Notes under the pieces: model-generated | What the model was told of the DNA's origin: nothing | Database searches by the model: none | The model's input: the letters and a program-made list of their open reading frames with translations, nothing else | Translations under genes and position numbers: made by a program | Part shown: positions 1-43,889 of the stretch, one piece after another | Numbering within the stretch: the first letter of the stretch is position 1 | How the letters are laid out: each line of letters opens with the position of its first letter | Source: Deltaproteobacteria bacterium | Lineage (GTDB): Bacteria > Desulfobacterota > GWC2-55-46 | Assembly (NCBI GenBank): GCA_020846435.1 | Contig: JADLDY010000038.1 | Location: 1 to 43,889 of the forward strand | DNA length: 43,889 bases | Reading direction: 5' to 3'

Positions 1-285
1 CTTTATTTCCGAGGCAAGCTCGGGTGAGACCCGTTCGTCAGCGTCTATCGAGAATACCCAGGTAGAAGCCGCCAGAGAAAGCGCCATGTTCTTCTGCGGG
101 CCGAAGCCTTTCCATGGGCGCTCAAAAAGTTTGACCTTCGGGTGAGCCTTGCAGATATCGGCTGTGCGGTCTGTGCTGCCCGAGTCCACGACGATTATCT
201 CGTCAGCCCACTCAAGGGTGTCCAGGCACGCTTTTATATTGGCCTCTTCGTCCTTGACGATCATTATGCATGAGATGGTCTTCAA
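1..285 (-). CDS. Glycosyltransferase family 2, LPS-core type (partial, 3' end outside window)
   Basis: The first 95 codons of a GT2 enzyme are present and the rest runs off the left edge. The translation opens LKTISCIMIVKDEEANIKAC and continues with EIIVVDSGSTDRT, the nucleotide-binding start of a GT-A fold. It then reads FGPQKNMAL and FSIDADERVSPEL, where DAD is the metal-binding DXD motif. This pattern is typical of the WaaE/KdtX-like family that adds a hexose to the inner LPS core; that subfamily call is an inference from the fragment. I chose a TTG start because GGTGAGG lies five bases upstream and the next in-frame ATG falls inside the first beta strand. It starts 7 bp after the preceding glycosyltransferase stop, so the two genes are almost certainly cotranscribed. 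Confidence 0.85.
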   Translation of the reverse strand, partial: MKTISCIMIVKDEEANIKACLDTLEWADEIIVVDSGSTDRTADICKAHPKVKLFERPWKGFGPQKNMALSLAASTWVFSIDADERVSPELASEIK

Positions 286-292
286 TATGGCC

Positions 293-1219
293 TCACCGCG
301 CTATCCCCCACCCAACGGGCCGTCCCATGATGTGCCAGACGAGGAGGTTGAAGTTTGTTGAGAGCTTCTCCCTTGTCTTCGCGCTTATAAGAGCGGCAGG
401 CACCTGGAGCATGATAGAGACGCAAAGCCTTAAGAGAAGCCCGGCGTACAAGACCATGTTAGCGGCCGCTGAGTAGTGCTTGCGGAAGAATATGTACCTT
501 GAACGCCAGTACTCGACTCTTGCTGCCTTGAGGTTTTTTTTCGCTGTCTGCCCCTGCAGATGGTAGATGCGGGAGTGCGGAAGAAAGAAGACGCTAAAGC
601 CCGCCTTTTTCATGGCGAGGCACCAGTCAGTCTCCTCCAGGAAGAAAAAGTACGCTTCATCGAGGAGACCGGCCTTTTCAATGGCTTTTCTCGAGACGAC
701 CATGCACGCCCCGATTATCGACTCGACCTCTGTCGGCTTCTCAAATCGGCTCCTCTTGCCCGGGTATCTCCTGGGGAAGAGGAGCTTTAACAGCGACTTG
801 TTGAGGAGCTCGGTCGGAAGTGTCGGAATGCTGGCTATCGAGTTCTGGAGAGAGCCGTCCTCGTTTAAAAGCTGCCCGCCGCAGATTGCGGCCTGGCTGT
901 TGGCGTCCATGAACTTGACGATCGTATCGAGCGCGCCTTCCGTGAGGACCGTGTCGGTGTTGAGGAGCGCGGCGTAGCGGCCCTTTGAGAGAACGATGGC
1001 CTGATTGTTTGCCCTCGCAAAGCCGAGGTTTTTTTTGTTCTCAATGCAGACGACTGACGGGAAGGCGCTCTTGAGCGCTGAGATGCTGTCGTCAGAGCTC
1101 GCGTTGTCGACGACAAAGACCTCGAAAGAGAGCGGCGGGACGGTCTTGTAGATGGACCCGACGCAATCAAGGAGGAGCTTTTTCGTGTTGCGGTTGACTA
1201 TTATTATGGAAAGGTCCAT
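293..1219 (-). CDS. Glycosyltransferase family 2, rhamnosyltransferase-like
   Basis: A 308-residue GT2 enzyme that probably adds a sugar (rhamnosyltransferase-like proteins are the closest family) to a lipid-linked surface polysaccharide at the inner face of the cytoplasmic membrane. Visible motifs are DLSIIIVNRN at the N-terminus, VVDNASSDDS, NLGFARANNQ, the DXD-like LLNTDTVL, and EETDWC with the likely catalytic acid. A C-terminal amphipathic or hydrophobic stretch (VLYAGLLLRLCVSIMLQVP) suggests membrane association. The open frame extends upstream to a TTG at 1297, but those 26 residues precede the conserved first strand, so I start at the ATG at 1219. No good Shine-Dalgarno is visible there. 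The exact sugar and acceptor cannot be read from the sequence. Confidence 0.88.
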   Translation of the reverse strand: MDLSIIIVNRNTKKLLLDCVGSIYKTVPPLSFEVFVVDNASSDDSISALKSAFPSVVCIENKKNLGFARANNQAIVLSKGRYAALLNTDTVLTEGALDTIVKFMDANSQAAICGGQLLNEDGSLQNSIASIPTLPTELLNKSLLKLLFPRRYPGKRSRFEKPTEVESIIGACMVVSRKAIEKAGLLDEAYFFFLEETDWCLAMKKAGFSVFFLPHSRIYHLQGQTAKKNLKAARVEYWRSRYIFFRKHYSAAANMVLYAGLLLRLCVSIMLQVPAALISAKTREKLSTNFNLLVWHIMGRPVGWGIAR

Positions 1220-1338
1220 TGGCGTATAAGTAATTGTTGTAGGTTTCGGAGTAGACTTTTGAAAGTTTACTTCAAAGACATTGAGAATTCCAGACAATAA
1301 GCCTGCGTGACAATTGGGCTCAGGGGTGCGGTGTTTGA

Positions 1339-1373
1339 GAAAATAAAAAGGCCAACCGAAAAATCAGCTGACC
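1339..1373 (-). terminator. Intrinsic terminator of the candidate small RNA
   Basis: On the minus strand GGTCAGC pairs with GTTGGCC around a 10-nt loop and is followed by TTTTTATTTTC. It separates the structured element from the glycosyltransferase gene downstream. Confidence 0.6.
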
Positions 1374-1468
1374 TTGGGGGGACTCGAGGTTTTGCTCGGG
1401 GCTCCCGCCCATTCTCCCGAATGGCCTCATCCTCGCGCTCCTCGGCGCAAAAACGCCGTTCGAGTCCC
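1339..1468 (-). ncRNA. Candidate structured small RNA with own terminator
   Basis: Between the tRNA-Leu terminator and the glycosyltransferase gene lies a compact block bounded by a perfect 9-bp inverted repeat, GGGACTCGA at 1379-1387 and TCGAGTCCC at 1460-1468. Inside are three hairpins: CGGCG/CGCCG (1443-1447 with 1454-1458), CCATTC/GAATGG (1409-1414 with 1419-1424), and CGGG/CCCG (1397-1400 with 1404-1407). It is followed on the minus strand by a 7-bp stem (1350-1356 with 1367-1373) and a U-rich run. That last stem needs two G-U pairs that form only in the minus-strand RNA, which gives the direction. It is not a recognisable tRNA, tmRNA or riboswitch. The ORFs across it look spurious. Its function is unknown. 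Confidence 0.5.
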
Positions 1469-1479
1469 GTCATCGTATC

Positions 1480-1517
1480 AAAAAATAAAAAGGGGTCGGT
1501 TTTCACCGACCCCTTTT
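1480..1517 (-). terminator. Intrinsic terminator after tRNA-Leu
   Basis: AAAAGGGGTCGGT pairs with ACCGACCCCTTTT around a short loop, followed on the minus strand by TTTTTATTTTTT. It lies about ten bases after the CCA end of the tRNA. The A and T flanks are symmetric enough for it to work in both directions. Confidence 0.85.
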
Positions 1518-1526
1518 ATATTTTTT

Positions 1527-1611
<85 letters not shown>

Positions 1612-1628
1612 GTGTAAATAGAGGGGTA

Positions 1629-1654
1629 AGAAAAGCCTGCGCCGCAGCGCAGGC
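1629..1654 (-). terminator. Hairpin with U run between secG and tRNA-Leu
   Basis: GCCTGCGC pairs with GCGCAGGC around a 4-nt loop and is followed by TTTTCTT on the minus strand. It is placed to end the gap-pgk-tpiA-secG transcript. It lies only about 23 bases before the tRNA 5' end, so the tRNA either depends on read-through or has a promoter upstream of or overlapping this hairpin. Confidence 0.7.
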
Positions 1655-1662
1655 CGTTGACT

Positions 1663-1691
1663 AAACTAACATGAACTTTTTTGCCAGTCAA
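1663..1691 (-). promoter_or_regulatory. Possible promoter for tRNA-Leu
   Basis: On the minus strand TTGACT is followed after 17 bases by TAGTTT, with TGT before the -10 (extended -10 type). It lies just after the secG stop and upstream of the hairpin at 1629-1654. The -10 match is poor, so the call is weak. Confidence 0.3.
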
Positions 1692-1713
1692 GAGGATTCC
1701 GGCTGGAATACTC

Positions 1714-2058
1714 TTATTTCGCGGGCTCTGGAGCCGCTGCCGGAGCAACAGGCGTTGGCGAAGGAGACGAAGGCGCGGGAGCCATTGTCGAAGGCACGTC
1801 CTCCATTATCGACTCTGTCTTCTGCCTCGTCGACATGTAGGTGAGCGTCAGCGAGGTGATCATGAATATCGCGGCGCAGCCGTAAGTCACCTTGGCGAGC
1901 ATGGTAGCTGGCCCGGCGCTGCCGAAGATGGTCTGGTTGGAAGATGACGAGCCGCCGAAGGTCGAGCCGATGTCCGCGCCCTTTCCGGACTGCAGGAGCA
2001 CGGTCGCGATCATGACCAGGCTGACGATGACGTGGATGACAAGGATCAGGGTAAACAT
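1714..2058 (-). CDS. secG: Preprotein translocase subunit SecG
   Basis: A small inner-membrane protein of the SecYEG channel that assists protein export. The 114-residue product has two membrane segments (roughly residues 2-20 and 50-70). Between them is the conserved QSGKGADIGSTFGGSSS loop typical of SecG. The C-terminal tail is rich in Ala and Pro (MAPAPSSPSPTPVAPAA), which is common in this family. I start at the ATG in GGAGGAGTACATG; the longer frame begins with a TTG that is part of the ribosome-binding site itself. It is the last gene of gap-pgk-tpiA-secG, an arrangement found in many bacteria, and is followed by tRNA-Leu(GAG). Confidence 0.96.
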   Translation of the reverse strand: MFTLILVIHVIVSLVMIATVLLQSGKGADIGSTFGGSSSSNQTIFGSAGPATMLAKVTYGCAAIFMITSLTLTYMSTRQKTESIMEDVPSTMAPAPSSPSPTPVAPAAAPEPAK

Positions 2059-2117
2059 GTACTCCTCCAAATATCTGAGCCCCTTCCGGGGCGGATGTGT
2101 CGAAGCGCAAAAGAGAT

Positions 2118-2145
2118 ATTTTACATATCAGCGTGAAAAAAGCAA
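2118..2145 (-). promoter_or_regulatory. Possible internal promoter upstream of secG
   Basis: On the minus strand TTGCTT and TAAAAT are separated by 16 bases in the 131-bp gap between tpiA and secG. Downstream, a small CCCC-GGAA-GGGG hairpin (about 2081-2094) precedes the strong secG ribosome-binding site. It could give SecG a supply independent of glycolytic gene expression. Confidence 0.35.
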
Positions 2146-2189
2146 GGAGAAAACAGGGAATTGGGGATTGGGGGAATCCGCGGTAAGGA

Positions 2190-2945
2190 TCAGACCGGCT
2201 GGAATTTGACTATTCTGGCGAACTCGTCCGCTTTGAGGGAGGCCCCTCCGACAAGAGCGCCGTCGATGTTCGGCTGGGCCATTAGCACGTCTATGTTGTC
2301 GCCCTTCACCGAGCCGCCGTAGATTATGCGGGTCTCTTTTACTGTCGCCCCGTCGAAAAGTTCGTACAGGAGCCCTCTTATGGAGTTGTGCACCTCTTCG
2401 GCCTGCTGGGGGGTGGCTGTCCTGCCTGTGCCTATGGCCCAGATGGGCTCGTAGGCGACCGCTATGTCGCGCAGGGCCGTCCCGGAGAGACCGGCGAGCC
2501 CTTTTTTGACCTGCGAGCAGACGGTCTGGATGGTCTTGTTGGCCTCTCTCTCATCGAGGCTCTCGCCGACGCACATTATGGGCTTCAAGCCGTGCCTCAG
2601 GGCAGCGAGCACCTTCTTGTTCACTGTTTCGTCTGTCTCGCCAAAAAACTGGCGGCGTTCGCTGTGGCCGATTATGACGTGCCTGCAACCTGCCGAAACG
2701 AGCATTTCCCCTGATATTTCGCCGGTATACGCCCCGCTTTTCTCCCAGAATATGTCCTGCGCGCACATCTCTATCCCGCTTCCGGCGAGGAGGTGGCTCA
2801 GGTGGTGTATGGCTGTAAACGGGGGCGCTATCACGCAGTCGACAGAGTCATGTCCCTTGACAAGGTCGCGCAGGGCCAGGACAAGGTCAACTCCCTGCTT
2901 GAGGTCTGTGTTCATCTTCCAGTTTCCGGCGATGAGCGGTCTCAT
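2190..2945 (-). CDS. tpiA: Triosephosphate isomerase
   Basis: Interconverts dihydroxyacetone phosphate and glyceraldehyde 3-phosphate in glycolysis and gluconeogenesis; cytoplasmic TIM barrel. The 251-residue length is normal. Catalytic residues are visible: Lys10 in AGNWKMN, His94 in IIGHSERR and Glu166 in AYEPIWAIGTG, the last at the start of the mobile loop. The phosphate-binding IIYGGSVKG and ALVGGASL motifs are intact near the C-terminus. It lies 119 bp downstream of pgk in the same orientation and upstream of secG, consistent with one operon from the promoter before gap. Confidence 0.98.
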   Translation of the reverse strand: MRPLIAGNWKMNTDLKQGVDLVLALRDLVKGHDSVDCVIAPPFTAIHHLSHLLAGSGIEMCAQDIFWEKSGAYTGEISGEMLVSAGCRHVIIGHSERRQFFGETDETVNKKVLAALRHGLKPIMCVGESLDEREANKTIQTVCSQVKKGLAGLSGTALRDIAVAYEPIWAIGTGRTATPQQAEEVHNSIRGLLYELFDGATVKETRIIYGGSVKGDNIDVLMAQPNIDGALVGGASLKADEFARIVKFQPV

Positions 2946-3064
2946 TCAATTGTCCTGGCGTAAGTAGGCTCCGCATCCGCTGGCAGAGCCAGAGGGCGGG
3001 TCAGGTGAGGTATTGCAAGGCAACTATTCGATTCGCAAGCGAAAAAGGCGGCCTGCTTAAAGTG

Positions 3065-4282
3065 TCAGTTGGCGGCTTTCTGGTTCTCTTTCTTGTGCCT
3101 CAGGGCGGCGATGCCCGGCAGCTCGGTGCCTTTGAGGAGCTCAAGGAAAGCGCCTCCGCCGGTCGAGATGTAGCTTATCTTGGCGTATTCTCCGGCCCTG
3201 TGCACCGCGACGTCCGTGTCTCCGCCGCCGACTATGGTCATGGCGTAGGTGGAAGCCACGCTCGAGACCATGGCAAAGGTGCCCCTGCTGAAGGCGTCTA
3301 TCTCAAAGACCCCCATCGGGCCGTTCCAGACTATTGTCTTGGCGTTGGAGATGGCTTCCGTAAAGAGGGTGACTGTCGCTGGGCCTATGTCGAGGGCCAT
3401 CCAGCCCTTTGGTATCTCCTGGTATGTGACGACCTTTGTCTCCGCGTCACCGGCAAATCTGTCGGCCACTACGAAGTCGACTGGCAGATAGAGTTTTATG
3501 CCGTTTTTCTTTGCTTTTTCAATGACTTCCCTTGCGGTGTCAAGGACTTCATCCTCCGCGAAAGAGGTCCCCACCTCGTAGCCGAGGGCCTTGAAGAAGG
3601 TGACGGCCATGCCGCCGCCTATGATGAGCTTGTCGACCCTGTCGCACAGGGAAAGGAGAACCCCGACCTTGTCAGAGACCTTTTTGCCGCCGATTATGGC
3701 CACAAGGGGCCTTGTCGGTTTTTCCATGGCCATTGCAAAGTAGGTGAGCTCTTTTTTCATCAGGAACCCGGCGCCGGCGTCCTTGATGTGGGTGGTCATG
3801 GCAACGTTGGAGGCGTGCGCCCTGTGGGCCATGGCAAACGCGTCGTCTATGTAGACATCGGCTAACTCAGCGAGTTGCTTGCCGAATTCCTCTCCGTTCT
3901 TCTCTTCTTCCGGGTGGAACCTGAGGTTCTCAAGGAGTACGACGTCGCCGGGCTTCATGTTGTCGACGATCTTTTTCGTCTCGGCGCCTACGCAGTCAGG
4001 TGCGAGGATGACTTCCTTTTCAAGGAGCCTGCCGAGCCTCTTGGCAACTGGGGCGAGGCTCATCTCCTCGTTCCTCTTGCCTTTCGGTCTGCCCAGATGG
4101 GAGGCGAGGATTACCTTGGCGTTTTCGTCGAGGGCGTAGTTTATGGTGGGAAGTACGCCCCTTATCCTGGTGTCGTCGGTTATCTTCTGGTTCTCATCGA
4201 GCGGGACGTTGAAGTCGACCCTGATGAATACCCTCTTCCCCTTGAGGTCAAGCTCATCCATGTACTTAAGACCCTGGTTCAC
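3065..4282 (-). CDS. pgk: Phosphoglycerate kinase
   Basis: Transfers phosphate from 1,3-bisphosphoglycerate to ADP; monomeric, cytoplasmic, two Rossmann-like halves. The 405-residue length fits the bacterial family. Motifs include RVDFNVPL near the N-terminus, HLGRPKG, the hinge region NGPMGVFE and the nucleotide-binding GGGDTDVAV. Translation starts at GTG: GGAGGT lies five bases before it, while the first ATG is seven codons further in and has no ribosome-binding site. It lies between gap and tpiA, about 100 bp after gap. Confidence 0.98.
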
Positions 4283-4380
4283 AATCTACCTCCGGAGGTG
4301 TTGGGCGACATTCCGTTGTCTTTTAATGAAAAACTGCTGATTTTTAGAGCATGTACTGTTTTCGACGGCCTGCCGGATCT

Positions 4381-5388
<1,008 letters not shown>

Positions 5389-5453
5389 TTAATTTCCTCC
5401 GTATAAGTATTTTCTACCCCGGAAGGGGTGAATTCCAAAAAAAACGAAAACCT

Positions 5454-5483
5454 ATTCTAAATCAAGCCCGTGCCCCGTGTCAA
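5454..5483 (-). promoter_or_regulatory. Sigma-70 promoter of the gap-pgk-tpiA-secG operon
   Basis: TTGACA (5478-5483) and TAGAAT (5454-5459) on the minus strand are separated by 18 bases. The predicted start is near 5447, leaving a leader of about 60 nt before the gap ATG. Confidence 0.75.
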
Positions 5484-5521
5484 CCCGGCAGGTAAGGCTA
5501 TTAGCACACCGGCAAGAAGGC

Positions 5522-6259
5522 CTATGGCTGCTGGAAGCCGTAACTGCTTAATTCCACACGCATTTCCTTGAGGCTCATCTGCCCCGGGGCGGTGCTCTTC
5601 GTTATCGACCCGTAGGTTATGAGAGAGCCTAACAAGGGGAAAAATACCCTTGAGGGCTTCCCAAGAGGGCCCATGCCTATTACTATCATTGAATCTTGTG
5701 AGCAAAGAAGCGCCGCAAGACGCCTGAGGTCGCTCTGTGAATTCACCATCGAGGCTATCTTAACTGTATCGGCCCCGGCCTTGCGTGCCAACTCGGTGAT
5801 TTTTCTGAGCTTTTTCTCGCCCGGCGTGGACTCGAAGTCGTGGTGGGAGACTATGACCCTCTTCTTTGCCCGTTTCGCAGAGTTTACCACAGTTTCAAGG
5901 ATCCTGCCCGAGCTGAGCTCGATGTCGACAAGGTCCGCGAATGGCATGAGTCTTAGAAACAGTTGGGCCCTGTCCCTGTCGGACAGCTCTGCCCTGCCGC
6001 CTTCACGCACGCTCCTTATAGTCAGGAGTATCGGCAAACCGGTGAGTTTCTTTAATTTTTCAAAAGAGGCCAGGAGGCGTCCGTCGAAAGACGCGAAGGT
6101 GTCCACCCTGAGTTCAAGGAGGCCCGCCCCAAGGGAGGCGGCCTTTCTTATCTCCGGGGCGAATATGCCGCCGGTTATGACGGCGGCTACTGTCGGGAGA
6201 GGTCCCACGGCACCTGTCTTTGTCCGGACTGACCCGGCCCTGCCGGAAGTTTTTTTCAT
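5522..6259 (-). CDS. aroD: Type I 3-dehydroquinate dehydratase
   Basis: Catalyses the third shikimate-pathway step, dehydrating 3-dehydroquinate through a Schiff base. The 245-residue product has an N-terminal extension of about 20 residues ahead of the barrel. Motifs in order are LLELRVD, LLTIRSVREGG, SHHDFESTP with catalytic His140, DTVKIA with Schiff-base Lys167, GMGPLGKPSR, and SITKSTAPGQMS at the C-terminus. No other aro genes are nearby. It lies upstream of gap in the same direction, but gap has its own promoter. No strong ribosome-binding site is visible before the ATG at 6259, so a start some codons further in is possible. Confidence 0.94.
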   Translation of the reverse strand: MKKTSGRAGSVRTKTGAVGPLPTVAAVITGGIFAPEIRKAASLGAGLLELRVDTFASFDGRLLASFEKLKKLTGLPILLTIRSVREGGRAELSDRDRAQLFLRLMPFADLVDIELSSGRILETVVNSAKRAKKRVIVSHHDFESTPGEKKLRKITELARKAGADTVKIASMVNSQSDLRRLAALLCSQDSMIVIGMGPLGKPSRVFFPLLGSLITYGSITKSTAPGQMSLKEMRVELSSYGFQQP

Positions 6260-6475
6260 GACGGCACAGGTTCAGGGGAATTTTTGATAATATAATTTGT
6301 ACTTAAACAGGCCCCGAAAGTCAAGAAAAGACTTGCGGCCGGGCGCTGTCCGCAGGGCGCGTTTTCTGAAAAATATTTAATAAAACGGTCCCTGGAATTT
6401 AATACTCCTGAGGCATAATTGTCTTGCGAGCGTAAGAAACCTTTTCATTTTCTCTTTTCAGCTGTTGTTTATATC

Positions 6476-6504
6476 TTGAACTCAGGGGTGCCGCGGGGTA
6501 TAAT
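6476..6504 (+). promoter_or_regulatory. Sigma-70 promoter of the coiled-coil LysM gene
   Basis: TTGAAC (6476-6481) and a perfect TATAAT (6499-6504) with a 17-base spacer. The predicted start is near 6511, giving a leader of about 72 nt before the ATG at 6583. Confidence 0.8.
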
Positions 6505-6520
6505 TCCGTAGAGCACCCCT
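6484..6520. promoter_or_regulatory. 8-bp inverted repeat flanking the -10 box
   Basis: AGGGGTGC (6484-6491) and GCACCCCT (6513-6520) are a perfect inverted pair 21 bases apart. They straddle the -10 and the predicted transcription start. The arms are placed as an operator would be; a looped leader structure is less likely because the left arm is upstream of the start site. Confidence 0.45.
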
Positions 6521-6582
6521 GCAGTTGCTTTCTCGGAAGTATTCACGCTAAGCCGTCATATCCAAATGCCAAGAGGTGTAAA

Positions 6583-9267
6583 ATGGGTGGTGTAGGTGCA
6601 ATCGTCGGCGTATTCCTGTTATTCTCCCTGGCTCTTTCGTGGGTGTCGGGAGACAAAGAGAAGATGCGTCTTGAAGATAAGATAAAGGAGAAGTCGACAG
6701 TCGAGCAGAAGCTCGAGGTCGATCTCACGAACGCCAAGGCGAAGGTGGCGAAGGAAACCGAGGCGTACAAGGAGCTCGAAGAAAAGCTCAAGGCCGAGCT
6801 GAACGAGAAGAAGAGGCTTGAGAGGGCTCTGGCTTTTGAAGAGAGGCAGAAGAGGATAGCCGAGAAAGAGGGCATGACCGCTTCTTCTGTTGATCTCGAC
6901 CAGGAGCGCGAGAAGATAAGGGCCGAGATAGAGTCCAAGACCAAACAGGAGATAGCCGACCTCGAAGCGAAGCTGGTCTCTGTTGAAGAGGCGAAGCTCC
7001 GGATCGAGACTGAGATGAAGCTCAAGGTGGAGGAAGAGGCCAGGAAAAGGGCGGAAGAAGCCTGGACCCAGGCCGAGCTCGCCAGGGTAAAGGCGCAGGA
7101 AGCGAACGCCAGGAGCCTCGAGCTTGAGAAAAAGCTCGCCGACCTCGAGAAGGCAGGCCTTTCCATGCACGCGTCATTAAAGGAGCAGGAGAGCGCCAGG
7201 GCCGCGGCCGAAGGAAAGCTCGCGGCCGAGACCGAAGCGAGGCAGGAGCTCGAAGCCAGGCTCATGGAGGCTGAGAAGTCGCTTGTCGCCGCGAGGTCTA
7301 CAATGGACAGCGTCAGGGAGGTAACTGATTCTCCGGTCGCGATAGCGGCCCCGTCCGAGACCTCAGCCGCCATGACCGAGGCCGCCGCGGCTAAAGCAGA
7401 GGCCGCCTCAGCCGCCCTCATCATAGCGGAGCTTGAAAGGTCGAGGGATGAATCGCGCAAGAAGGTAGCAGAGAGCGGGGAAGCCATAGCGACACTTGAA
7501 AAGGAGATAGCGCGGCTCAACAGCGAGCGTGACCTCATAAGGAATCAGACCGCCGAGAGCGCGACTGTCAGCGCTTCCATAAAGAGCGACCTTGACGCGG
7601 CAAAGGCCCGCGAAGAGGCCTTGCGTAAAGAGATAGAATCAAAGCCCATCATAATGAACCAGGAGTTCGCCGTTGACAGGGCCGCTGAAAGAGAGGAGCT
7701 CTCAAAGAGGGTGGCCGCTCTTGAAAGCCAGCTCACTGTCGCCGAAGAGTCCAGAAAGAAGCTCGAAGAGTCTTCCAGGTCCGAGCTCGCCGCTCTTACG
7801 GCGCGCACCGAGGAGCTCATGAGCAGGAACAGGACGCTCGAGGGCACACTTAAGGAGACACAGAGCGCTCTTGTGAGGGCCGAGTCGGCGAGCGACATGG
7901 CCCGCGACCTCATAACCAAGAACTCCGAGCTCGAGCAAAAGCTCAAGGAAGCAGGGCTCGTCAACCTCCAGGGCAAGGCCGCGAGCTATGTCGCGCAAAA
8001 GCTCATAGAGAAGAACACCGAGCTTGAGATGAGGCTCAAGCAGGCGGAGCTGGCCCTCGTGCAGTCCGAGTCTGCCAGAAACCAGGCGGAGAACGTCGCC
8101 ACGCAGAACAGGGAGCTCGTCTCCAGGCTCCGCGACGCCGAGGTCTCTCTGGCGAGGAACATGACGGCCGCCCCTCTCATAGAGACCCTGAGCCAGAGTA
8201 ACCTGGAGCTCGAGGAGAGGATAAAAGAGACGAACGAGGCCCTTGCCCAGGCGCAGGCCGCCAGATACATGATAGAGGAGCTCAACGCGAAGAACCTGGA
8301 GCTTGAAAAGAAGATGCTCGCCCAGTCCGCTGAAAAGTCAGACCCCAAGGCTCTTGAGGAGCTCAGGGCCGCCAGAGTGGAGCTCGACGAGAAGCTCAAA
8401 CAGGAGAGCAGGGTAAGGAACGCGCTTGAGGCGAGGCTGCGCGACGCAGAGATGGCCAAGACAGCGGGAGAAGCCACGATAAGGGAGATATCCACGGCAG
8501 GGGAGGCGACAAAGGCCAGGCTCGAGCAGGAGTCAGCGGCGAGGGCCGCGCTCGAATCCCAGCTCCAGGAAGCCGTGTCAGCCATGAAGGCCGGGGATGA
8601 CTCGATAGCGGCGATCGGGCGCGTCAGGAGCGAGATGGAGGCCAGGGTCGCCGAGGAGAGGGAGTCCAGGAGAGTGCTTGAGGCCAGGCTCCATGACGTA
8701 GAGGCTTCCGAAGGCGCGAGCAAGGCCGCTGTAAAGGAGCTTCAGGATACACTAAAGGACACCGAGGAGAAGCTCACTACCGAGACTAACGCGAGAAAGG
8801 AACTCGAGGCCGAGATAGCGAGGCTCAGCAAGGAGACCGATATCCTCAGGAGGGCCGGACTTGACGCCGTCGGCGTGATGGACCTCCAGGGCCAGTTCGC
8901 GACCCTCAAGATAAAGATAGCCGAAAAGCTGAGGAGCGGGGAGATAGCCCCGGAGGACGTAATAAAGTTCATGAAGGTCGACGATGTGCTCGGCTTCTAC
9001 ATAGTAAAGAAGGGGGACACCCTCTGGAAGATATCAAGGAAGGCCGAGGTCTACGGCAACTCCTACATGTGGCCGCTCCTTTACAGGTACAACCTCTCGA
9101 GGATGAAGAACCCGGACCGCATAGAGGTTGACGACATAATCATCGTGATAAAGGACGTCAGCCTCAGGGAGAGCAGGGACGCCGTACGCAAGGCAAGGAG
9201 CAGGGGCGACTGGCGCAAGTGGACAGACGGAGACCGCAGGAACTGGATAGAGACCTGGGTCAATTAA
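6583..9267 (+). CDS. Membrane-anchored long coiled-coil protein with C-terminal LysM domain
   Basis: I do not recognise a named gene. The 894-residue product starts with one membrane segment (about residues 2-20, GVGAIVGVFLLFSLALSW). A coiled coil of roughly 740 residues follows, very rich in Glu, Lys, Ala, Leu and Arg. It includes a block of repeats of the type LITKNSELEQKLKEA and LIEKNTELEMRLKQAELAL around residues 445-580. The end carries a LysM domain (YIVKKGDTLWKISRKAEVYG ... PLLYRYN ... IEVDDIIIVI), which in other proteins binds peptidoglycan or chitin-like GlcNAc polymers. The architecture suggests a protein fixed in the inner membrane that reaches across the periplasm to the cell wall. 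It has its own promoter and terminator. AAGAGGTGTAAAATG supplies the ribosome-binding site. Confidence 0.9.
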   Translation: MGGVGAIVGVFLLFSLALSWVSGDKEKMRLEDKIKEKSTVEQKLEVDLTNAKAKVAKETEAYKELEEKLKAELNEKKRLERALAFEERQKRIAEKEGMTASSVDLDQEREKIRAEIESKTKQEIADLEAKLVSVEEAKLRIETEMKLKVEEEARKRAEEAWTQAELARVKAQEANARSLELEKKLADLEKAGLSMHASLKEQESARAAAEGKLAAETEARQELEARLMEAEKSLVAARSTMDSVREVTDSPVAIAAPSETSAAMTEAAAAKAEAASAALIIAELERSRDESRKKVAESGEAIATLEKEIARLNSERDLIRNQTAESATVSASIKSDLDAAKAREEALRKEIESKPIIMNQEFAVDRAAEREELSKRVAALESQLTVAEESRKKLEESSRSELAALTARTEELMSRNRTLEGTLKETQSALVRAESASDMARDLITKNSELEQKLKEAGLVNLQGKAASYVAQKLIEKNTELEMRLKQAELALVQSESARNQAENVATQNRELVSRLRDAEVSLARNMTAAPLIETLSQSNLELEERIKETNEALAQAQAARYMIEELNAKNLELEKKMLAQSAEKSDPKALEELRAARVELDEKLKQESRVRNALEARLRDAEMAKTAGEATIREISTAGEATKARLEQESAARAALESQLQEAVSAMKAGDDSIAAIGRVRSEMEARVAEERESRRVLEARLHDVEASEGASKAAVKELQDTLKDTEEKLTTETNARKELEAEIARLSKETDILRRAGLDAVGVMDLQGQFATLKIKIAEKLRSGEIAPEDVIKFMKVDDVLGFYIVKKGDTLWKISRKAEVYGNSYMWPLLYRYNLSRMKNPDRIEVDDIIIVIKDVSLRESRDAVRKARSRGDWRKWTDGDRRNWIETWVN

Positions 9268-9284
9268 ATAAACCGGGACGCTGA

Positions 9285-9317
9285 AAACGGGGGGCGAAAA
9301 CCCCCCGTTTTTTTTTA
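9285..9317 (+). terminator. Intrinsic terminator after the LysM gene
   Basis: ACGGGGGG pairs with CCCCCCGT around a short CGAAAA loop and is followed by nine T residues. Confidence 0.92.
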
Positions 9318-9343
9318 TTTCAGCCGCTGGCGAATCTAACTGA

Positions 9344-9371
9344 TTGAATAAATGCGGCAACTCATTATAAT
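9344..9371 (+). promoter_or_regulatory. Sigma-70 promoter of the HEAT-GT2-YaiO-phosphatase operon
   Basis: TTGAAT (9344-9349) and TATAAT (9366-9371) with a 16-base spacer, just before GGAGGGC and the TTG start at 9396. It makes the next four genes a unit separate from the LysM gene. Confidence 0.72.
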
Positions 9372-9395
9372 AGGGCCTGCTCCGGAGGGCTTTTC

Positions 9396-10715
9396 TTGGC
9401 TTATATTCTTGTATATTCCATAATAACCGTTTTGTCGGTCCTTATCGCATCAACCCTTGCAGTCGTGATAGCGAGGCGTCTGTACATGGAGAGGATATAC
9501 CGCCGCCTCGACAGGGAGAGGGCAAGGTTTTCCGGCCTTCCGGCGGCCCTCGCCGCGCGCAGGGCCGTGGTGTATCTGAGCCCGTACAGGCACAGGCCGC
9601 TTTCCGCCGGCTGGGTAGCTGTCGAAGAGGGGCTTTTCAAGGCGTTCGACTCAGGCGGGGGACCGGAGGCCGCCAGGCTTTTCGACCAGCTTGGCTACGC
9701 AGACTATTACATGGAGACGATAAAGTCAGGCAACAGGTGGGAGCAGGCGATGGCGGCCGAGAGGCTCGGCCACATGAGGTGCAAGAGGGCCTTGCCCCTT
9801 ATCGTCGAGGCCTTCGAGAGCCCTAACACAGACTTGAGGCTCATGGCCATACACGCGGCCGGCCGCATGGGGGACTCGATGGTGCTGCCGGCGCTGGTGA
9901 AGATAATGAAGTCGGCTGTCCTCAGGAGCGAGGAGGTCTCGAAAAAGATCCTCGCCTCTTCCATAATCTCTTTCGGAGCGCTTGCGTCGAGGCCCCTTGT
10001 CGAAGAGCTCTCATGTCCGGACTGGCGCGTGAGGGCGGCCTGCCTCAACCTTCTGGGCGAGATTGGGGGAGCCGGGCTCGGGCCGCTCTTTCTTAAGCTG
10101 CTCGACGACCCTGAGCAGGACGTGCGGGCAAAGGCGGCAAGGGGGCTCGGCAGGATAAGGTGCGCCGTGGCGGCGGAAAAGCTTGAGGCCTGCCTTGATG
10201 ACCGCTACTGGGTCGTGAGGCTGCACGCCGCGAGGGCCCTCGGGCTCATTCGCGAGAAGAGGAGCGAGCCGGCCCTTGTCGCTAAACTTGTCGACAGAAA
10301 CTGGCAGGTAAGAAGGGCCGTCTCTGAAGCGCTCTCGAGGATCGGCGGGACAGCCTACATGGAGCTTTTGAAAGTGTTCATAGACTCGCCGGACCAGTAC
10401 GCGAGGGACCAGGCCCTTGACGAGCTCGCGAGAAGCGGTGTAGCCGCGGCGCTCCTTTCCATGCTGCCGAGGGGAGGGGCCCGCCATATCGTCCTCAAGG
10501 AGGTCCTTGCGACAGACGTCAACGGAGGGGCGAGGCCCGAGGTGCTCGTCGACATGCTTGTATTCCTTTCGTCCCTCGACGAGGAGACTCTTTCTCTCGC
10601 GTTGACAGCAATGCAGCTGACGATAGACGCGAGCGGCGTCGAAGGGATTGTTGCCTCCAGCGGGTCTATCATGGAGTTCGGCGTCAGGAACAGGGGGGAA
10701 GCCTGTGCTGAATAG
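9396..10715 (+). CDS. Membrane-anchored HEAT-repeat protein
   Basis: A 439-residue protein with one N-terminal membrane segment (AYILVYSIITVLSVLIAS, residues 2-19) followed by about seven or eight HEAT-type helical repeats. Examples are RWEQAMAAERLGHMRCKRAL, LRLMAIHAAGRMGDSMVL, WRVRAACLNLLGEIGGAG, VRAKAARGLGRIRCAVAA and WVVRLHAARALGLIREKR. Such repeats form curved protein-binding scaffolds; no catalytic motif is visible. Translation probably starts at TTG, with GGAGG seven bases before it and no ATG nearby. It is the first gene of the operon, 9 bp before the polysaccharide synthase. A role in assembling or regulating the synthase complex at the membrane is inferred from position only. Confidence 0.88.
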   Translation: MAYILVYSIITVLSVLIASTLAVVIARRLYMERIYRRLDRERARFSGLPAALAARRAVVYLSPYRHRPLSAGWVAVEEGLFKAFDSGGGPEAARLFDQLGYADYYMETIKSGNRWEQAMAAERLGHMRCKRALPLIVEAFESPNTDLRLMAIHAAGRMGDSMVLPALVKIMKSAVLRSEEVSKKILASSIISFGALASRPLVEELSCPDWRVRAACLNLLGEIGGAGLGPLFLKLLDDPEQDVRAKAARGLGRIRCAVAAEKLEACLDDRYWVVRLHAARALGLIREKRSEPALVAKLVDRNWQVRRAVSEALSRIGGTAYMELLKVFIDSPDQYARDQALDELARSGVAAALLSMLPRGGARHIVLKEVLATDVNGGARPEVLVDMLVFLSSLDEETLSLALTAMQLTIDASGVEGIVASSGSIMEFGVRNRGEACAE

Positions 10716-10724
10716 GCGGCTCGC

Positions 10725-12143
10725 ATGATCATATCGCTGATATTATGGTTCAATTACCTCGTGCTCGCCTATTACTTCGCGGCCAACGGGATCTACCTCG
10801 TCCTTCTCATCCTCGCTTCCGGGACGATATTGAGCCACCTTTCGAGGCTCGAGTACGCGAGGTACCAGGGGGCGATGCACGACTCTGTCGCCCCGCCTGT
10901 AAGCGTCATCGTCGCGGCCTACAACGAGGAGGCTAACATCATCGATTCGGTGAGGTCGCTCCTGAAGCTCGACTACCCGGACTTCGAGATAATAGTCGTG
11001 AACGACGGGTCGAATGACGGGACTCTCTCTAAGCTCATCGAAGGCTTCGGCCTCAAGAGGGCCAACGTCATATACAGGCAGGCGTTGAGGACCAGCCGCG
11101 TGCACGGCTTTTACCTGGGAGAGGCCGCCCCGAGGCTCGTAGTCGTAGACAAGGCCCATGCCGGCAAGGCCGATTCGTTGAACGTCGGCATAAATGTGTC
11201 GAGGGCCCCGTACTTCTGCTCGGTCGACGCTGACTCGGTGCTCGAGGAGAAGGCCCTGTTGCGCCTCATGCGGCCGATAATCGAAGCGCCTGATCTCGTC
11301 CACGCAACCGGAGGCATAGTGAGGCTCGTGAACGGGTCAAGCGTCGCCGACGGCAGGCTCGTCGACATAAGGCTCCCCAAGGACAGCCTCTCGCTCATTC
11401 AGGTCGTCGAGTACATAAGGAGCTTCCTTTTCGGCAGGGCGGGCCTGTCCGTTCTCAACTCGCTTCTCGTCATATCCGGGACCTTTTCGATGTTCCAGAA
11501 AAAGTCGGTCCTTGCCGCAGGCGGCTACAAGACCAACATGGTCACGGAGGACATGGAGCTTGTCGTGAGGCTCCACAAGCACCTGAGAGACCACAAGAGG
11601 AAGTACCGCATAACATTCGTGCCGGACCCCATCTGCTGGACAGAGGCGCCGAAAGACCTTGCCATGCTCAAAAAACAGAGGAGCAGGTGGCACACGGGGC
11701 TTGCCGCGTCGATATACATGTACAAGTCCATGCTGTTCAACTACCGTTACGGCAGGATAGGGTTTTTCGCGCTCCCGTACCAGCTCCTTGTCGAGCTCAT
11801 CGGCCCTGTCATAGAGGTCGCGGGCTACGTCGTTGTCACGGCCTCGTTCGCGTTCGGCATAGTCGACAGACACTTCTTCATGCTCTTCGTCGTCATGGCC
11901 ATACTGGTAGGCATCTTCTTTTCGATAGCCGCCGTTCTCCTCGAGGAGATATCTTACAGGCGCTACCCGAAGTTCAGGGACACCTTCAAGCTGCTCGCGT
12001 ACAGCGTGCTTGAGAACTTCGGCTACCGCCAGATGCTCTCTCTCTGGAGGACCCAGGCAGTGCTCAAGTTTCTGTTCTCGAGGAACCAGAAGTGGGAAGT
12101 GGTAAGAAAAAGGGGTTTTTCAAAGCCCGCGAAGGAAGCATGA
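10725..12143 (+). CDS. Processive GT2 polysaccharide synthase (PgaC/YaiP-like)
   Basis: A 472-residue inner-membrane glycosyltransferase of the hyaluronan / poly-GlcNAc / cellulose synthase class, expected to polymerise a nucleotide sugar and pass the chain through the membrane. One or two N-terminal membrane segments (residues 2-38) precede the GT-A domain. Four catalytic motifs are visible: Asp94 in VVNDGSNDG, DAD at 168-170, the TED motif ending at Asp276, and QRSRW at 318-322 (the Q/RXXRW motif of processive enzymes). Two or three membrane segments follow (about 345-410). Its start lies 9 bp after the HEAT gene, and its stop overlaps the start of the next gene as ATGA. No PgaD-like or PilZ partner is visible. 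The product sugar cannot be determined by eye. Confidence 0.92.
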   Translation: MIISLILWFNYLVLAYYFAANGIYLVLLILASGTILSHLSRLEYARYQGAMHDSVAPPVSVIVAAYNEEANIIDSVRSLLKLDYPDFEIIVVNDGSNDGTLSKLIEGFGLKRANVIYRQALRTSRVHGFYLGEAAPRLVVVDKAHAGKADSLNVGINVSRAPYFCSVDADSVLEEKALLRLMRPIIEAPDLVHATGGIVRLVNGSSVADGRLVDIRLPKDSLSLIQVVEYIRSFLFGRAGLSVLNSLLVISGTFSMFQKKSVLAAGGYKTNMVTEDMELVVRLHKHLRDHKRKYRITFVPDPICWTEAPKDLAMLKKQRSRWHTGLAASIYMYKSMLFNYRYGRIGFFALPYQLLVELIGPVIEVAGYVVVTASFAFGIVDRHFFMLFVVMAILVGIFFSIAAVLLEEISYRRYPKFRDTFKLLAYSVLENFGYRQMLSLWRTQAVLKFLFSRNQKWEVVRKRGFSKPAKEA

Positions 12144-13558
12144 CAATGAAGATGAAATGGATAAAAGCCCTTTGTCTCGCCGCCATCCTCTCGGGCGCGC
12201 CAGTGAATGTTTTTGGCGCACAGGCCGCGGAGCCCTCAGGCGGGAGCGGAGAGGCTACTCTCTCGATGGCGGACTCGCTCGCCAGGGCTGGAAAACTCGA
12301 CAGGGCGATAGCCATCATCGAAGAAGTCCTCGCCAGGGAGCCTGCCAATACGGACGGCCGCCTTCTTTACGCGAGGACGCTCTCATGGAAGGGCGAGTAT
12401 GAAAGGGCCATATCCGTCTACGAAGACGTTGTCAGGCAAAAGCCGGAGAACGCCGAGGCCCATGCCGGGTACGCGAGGGTGCTCTCGTGGAAAGGCGAGT
12501 ACAGCCGCTCGATCGAGGAGTACAGAAAAGCTCTCGCGATAGAGCCAGGGTCGATTGAGGCGAGGATGGGACTTGCGAGGACCCTGTGGTGGAAGGGGGA
12601 TGACAACGCGGCGTTGAATGAGCTCTCGACCATCCTCTCGATAGACCCGGCCAATGGCGATGCGCTCAGCCTCGAGCGAAGGCTCAGGGCTCTGAGAGGC
12701 CCACTCCTCAAGGCACTGTACTCGAATTCGTCAGACTCGGACACGAACAGGCTTGCAAGCTACCGCCTGTCGTTCTCTGATACGTTCGGGCTCCCTGGCC
12801 ACAGGTTCGAGGCGGGGTACAGACGCTTTGACGCCTCATCCGCCGGCAGGAGTGCTACGGCGCATTTCCTTGACCTGAAGGACTCGATAAGGCTTTCGGG
12901 CAAGTCAGTCCTCACGCCGAGGCTCTCCCTTGTTTCGCTTGATTCAGACTTGAGTAACACAGCCTATCTTGCCGGGGGTCTGAGCTTTTACGCGCCGGTC
13001 ATGAAGTCTGCCGGAGTGTCCCTCTCGTACAGCCGCTATCCGCTCGTCGACACTGTAACCCTCATCGAGAACAATATCAGGGTAAGTGAAGCGGCGGCCG
13101 CTCTGACCCATGATATGAGAAGGGCGACATTGAGCGCGTCGGCCGTGAGCGCTTCCTACTCCGACGGGAACTCGAGGTACGACCTCTCCGGAGGCATCAG
13201 TGTGAATGTGTTGAAGAGCCCCAACGTCGTCGCGGGCTTCGTCTCAGAATACAGGGATTTTTCCGAAAGGAAGGCGAACGGGTACTACAACCCGCCGCAC
13301 ATATTCTCGAACTCGGTCTATCTCGAGGTCTCGGACAGGTTCCGGCAGGATTTCCTGTACAGGGCAAAGGCAACTCTCGGCAACCAGAGCCGCGAGGGCA
13401 CATCTGATCTCGCCGGGTCTTTTCAGGCAGGGCTCGAATGGGAGGCGACGAGGGACCTCTCAGTAGAAGCTCTCTACAAGTATTCAAGGAGCGCGCTCGA
13501 GAGCGCCTCGGGCTTCAGCTTCGAGGAGTTCAGGGCGGGCGTAAACTATCTTTTTTGA
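12140..13558 (+). CDS. TPR and outer-membrane beta-barrel protein, YaiO-like
   Basis: A 472-residue secreted protein. A signal peptide (MTMKMKWIKALCLAAILSG, cleavage near VFGAQA) is followed by three to four TPR units. Two near-identical ones are RLLYARTLSWKGEYERAISV and AHAGYARVLSWKGEYSRSIE. The second half (from about residue 200) alternates polar and aromatic residues like a transmembrane beta barrel and ends EEFRAGVNYLF, with the C-terminal Phe expected for Bam-assembled proteins. TPR plus barrel is the layout of export proteins such as PgaA and of the YaiO family. I start at 12140 because CGAAGGAAGCATGA places an ATG on the upstream stop codon; the longer frame would overlap the synthase. 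The likely role is polysaccharide export through the outer membrane. Confidence 0.9.
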   Translation: MTMKMKWIKALCLAAILSGAPVNVFGAQAAEPSGGSGEATLSMADSLARAGKLDRAIAIIEEVLAREPANTDGRLLYARTLSWKGEYERAISVYEDVVRQKPENAEAHAGYARVLSWKGEYSRSIEEYRKALAIEPGSIEARMGLARTLWWKGDDNAALNELSTILSIDPANGDALSLERRLRALRGPLLKALYSNSSDSDTNRLASYRLSFSDTFGLPGHRFEAGYRRFDASSAGRSATAHFLDLKDSIRLSGKSVLTPRLSLVSLDSDLSNTAYLAGGLSFYAPVMKSAGVSLSYSRYPLVDTVTLIENNIRVSEAAAALTHDMRRATLSASAVSASYSDGNSRYDLSGGISVNVLKSPNVVAGFVSEYRDFSERKANGYYNPPHIFSNSVYLEVSDRFRQDFLYRAKATLGNQSREGTSDLAGSFQAGLEWEATRDLSVEALYKYSRSALESASGFSFEEFRAGVNYLF

Positions 13559-13566
13559 GGGGTTTC

Positions 13567-14043
13567 ATGAGCACTGAAAAGAAGCTTAGGTTGATAATGG
13601 CCGCATTTGTAATGCTTGCCGCCTACGGGGTATGGAATATATTCCAGCCTGACGTCTTTCCCATGAGCTTCGTGAGGGGTGAGGTAAGGGAGATAGCGCC
13701 CGGCGTGCTCGGCGGCCCATACCCGACCGAGGCCGAGTTGAGGCTTCTGGCAAGGAACGGGGTCACAGAAGTGATAAGCCTGATGGACCCTGAGAGCGTG
13801 GTCGAATCAAGCCTCGTTGAAGAGGAAAGAAAGCTTGTCGCCGGCAAGGGGCTCAAATTCAGGAACTTCCCGATGGATTTTAATGACATGAACTCGCCGG
13901 GGAGCGTAATTGGGCTTGAGAAGGCTTTGTCGAGGCTCTCTGAAAGGGGCTCTCTGAAGGTATACATCCACTGCTATCTCGGCCGCCACAGGGTCGGGCA
14001 GGTGGAGGCCGCGTTGAAAAAGGGGCAGGCGCAAAAGCCTTAG
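13567..14043 (+). CDS. Membrane-anchored dual-specificity / tyrosine phosphatase-like protein
   Basis: A 158-residue protein with one N-terminal membrane segment (LIMAAFVMLAAYGVWNIF) and a short phosphatase-like domain. Recognition rests on YIHCYLGRHRVG, which holds the CX5R catalytic loop (Cys136, Arg142), and on upstream GGPYPTEAELRLLARNGVTE, usual in dual-specificity phosphatases. The catalytic His-Cys pair is intact. A start inside the YaiO-like gene is possible, but ATG 13567 has GAGGGG upstream and begins just before the membrane segment. It ends the operon 8 bp after the barrel gene. Control of the polysaccharide system, or removal of phosphate from an intermediate, is an inference. 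Its last 4 bp overlap the convergent Roadblock gene. Confidence 0.85.
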   Translation: MSTEKKLRLIMAAFVMLAAYGVWNIFQPDVFPMSFVRGEVREIAPGVLGGPYPTEAELRLLARNGVTEVISLMDPESVVESSLVEEERKLVAGKGLKFRNFPMDFNDMNSPGSVIGLEKALSRLSERGSLKVYIHCYLGRHRVGQVEAALKKGQAQKP

Positions 14044-14393
14044 CCCATCTCCTCTTCTATCGATTCTATCGCCCTCAAAGCCTCAGGCAGGACTTTCTCC
14101 GAGGGGGCCTGCCTGTCGAGGGCGACTGTCAGGCAGTAGCCTTCCTTTATTGGCATGATGGCCAGTTTCGCCCTATCCGTGGATATGAAGATCGAAGTTA
14201 TGGTACGGCCGCGGATTAAGGCGGCTTCATTTGCCGCGTCGAGTATTATCTCGCAGTGCGCTCCCACGAGGGGCATGTCAAGGCCCTCAGAGGCCGACCA
14301 TGAGGCGACAATCTCGCCGTCCCTGTCTGTCATCGCCGCGCCTTGCGCGAGTGCCCTTTCACAGAGGCCTTTGAGAATGCCGGTAAAGTCCAT
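14040..14393 (-). CDS. Roadblock/LC7 domain protein
   Basis: A 117-residue single-domain protein with the Roadblock/LC7 pattern. An N-terminal helix is followed by AAMTDRDGEIVASW, then a long helix (MPLVGAHCEIILDAANEAALIRG), TITSIFISTDRAKLAIMPIK and YCLTVALDR. Roadblock proteins such as MglB form dimers and act as activators or scaffolds for small Ras-like GTPases. No MglA-like GTPase gene is in this window. It begins 13 bp after the smc stop and so is probably cotranscribed with smc. Its own 3' end overlaps the convergent phosphatase gene by 4 bp, leaving no space for a terminator. Confidence 0.82.
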   Translation of the reverse strand: MDFTGILKGLCERALAQGAAMTDRDGEIVASWSASEGLDMPLVGAHCEIILDAANEAALIRGRTITSIFISTDRAKLAIMPIKEGYCLTVALDRQAPSEKVLPEALRAIESIEEEMG

Positions 14394-14406
14394 GTGGCCG
14401 GGCCGG

Positions 14407-17400
14407 TTAGAATTTGAGGGTTATCATCTTGGAAACGCCAGGCTCCTGCATGGTGATTCCGTAGAGCGCGTCTGCCATCTCCATGGTCTTCTTGTTGTGG
14501 GTGATGAGCAGGAACTGGCTTATCTTCGACATGTCCCTGACGAACATGTTGAACCTGTCGATGTTCGCGTCGTCAAGCGGCGCGTCGACCTCATCGAGGA
14601 GGCAGAACGGGCTGGGCTTGATGAGGAATATGGCGAATATCAGGGCTGTCGCCGTAAGCGCCTTCTCTCCGCCGGAAAGGAGCGTGATGTTCTGGAGCCT
14701 CTTGCCCGGCGGCTGGGCGGCTATCTCGACCCCGGCCTCGAGTATGTCGGACTCTTCCGTGAGACGGAGCTCGGCCCTGCCGCCGCTGAAGAAGCGCGGG
14801 AAGGTCTCCTGGAACTTGGCGTTTATCTCGTCGAAGGTCGTCCTGAACTTCTCCCTCGTCGTCCTGTTTATCCTCTGTATGGCCGTGTGCAGGGCATCGA
14901 CGCTCTTAGTGAGGTCAGCCTGCTGGTCGAGGAGGAACTGGTGCCTTCTTTCGAGGTCGTTGTACTCTTCGAGGGCCGAGAGGCTCACTTCCCCGATGGC
15001 CGCTATCTTCTCTCTTAGCTCATCTCTGTTGCCTTCGAGCGTCTCTATGTCAGGGACCTCTTCGCCTTCGAGAGGCCTGTATTCCTGGAGGAAGGTGCCG
15101 TATTTTTCCTGCATGCGCTCGTTGAGCCCCTTTATGGCAAGCTCCATCTCGCGCATCTCGATGGTGAGCTCGCCTTTCAATTCCTGCGCCTCTGAATACC
15201 TGGTCTTGACCTCTTTAAGCTCGTGCTCGATGGTCTTTATCTGGCTGGCGAGGGCGTCGAGCGCTTCGAGCTTGGCGACCTCTTCTTTCTTGATGCCGTC
15301 TATCTGCGAGAGCAGGGCTTCGAGCCGTTCCTTTGTCGCCGCGGCATCAATTTCCTTCGAGGCGATCTCCTGCGTGGCGCGCTCTATCTCTGCCTTCTTC
15401 GTCTCTATCCTTCTGCCGGACTCCTCGATGGAGCGCTCCTTTGAGGAGACCTCCCTCTTCATCGATTCGAGTCGCTCCCTTGAGCTGGCGAGCTTTACCC
15501 TGGCTTCGGTGACGACCGCGGATATCTCCTCTTTCCTGCGGGTGAGGAGGCTCGCTTCTTCGGCTATGGCGGCGATCTTCGCGTCAATGCCCGCGAGCGA
15601 CCCTTCAAGCCCTTCCCTTTCCTGCGACAGGGCGGCCTTCTTGCCAGCGGCCTCATAAAGCTTCTTTTCAGCGTCGGATATCTCGTTCGTGAGAGAGTCC
15701 CTCGTGCGCCGGAGCCTGTCGGCCTCGTCTTCCTGCCTCTTCAGCTCGCTCGAGAGGTTGACCTTTTCTATCTCTGATTTGTGCAGCCTGTCGCGCAGGC
15801 CGTCGATGTTCGACTTTTCGGAGAGTATCTTCTCGTCGAGGGATTTGAGTTCCTGCTCAAGGCCGGAGATCTGCCGGGCAAGGGTTTCGGCGTTAGCCCT
15901 TGTCTTTTTTATCTCGCCCCTTCTCTGGAGTATGCCTGCCCCTGAGAGGGCCGACCCGCCGGTCATGACGCCCTGGCCGTCGATTATCTCGCCGTCAAGC
16001 GTGACAAAGGTGCGGTAGCCGCCGCTTTCCTTCCACGCGGAAAGCGCTGTCTCAAGGTTGTCAGCTATGAATACGTCGCCAAGGAGGCAGGTGACGATGG
16101 AGTCGTAGCCTTCTTTTATGCGGAGCTCGCCTGCGAGCTCCCTCACGCCGGGAAGCGAGCCGGAAAGGGCCGGGACCGGCGCGGCTGAAGGCCTCGCCTC
16201 GTTTACCGGTACAAAGCTCGCCCTTCCGGCGCCCTTTGATTTCAGGTACTCTATCGCGTCGACGCCTTCTTTGTGGCTCTCGACGAGCACGTACTGGAGC
16301 TTGTCGCTGAGGACTGCTTCGACAGCGCGCTCAAATCCGGGGTTGGTCTCTATGCAGTCGGCTATGAGGCCGAAGACGCCGGTCTTTTCCTGGCGCTGCA
16401 TTATGGCCTTTGCCCCGCCCTTGAGGCTCTCGAAGTTCTTTTCCATGCCTTCGAGGGTCGCGAGCATGGCCGAGGCCTTTGAATACTCGTCCTTTGCCTT
16501 TGATATCTCCCTTGTCTTCCCGGTCCTGTCCTGCTCGAGCGCTTCGAGGCCCAGCCTTACGCCGGAAAGCTCGGCCTGGAGTGATTCCCTGCCGTCTACT
16601 GCCGCGGTGATCCTCTCCCTCAACGCCTTTATGGGCTCTTCCTTCGACGCCAGCGTGACTGAGGCGGCTTCTATCTCGGTCTTTGCCTTTGCCTCGGCCG
16701 CGCGCAGGAGTTCCTCGTCGCGCAGGCAGTTGCTGATGGCGTTCCTTATGTCCGAGAACCTGCTGGATATCTTGAACGACTCGGTCTTCAAGGCCCTTTG
16801 GGCCTCTTCTTTGGAGCGGAGCTCGAGCGATACAGTTTCAAGCGACTTTGAGTTCTCGCTCAGTTTCGTGGAATCGGTCTCTATCAGGGAGGCGAGCTCT
16901 GTAAGGCTCGCCCGGAGCGCCTCTATCTCCCTTGACGCGCCCTCGCGGCCGCCCTGTATCTCTTCAATCTCGAGGCTCAAGCGTTCCTGGGCGCGCCTCA
17001 GTTCTTCCGTCCTCATCGAGGCCAGGGCACGGGCCTGCTCTTCGCTCTGTATGGAGCGCTCGCACTCGAAGACGCGCTCCCTTATGTTCTTGTATTCGCC
17101 TTCGACGCCGAGGTGCTCGACCCTCATCTCCTCGGCCTGCTCTTCTCTCGCGGCTATAAGCGTGCCTGAGGCGACCTCTTCGTCCTTTACGGCCTCAAGC
17201 CTCTTTGCCACGTTCGAGAGGGCTTCCCTCATCTTCGTGAACTCGAGGGAGGAGAGCGTGAGCTCGAGGCCCTTGAGCTCTTCTCTTAAAGCCTTGTACC
17301 TCTCGGCCTTTTTGGCCTGGCGGTTGAGCGAGTTGAGCTGCCTTTTTACTTCGCTTATTATGTCGTTGACGCGGGTGAGATTCTCCCTCGTTGACTCCAG

Positions 17401-17949
17401 CCTTCTGAGGGCGGCGTCCTTCTTGTGCTTGAATTTGTTTATCCCGGCAGCCTCTTCGAAGATGGCGCGGCGCTCTTCGGCCTTGGCGTTAATCAGCCAG
17501 CCGACCTGCCCCTGTTCGATTATGGAGTAGGCCCTGGTGCCGATACCCGTGTCAGTGAAGAGGTCTACGATGTCCTTGAGGCGGGACTGGACCTTGTTTA
17601 TGTAGTATTCGCTCTCGCCCGACCTGTACAGGCGCCTTGATATCTCTATCTCGGAGAAGTTGGCGAACCTCGCTGAGGCAAGCCCGTCCTCGTTCGAAAA
17701 TGTCAGTACGACCTCGGCCATGCCAAGGGGCTTTCTGCTCTCGGAGCCGTTGAAGATGATGTCCTCCATGTGCTTTCCGCGAAGGTGTCTCGCGTTCTGC
17801 TCTCCAAGGACCCACCTGATGGCGTCGACTATGTTGGATTTCCCGCAGCCGTTAGGCCCTATTATGCCTGATGTGCCGGCCGGGAAAGTAAGAGTGACCT
17901 TATCGACAAACGACTTGAAGCCGTGTATCGAGATCTTTTTTATCTTCAT
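14407..17949 (-). CDS. smc: Chromosome segregation protein SMC
   Basis: The 1180-residue ATPase core of bacterial condensin, which organises and segregates the chromosome. The N-terminal half of the head holds IIGPNGCGKSN (Walker A, residues 31-39) and the Q-loop region WVLGEQNARHLRG. Two long coiled-coil arms flank a hinge domain at roughly residues 520-670 (GVFGLIADCIE to GQGVMTGGSALSGAG). The C-terminal head half holds the ABC signature LLSGGEKALTATAL and Walker B PFCLLDEVDAPLDDANI. Length and domain order are normal. No scpA or scpB is nearby; the Roadblock gene follows instead. The ATG at 17949 has CAGGGGC upstream and a promoter about 29 bp away. Confidence 0.98.
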   Translation of the reverse strand: MKIKKISIHGFKSFVDKVTLTFPAGTSGIIGPNGCGKSNIVDAIRWVLGEQNARHLRGKHMEDIIFNGSESRKPLGMAEVVLTFSNEDGLASARFANFSEIEISRRLYRSGESEYYINKVQSRLKDIVDLFTDTGIGTRAYSIIEQGQVGWLINAKAEERRAIFEEAAGINKFKHKKDAALRRLESTRENLTRVNDIISEVKRQLNSLNRQAKKAERYKALREELKGLELTLSSLEFTKMREALSNVAKRLEAVKDEEVASGTLIAAREEQAEEMRVEHLGVEGEYKNIRERVFECERSIQSEEQARALASMRTEELRRAQERLSLEIEEIQGGREGASREIEALRASLTELASLIETDSTKLSENSKSLETVSLELRSKEEAQRALKTESFKISSRFSDIRNAISNCLRDEELLRAAEAKAKTEIEAASVTLASKEEPIKALRERITAAVDGRESLQAELSGVRLGLEALEQDRTGKTREISKAKDEYSKASAMLATLEGMEKNFESLKGGAKAIMQRQEKTGVFGLIADCIETNPGFERAVEAVLSDKLQYVLVESHKEGVDAIEYLKSKGAGRASFVPVNEARPSAAPVPALSGSLPGVRELAGELRIKEGYDSIVTCLLGDVFIADNLETALSAWKESGGYRTFVTLDGEIIDGQGVMTGGSALSGAGILQRRGEIKKTRANAETLARQISGLEQELKSLDEKILSEKSNIDGLRDRLHKSEIEKVNLSSELKRQEDEADRLRRTRDSLTNEISDAEKKLYEAAGKKAALSQEREGLEGSLAGIDAKIAAIAEEASLLTRRKEEISAVVTEARVKLASSRERLESMKREVSSKERSIEESGRRIETKKAEIERATQEIASKEIDAAATKERLEALLSQIDGIKKEEVAKLEALDALASQIKTIEHELKEVKTRYSEAQELKGELTIEMREMELAIKGLNERMQEKYGTFLQEYRPLEGEEVPDIETLEGNRDELREKIAAIGEVSLSALEEYNDLERRHQFLLDQQADLTKSVDALHTAIQRINRTTREKFRTTFDEINAKFQETFPRFFSGGRAELRLTEESDILEAGVEIAAQPPGKRLQNITLLSGGEKALTATALIFAIFLIKPSPFCLLDEVDAPLDDANIDRFNMFVRDMSKISQFLLITHNKKTMEMADALYGITMQEPGVSKMITLKF

Positions 17950-17977
17950 ATATGCCCCTGTGCTTGTGTAGCCCGGA

Positions 17978-18006
17978 ATCGTAACAAAGTTGAGATTTTT
18001 TGTAAA
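17978..18006 (-). promoter_or_regulatory. Sigma-70 promoter of smc
   Basis: On the minus strand TTTACA (18001-18006) and TACGAT (17978-17983) are 17 bases apart. The predicted start near 17971 leaves a leader of about 22 nt. Confidence 0.6.
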
Positions 18007-18150
18007 GAAAAAAATACCATAGAAAGTGTTAAATAAAAGAGTGAAACACTATATGTGGTGGTGTTGGAGCGTTTTGTATACAACGACAGGCATGGTTGGA
18101 AAATCGGCCGCCGCGCTCGCGAAGAGAGCCTGCGCCCGGCGCGAAATCAA

Positions 18151-18190
18151 GAAAGCCCCCCGGAAAGACGCCGGGGGGCTTTCTATTGTT
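18151..18190 (-). terminator. Intrinsic terminator after ppdK
   Basis: A 13-bp stem, GAAAGCCCCCCGG (18151-18163) with CCGGGGGGCTTTC (18171-18183), has a 7-nt loop. The T-rich sequence is modest on both sides (TTGATTTC on the minus strand). It is the natural end point for the ppdK transcript. Confidence 0.8.
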
Positions 18191-18206
18191 TTCCTGTGGA
18201 GCCCTG

Positions 18207-20930
18207 TCAGATGAGCTTTACCTTGACCTTGTGGTTGGTCTTCGGTCTGGGCTTTTTTATCTCGGCCTGAGCCGCGGCAAGCCTCGCGATAGGCACCCTG
18301 AACGGCGAGCATGAGACATAATCGAAGTTGTTCATGTGGCAGAACTCGACCGAAGAGGGGTCTCCGCCGTGCTCGCCGCAGATGCCGACCTTGAGGTCCT
18401 TTTTCTTCGCCCTGCCCTTCATGAGCGCTATCTGCATGAGAAGGCCGACGCCGTCCTGGTCAAGGGACTGGAACGGGTCGTTCGGGAGGATGCCGGTCTT
18501 TTTCTCGTCGACATAGTCAGGGAGGAACCTTCCGGCGTCATCCCTGGACATGCCAAGCGTCATCTGCGTGAGGTCGTTCGTACCGAAAGAGAAGAAGTCC
18601 GCGACAGAGGCTATCTGGTCGGCCAGGAGGGCGGCTCTCGGGACCTCTATCATGGTGCCGATGAGGTACTTTATCTGGGTGTTCTGCTCGGTCATGACCT
18701 CCGCGGCGACCTGTTTCGCCTTGTCCGCGAGGATCTTCAATTCCCTGGCGTCTATGATGAGCGGGAGCATTATCTCGGGGTATACTTTTATCGACTTCTT
18801 CTGGCATTCGCACGCGGCCTCTATTATGGCGCGCACCTGCATCTCCAGTATCTCAGGGTATGTGATGAGGAGGCGCGAGCCCCTGTGTCCGAGCATGGGG
18901 TTTGCCTCGTGGAGACGCTCTATCCTCCTCTTTACCTGATGGAAGGGGAGCGAGAGCTTTTGCGCGAGCTGCTTCTGGGCGGCTTCAGTGTGCGGGACGA
19001 ACTCATGGAGCGGCGGGTCGATGAGCCTTATGGTGACGGCCTTCTTGTCCATCGCCCTGAATATGCCGACAAAGTCCTTCCTCTGGAAGGGGAGGAGCTC
19101 GAAGAGCGACTTTCTCCTGGTCTCTTCATCCTCCGAGATGATCATTCTCTGTATGGCGATACGCCTTTCCTCGGTATCGAAGAACATGTGCTCGGTCCTG
19201 CAAAGGCCTATGCCCTCGGCCCCGAGCCTTATGGCGTTCTCCGCGTCGTAGGGGGTGTCGACGTTGGCGCGCACCTTCAGTTTCCTGTGTTCATCGGCCC
19301 AGGACATGAGGCTGTAATATGCCTTCGGGAGCTCGGGCTTGATGAGGTTCATCTCTATCTTGAAGACTTCGCCTGAAGAGCCGTTTATGGTTATGGAGTC
19401 GCCTTCTTTGAGCGTTGTCTTGCCGACGACGACCGTCTTGGCGTTGTAGTCGATGTTGAGGTCTTCGCAGCCGACTATGCAGCATTTGCCCCAGCCTCTG
19501 GCAACGACCGCCGCGTGTGAGGTCTTGCCGCCGGTAGCGGTAAGGATGCCCTTGGCCGCGTGCATGCCGCCGACGTCCTCAGGGCTCGTCTCTTTCCTTA
19601 CGAGGATGACGGATTTTCCGTTGGCGGTCCAGGTCTCGGCGTCCTTCGCGGTAAAGACTATCGCGCCGGTCGCGGCTCCGGGGACAGCGTCGATGCCTGT
19701 TGCGAAGAGGTTCTGCTGGAGTACGTCGATGGGTATCTTGGGGTCGATTACGGGGTAGAAGAGCCCCTCTATGTCCTTGTCGGTTATGCGGAGGATCGCG
19801 TCCTTCCTGGTGATGAGCTTTTCCTTAACCAGGTCGACGGCTATGCTGAAGGCCGCCATTGGCGAGCGTTTTCCGGTCCTGCACTGGAGGATATAGAGCT
19901 TGCCCTCTTCTATGGTGAACTCTATGTCCTGCATGTCCTTGTAGTGCTTTTCAAGCTTCGTGCGCACGCGAAGGAGCTGTTTGTAGGCTTCCGGCAGGAT
20001 CTTGCCCAGGTCGGAGAGGTGTATGGGCGTCCTTATGCCCGCGACGACGTCCTCTCCCTGCGCGTTCATGAGGAGGTCGCCGTAGAATATGTTCTCGCCG
20101 GTGTTGGGGTCGCGGGTAAAGCAGACTCCGGTGCCGGAATCTTCTCCCATGTTGCCGAAGACCATCTGGACGATGTTGACGGCGGTGCCCATGAGGCCGG
20201 TTATCTTCTCGACCCTCCTGTAGGTCACGGCCTTCTCGGCCATCCACGAGCCTATGACAGCGCCGATGGCGCCCTGGAGCTGGTCAATGGGGTCCTGCGG
20301 GAACTCCTTGCCGGTGTTCTCCTTGTAGACCTTCTTGAAGCGCGGTATGAGCTCCTGGAGCTCTGCTTCGTTGACGTCGGTGTCGAGCACCATGCGCGAG
20401 CGCGGTATGCTGAGGCGGTGCCTGGTCTTTCTTTCCTTTATGTCGTCAAACTCGTAGTCGAACCTGTGTCTGGGCACTCCCATGGCGGTCGAGCCGTACA
20501 TGGTTATGAAGCGGCGGTACGCATCCAGCGCGAACCTCCTGTTGCTCGTCTTTCTGGCAAGCCCCTCTACGGAGTTGTCGTTGAGGCCGAGGTTCAATAT
20601 GGTCTCCATCATGCCGGGCATGCTTCTGGCCGCGCCTGAGCGGACGGAGACGAGCAGAGGGTCATTGGGGTCGCCGAGCTTCTTGCCGACGAGCTTTTCG
20701 AGGGCCTTGAGGTTCTTCTCTAATCCATCAGCGAAGCCATGGGGGTACTTCTTGTTGTTCCTGTAATAGTAGTCGCAGACTTCGGTCGTGATGGTGAACC
20801 CGGCCGGAACCGGCAGGCCGATGTTCGTCATCTCCGCGAGTCCGGCGCCCTTGCCGCCGAGGAGGTCTTTCATGTCCCCCTTGCCCTCGCCCTTGCCGCC
20901 GCCGAAGAAGTAAATGTACTTTTTTGCCAT
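18207..20930 (-). CDS. ppdK: Pyruvate, phosphate dikinase
   Basis: Interconverts pyruvate + ATP + Pi and phosphoenolpyruvate + AMP + PPi, linking pyruvate to gluconeogenesis. The 907-residue length is normal. The N-terminal ATP-grasp domain starts with YIYFFGGGKGEG and DLLGGKGAGLAEM. The central swivelling domain carries the phosphohistidine motif GGKTSHAAVVARGWGKCC. The C-terminal TIM barrel contains GAEGIGLCRTEHMFF, FSFGTNDLTQMTLG and the catalytic Cys in GICGEHGGDPSS. With gap, pgk, tpiA and the class II aldolase, the window holds several steps between pyruvate and hexose phosphates. GGAGG lies 11 bases before the ATG, a wide spacing. Confidence 0.98.
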   Translation of the reverse strand: MAKKYIYFFGGGKGEGKGDMKDLLGGKGAGLAEMTNIGLPVPAGFTITTEVCDYYYRNNKKYPHGFADGLEKNLKALEKLVGKKLGDPNDPLLVSVRSGAARSMPGMMETILNLGLNDNSVEGLARKTSNRRFALDAYRRFITMYGSTAMGVPRHRFDYEFDDIKERKTRHRLSIPRSRMVLDTDVNEAELQELIPRFKKVYKENTGKEFPQDPIDQLQGAIGAVIGSWMAEKAVTYRRVEKITGLMGTAVNIVQMVFGNMGEDSGTGVCFTRDPNTGENIFYGDLLMNAQGEDVVAGIRTPIHLSDLGKILPEAYKQLLRVRTKLEKHYKDMQDIEFTIEEGKLYILQCRTGKRSPMAAFSIAVDLVKEKLITRKDAILRITDKDIEGLFYPVIDPKIPIDVLQQNLFATGIDAVPGAATGAIVFTAKDAETWTANGKSVILVRKETSPEDVGGMHAAKGILTATGGKTSHAAVVARGWGKCCIVGCEDLNIDYNAKTVVVGKTTLKEGDSITINGSSGEVFKIEMNLIKPELPKAYYSLMSWADEHRKLKVRANVDTPYDAENAIRLGAEGIGLCRTEHMFFDTEERRIAIQRMIISEDEETRRKSLFELLPFQRKDFVGIFRAMDKKAVTIRLIDPPLHEFVPHTEAAQKQLAQKLSLPFHQVKRRIERLHEANPMLGHRGSRLLITYPEILEMQVRAIIEAACECQKKSIKVYPEIMLPLIIDARELKILADKAKQVAAEVMTEQNTQIKYLIGTMIEVPRAALLADQIASVADFFSFGTNDLTQMTLGMSRDDAGRFLPDYVDEKKTGILPNDPFQSLDQDGVGLLMQIALMKGRAKKKDLKVGICGEHGGDPSSVEFCHMNNFDYVSCSPFRVPIARLAAAQAEIKKPRPKTNHKVKVKLI

Positions 20931-21032
20931 ACTGATAGTGTCCTCCGGAATATATGTCTAAATAAAAGGTTTTAAGCTGGAATGGGGACCGGCCGCCACT
21001 GGACAGGGACGGCCCTGGATTTTAAAGGTAGA

Positions 21033-21061
21033 AGATTAGCAGAAAACAGCCTCCCTGTCAT
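21033..21061 (-). promoter_or_regulatory. Possible promoter of ppdK (extended -10)
   Basis: On the minus strand ATGACA (21056-21061) and TAATCT (21033-21038) are separated by 17 bases, with TGC directly before the -10. Confidence 0.5.
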
Positions 21062-21121
21062 CAATAAATTGAGCTTCGAGGGGCTTCCCCTGGCAAGGGG
21101 CTCTCCAGCGGCTTTATATCC

Positions 21122-21151
21122 TTGACACGCTTGCGAGTCCTTCGATATTAT
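21122..21151 (+). promoter_or_regulatory. Sigma-70 promoter of gyrA
   Basis: A consensus TTGACA (21122-21127) and TATTAT (21146-21151) with an 18-base spacer, about 120 bp before the gyrA ATG. Confidence 0.78.
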
Positions 21152-21272
21152 AAAAAATTGAAACGATTCGGATAGAGTATACACCTTTCGCGCCCATTGC
21201 GTATCTTGAGGGCTTCGAGGTCCTTCCAGGGCGGCGCGCAGGTCTGTTCATGTCTTCATAAAGAGAGGGAAA

Positions 21273-23714
21273 ATGGCTCAGGAACAGATACCGGTTTATA
21301 TCGAAGACGAGATGAAAAAGTCCTATCTGGACTACGCCATGTCGGTCATAGTCGGCAGGGCGTTGCCGGATGTGCGGGACGGGCTCAAGCCGGTGCACAG
21401 GAGGATCCTGTTCGCCATGCACGAGATGGGCGTTGAGTGGAACAAGGCCTACAAGAAGTCCGCCAGAGTCGTCGGAGACGTCATAGGTAAGTACCACCCG
21501 CACGGAGACTCGGCCGTATACGACGCCATCACCAGGATGGTACAGGACTTTTCCCTGCGCTATCCGCTCATAGACGGCCAGGGAAACTTCGGCTCCATCG
21601 ACGGCGACCCTCCGGCCGCCATGAGGTACACGGAAGTCAGGATGGCCAGGCTCGCCTCCGAGCTTCTCAAAGACCTTGAAAAAGAGACGGTCGAGTTCCA
21701 GCCCAACTACGACGAATCATTGAAAGAGCCGGTCGTGCTTCCGGCGGCCTTCCCGTGCCTCCTTGTCAACGGCTCTTCCGGAATAGCCGTCGGCATGGCG
21801 ACCAACATGCCGCCGCACAACTTGAGAGAGATAATAGACGCGCTCATCCTTATAATAGACAAGCCTGACGCGACAGTAAAAGAGCTCATGAAGCTCGTGC
21901 CTGGCCCTGACTTCCCGACGGCGGGTTTCATCAACGGCAGGCAGGGCATAAGGGACGCCTACGCCACCGGCCGCGGCGTGCTGCAGCTTCGCGCCAAGGC
22001 GTCGATCGAGAAGAACCCGAGGACCAACCGCCAGGCGATAGTCATCACAGAGATACCCTACATGGTCAACAAGGCCAGGCTCATAGAGAGCATAGCCGGC
22101 CTCGTGAGGGACAAGAAGATAGAGGGCATATCGGACGTCAGGGACGAGTCCGACCGCGAGGGCATGAGGGTCGTCATCGAGCTCAAGAGGGACGAGGTCG
22201 CCGAGATAATACTCAACAACCTCTACCTCCACACCCAGATGAAGACCTCGTTCGGCATAATCAACCTCGCCATAGTCGACGGCCAGCCCAAGGTGCTCCC
22301 CCTTGCGTCCCTTTTGAAGGAGTTCGTCAAGTTCAGGCGCGAGATAGTGGCCAGAAGGATAGTCTTCGACCTCAAGAAGGCAAGGGAGAGGGCGCACATC
22401 TTGGAGGGCCTGAAGATAGCCCTCGACAACCTGGACGCCGTAATAAAGCTTATCCGCGCTTCCAAGAGCCCGGCTGAGGCCAAGAGCGGCCTCATGGCCG
22501 GCTTCAACCTCTCGGATATACAGTCCCAGGCCATCCTCGACATGAGGCTCCAGAGGCTTACCGCCCTGGAAAGGGACAAGATAATCCAGGAATATCAGGA
22601 TATCCTGAAGCTTATCGCGCACCTTGAGGAGATACTCGCGAGCGAAAAGCTCCTCATGGCCGTAGTCGTGGACGAGCTCAAGGAGGTAAGGGAGAGGTTC
22701 GGCGACGAGAGGCGCACCCAGATAGTCGACGAGGCCGGAGACATAACCCTCGAGGACCTCATCGCCGAGGAGGACATGGTCGTCACCATCTCCAGCGGCG
22801 GGTACATAAAGAGGAACCCGACGAGCCTCTTCAAGATACAGAAGAGGGGCGGCAAGGGGAAGATGGGGATGACGACCAAGGAAGAGGACTTTGTCTCAAA
22901 CCTCTTCATCGCCTCGACCCACAGCTATATCCTCTTCTTCACGGACAAAGGCAAGGCCTATTCCCTGAAGGTCTACGACATACCGCAGGCCGGAAGGGCC
23001 GCCAAGGGCAAGGCCATAGTCAACATCCTCAACGTCGCCAACGAGAAGATAACGGCCTATCTGCCTGTGCGCGAGTTCAAGGAGGGCTGCTACATCATCA
23101 TGGCGACCGCTCACGGCGTGGTGAAGAAGTCCGACCTCATGGGCTTCTCGCACATTCGCTCCGGCGGGCTCATAGCGGTGAACCTCGACGAGGGCGACAG
23201 CTTGATATCCGCCCGTCTCACCGACGGCAAGACCGACATATTCCTCGGCACGCGCATGGGGCAGGCCATAAGGTTCCATGAGGAAGAGGTGAGGGAGATG
23301 GGCCGCCAGGCAAGGGGCGTCAAGGGCATAAAGCTCGACGGCGAAGACCGGGTCGTCTCGATGGAGACCGTTGAGGAGGGCGCGACGATCCTCACCGTGA
23401 CCGAGGGCGGCTACGGCAAGAGGACGGAGTTTGCCGAGTACAGGGGCCAGGGCAGGGGCGGCTCCGGCATAATCAACATCAAGATAACCGAGAAGAACGG
23501 GCCGGTCGCGGGAATAGCCAAGGTCAGGGACACCGACGAGCTCATGATATCGACGAGCACCGGCAAGATAATAAGGATAGCCATGAAGGGCGTCACTGTC
23601 ATCGGCAGGAACACGCAGGGCGTCAAGCTCATGGACGTTGACAAGGACGAGCACATAACCGGGATAGCCTCCCTGGCTGAAAAAGAAGAAGAGGGAGAAG
23701 CCTCGGAAGAGTAG
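21273..23714 (+). CDS. gyrA: DNA gyrase subunit A
   Basis: The 813-residue DNA-cleaving subunit of gyrase, which introduces negative supercoils together with GyrB. The N-terminal winged-helix/tower domain begins with [20 protein letters not shown] and has the catalytic Tyr119 in MRYTEVRM. The quinolone-determining region keeps the sensitive-type residues Ser80 and Asp84 in [12 protein letters not shown]. The C-terminal pinwheel starts with a canonical GyrA box QKRGGKG at residues 523-529, which favours GyrA over ParC. A degenerate copy (QGRGGSG) lies in a later blade. The tail is acidic ([11 protein letters not shown]). AGAGAGGG precedes the ATG. No gyrB is in the window; gpsA follows after a terminator. 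Confidence 0.98.
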
Positions 23715-23740
23715 GGTTTTCGGCTGCATGTATTTATTTA

Positions 23741-23774
23741 AAAAGGCCGGGTACGCTTGCCCGGCCTTTTTTTT
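23741..23774 (+). terminator. Intrinsic terminator of gyrA
   Basis: AAGGCCGGG pairs with CCCGGCCTT around an 8-nt loop, followed by seven or more T residues. Confidence 0.92.
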
Positions 23775-23833
23775 CAGGCGCGGGAGGTAAGCGCCTGAGG
23801 TTTTTAAAACGGGTTTACGCTACGGAGGCGCTG

Positions 23834-24832
23834 ATGGAAAAGATAGCCGTTCTCGGGGCAGGCAGCTGGGGCACGACCCTCTCTCAGGTCCTCTCGGACA
23901 GTGGCGCTCCAGTTACTCTCTGGGCCAGGGAGGAAGAGGTAAGGGAGTCGATCGCCAAAAGGCGCGTAAACGAGACCTTTTTGCCGGGCATAGTGCTGTC
24001 CGAAAAGATAACGCCTGAGGCCGGCATAAGGGCCGCCGTAGAAGGCGCGGACTTCATAGTCAGTGTCATACCCTCGCACGGAGTGCGCGCGGTCTTCTCC
24101 GAGGCAGGCCCGTTCATAAGGAAAGACGCGATAATCGTGAGCGCCACAAAGGGCATAGAAGAGGGCAGCATGCTCACGCCGAGCGGCATACTCAATGAAG
24201 CGCTCAAGGGCTGCGGCCACAAGGCCATAGCCGTACTTTCAGGGCCGTCCTTTGCCAACGAGGTCAGCAGGAGGCTTCCGGCCGCCGTCTGCGCGGCGTC
24301 GACGTCTATTGAGGCGGCCAGGGCCGTACAGCAGGCCTTTTCCACCAATTACTTCAGGGTCTACGCAAATACTGACGTCATCGGCGTCGAGCTTGGCGGC
24401 GCGCTCAAGAATGTCATCGCGATAGCCGCCGGCATATCAGACGGCCTCGCTCTCGGGCATAACGCCAGGGCCGCGCTCATAACAAGGGGACTGGCCGAGA
24501 TGGGTAGGCTCGGGGCCGCGCTCGGAGCTCTTCCGGCGACTTTCGCGGGCCTTTCCGGGCTCGGGGACCTGGTATTGACCTGTACCGGCCCGTTGAGCCG
24601 CAACTACACTGTCGGCGTCTCGGTAGGCAAGGGCGCGTCGATAGACGAGGTCACAGGCTCCATGCGCATGGTCGCCGAGGGCGTCAAGACCTGCAGGGGG
24701 GCAAGCGACCTGGCCAGAAGGCATAATGTGGACATGCCAATAACAGAGGCTGTCTTCAGCGTGCTCTACAAAGGGGTCTCTCCCATGAAAGCAGTCATGG
24801 GCCTCATGGGCAGGGAGCTCAAAGACGAGTAG
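23834..24832 (+). CDS. gpsA: NAD(P)-dependent glycerol-3-phosphate dehydrogenase
   Basis: Reduces dihydroxyacetone phosphate to sn-glycerol 3-phosphate for phospholipid synthesis. The 332-residue product has the Rossmann motif VLGAGSWGTTL (Gly8, Gly10, Gly13). Further on are VSATKGIEEGS, VLSGPSFANEV, the catalytic-Lys region ELGGALKNVIAIAAG and FAGLSGLGDLVLTCTG, all standard for the family. The ribosome-binding site is CGGAGGCGCTGATG. It lies after the gyrA terminator and before its own, so it looks monocistronic, though no clear promoter could be placed in the short gap. Confidence 0.97.
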   Translation: MEKIAVLGAGSWGTTLSQVLSDSGAPVTLWAREEEVRESIAKRRVNETFLPGIVLSEKITPEAGIRAAVEGADFIVSVIPSHGVRAVFSEAGPFIRKDAIIVSATKGIEEGSMLTPSGILNEALKGCGHKAIAVLSGPSFANEVSRRLPAAVCAASTSIEAARAVQQAFSTNYFRVYANTDVIGVELGGALKNVIAIAAGISDGLALGHNARAALITRGLAEMGRLGAALGALPATFAGLSGLGDLVLTCTGPLSRNYTVGVSVGKGASIDEVTGSMRMVAEGVKTCRGASDLARRHNVDMPITEAVFSVLYKGVSPMKAVMGLMGRELKDE

Positions 24833-24842
24833 GGCCTGCCCT

Positions 24843-24883
24843 GCCCGCCGGGACAGGTCGAAGCGGGCTTTTTTTCTTTTTTC
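24843..24883 (+). terminator. Intrinsic terminator after gpsA
   Basis: GCCCGC (24843-24848) pairs with GCGGGC (24863-24868), followed by TTTTTTTC and a further T-rich stretch. Confidence 0.8.
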
Positions 24884-25079
24884 TACTTAATAGCCGCGAA
24901 ATGGGCTAAAATATTTCCCGTTTCCTTCCGATAAGTGAGAATATCCGATACTGGTCCAAACGGCGACGAAGCCGCGCGTTCTCCCGTATTTCCGTACAGT
25001 TCAACTCCTTGCTGACGGACTGCATATGGTCTGTCAGCGGCGCGCGGCCACAACCAAAAACAACATCAGTCCGGCAGGT

Positions 25080-27443
25080 ATGCTCAACAGAAGCCTTCAT
25101 TTCAGGATACTCTTCCTTATACTCAGCCTCATCTCCGTAGGCGTGATAATCTCCATTTTCTGGGAGGTGGAGAACAAGGAAAGAGAGCTTCTCGACGAGA
25201 AGCTCAGGGCTTCGCGCATCATGGCCCAGCCCATCCTTACGGCCATCTACGAGGACATGCTCGAGGAAAGGGCTGACATGGCCCGCCACCTCATCAACTC
25301 CATCAGCAAGAGCGCGGGCATAAACAGCGTCTACATCGTCAGGAGCAACGGCGTGGAAGAGGCCTTCAGGGACATGAAGACCATCCACGCCGTCAAGGAA
25401 GAGTTCGGCGAGATAAAGCCCGAATGGGTGACCGACCACCCTGACGAGAAGGTCAACAAGGCCAGGGGCGTCGATACCGCCGAGTTCAAAAACGCGCTCG
25501 AAGTCTTCCGGAAGGACTGGTCAAAGGGCGAGGTCTACTACATAGACTCAAGCGGCGGAGAGCAGCTCTTCACCTATCTCCTTCCGATAGAGAAGAAGGC
25601 CAAGTGCAAGACCTGTCATGCCAGCGAGGACGCAAGAGGCATACTCGTCATCAGGACTTCTCTTGCCGACATGTACGAGATACTCCGGAGCGGCAGGAAC
25701 CAGTGGATACTTTCCGGCATACTCGCCATCTCCATCGGCGGAGTGCTCCTTTCCATCCTCATAAAAAAGTCCATCACCGGCCCGATAAAGAAGAACGTCG
25801 AGGTCATGAAGAGGATAGCCGACGGCAAGGCGGAGATAAGCGAGAGGATAAAGGTCGAGGAGAACAACGAGATAGGGTATCTGGCGAGCGCCTTCAACAG
25901 CATGCTCGACTCCCTTGAAAAGAGGGCTGAAGAGAACAAAAAGCTCTTCGAGCTGGTCATAAAGAGCAAGGAAGAGTGGGTCGCGACCTTCGACGCCATA
26001 CAGGACCTCATCTCCATCCACGACGCGGACTACCGCATCATCAAGATAAACAAGGCCCTCGCGAGGAAATTCAACTCGACCCCGGAAGAGCTCATCGGCA
26101 AGAGGTGCTACGAGCTCCTGTACTGCAGGCACGAACCTAAGATGATGTGCCCGCACTCGAGGACTCTGGCCACCGGCGAGATAGCCGACGCCGAGGTCGA
26201 CGACATGGTCTTCGAGGGCACCTACAAGGTCACGACCTTCCCGGTCTTCAACAACGAGGGCAGGGTCTGGGCGTCGGTTCACGTCTCGCGCGACATAACC
26301 CAGGAGAAGATGCTCCGGGAGCAGCTCCTCCACGCGGAAAAGCTCTCATCTCTCGGCAAGCTGGTCGCCGGAATAGCCCACGAGCTCAACAACCCGCTCA
26401 TGGGCATAATGGGCTTCAGCCAGATACTCATGGACACGCCCGGCGAGAAGAAGCTCGATGACATAAAGGACAAGCTCAGGAAGATCTACCACGAGTCCTT
26501 GAGGACCGCCAAGATAGTGCAGAACCTACTGACCTTCGCGAGGGCCAAGAAGACCGAGCGGGAGTACCACTGCATAAACGACATAATAAAGCACACGATA
26601 GAGCTCAGAGAGTACTCGCTCAAGGCCAACAACATAAAGGTCATCCTCGAGCTCGAAGAGGGCCTCCCGAGGACGATGGTCGACCTCTTTCAGCTCCAGC
26701 AGGTCTTCATAAACATAATCAACAACGCCGAGGACGCCATGGTCGCGGCCAACGGACGGGGCACCATACTCATAAAGACCAGGAAGAAGAGAAACAAGGT
26801 CGAGATATTGTTCAAGGACGACGGCCCCGGCATCTCCAGGGAGATAATCCACAAGGTCTTTGACCCGTTCTTCACCACCAAGGAAGTCGGCAAGGGCACC
26901 GGGCTCGGCCTCTCAATAACGCACGGCATAGTCACCGAGCACGGCGGCATCATCGACATAGCGAGCGCGGAAGAGGGCGGGGCCGTGGTGACGGTCGAGC
27001 TCCCCATAGTCGAAAAGGCGCAGTGGGCCTCTGTAGCGAAGGCGGTTGAGACCGGAGGCGCGAAGGAGAACCCTCTTACCGGCAAGAGAATACTCATAGT
27101 CGACGACGAGAAGACGATAAGGGAGACCCTCCAGGACATATTCACGAGGGAGGGTTTCAGGGTCGAGACGGCAAGAGACGGCCGGGAGGCCCTCGACCTC
27201 ATCGACAAGGAGAAGTTCGCTCTCGTCATAACTGATTTGAAGATGCCGGGCTACGGCGGCATGGACCTTTACGAGAGTGTTCAGAAGAAGTACGCCTACC
27301 TGAAGGACAAGATAATAATACTCACTGGAGACGTCTTCAGCGAGGACGTCAGGCAGTTCCTCAGCGCGAGCGGCTGCCCCTATGTATTGAAGCCCTTTGA
27401 GCCGAAAAAGCTCATAGAGATAGCCGTGAAGCTTTTGTCCTGA
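25080..27443 (+). CDS. Hybrid sensor histidine kinase with periplasmic c-heme-type (CXXCH) sensor
   Basis: A 787-residue membrane kinase. The domain order, numbered from the ATG at 25080, starts with a membrane segment at residues 9-26. A periplasmic domain of about 175 residues contains KCKTCHAS (Cys176, Cys179, His180), the covalent heme c motif, and resembles DUF3365/Tll0287-type sensor domains. A second membrane segment follows (about 203-222), then HAMP and a PAS domain with RCYELLYCRHEPKMMCPH. HisKA (His434 in GIAHELNNPL) and the HATPase (NNAEDAM, DDGPGI, GKGTGLGL) come next. A C-terminal receiver has Asp719 in VITDLKMPG. The frame opens at 25026, but the first 18 residues are atypical; neither start has a good ribosome-binding site. 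No separate response regulator is adjacent, so the output partner is unknown. Confidence 0.92.
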   Translation: MLNRSLHFRILFLILSLISVGVIISIFWEVENKERELLDEKLRASRIMAQPILTAIYEDMLEERADMARHLINSISKSAGINSVYIVRSNGVEEAFRDMKTIHAVKEEFGEIKPEWVTDHPDEKVNKARGVDTAEFKNALEVFRKDWSKGEVYYIDSSGGEQLFTYLLPIEKKAKCKTCHASEDARGILVIRTSLADMYEILRSGRNQWILSGILAISIGGVLLSILIKKSITGPIKKNVEVMKRIADGKAEISERIKVEENNEIGYLASAFNSMLDSLEKRAEENKKLFELVIKSKEEWVATFDAIQDLISIHDADYRIIKINKALARKFNSTPEELIGKRCYELLYCRHEPKMMCPHSRTLATGEIADAEVDDMVFEGTYKVTTFPVFNNEGRVWASVHVSRDITQEKMLREQLLHAEKLSSLGKLVAGIAHELNNPLMGIMGFSQILMDTPGEKKLDDIKDKLRKIYHESLRTAKIVQNLLTFARAKKTEREYHCINDIIKHTIELREYSLKANNIKVILELEEGLPRTMVDLFQLQQVFINIINNAEDAMVAANGRGTILIKTRKKRNKVEILFKDDGPGISREIIHKVFDPFFTTKEVGKGTGLGLSITHGIVTEHGGIIDIASAEEGGAVVTVELPIVEKAQWASVAKAVETGGAKENPLTGKRILIVDDEKTIRETLQDIFTREGFRVETARDGREALDLIDKEKFALVITDLKMPGYGGMDLYESVQKKYAYLKDKIIILTGDVFSEDVRQFLSASGCPYVLKPFEPKKLIEIAVKLLS

Positions 27444-27469
27444 CAGAGGCGAGCAGGTCTTTGTTCTTC

Positions 27470-27478
27470 TGATATAAT
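27470..27478 (+). promoter_or_regulatory. Extended -10 promoter of the class II aldolase gene
   Basis: TGATATAAT is a consensus extended -10 without a good -35. The resulting leader of about 90 nt holds an AGGCCG/CGGCCT hairpin (around 27500-27530). Confidence 0.5.
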
Positions 27479-27575
27479 ACAGGGCGAGCTTTACTTTTCA
27501 GGCCGGCTGTCCGATAAGTTCTGCGGCCTCTATTGTAAAAAAAATGACAGGTACAGGGTTTTGAAAGGAGGTTTT

Positions 27576-28922
27576 ATGGAGTTCAAATCAGTTGGCAGCA
27601 TCTTTGACGGCCTCAAGGGGGCGGTCAGGGAGATAAAGGAAGGCGCGGTCGAGGTTTTAGACGAGAAGCTCCTCCGCGGAGTCGCCATCGACAAGCTCAT
27701 CTACAACGCGGTCTTCAACGGGAACGCGGAAGTGCGCGAGTACTCGCGCAAGCTCATAAAATTCACAGGAGCCCAGGTCGGAGTAAAGTCCGCCTCCATA
27801 CAGGGCCTCTACGAGGCGATGGGAAAAGGCGAGGTCAAGGGCTTTACAGTCCCGGCCATAAACATAAGAGGGCTCACCTATGACACGGCGAGGGCCATAT
27901 TCAGGTCGGCCATCAAGAACGACTCCGGCGCGTTCATCTTCGAGATAGCCAAGAGCGAGATAGGCTACACAGAGCAGAGGCCCGCCGAGTACACGGCCTG
28001 CGTTCTTGCCGCCGCGATAAAGGAAGGTTACAGGGGGCCGGTCTTCATACAGGGAGATCACTTCCAGATAAACGCCAAGAAGTTCGTCGTCAATAAGGAC
28101 GCCGAAGTGAATGACGTCAAAAAGCTCATAAAAGAAGCGATAGACGCCGACTTTTTCAACATAGACATAGACGCGTCCACGACTGTCGACCTTGACAAGC
28201 CTTCGGTATTGGAGCAGCAGAGGCCGAACTTCGAGACGACTGCCGTTCTCACGGAGTTCATAAGGGCAAACGAGCACTCAGGTGTGACAGTTTCGGTCGG
28301 AGGCGAGATAGGCGAAGTGGGCGGAAAGAACTCGACGGAAGAAGAGCTCCGGGCCTTCATGGACGGCTTCAACGGCTGCCTGAAAAAGGGATTGAAGGGC
28401 ATAAGCAAGATAAGCATTCAGACAGGCACGGCCCACGGCGGAGTCGTCCTCCCGGACGGCACCATAGCCAAGGTCAAGGTCGACTTTGAGACCATAGCCG
28501 CTCTCTCGAAGGTCTCCAGGGAAGTCTACCACCTCTCGGGCGTCGTCCAGCACGGCGCTTCAACCCTGCCTGACGACGGCTTCGAGCTTTTCGTCAAGAA
28601 GGGGGCCTCGGAAGTGCACCTTGCCACAGGCTTCCAGAACATAGTCTACGACAATCCGGCTTTCCCGGCCGACCTCAAAAAAGAGATATACGCCCACCTC
28701 CTCGCCAGCCACGCTGACGAGAGGAAGGCGACAGATACCGAAGAGCAGTTCATATACAAGACCAGAAAGAAGGGTTTCGGCCCGTTCAAGGAACGCATAT
28801 GGACCATGCCCGAGGACAGGAGAAAAGCGATAGCCGCGGAGATAGAGGCGAAGGTAGACCTGTACTTCGACAAGCTCAACTGCAAGGGCAACAAGGCGGT
28901 TGTCTTGAAGTTCGTGAAATAG
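27576..28922 (+). CDS. Class II fructose-bisphosphate aldolase-like protein (large form)
   Basis: A zinc-dependent class II aldolase, most likely cleaving or forming fructose 1,6-bisphosphate. Residues matching the zinc and catalytic sites are visible: Asp161-His162 in IQGDHFQ, Glu in VGGEIGEVGG, His in QTGTAHGG, and His in VVQHGASTLPDDGF. At 448 residues it is longer than the usual 300-350. About 75 residues lie before the first conserved strand (KGFTVPAINIRG), and there is a C-terminal extension. AAAGGAGGTTTTATG places the start at 27576; the longer frame begins inside that ribosome-binding site. A related ketose-bisphosphate substrate cannot be excluded, but other glycolytic genes in the window favour fructose bisphosphate. 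Confidence 0.85.
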   Translation: MEFKSVGSIFDGLKGAVREIKEGAVEVLDEKLLRGVAIDKLIYNAVFNGNAEVREYSRKLIKFTGAQVGVKSASIQGLYEAMGKGEVKGFTVPAINIRGLTYDTARAIFRSAIKNDSGAFIFEIAKSEIGYTEQRPAEYTACVLAAAIKEGYRGPVFIQGDHFQINAKKFVVNKDAEVNDVKKLIKEAIDADFFNIDIDASTTVDLDKPSVLEQQRPNFETTAVLTEFIRANEHSGVTVSVGGEIGEVGGKNSTEEELRAFMDGFNGCLKKGLKGISKISIQTGTAHGGVVLPDGTIAKVKVDFETIAALSKVSREVYHLSGVVQHGASTLPDDGFELFVKKGASEVHLATGFQNIVYDNPAFPADLKKEIYAHLLASHADERKATDTEEQFIYKTRKKGFGPFKERIWTMPEDRRKAIAAEIEAKVDLYFDKLNCKGNKAVVLKFVK

Positions 28923-28979
28923 AAAACCCGTTGTGATAAGATGATTTTTTGTAAATCCTGAAAGGAGCACCAGAAACAG

Positions 28980-29543
28980 ATGATACCGGCAACACAGTTG
29001 AGAGTCGGCATGACGATACTGTTCAACAAGGAACCATACAGGGTCGTTACCGTACAGCACATAACGCCAGGCAACTGGCGGGGCATGGTCCAGACCAAGC
29101 TGAAGCACCTCAAGACCGGCTCGAGCGTCGAGAACAGGTTCCGCTCGGATGACAAGCTCGAGAAGGCCCATCTCGAGCAGCATGAGATGGAGTACCTCTA
29201 CAACGACGGCAACGACTACCACTTCATGAACAGCGCTACCTATGAGCAGGTGGCACTCTCAGCCGAAGTGCTCGGCGACAACGTCTACTACCTCATACCG
29301 AACGTGAAGTTCATGATCGAATACTACAACGGCGTCCCGGTCGGCGTAGACCCGCCTAAGACCGTGGAACTGAAGGTCGTCGAGACAGCCCCGTTCATGA
29401 GGGGAGCGACCGCCGCGTCTTCAGCCAAGCCCGCGACCCTTGAGACCGGCCTCGTGGTCAACGTCCCGGCCTTCATCGAGGCTGGCGAGGTCGTGAAGGT
29501 GGACACCGCCGAGGGCAAGTACCTCGAGAGGGCAAAGGCCTAA
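28980..29543 (+). CDS. efp: Elongation factor P with unusual loop tip (Asn32)
   Basis: The three-domain, 187-residue factor that helps ribosomes make peptide bonds in proline runs. Features include TQLRVGMTILFNKEPYRVV, TKLKHLKTGSSVENRFRS, the middle-domain MEYLYNDGNDYHFMN, and the C-terminal VNVPAFIEAGEVVKVDT. Domain-I loop residues PGNWRGMVQTK align without gaps to the E. coli PGKGQAFARVK, so the usual modified Lys34 (Arg in the EarP-type family) is Asn32 here. GGAG lies a rather long 12 bases before the ATG. It follows the aldolase gene by 57 bp. No epmA, epmB or earP is in the window. Confidence 0.96.
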   Translation: MIPATQLRVGMTILFNKEPYRVVTVQHITPGNWRGMVQTKLKHLKTGSSVENRFRSDDKLEKAHLEQHEMEYLYNDGNDYHFMNSATYEQVALSAEVLGDNVYYLIPNVKFMIEYYNGVPVGVDPPKTVELKVVETAPFMRGATAASSAKPATLETGLVVNVPAFIEAGEVVKVDTAEGKYLERAKA

Positions 29544-29576
29544 AAATCGGTCTTTTTCCTGATCTCTTTGTCAGGT

Positions 29577-29628
29577 CGGGTATAAAAATGCTCACATATT
29601 CTCATATATGCTCCGCTTTTTATACCCG
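29577..29628. repeat. Perfect 12-bp inverted repeat with 28-nt loop
   Basis: CGGGTATAAAAA (29577-29588) and TTTTTATACCCG (29617-29628) are perfect inverted copies. The loop is AT-rich and contains CATATTCTCATATATG. It lies 34 bp after the efp stop. It could be a transcript-end structure or a protein-binding site. Confidence 0.6.
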
Positions 29629-29681
29629 CCCTTCCTCGACCTCAGAAAAAATACCTGATTTTTAAATATATTAATAGCTTA

Positions 29682-29712
29682 AACCCCGCTTCGAAAGAGG
29701 CGGGGTTTTTTT
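29682..29712 (+). terminator. Intrinsic terminator downstream of efp
   Basis: AACCCCGC pairs with GCGGGGTT around a short loop, followed by seven T residues. Confidence 0.9.
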
Positions 29713-29807
29713 ATTCAGGTAAGTGTCGTAAGGAACTGCACGCCCCCCTCAGTCTCCTTCCGTCGAGTGAGGGGACTTTAAAAGAATGGAGCGCCGTTAT
29801 CCGGCGT

Positions 29808-29837
29808 TTGAATTCCGGCTGATTCCTGTGCGATAAT
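29808..29837 (+). promoter_or_regulatory. Promoter abutting the uvrC start codon
   Basis: TTGAAT (29808-29813) and GATAAT (29832-29837) are 18 bases apart, and TGC before the -10 gives an extended form. The predicted +1 (29844-29845) coincides with the A of the uvrC ATG. Confidence 0.5.
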
Positions 29838-29844
29838 CAAAGCC

Positions 29845-31710
29845 ATGACCACGGCCACCATCGAAGAAAAGCTCTCAAGGCTCCCGGCCTCCCCTGGCGT
29901 CTATATAATGAAGGACCATTCAGGCGAGGTCCTTTACATCGGCAAGGCAAAGGAGCTGCGCTCAAGGGTGCGCTCGTACTTCAGGGGGGCTGGAGACGGC
30001 AGGTACACCGTAAGGTTTCTTGCCGCGAAGGTCGTTGACATAGACTACATCGTCACCTCCAACGAGAAGGAGGCGCTCTTTCTCGAGGACACGCTCTTAA
30101 AGCAGCACAAGCCCAGGTACAACATACAGCTCAAGGACTCCAAGACATACGTCAGCATAAAGATGACGATGAACGAGCCCTTCCCGAGGATACTCGTGAC
30201 AAGGCTCCGGCGCAAGGACGGCTCAAGGTACTTCGGCCCGTATGTCTCGGCGCGCGAAGTCAGGGAGACGATAAAGTTCCTGCGCAGGATATTCCCGCTT
30301 TGCACCTGCTCGTCGGCCGAGTTCAGGAACAGGACGCGCCCGTGCCTCGACTACCAGTTAGGCCTGTGCTCAGCCCCGGCCACCGGGCATATTACCCAGG
30401 CGGCATACAGGGAGCTGGTCGACGGCGCGGTGATGTTCCTGGAGGGCAGGAACAGGGAGCTCCTCAAAAAGCTCAAGGAGAAGATGAGCGAGGCGGCGGG
30501 AAGCCTCGAGTTCGAGAAAGCGGCCGGCTTCAGGGACAGGATGCAGGCGATAGAAGGGATGCTGGAGGAACAGAAGGTCGTCACCAGCAGGGCCGTTGAC
30601 CAGGATGTCTTCGCGTTCGTGCGCGAGAAGGACTCTCTCGCGCTCCAGACCCTTTTCATAAGGGACGGGCGCCTGGTGAGCGGGTCTGACTACCTCTTCC
30701 ACGACGCGGGCCTCCCTGACGAAGAGGTGCTATCGTCGTTCATAGCCCAGTACTATCGCGCAGAGAGGTCTGTGCCTGATGAGCTTGTAGTGCCCGTTGC
30801 TCTCGAGGACAGGGAACTTCTTGAAGAGTGGCTCTCCGAGAAAAAAGGGCGCAAGGTCTCGTTGACCCTGCCGGAAAAAGGGGACAAGCTGAGGCTCCTC
30901 AAGATGGCGGCGGCTAACGCGCATGAAGCGCTGAGAAAAAGGTACGCGGCTTCGACCGTCAAGGCCGGAGTGCTCGAAGAGCTCAAGACAAGGCTCCACC
31001 TGCGCTCGACGCCCGGCCGAATTGAAGCCTACGACATATCCAACACAGGAGGCTCTCACCCTGTGGGCGCGATGGTGACCTTCAGGAACGGCGCGCCTGA
31101 GAAGAGCTCGTACAGGCTCTTCAAGATAAAGGGGCTTGCCGGGCCTGACGACTACGCCATGATGCACCAGGTGCTCTCGAGAAGGTTCGCTCATTCCGAA
31201 GTCCCTGAAAAAGAAGGGAAGAGGCTGGAAGAGCCTGACCTTGTCCTTGTCGACGGCGGCAAGGGGCAGCTCAATATAGCCTTGCAGGTCATGGAAGAGC
31301 TCGGGGTAAAGGGCGTCGAGCTGCGCGCCCTCGCCAAGGACAAGGAAGAGCCTGGCGCGTTGAAGAGGGGGGCGAAGTCAAAGGGCGAGAGGGTATTTCT
31401 GCCGAATGTCAAAGACCCGATACTCCTGCGTGAGGGCTCGAAGCCTGACCTGCTTTTGCGGCGGGTGAGGGACGAGGTGCACCGGTTCGCCATAACATAC
31501 CACAGGAAACTCAGGTCAAAGGAGATGGCCTCCCTCATAGAAAAGGTGCCTGGCATAGGCGCCAGGAAAAAAAAGGCGCTCTTCGACAAGTTCGGCGACC
31601 TCGCTACCATGGTCAACGCGAGTATCAGCGAGCTTACTGCCGTGCCCGGCATTACTGAAAAGCTCGCGTTGGAGATAAAGGCCCTTAAAGTTGTCCTGCG
31701 CGAGGAGTAG
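29845..31710 (+). CDS. uvrC: Excinuclease ABC subunit C
   Basis: Makes the dual incision around DNA lesions marked by UvrAB. The 621-residue product has the N-terminal GIY-YIG nuclease domain (PGVYIMKDHSGEVLYIGKA). It continues with cysteines in LCTCSSAEF and PCLDYQLGLCSAP that fit the family's iron-sulfur site. The UvrB-binding UVR motif region lies about residues 200-240. The RNase H-like endonuclease core (IEAYDISNTGG, LVLVDGGKGQLN) and C-terminal helix-hairpin-helix pair (VPGIGARKKKALFDKFG, VPGITEKLALEIK) follow. No Shine-Dalgarno is visible before ATG 29845 and the promoter ends next to it, so a leaderless transcript is possible. Confidence 0.97.
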   Translation: MTTATIEEKLSRLPASPGVYIMKDHSGEVLYIGKAKELRSRVRSYFRGAGDGRYTVRFLAAKVVDIDYIVTSNEKEALFLEDTLLKQHKPRYNIQLKDSKTYVSIKMTMNEPFPRILVTRLRRKDGSRYFGPYVSAREVRETIKFLRRIFPLCTCSSAEFRNRTRPCLDYQLGLCSAPATGHITQAAYRELVDGAVMFLEGRNRELLKKLKEKMSEAAGSLEFEKAAGFRDRMQAIEGMLEEQKVVTSRAVDQDVFAFVREKDSLALQTLFIRDGRLVSGSDYLFHDAGLPDEEVLSSFIAQYYRAERSVPDELVVPVALEDRELLEEWLSEKKGRKVSLTLPEKGDKLRLLKMAAANAHEALRKRYAASTVKAGVLEELKTRLHLRSTPGRIEAYDISNTGGSHPVGAMVTFRNGAPEKSSYRLFKIKGLAGPDDYAMMHQVLSRRFAHSEVPEKEGKRLEEPDLVLVDGGKGQLNIALQVMEELGVKGVELRALAKDKEEPGALKRGAKSKGERVFLPNVKDPILLREGSKPDLLLRRVRDEVHRFAITYHRKLRSKEMASLIEKVPGIGARKKKALFDKFGDLATMVNASISELTAVPGITEKLALEIKALKVVLREE

Positions 31711-31828
31711 ATACGTTTGCCGGGATTTGCCCCGCTCACCCTGTCTTTTAAGCCAGTTAAATTCCACCCCGCCCCTGTGATAGATTTGAACCTTCCATTC
31801 AGAAAAAGTCAGCCTCAATAGGAGATAA

Positions 31829-34249
31829 ATGGGCCCGCTCCTGCCCCCGTTTCTTTCTTTTGCCTCAGGCATCGCGCTCGGCGGCGCTATTGGCATGGGC
31901 TACGTTGCCTCGCTCGGCGCGCTGGCTCTCTCATCTTTTTTTGTGCTCGCCCTTTATCTCAAGAGGGTGCGCTTCAGTCCGCTCAGCCTCATCCCGCTTT
32001 TCTTCTCGCTCGGCTCGCTCTACATAATCCCGTATTCAGCCGTTGAGGTCCCCTCAAGCCATATACTCAACATGGTAAGAAAGGAATCGCCGGCGGACAG
32101 GGCCGGGACCCAGGTAGAGGGCGTCGTAGACATCGCCGAATCAACCGGCAGGCGTACAAGGGTCTGGCTCGACCTTGACAGAGTCCGCGGCACGGACGGC
32201 TGGGTTATCTCTTCAGGCAAGGTCCTCCTCACAGTCAACGCGAAAGTAGATCTCCTGCCGGGCGACCGGGTGAGAGCTCTCGCAATGCTCTCAGAGCCGC
32301 GTACCTTCGGCAACCCCGGCGAGTTCGATTACAGGCTCTGGCTCAAAAGAAGGGGAGTCCTCGTGACCGGCTATGTGAAAAGCGACAGGCTCGTCGAGAG
32401 GGTCAGAAAAGGTGAGGGGGCCGCGGCCTTTCTCCAGAAGACAAGGTCAAAAATAGCGAGCTTCATCGACTCAAGCGGCGCTGCCTGGCCTGAGCCCCTG
32501 AAGGCGCTCGTCATATCAGGGCAGGGCGGGATAGACAGGGCCCTCAAAGAGGCCTTCGCAATAACCGGCACAGCCCATATACTCTCAATATCAGGGCTGC
32601 ACGTCGGCATGGTCGCGGCCTTTGCGTACTGGGCGGCGCTCTTTTCCCTGAGGAGGTCTGAGAGGGCCCTTCTCGCCTTCGACGCTAAAAAAATCGCGCT
32701 CGCCCTCTCGGCCATTCCCGCGATAGCGTACGCTGTGCTGGCCGGGCTCCCTGTGCCGACACAGAGATCTCTCATAATGGTAATAGCGTTCATAGTCTCG
32801 TTCGCCTCAGGCAGGGGCAAAGACCACCTCAATACGCTCTCGCTTGCGGGGCTCATCGTGCTTGCGGTCTTCCCGTCTTCCGTATGGGACGCCTCCTTCC
32901 AGCTGAGCTTTGCCGCGATGGCTTCCATCATAATACTGCTGCCGAGGCTCAATGAGTTGTCAGGATTTTTTTTCAGGAAGCCGGATGGAGAAAAAGACGG
33001 CGGGCTTAAGTGGGCCGCGCTCAGGTTTCTCAAGCATCGCGTTCTGCCGCTTCTTTTGGTCACAATCGCGGCCGGCCTCGGCACCTCTCCGATCCTCGCC
33101 TTTCATTTTCACAGAGTATCTCTTTCGGGGCTTCTGGCAAATCTTGTCGCCGTGCCGCTCGCGGGAATCTGCGTGCCAAGCCTCCTTGTCTCGTCTGCTC
33201 TGCTGCCGGTCTCTGAAATACTCGCGTGGCTCGCGCTCTTTCCGGCGGACATGGCGTTCGGCTTCATGGCACGGGCGGTCGCGTTCTTCGCCTCTCTCCC
33301 GTACGCGTCTGTCCGGGTGAAGCCCCCTTCACCCGTTGAGGCTGGCCTCTACTATTTGCTGCTCTTTTCTGTTTTCAACATCACTCGAGCGCGCGTTTTC
33401 AGGTTTGCCGCTTCTGTCGCGGCCGTGCTCCTTTTCGCTCTTCCAATGGCGCTGGAGCTGAAAGAGCCGTCTTCCAACCTGAGGATAACCTGGCTGAGCG
33501 TTGGGCAGGGCGACAGCGCCTTTATCGAACTGCCCGGAGGCAAGACCATGCTCATTGACGCCGGAGGGACGAACAATCCTGACTTTGACACAGGCGAGCG
33601 GGTCGTCGCCCCGTTCCTCAGGTCAAAAGGCGTTGAGCGGATAGATTACATGGTCTTGAGCCACAGCCAGCAGGACCACATGGGCGGGCTCGTCTTTCTC
33701 GCGAGGAACATGGACGTGGGAGAGTTCTGGTGGAACGGGGTAGGCGCGCTCAATGCCCTGGAAGCCGCGCTCGATGAAATGGGAGTGACAAAGAGGGTGG
33801 TCAACTCGTCGGTTGTCAGGAGAGACATTGACGGGGTCGAGATTGAATTTTTAAATCCTGCCGGACAGACAGGTTTTGACACCAACGACAGCTCACTCGT
33901 CTTGAGAATCATTTACGGCGAAAAGTCGTTCCTTTTTACGGGTGATATCGGAGAGAAGGCTGAAAGGCTCCTCGCCCAAAAAGACGTCAGGGCCGACGTC
34001 CTGAAGGCGCCGCATCACGGCTCGAAGTATTCATCCTCAGCCGTATTCCTCGGCGCTGTCAGGCCATCGGTCGTAGTCGTCTCGGCTGGGTGGCTCAACA
34101 GCTTCGGCTTCCCGCACGCCGAGGCTCTTGAGAGGTACAAGGAGGCCGGGGCAGAGGTGATGAGGACAGACATCTCGGGGGCGATCACCATGGAAACCGA
34201 CGGTAAAACGCTCATGAAAAAGGCTCATTTGACTGGCGGTGAGCGATAG
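31829..34249 (+). CDS. comEC: ComEC/Rec2 family DNA uptake channel protein
   Basis: An inner-membrane protein of the natural-transformation type that carries single-stranded DNA into the cytoplasm. The 806-residue product has three parts. An N-terminal membrane/OB-like region runs to about residue 200. The central Competence domain has AITGTAHILSISGLHVGMVA and several membrane helices. The C-terminal MBL-fold domain has VGQGDSAFIELPGG, the metal motif VLSHSQQDHMGGL, LFTGDIGEKAE and LKAPHHGSKYSSS. All three are present, so it is full length. The ribosome-binding site is AATAGGAGATAAATG. No comEA, type IV pilus or dprA gene is nearby, so competence itself cannot be concluded. Confidence 0.95.
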   Translation: MGPLLPPFLSFASGIALGGAIGMGYVASLGALALSSFFVLALYLKRVRFSPLSLIPLFFSLGSLYIIPYSAVEVPSSHILNMVRKESPADRAGTQVEGVVDIAESTGRRTRVWLDLDRVRGTDGWVISSGKVLLTVNAKVDLLPGDRVRALAMLSEPRTFGNPGEFDYRLWLKRRGVLVTGYVKSDRLVERVRKGEGAAAFLQKTRSKIASFIDSSGAAWPEPLKALVISGQGGIDRALKEAFAITGTAHILSISGLHVGMVAAFAYWAALFSLRRSERALLAFDAKKIALALSAIPAIAYAVLAGLPVPTQRSLIMVIAFIVSFASGRGKDHLNTLSLAGLIVLAVFPSSVWDASFQLSFAAMASIIILLPRLNELSGFFFRKPDGEKDGGLKWAALRFLKHRVLPLLLVTIAAGLGTSPILAFHFHRVSLSGLLANLVAVPLAGICVPSLLVSSALLPVSEILAWLALFPADMAFGFMARAVAFFASLPYASVRVKPPSPVEAGLYYLLLFSVFNITRARVFRFAASVAAVLLFALPMALELKEPSSNLRITWLSVGQGDSAFIELPGGKTMLIDAGGTNNPDFDTGERVVAPFLRSKGVERIDYMVLSHSQQDHMGGLVFLARNMDVGEFWWNGVGALNALEAALDEMGVTKRVVNSSVVRRDIDGVEIEFLNPAGQTGFDTNDSSLVLRIIYGEKSFLFTGDIGEKAERLLAQKDVRADVLKAPHHGSKYSSSAVFLGAVRPSVVVVSAGWLNSFGFPHAEALERYKEAGAEVMRTDISGAITMETDGKTLMKKAHLTGGER

Positions 34250-34257
34250 ATTATACT
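34229..34257 (+). promoter_or_regulatory. Promoter of the DUF4124 gene inside the comEC 3' end
   Basis: TTGACT (34229-34234) and TATACT (34252-34257) with a 17-base spacer, giving a leader of about 45 nt. Confidence 0.6.
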
Positions 34258-34308
34258 TTCAAGAGAAGGACTTCGAGGGAAGCTTTACAAAAAAACAAGG
34301 GGTGCCCG

Positions 34309-34863
34309 ATGAAGAGACTGTTTTTGCCAGCCGTTATCCTCGCGCTTTTCGCTGGCCCGGCTTTCGCTGAGCTGTATAAATGGACAGACGAGCGCGGTGG
34401 TGTGCATGTCACGGACAGCATGGAAAAGGTGCCTTCGAAGTACAGGGGCTCTGTGAGCGTTTTTCAGGAAGGGGCAAGCGAGACACAGGCCCCTGAAGAG
34501 GCGGCCCCTGTCGAGGACGTCCAGACCGATTCCGGAGCGGTGCAGGATGCTGTCGTAGGGACATCAGAGGAGCTCTACGGGGATGAGACGCTTGAGTGGT
34601 GGAGCCAGAGTTTTCAGGAAAAGCGCACCGCGATAGGCGACCTTGAGAACTTCATAGACACAAAGAGGAAGTTCCTGGAGGTATTTGAGGCAGGCCGCAG
34701 GTTCGGCCAGGTCTTTGGCAGCGAGAGCGTCGAGAAGTACAAGGCCTTCAAGCAGGAGCTTCCGGCGGACATCAAAAAGCTCTCAACGCTCAAGGAAGAG
34801 TACTCTGATTTCCAGAGGAAGGCGGCCGGCGCTGGCGTGCCGAGGAACATAAGGGAGCAGTAA
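34309..34863 (+). CDS. Secreted DUF4124 domain protein
   Basis: A 184-residue protein with a signal peptide (MKRLFLPAVILALFAGPAFA) followed directly by the DUF4124 signature ELYKWTDERGGVHVTDSMEKVP, seen in many periplasmic proteins of Proteobacteria. The middle is acidic and low-complexity (about residues 55-90). The rest is predicted helical (WWSQSFQEKRTAIGDLENF, DIKKLSTLKEEYSDFQRKA). The function of this family is not established. AAGGGGTGCCCGATG provides the ribosome-binding site. It has its own promoter and is followed by two terminators. Confidence 0.88.
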   Translation: MKRLFLPAVILALFAGPAFAELYKWTDERGGVHVTDSMEKVPSKYRGSVSVFQEGASETQAPEEAAPVEDVQTDSGAVQDAVVGTSEELYGDETLEWWSQSFQEKRTAIGDLENFIDTKRKFLEVFEAGRRFGQVFGSESVEKYKAFKQELPADIKKLSTLKEEYSDFQRKAAGAGVPRNIREQ

Positions 34864-34899
34864 GGGAAGCGCGCGGCAGATATACGTCTTCTGAGTTGA

Positions 34900-34929
34900 C
34901 CGGGCCTGTTGCATGAGGCCCGGTTTTTT
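34900..34929 (+). terminator. Intrinsic terminator of the DUF4124 gene
   Basis: CCGGGCC pairs with GGCCCGG around a 10-nt loop, followed by six T residues. Confidence 0.88.
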
Positions 34930-34942
34930 GCGGCCGCTTAAA

Positions 34943-34976
34943 ATGAAAAAGGGGCTTTAAGCCCCTTTTTTTATTT
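34943..34976 (-). terminator. Bidirectional terminator between convergent genes
   Basis: AAAAAGGGGCTT pairs with AAGCCCCTTTTT, with A and T runs on both sides. On the minus strand it ends the MBL hydrolase transcript. Confidence 0.88.
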
Positions 34977-34998
34977 TATCTCCGGCGATAAGAGAGGC

Positions 34999-35841
34999 CT
35001 AAAGCGTTATCTCCGTGCTCGCCGAGACAGCGAAGCATTCAAGGGACGAGCCGTGCTTTTTGATCAGCGTTCTGCATTCTGCGACCATCTTGTCGACCTC
35101 TGAGTCTTTCCTGTCCTGGTTCTGATGGAAGAGGCCGAGAGTCTTTACCCCGGCATCGAGCGCGAGCTGGAGCGTGTCGAGAAAGACGGAGTGGCCCCAC
35201 CCACGGGTCTGGGTCTCGTACTCATCCCGCGTGTACTCCGCGTCATGGAAGAGTATGTCAGCGCCCTTGCAGAACTTCACATAGTCGTCATAGTCGAGGC
35301 CGAAGGGGTGGTGGAACGTGAGCTCGTTGTCAGTGAGGAACACGAACGATTTGCCGTCCTCCTCGAGCCTGTATCCCACGCCCTGGTTCGGGTGGCTTAT
35401 CGGGATGGTGTCTATCTTGACCGAGCCGATCGAGTAGTCCTTGTGTTTCATGTTGTGGAAGGAAATGTCGGCGTTTATGTCCTCGAACTCGATGGGGAAG
35501 TACGGCGCGGTCATCGTCTTGGAGATGATGCGCTTGAGTGAGTCCTGCGTATTCTGCGGGCCGTGTATCTTTATCTCGGCGCCTTTTCTGTAAATGGGCT
35601 TGAAGAACGGGAAACCCGAGAGATGATCCCAGTGGGCATGGGTAAGGAGCAGGTTTATCCTGCGGGGGCTTTCGTTCATGAGCCTGTTGCCAAGGAGGCG
35701 TATGCCGGTCCCGGCGTCGATCACGATGAGGTCGCCTGAGGCGGCCTCAACCTCGATGCAGGTCGTGTCCCCGCCGTACTTTATGAAGTCGCAGCCTGAA
35801 ACGGCAATCGAGCCCCTCGACCCCCAGCATCTTATTTTCAT
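34999..35841 (-). CDS. MBL-fold metallohydrolase
   Basis: A 280-residue metallo-beta-lactamase-fold enzyme of the RNase Z / class II phosphodiesterase-like branch. It begins MKIRCWGSRGSIAVSG, then has CIEVEAASGDLIVIDAGTG. The metal motif LLLTHAHWDHLSG gives HXHXDH. Further metal ligands lie in TIPISHPNQGVGYRL, FVFLTDNE, and ADILFHDAEYTRDEY with GWGHS. The substrate is unknown; proteins of this pattern are variously annotated as phosphodiesterases or hydrolases. It has a near-consensus promoter 3' of larC and a shared terminator, so it is probably a single-gene unit. Confidence 0.9.
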   Translation of the reverse strand: MKIRCWGSRGSIAVSGCDFIKYGGDTTCIEVEAASGDLIVIDAGTGIRLLGNRLMNESPRRINLLLTHAHWDHLSGFPFFKPIYRKGAEIKIHGPQNTQDSLKRIISKTMTAPYFPIEFEDINADISFHNMKHKDYSIGSVKIDTIPISHPNQGVGYRLEEDGKSFVFLTDNELTFHHPFGLDYDDYVKFCKGADILFHDAEYTRDEYETQTRGWGHSVFLDTLQLALDAGVKTLGLFHQNQDRKDSEVDKMVAECRTLIKKHGSSLECFAVSASTEITL

Positions 35842-35930
35842 GGGTGTCCCGCGGCTGAATATTGGTTTTTGAGTCGTCTCATCGTCAAGAGGAGCCTTGA
35901 ATTTTTGTACGGCTGAAATTATAGCATCGT

Positions 35931-35959
35931 ATTATAATTATATGTGTGACTTTAGTCAA
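35931..35959 (-). promoter_or_regulatory. Sigma-70 promoter of the MBL hydrolase gene
   Basis: On the minus strand TTGACT (35954-35959) and TATAAT (35931-35936) are 17 bases apart. A second TATAAT-like box follows at 35917-35922. The leader is about 85 nt. Confidence 0.75.
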
Positions 35960-35986
35960 TCGCAGATGGAAGATGTAATCCGGGCT

Positions 35987-37165
35987 TTACTTGCGCCCCC
36001 TGGCCGCCTCTTTTGCCGCCTCCATCACCTCTTTCAAAGGCACGCCCTTTTTTTCGGCTATTGTCCTGCAGTCCTCGAATTCGGGCTGGATATTGACTGT
36101 CCGGCCATCCCGCAAGGCGACCTTGACGCTCACAGGGCCGTAGGGCGTCCTGACCTTTTTCGACACGCGCTCGAGGCAGTGCCTTTCGACCTCATGGGCT
36201 CTTACGCCGATGGTCGTCGACTCGGCGAAGATAATGCCGAGGAGGGAGTCCTTGTTTTCCCTGCTGGTCAGGACCGTAAGGAGTACGCCGGGCCTCCCCT
36301 TTTTCATGTATACCGGGGTGTAGAAGGCGTCGGTCGCGCCTGAATTCAGGAGTTTTTCGAGGAGATAACCCGCGACCTGGGGACTCATGTCGTCGATGTT
36401 CGTCTCGAGAACGGTGAGTTTTTCCAGATTTTGCGCCTCGGTGGCCCCGCTGGCAGTCCCGATGACCGCCCTCAGTAGGTTTGCCGACTCCTTGAAGTCT
36501 TTTTTGCCAGCCCCGTAACCGGCCTTCTCTATGGTCATCGAGGGCATGGGGCCGAAGGAGGAGGCAAGAGTCTTGACTATGGCCGCCCCTGTCGGGGTCG
36601 TGAGCTCGAATGGCGCGGCAGAGGCTGCCATAGGCACGCCCTTTAATATCTCGAGGGTCGCTGGAGCCGGCACCGGGATCGTGCCGTGCATTGTCTTCGC
36701 CCAGCCCGTGCCGAGGGCTATGGGGGAGGAGATGACCATTTTCACCTTGAGCGAGTCAACTGCGACGGCGGCCCCTACGATGTCTATTATCGAGTCCATC
36801 GCGCCTATCTCGTGGAAGTGGACGTCGCTTGGTTTTATGCCGTGTATCTTGCCTTCGGCCATCGCGATGAGCTCGAAGATCGCGATGGAAAGGGACTTGA
36901 CCTTAGGCGAGAGGCGGCTCTCGTCGATTATCTTTTTTATGTCCCTGAAGGTCCTGTGGTGGTGAGATTCGGCGAGCCTTACTTTGAAGGTGGTTCCGGT
37001 TATAGAATGGCGCAGGACCTTTTTTATCTCGACGTCTATCCTGTCGACAGGGAGCTTCCTCAGCTCTTTCAATATCATCTCCGGGTCAACGCCCAGGTCA
37101 ATGAGGGCCGCCAGGAACATGTCGCCGCTTATGCCCATGGGGCAGTCGAGGTAAAGAGTCTTCAT
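35987..37165 (-). CDS. larC: Nickel-pincer cofactor biosynthesis protein LarC
   Basis: LarC is the CTP-dependent nickel insertase that finishes the nickel-pincer nucleotide cofactor used by lactate racemase and related LarA enzymes. The 392-residue product starts with the family signature LYLDCPMGISGDMFLAAL. It has an HHRTFRDIKKII region, VHFHEIGAMDSIIDIVG, GTGWAKTMHGTIPVPAPAT and a C-terminal DUF111-type half (VLETNIDDMSPQVAGYL). It is a single continuous frame, whereas some Lactobacillus homologues are split by a programmed frameshift. The ATG lies one base after the larB stop, with CAGGGA upstream. larE and larA are not in the window. Confidence 0.95.
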   Translation of the reverse strand: MKTLYLDCPMGISGDMFLAALIDLGVDPEMILKELRKLPVDRIDVEIKKVLRHSITGTTFKVRLAESHHHRTFRDIKKIIDESRLSPKVKSLSIAIFELIAMAEGKIHGIKPSDVHFHEIGAMDSIIDIVGAAVAVDSLKVKMVISSPIALGTGWAKTMHGTIPVPAPATLEILKGVPMAASAAPFELTTPTGAAIVKTLASSFGPMPSMTIEKAGYGAGKKDFKESANLLRAVIGTASGATEAQNLEKLTVLETNIDDMSPQVAGYLLEKLLNSGATDAFYTPVYMKKGRPGVLLTVLTSRENKDSLLGIIFAESTTIGVRAHEVERHCLERVSKKVRTPYGPVSVKVALRDGRTVNIQPEFEDCRTIAEKKGVPLKEVMEAAKEAARGRK

Positions 37166-37166
37166 T

Positions 37167-37916
37167 TTATTCCCTGTTCATAAGGCTTGCCGCGTAAGCC
37201 GCGCCAAAGCCGTTGTCTATGTTCACGACCGTGACCCCCGATGCGCACGAGTTGAGCATGGCCAGGAGCGTCGTGAGCCCGCCGAGGTTCGCCCCGTAGC
37301 CGACGCTCGTCGGCACTGCTATGACGGGTCTTGCCACGAGCCCGGCGACAACGCTCGGGAGGGCTCCTTCCATGCCGGCCACGACGATGAGCACCTGGGC
37401 CCCCCATAGCTCTTCTTTCCTGTGAAGGAGCCTGTGTATTCCTGAGACGCCTACGTCATAGAGCCTTTTGACGGTGTTTCCCATGCACTCGGCCGTAACC
37501 GCGGCCTCTTCAGCGACAGGGACGTCTGATGTGCCTGCGCAGATGACGAGGATATCGCCGCGTCCGGCCTTTTTTATCGGATGGGATTTGACGAAGAATG
37601 TCGAGGAGGCTTCTTTATACTCGCCCTTTGGAAATGCCTTCTTGAGGGCTCTGCCCTTTGCCGGGTCGATCCTCGTGGCAAGGACGTTCTCTCCCCGTTC
37701 CAGCATGTTTTTTACAATGGATTTTATCTGGGCGATCGTCTTGCCCAGTCCGAATATGACCTCGGGGTAGCCCTGCCGCAGAGCCCTGTGCGTGTCGAGG
37801 GTCGCGAACTCGAGCTCTTCGAATGGCAGGCGCTTCAATCCTTCAAGGGCCTCCTTGACACCGAGGCGGCCTTGCTTCAAGTCTTCGAGGAGTTTTTCCA
37901 GGTGCTCTACATTCAT
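37167..37916 (-). CDS. larB: Nickel-pincer cofactor biosynthesis protein LarB
   Basis: LarB carboxylates the pyridinium ring of nicotinic acid adenine dinucleotide and hydrolyses it, the first step of nickel-pincer cofactor synthesis. The 249-residue protein has a helical N-terminal part (MNVEHLEKLLEDLKQG, LEFATLDTHR). A PurE-like AIR-carboxylase domain follows with VICAGTSDVPVAEEAAVTA, LLIVVAGMEGALPSVVAGL-type and GYGANLGGLTTLLAMLNS motifs. It starts 5 bp after the cheA stop and abuts larC, so it is probably translated from the chemosensory transcript. Residue-level catalytic assignments were not attempted. Confidence 0.94.
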   Translation of the reverse strand: MNVEHLEKLLEDLKQGRLGVKEALEGLKRLPFEELEFATLDTHRALRQGYPEVIFGLGKTIAQIKSIVKNMLERGENVLATRIDPAKGRALKKAFPKGEYKEASSTFFVKSHPIKKAGRGDILVICAGTSDVPVAEEAAVTAECMGNTVKRLYDVGVSGIHRLLHRKEELWGAQVLIVVAGMEGALPSVVAGLVARPVIAVPTSVGYGANLGGLTTLLAMLNSCASGVTVVNIDNGFGAAYAASLMNRE

Positions 37917-37921
37917 CAGGT

Positions 37922-39538
37922 TTACGCGCGCTCGAGGGCTTTAAGGATTATCTGCGGTATGTCCAGGAGAAAGACCGGCCTGCCGTCGCCAAGGACCGTT
38001 ATGCCGGCGGCGCTCCTGAGCCTTGACATGGGCGGCAGGAGCGGCTTTACGTAAGCGTCGATCTCGTCGCCGAAGTCGTCGACAACGAGTCCGGCGAGGG
38101 TCTTGCCTTCCGTGCCGCTGAGCGTGCCGGACGCGTCGAGCACGATAAGCGTGCGGGAGAACCTGGGTCCGGTCTTTATGCCGAGGGAGGCGGCAAGCTC
38201 TACGAGCGGTATCTCGGCCCCGGCAAAGGCGTAGGTGCCGGCGTCGAGTTCATTGGAAGGCACCTCTATCACTTTTTCTATCCTCGATATCGGCACGAGG
38301 AAAAGCTCGCCGCCTGTTTCGACGAGCAGGGCCTTTGTTATCGAGCTGGTCCTGGGGAGCTCGAGTATTATCTTTGTCCCCCTGTACTCAGTCGACTCTA
38401 TCTCAAGTGAGCCGCCGAAGCCTTCGACCGCGTCCTTTACGACGTCCATGCCGACGCCCCTGCCTGAGGTCGAGGTGACCGTCTCGGCGGTGGAGAGGCC
38501 CGGCAGGCAGACGAGCTTCAAGACCTCCCTGTCAGGCATCGCTTCGATCTTTGCCGCTGGGATGCCGCTTGATATTGCCCTGGCCTTGAGCTTTTGCCTG
38601 TTCATGCCGCGGCCGTCGTCCGATATCTCGATTACGACCCTGTCCTTCCTCGTGCTGGCTTTTATGCGGATGCTTGCAGGAAGGGGCTTGCCTGATTGCA
38701 CCCTCTCTGCCGTGGGCTCTATTCCGTGGTCGACGGCGTTTCTTATGATGTGCACGAGCGGGCCGCCGAGCCCTTCGAGTATGGACCTGTCGAGGCTTAT
38801 GTCCATGCCCTCGGTATGGAGCGCGACGTTCTTGCCGGTCTCATTGGCAAGATCGCGCACGAGCCTGGGGAGGCCTGCCGTAAGGTCCTCGAGCGGCAGC
38901 ATCCTCGCCGAGATTATGCTCTCGTGCAGGCTGTTTATGGTCTTGCCTATCTGGTGGACGCCGTTCTTGAATTCAACCGACCTGGTCCCGTGGGTAAGCG
39001 CCTTGAACGAGGAGAGCGCCATGAACAGGTCGCCGACGGAGGCCAGCAGGCCGTCGAAGACAGAGCCCTCTACCTTCATCACGCTTGAGAGCCTGAGCTT
39101 GTGCCCCCCTTCAACCGGCGCGGATGGCGCGGCTGATGGCTCTGGCGCGAGAGGCTCTTTGCCTGACGCGCAGCTCTTTAGCGCCTCTATCAGCGAAGAC
39201 GAGTCAGTGTCGAGCGGCTCGTCAGCCCTTACGCGTTCCACGAGCGCCTTCATGGCATCGAGGCACTTGAGGAGCAATGAGGTCATCGCCGAGGTCACGC
39301 CGAGTTTCCCGGAGCGGAGCTTGTCGAGCAGGTCTTCCTGCGCGTGGGCGAGCTGCATGATGGGGTTGTAGCCCATCGAGGCGGACATGCCTTTTATCGA
39401 GTGATAATGCCTGAAGAGGTTGTCGAGAGCAAAGCTGTCCCCCGGCGTCTTCTCGATGGCGAGCAGCCCGGCTTCTATCCCGGATATGTGCTCGCCCGTT
39501 TCCTGCAGGTAGAGGGATTTATATTTGGAGACATCCAT
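37922..39538 (-). CDS. cheA: Chemotaxis histidine kinase CheA (no P2 domain)
   Basis: A 538-residue cytoplasmic kinase that phosphorylates CheY when signalled by chemoreceptors. The N-terminal HPt domain has the phosphorylated His46 in FRHYHSIKGMSASMG. A short Pro/Ala linker (PEPSAAPSAPVEGG) replaces the usual CheY-binding P2 domain. The dimerisation helices and ATP-binding domain follow (IRNAVDHGIEP, ISDDGRGMN, STSGRGVGMDVV, YRGTKIILELP), and the CheW-like regulatory domain runs from about residue 395 to the end. No Shine-Dalgarno is visible before ATG 39538; the palindromic element just upstream may have separated it from one. The next gene, larB, begins 5 bp after its stop. Confidence 0.94.
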   Translation of the reverse strand: MDVSKYKSLYLQETGEHISGIEAGLLAIEKTPGDSFALDNLFRHYHSIKGMSASMGYNPIMQLAHAQEDLLDKLRSGKLGVTSAMTSLLLKCLDAMKALVERVRADEPLDTDSSSLIEALKSCASGKEPLAPEPSAAPSAPVEGGHKLRLSSVMKVEGSVFDGLLASVGDLFMALSSFKALTHGTRSVEFKNGVHQIGKTINSLHESIISARMLPLEDLTAGLPRLVRDLANETGKNVALHTEGMDISLDRSILEGLGGPLVHIIRNAVDHGIEPTAERVQSGKPLPASIRIKASTRKDRVVIEISDDGRGMNRQKLKARAISSGIPAAKIEAMPDREVLKLVCLPGLSTAETVTSTSGRGVGMDVVKDAVEGFGGSLEIESTEYRGTKIILELPRTSSITKALLVETGGELFLVPISRIEKVIEVPSNELDAGTYAFAGAEIPLVELAASLGIKTGPRFSRTLIVLDASGTLSGTEGKTLAGLVVDDFGDEIDAYVKPLLPPMSRLRSAAGITVLGDGRPVFLLDIPQIILKALERA

Positions 39539-39549
39539 TCGGGGTATAC

Positions 39550-39672
39550 AGGTCGCTGAAAAAATCCCATCTGCTTATGGAGTTGTCGTCGCGGTGAAAA
39601 AGCGGCGTACATGAAACGTACGCCTCATTCCCCGCTCCTCAACTCCTCGCATCTGGAACTTATTTGAGACCT
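39550..39672. repeat. Imperfect 123-bp palindromic element between cheY and cheA
   Basis: The two halves match in inverted order: AGGTC (39550-39554) with GACCT (39668-39672), GGAGTTG (39579-39585) with CAACTCC (39640-39646), and GGCGTAC (39604-39610) with GTACGCC (39618-39624). The centre is ATGAAAC. The layout resembles REP- or MITE-type intergenic repeats or a long RNA hairpin inside the operon. No open reading frame is present. Confidence 0.6.
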
Positions 39673-39752
39673 GCCTTGTTCAGTTTGGAGGCTTGAATTA
39701 ACCCGGGTGCATTTCTGAAACTTGCCTGTTTTTCGTATCTTGAGGCGTTCTG

Positions 39753-40112
39753 TCAGATGATGCTGTTCAGGGTGTTGAGGACTTTGGTCTCAGACAGGGG
39801 CTTTATTATGTAGCCGGAGGCCCCTGATCTTATGGCTTCTTCTACAATAGGCTCGTAACCGAGGGAAGTGCACATGACGATCTTGATAGGGAGCTTCAGG
39901 GCGGATATCTCCCTTGCCGCCTCCAGCCCGTTCTTGCCCGGCATGACAACGTCGAGTATCACAAGGTCGGGCTTGAGAGAAGAGGCCATCTCTACCGCCT
40001 CCGCGCCGTTCGTCGCTTCCCCCACGACTTCGTAGCCGCCGCCTGTGAGTATGTCTTTCAGGGCCACCCTGAAAAATTCCGTATCGTCCGCGATGAGCAC
40101 TTTTTTAGGCAT
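39753..40112 (-). CDS. cheY: Single-domain response regulator CheY
   Basis: A 119-residue stand-alone receiver domain. Key residues are intact: the acidic pair Asp9-Asp10 in IADDTEFF, the phosphorylated Asp54 in LVILDVVMPG, Thr82 in MCTSLG, Tyr101 and Lys104 in GYIIKPLSE. This set is normal for an active CheY. The ATG lies one base after the cheW stop (GACTGACATG), indicating coupled translation. It is transcribed with mcp and cheW upstream and cheA downstream. The output target (flagellar motor, pilus or other) cannot be told because no motility genes are in the window. Confidence 0.95.
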   Translation of the reverse strand: MPKKVLIADDTEFFRVALKDILTGGGYEVVGEATNGAEAVEMASSLKPDLVILDVVMPGKNGLEAAREISALKLPIKIVMCTSLGYEPIVEEAIRSGASGYIIKPLSETKVLNTLNSII

Positions 40113-40113
40113 G

Positions 40114-40545
40114 TCAGTCCGTTGTGAGAAGTCTTGCCGTCTCGTTGAAAAGGGCCTGCCAGTCGATTATGTCAACCGGGCCGTCAGCGGCGTATATCCT
40201 GCCAGAGGTGAAGAGCCTTTTTTCGTCCGTCGTCCTGCCCCGGAGCTCTTCGTTCCAGATGAAGGAGACCTGGGACGGGCCTATGTCTATGCCGAGGAGA
40301 CGGCCTTTGGAGCCCAGGACTATTATCTTGTGGCCAGCCTCTGGAGTATCAATGGCTTCCCCGAGCGCGGCCTTGAGGTCGATTACCGTCACTGGCTCGT
40401 TCCTGAAGGAGACGACCCCGGCGACAAAGCCGCTTTTCCCCGGGAGGAACGGGAGCTTCTGGAGCTCGATTATCCCGGCGACAGTTTTGGTGTCAAGGGC
40501 GTATTTTCCGTTGCCGAGGGCTATTACGAGCTTGTCGCCTTCCAT
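40114..40545 (-). CDS. cheW: Chemotaxis coupling protein CheW
   Basis: A 143-residue single CheW domain that links receptors to CheA. It shows the double beta-barrel pattern: KLVIALGNGKYALDTKTVAG, VAGVVSFRNEPVTVIDLKAA, KIIVLGSKGRLLGIDIG and a C-terminal helix. It begins 3 bp after the receptor stop and is followed by cheY after one base, so the three genes are tightly coupled. Confidence 0.93.
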   Translation of the reverse strand: MEGDKLVIALGNGKYALDTKTVAGIIELQKLPFLPGKSGFVAGVVSFRNEPVTVIDLKAALGEAIDTPEAGHKIIVLGSKGRLLGIDIGPSQVSFIWNEELRGRTTDEKRLFTSGRIYAADGPVDIIDWQALFNETARLLTTD

Positions 40546-40548
40546 GGC

Positions 40549-41823
40549 TTAAAGGTTGAACCTGGCGGCGACCGTCTTCAATTCCTTAGAGAGCTCGGAG
40601 AGCTTCTCCGACGCCGCCATGGTTTCGCTTATCGCGGCCCCGTGCTTTTCGACGGCCGACTCGACCTTTTCAGTGCTTGAGAGGTTCTCCCTGGCGATGT
40701 TGGCGACCTGCTCTATTATCTCGACCGATTTTTCAACCTTCTCTTTTTGCCTGTGCGTGAGCCCGAGTATCAGGGTCGCCTTCTCAGCCACGTCCGAGGT
40801 GTAGTTCGTTATGTCGACGAGTATCTCGCGTATCTTCCTGAGGTCGTCTCTTCCGCCCTTGAGGTTGGAGGTCCCTTCGCTCGCCGAGGAGACGACCCTC
40901 TCGACTTCCATCTTGAGCTCCTTGACTATGAGGGAGACGTCCTGGACGCTGTTGTTGGTGTTGTCCGCGAAGCGGCGGACCTCTTCTGCGACCATGGCGA
41001 ATCCCCTGCCGTGCTCTCCTGCCTTTGACGCCTCTATCGTGGCGTTGAGCGCCAGGAGGTCTGTCTGTCGGGATATGTGGGTTATGACGTCGAGTATCTT
41101 GGGTATGTCGTTGAGCTTGTCCTTGAGGCGTATGGCCGCGAACTCGGTGTTCTCGATGCCCTTGAATATGGTCTCCATCTTCTCCATGGCCGAGGTCGCG
41201 GTTGTCGCGCCCCGTTGCACCATGGAGTTGACCTTCTGGGAGGCGTTCGCGCTCTCGGTGACCTTGTTGGCCACTTCGTCGGCGAGCTCGGTCATGTTCT
41301 TAACGGTGGTGGAGACGTCGCCTATGTGGTTCGCCTGCTCGAGCGCGCCGTCGAATATCGCGGAGGTCCCGGAGATGACTTCCTTGGATGTCGCGTGCCC
41401 TCTGGCCACAACCGAGGAGAAGGACTCCTGCGCCTCTGCGAGGTTCTCGACAGTCGACTTGAGCTGCTCGACGAGGGCGCGCAGGCTCAGGGCCATCATG
41501 GAGACCGCCTCTTCGAGGTCGACGACCTCGTCCCTTATGAAGCTGTTCTCCTGGATAGCGCCGAGGTTGGAGGCGACGGCAAGGTCGCCCTTGCTTATTC
41601 TCTGGGCCATCGAGGTGAGCCTGTTAATGTGCTTTGAGAAGCTGCGGGTGAAGATGGAGCCGAGGATGAGGCCGATGAGTATGGCGATAAGGAAGCTCAG
41701 CGGCTGTTTTATCCATTCTGCGACGTCGAACATCTCGACGAGCCCCGGGACAAAAGCCGCCGCCGCGACAACCGCTATGAACCCGAGGATGAACTTGTTG
41801 CCAACAGGTACCTTTATGTTCAC
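40549..41823 (-). CDS. Methyl-accepting chemotaxis protein without a periplasmic sensor domain
   Basis: A 424-residue receptor with two membrane segments (about residues 11-29 and 41-58). They are joined by a loop of only about a dozen residues, so it has no ligand-binding domain outside the membrane. HAMP follows (FSKHINRLTSMAQRISKGDL), then the long helical signalling domain with the conserved hairpin tip ISRQTDLLALNATIEASKAG and FAMVAEEVRRFAD. The C-terminus (AARFNL) lacks a CheR-docking pentapeptide. Translation starts at GTG, with GGCAGGAC immediately upstream. It heads the mcp-cheW-cheY-cheA-larB-larC run. Confidence 0.93.
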   Translation of the reverse strand: MNIKVPVGNKFILGFIAVVAAAAFVPGLVEMFDVAEWIKQPLSFLIAILIGLILGSIFTRSFSKHINRLTSMAQRISKGDLAVASNLGAIQENSFIRDEVVDLEEAVSMMALSLRALVEQLKSTVENLAEAQESFSSVVARGHATSKEVISGTSAIFDGALEQANHIGDVSTTVKNMTELADEVANKVTESANASQKVNSMVQRGATTATSAMEKMETIFKGIENTEFAAIRLKDKLNDIPKILDVITHISRQTDLLALNATIEASKAGEHGRGFAMVAEEVRRFADNTNNSVQDVSLIVKELKMEVERVVSSASEGTSNLKGGRDDLRKIREILVDITNYTSDVAEKATLILGLTHRQKEKVEKSVEIIEQVANIARENLSSTEKVESAVEKHGAAISETMAASEKLSELSKELKTVAARFNL

Positions 41824-41853
41824 GTCCTGCCTTTCTTATTGAAATTCCGGCTT

Positions 41854-41883
41854 ATTATAATTCTCTTTCAAATCTGTTGTCAA
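41854..41883 (-). promoter_or_regulatory. Sigma-70 promoter of the chemosensory operon
   Basis: Perfect TTGACA (41878-41883) and TATAAT (41854-41859) on the minus strand with an 18-base spacer. The leader is about 25 nt before the GTG start of the receptor gene. Confidence 0.82.
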
Positions 41884-42004
41884 TTAAGAAGACCTGTTGT
41901 TATTTCGCTGAAAACACGGGTTTACTTTAGGATGATAATCTGAGCTGGAAAAGGGTTGAGGAATCGTGAAGATAATGGATGGAGAGAGTTTTAGTTCGCT
42001 TTGC

Positions 42005-42029
42005 AGGTTCAGGGTTGTACCCTGAACCT
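42005..42029. repeat. Strong hairpin A (AGGTTCAGGG)
   Basis: AGGTTCAGGG (42005-42014) pairs perfectly with CCCTGAACCT (42020-42029) around TTGTA. It has no T run on either side that would make it a standard terminator. Its core matches hairpin B. Confidence 0.75.
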
Positions 42030-42062
42030 TTTAGTTCAAGCTGGCAACGGGTCCGAAATATT

Positions 42063-42089
42063 CGGGTTCAGGTTCTAAACCTGAACCCG
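42063..42089. repeat. Strong hairpin B (CGGGTTCAGGTT)
   Basis: CGGGTTCAGGTT (42063-42074) pairs perfectly with AACCTGAACCCG (42078-42089) around a 3-nt loop. It lies 8 bp after the thiL stop. It shares the GGTTCAGG/CCTGAACC core with hairpin A, 33 bp away. Confidence 0.75.
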
Positions 42090-42097
42090 CCAAAAGA

Positions 42098-43114
42098 TTA
42101 ATAATGCTCGAACCCCAGTTTTTTAAGCTCCATCGGCTCTCCGTCCTCGTCGAGCACTGTTATCACCCTCTCGTGCTTCTTTTGGCTCATTATCTTGCCG
42201 ACAGGCGTCATGGGTAGATTGAGCTTCCTTGAAAGGGCGGATATCTTCCTGAGGTTTTTTTCTGGCGAGGTGAAGATCAGCTCGTAGTCCTCTCCGCCTG
42301 TGAGGGCGAAATCCACCATCGGGGACTTGCCTGTTTTTCTGCCGTACGCCTTGAGCTCATCGGATATGGGCAATGAGCTGAGATAGATCACGGCCGACTT
42401 CCTGCTCTCGATACACATCCTTTTGAGGTCCAGGCCTACCCCGTCGCTTATGTCCATCATGGCTGTCGCGAGGCGCGCCCTGGCGAGCATCCGTCCGGCT
42501 TCGAGCCTCGGGGCAGGGTCGAGGTGGCTTTTGACCGATTTTTTCCATGGCAGGCGGCTCAAGGGGGTTTTGCCTCTGGAACTGAGAGCCTTGAGGCCGA
42601 GGGCCGATCCTCCGACAGTCCCTGTTATGAAGATGAGGTCGCCTTGCCTGGCGCCTTTTCTGTAAACGACCTCGTCTGCCGGCGCCTCCCCTATGACTGT
42701 CGTCGAGACCATCATGGGCCCTGGAGTTTTCGCGACATTGCCGCCGCCGAGGACGCAGCCTGTCTCGCGGCCGACAGAGTCGAGGCCTTTGTAAAGTTCG
42801 TCTATGAATTTTCCCGGGGTCAGTGGGCTGAGCGCGAGGGAGACCAGGAAAAAAAGCGGGGTCCCGCCCATTGCCGCGATGTCGGAAAGAGAGACCGAGA
42901 GCGCTTTCCTGCCTAATAGATACGCAGGGGCGCTCTTGGTTCTGAAGTGGACATCTTCAATGAGTATGTCGGTTGTCACGAGAAGGGAAGAGCCGTCCTT
43001 CTGGACCGATACGCTTGTGTCGTCGCCTATGCCCTTCAAGAGGCGCCTGTGAGAGCCTGAGAACTTCTTGAGGCTCTCAATGAGAGAGTCTTCTCCGAGC
43101 GTCTTGAGGAGCAT
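42098..43114 (-). CDS. thiL: Thiamine-monophosphate kinase
   Basis: Phosphorylates thiamine monophosphate to the active cofactor thiamine diphosphate using ATP. The 338-residue product follows the PurM/ThiL fold. It has GIGDDTSVSV, LLVTTDILIEDVHF, GRKALSVSLSDIAAMGGTP, VLGGGNVAKTPG, MMDISDGVGLDLKRM and FALTGGEDYELIFT, all standard ThiL motifs with metal-binding Asp residues intact. It starts 8 bp after the lon stop, so lon-thiL is probably one transcript. No TPP riboswitch or other thi gene is visible. Confidence 0.96.
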   Translation of the reverse strand: MLLKTLGEDSLIESLKKFSGSHRRLLKGIGDDTSVSVQKDGSSLLVTTDILIEDVHFRTKSAPAYLLGRKALSVSLSDIAAMGGTPLFFLVSLALSPLTPGKFIDELYKGLDSVGRETGCVLGGGNVAKTPGPMMVSTTVIGEAPADEVVYRKGARQGDLIFITGTVGGSALGLKALSSRGKTPLSRLPWKKSVKSHLDPAPRLEAGRMLARARLATAMMDISDGVGLDLKRMCIESRKSAVIYLSSLPISDELKAYGRKTGKSPMVDFALTGGEDYELIFTSPEKNLRKISALSRKLNLPMTPVGKIMSQKKHERVITVLDEDGEPMELKKLGFEHY

Positions 43115-43122
43115 GCGGCCTG

Positions 43123-43889
43123 CTATGGCCTCACCTGCTTGCGGCCGTGCGCCTTTGTCTTGGCTTTGGAGTTGATCTTGCCTCTGCCGCCCTTGGGAGC
43201 GGCAGGGAGCTTGTGCTTCTTGAATATGACCTTCAGGACGTCGTCCATGTGCTTGACGAATATGAAGTTTATTCTCTTCCTTATGTCCTTGGGGATGTCC
43301 TCTATGTCCTTCCTGTTTCTGTCAGGGAGGATGATGTTCGTTATTTTGGCACGGAGGGCCGCAAGGCACTTCTCCTTGACGCCGCCGATGGGCAGGACCC
43401 GGCCGCGCAAGGTTATCTCGCCGGTCATGGCGATGTCCTTGTCGATAGGGGTCTGCGTCAGGGCGGAGATGAGGGACGCGGCCATGGTTATGCCCGCGGA
43501 CGGGCCGTCCTTGGGGATGGCTCCCGAGGGCACATGTATGTGTATGTCGAGGTCCTTGTAGAAGTCAGGCTTCAACTTGAAGAGGTCCGCCCTCGCCCTC
43601 GCGTACGAGAGCGCGGCGTGGGCCGATTCCTTCATGACATCGCCGAGATGGCCGGTGAGCGTGAGCTGACCCTTGCCGTTCATTATGGTAGCCTCTATGT
43701 AGAGGATCTCTCCTCCGACCGGCGTCCACGCGAGTCCCGTGGCCACCCCCACCTCGTCTGTTTCCTGCTCGGCCTCGGGTATGTACTTGGGTATGCCGAG
43801 GAGCTCCTGGACGACCTTCGGGGTCACGTTGGTGACGGCCGTCCTGCCTGAGGCGACCTTTTTGGCGACCTTTCTGCAGATGGACGCTA
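43123..43889 (-). CDS. lon: ATP-dependent protease Lon (C-terminal part, 5' end outside window)
   Basis: The last 255 or so codons of Lon are present. The frame continues open to the right edge, with upstream codons reading ASICRKVAKKVA, the end of the AAA+ module. The protease domain carries the catalytic Ser in PKDGPSAGITMA and Lys in GGVKEKCLAALRA. TGLAWTPVGGEILYIEA and PDRNRKDIEDIP are also typical. The tail is basic (GGRGKINSKAKTKAHGRKQ). Lon degrades misfolded and regulatory proteins in the cytoplasm. A GTG at 43827 might look like a start, but the homology extends upstream of it. Confidence 0.96.
   Translation of the reverse strand, partial: ASICRKVAKKVASGRTAVTNVTPKVVQELLGIPKYIPEAEQETDEVGVATGLAWTPVGGEILYIEATIMNGKGQLTLTGHLGDVMKESAHAALSYARARADLFKLKPDFYKDLDIHIHVPSGAIPKDGPSAGITMAASLISALTQTPIDKDIAMTGEITLRGRVLPIGGVKEKCLAALRAKITNIILPDRNRKDIEDIPKDIRKRINFIFVKHMDDVLKVIFKKHKLPAAPKGGRGKINSKAKTKAHGRKQVRP

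Follow-up and report, generated by a model that had tools for sequence, protein, structure and literature searches.

What is made by four tightly packed genes on a contig of a Deltaproteobacteria bacterium, and does their pathway belong to any polysaccharide system described so far? The genes lie in JADLDY010000038.1 of assembly GCA_020846435.1, of which we analyzed a stretch of 43,889 nt (the window). An earlier note on this DNA had suggested a possibly undescribed exopolysaccharide system composed of a HEAT scaffold, a GT2 synthase, a TPR plus barrel exporter and a phosphatase. Our analysis makes it probable that the genes encode a synthase-dependent exopolysaccharide system, in which the synthase has a cytosolic HEAT protein as its constant partner.

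Gene organization and predicted products

The first gene (9396-10715, + strand) starts with TTG and encodes a HEAT-repeat protein of 439 aa (Pfam HEAT_2, 4e-37). It is followed on the same strand by the GT2 synthase gene (10725-12143, 472 aa; Pfam PF13641, 3e-20, and also PF00535), the TPR plus barrel gene (12140-13558, 472 aa; Pfam TPR_19, 4e-27) and the gene for a CX5R phosphatase-like protein (13567-14043, 158 aa), whose Pfam matches were weak and below the cut-off. The open reading frames are separated by 9, -4 (an ATGA overlap of GT2 and barrel genes) and 8 bp, just as the earlier note had it, and by sequence the four co-directional genes would form a single transcription unit. The best promoter candidate of the region is a sigma-70-like TTGAAT-16-TATAAT (9344-9371, + strand; 10 of 12 consensus matches), and a Shine-Dalgarno-like GGAGGG can be read at 9384-9389 (+ strand), 6 nt 5' of the TTG start. 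A strong intrinsic terminator (9283-9312, + strand; a 12-pair stem and then a T-rich tail) closes the LysM/coiled-coil gene upstream and sets it apart from the operon. The next gene downstream, encoding a Roadblock/LC7 protein (14040-14393), is convergent. The nature of the four products was also as proposed earlier, on the basis of Pfam for the first three and of an invariant loop and a predicted fold for the phosphatase.

The GT2 protein carries NDGS, DAD, TED and QxxRW motifs with N- and C-terminal TM segments. Residues D94, D168, D170, D276, Q318, R319, R321 and W322 are invariant in 12 diverse GT2 homologs, which bears out the claim that all catalytic motifs are present. One class feature of synthase-dependent systems, a membrane GT2 synthase with catalytic Asp and QxxRW, is therefore found here. 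QxxRW-like motifs also occur in non-processive GT2s; the window enzyme is probably processive.

The HEAT protein has a single N-terminal TM segment (8-26) followed by a positive flank. Among 100 orthologs that show a charge bias, the bias places the HEAT domain inside in 93, and naturally fused HEAT-GT2 proteins agree with a cytosolic HEAT, two TM segments separating it from the GT domain. Thus, the HEAT domain is predicted to be cytosolic and membrane-anchored, the topology of this protein, the phosphatase and the GT2 being called by hydropathy and charge only.

With regard to the third gene product, its AlphaFold2 model (mean pLDDT 86.8) consists of a signal or TM segment, five TPR hairpins and 16 strands (189-471). 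The best Foldseek matches of this model in PDB were, in descending order, BcsC (3.9e-19), PgaA (2.6e-13), BcsC again and PelB (8.2e-11). The product is predicted to be an outer-membrane exporter, and a second class feature, an outer-membrane barrel with a TPR domain, is present on the predicted structure. The earlier note had gone further and likened the barrel to YaiO and the locus to yaiP-yaiO of E. coli. The export barrel stands, but the YaiO identity does not: the window barrel matched neither TIGR04390 nor PF19413, and hhalign to YaiO gave a probability of 0.5%, which rules out membership in the YaiO family. YaiO barrels do accompany HEAT-GT2 elsewhere, namely in Legionella, Mesorhizobium, Emticicia and a Flavobacterium MAG.

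The HEAT-GT2 pair across phyla

A search with a GT2 alignment yielded a long-range set of 80 named loci, which together with plasmid and phylum loci gave 113 scorable loci. The HEAT gene was directly upstream of, or fused to, the GT2 gene in 110 of them, from about 15 phyla (12/12 in Bacillota, 4/4 in archaea and 94/97 in diderms), and in the other three (L083, L135 and L143) the two were separated by one intervening gene. Because the GT2 alone served as the query, the search did not favor loci with HEAT. Of 891 neighbors at other positions only 1 was a HEAT gene, and 20 control GT2 loci (paralogs and E. coli pga, nfr, bcs and yai) had none, which rules out that the adjacency is due to chance or is common to GT2 genes generally. 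Accordingly, the check across phyla that the earlier note had called for shows a conserved HEAT-GT2 pair. In the tree, a branch with an SH-aLRT support of 98 separated 112 HEAT-type GT2s from BcsA, PgaC, YaiP and paralogs, though the outgroup branches are very long. Four natural HEAT-GT2 fusions, L109 and L132 from Spirochaetota and L118 and L125 from Bacillota, form a single clade and hence reflect one event, excluding repeated independent fusions. The window synthase falls within the HEAT-GT2 family, defined as GT2s of this clade with an adjacent or fused HEAT gene.

A TPR/barrel gene was found in 69 of 97 diderm loci versus none of 16 monoderm and archaeal loci, as expected for an outer-membrane part. 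This distribution bears on the idea that the GT2 transfers a single sugar to a lipid or an envelope polymer while the barrel carries another cargo. Many monofunctional transferases are indeed known within GT2 families. We nevertheless regard this idea as highly improbable, considering the complete synthase signature flanked on either side by TM segments, the steady pairing, in diderms only, with an exporter of BcsC/PgaA/PelB type or YaiO type, and the deacetylase and glycosidase-like neighbors described below.

Relatives from the same phylum (L055 and L139-L145) share the order HEAT, GT2, TPR plus GH72-like protein, polysaccharide deacetylase (PF01522) and TPR barrel. Members of the GH72-like family were found in 27 loci; the link of this family to GH72, via one member with an E-value of 5e-4, is no more than suggestive, and comparison of the family with solved structures gave nothing useful. 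A second TIM-barrel-like family, present in 12 loci, matched PDB 10yv ('Putative GH97 from Cellulomonas fimi', E 1e-25). In the window operon, genes for a deacetylase, a glycosidase or a receiver are all missing, as are PilZ and GGDEF by Pfam and NCBIfam, and there is no ORF for PgaD between or beside the four genes. Thus, the absence of deacetylase, PilZ and PgaD stated in the earlier note holds for the operon; outside it, the host genome has 13 PilZ matches and four PF01522 matches over the cut-off. On the other hand, the suggestion that the HEAT protein and the phosphatase take the place of the deacetylase fails, because the same-phylum relatives with HEAT also carry the deacetylase and the GH72-like protein. 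A c-di-GMP-binding regulatory or co-polymerase subunit is usual, though not universal, in the synthase-dependent class. Receiver-domain proteins are encoded near 59 of the HEAT-GT2 loci, according to clustering and a Pfam check on representatives.

The same neighbors raise the question of a divergent PNAG (pga/ica) system, with poly-GlcNAc as the product and HEAT as a lineage-specific helper. PgaC_IcaA (TIGR03937) is the best NCBIfam model of the synthase, but its score of 143 bits is far under the cut-off of 422 bits. Besides the deacetylase and glycosidase-like protein of the same-phylum relatives, the haloarchaeal HEAT-GT2 pair is adjoined by GlmS and a sugar nucleotidyltransferase, and PgaA is among the top folds for the barrel. 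However, E. coli PgaC is outside the HEAT-GT2 group (again with long branches), PgaD and the PgaB fusion are absent, most members have no deacetylase nearby, and the Legionella locus encodes a nucleotide-sugar dehydrogenase and epimerases. We therefore consider a PNAG system unlikely. The polymers probably differ between lineages, because Legionella has the dehydrogenase and epimerases in place of the deacetylase. For relatives with the deacetylase, our first guess at the sugar would be an N-acetylhexosamine.

The phosphatase-like protein and loss of the operon in a sister species

The HCYLGRHRV loop of the phosphatase-like protein is invariant in 12 orthologs. The nearest folds to its model (pLDDT 87.8) are AtPFA-DSP1, DUF442 and SIW14; TpbA also matches, and PTPMT1 is among the profile matches. 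The HCX5R P-loop and the fold of CX5R dual-specificity/PFA-DSP phosphatases are thus present on the predicted structure. The candidate general acid Asp, D104, is not conserved among the 12 orthologs, so that the protein may bind instead of hydrolyze, though another residue could serve. The N-flank of its TM segment is positive in most orthologs, and the catalytic domain is probably periplasmic and membrane-anchored.

Among 16 loci from this family and order, synthase identity to the window protein is 57-83%, and 11 of these loci have all four genes together. Farther away, the phosphatase is absent from most distant loci, as it is from several same-order relatives, and just 14 of the loci examined have it. 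It is an accessory restricted to a few lineages, a correction to the earlier note, whose membrane-anchored CX5R phosphatase is otherwise upheld by the loop and the predicted fold.

Such scattered occurrence would fit a passenger without any role in the polymer pathway. We find this rather improbable: of 297 genomes sampled from the phylum, 17 had the synthase (E <= 1e-90) and three the phosphatase (E <= 1e-10), and all three phosphatase genes were on the same contig as the synthase and adjoining it. Moreover, homologs are directly downstream of the barrel or GT2 gene in a Flavobacterium MAG and Geobacter.

Another possibility is that the polymer bears phosphate, being teichoic-acid-like or phospho-modified, and that the phosphatase has an editing role, with the polymer or its lipid donor as the substrate, and takes no part in signaling. 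The GT2 of Sphingobacterium (L098) carries a fused Sulfatase/LTA-synthase-like domain, and an Emticicia operon contains an LTA synthase family gene. The predicted periplasmic location and the match to PTPMT1, a lipid phosphatase, are in line with this. However, no gene for such a transferase is in the window operon and the phosphatase is confined to those 14 loci, which makes a phosphate-bearing polymer quite improbable.

In the sister species G001 of the same genus, just 418 bp separate the LysM and Roadblock genes. This interval retains remnants of the barrel C-terminus as well as the final 57 phosphatase residues, with HCCLGRHRVG among them. Therefore, the operon existed in the common ancestor and was lost from G001 by deletion, and the system is dispensable.

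A possible mechanism and comparison with known systems

In the synthase-dependent reading that we favor, the GT2 would polymerize a nucleotide sugar at the inner membrane face and thread the chain across the membrane. The HEAT protein, tethered to the membrane by a single N-terminal helix and with its repeats on the cytosolic side, would bind to the GT domain, and we infer that it assembles or gates the synthase. It would fill the position that PilZ domains, PgaD or PelD have in the systems described so far, and it probably relays two-component signals in many lineages. The TPR domain of the third gene product may guide the chain through the periplasm, from which the 16-stranded barrel would pass it across the outer membrane. 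The periplasmic phosphatase-like protein would most likely tune the output, as TpbA does, or dephosphorylate the polymer or a lipid. The four-gene set would be sufficient to make and export a polymer. Of the exopolysaccharide reading in the earlier note, the synthase/exporter operon is upheld by the HEAT-GT2 pairing, the barrel fold and the GT2 motifs, while the likeness to YaiO and the replacement of the deacetylase are not. More broadly and tentatively, HEAT-GT2 might be a pan-prokaryotic core synthase, whose HEAT control subunit is driven by phospho-receivers and not by c-di-GMP, with parts for export, trimming and modification fitted to the type of envelope; we hold this for possible rather than probable.

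A survey of 2020 treated five synthase-dependent exopolysaccharides, namely cellulose, acetylated cellulose, PNAG, alginate and Pel, without mentioning HEAT (PMC7112194). We found no description of the HEAT-GT2 pair in the open-access literature, so the system apparently is undescribed, as the earlier note had supposed; this status is provisional because the search covered open-access papers. Two papers considered as prior descriptions, on Rubrivivax EmbRS and on the lipocone, proved not relevant. If HEAT-GT2 is indeed a polymer synthase, it would represent a further class, found in about 15 phyla of bacteria and archaea alike and controlled by a subunit that differs from the c-di-GMP parts known to date; it would also offer a ready assay target in cultured, harmless hosts.

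Several known systems resemble the operon in part. E. coli NfrA-NfrB for the phage N4 receptor polysaccharide, an uncharacterized EPS, likewise combines a GT2 synthase, a cytosolic regulatory part and an outer-membrane partner (PMC8669469), but NfrB carries an MshEN c-di-GMP domain, whereas HEAT is a protein of its own in the window system. E. coli yaiO-yaiX-yaiP similarly holds a GT2 and an outer-membrane barrel in one locus, and YaiO-type barrels are found with HEAT-GT2 in several phyla. However, yaiOP has no HEAT gene nearby, the sequence of the window barrel sets it apart from YaiO, and YaiP, 24% identical and outside the HEAT-GT2 group, is ruled out as the ortholog of the synthase. TpbA, which controls Pel polysaccharide in Pseudomonas aeruginosa (PMC2691606), shares the CX5R phosphatase fold with the fourth product, although PFA-DSP and DUF442 folds are nearer and the window protein retains a TM anchor and is encoded in the operon.

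The cellulose system (BcsA/BcsC) shares the exporter fold, BcsC being the top PDB match, and the logic of synthase plus exporter, and the GT2-sulfatase fusion in Bacteroidota may parallel phospho-modification of the BcsG type. Unlike Bcs, the window operon has no BcsB, and its synthase is much shorter and has no PilZ domain. PNAG systems (PgaABCD/IcaADBC) share the GT2, for which they provide the best curated model, the TPR plus 16-strand exporter and, in same-phylum relatives, the deacetylase and glycosidase-like genes. In contrast, the window operon has HEAT in place of PgaD, a phosphatase, no PgaB fusion or PgaB-type deacetylase, and a GT2 far below the PgaC equivalog cut-off. As judged by these comparisons, the HEAT-GT2 operon is a system that would function like Pga and Bcs and yet lacks the features of PNAG membership for which it was examined.

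Flanking genes and a decayed copy in a sister species

Upstream of the operon lies a gene for a coiled-coil protein of 894 residues (6583-9267) with a transmembrane start and a C-terminal LysM domain, which is kept in relatives adjoining the operon site, and downstream, on the minus strand, is a gene for a Roadblock/LC7 protein adjoining SMC (14040-17949), a pair conserved within the family. The sister species of the same genus (G001) carries decayed remains of the operon (locus L153, 3277-3696), flanked by the LysM and Roadblock genes: the C-terminal part of the barrel is left, as are the final 57 residues of the phosphatase, in which HCCLGRHRVG can still be read.

Divergence of the exporter and of the phosphatase

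In four same-family relatives (L044, L048, L049 and L050), the barrel proteins are only 24-27% identical to that of the window, whereas the synthases are still about 70% identical. This difference suggests that in some relatives the exporter either was replaced by another or has been evolving at a much higher rate than the synthase. A phosphatase homolog of a Flavobacterium MAG (L133, 10582-11754) has two domains and several transmembrane segments, with a degenerate P-loop (HAFFSDNS) in the second domain.

Secreted neighbors and long synthases

A large secreted TIM-barrel-like family is encoded near HEAT-GT2 genes (e.g., L058, 3850-5970; alignment A2, 27 loci) and is present twice in Paenibacillus; it is without its own Pfam model, and one member is weakly similar to GH72. 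The HEAT-partnered GT2 is held in a single very long ORF at L098 of Sphingobacterium (7887-11327) and at L099, L102, L105, L107 and L121, the latter five being assessed from length and score only. The L098 GT2 bears a fused C-terminal Sulfatase/LTA-synthase-like domain, possibly combining a polymer synthase and a phospho-transferase on one chain.
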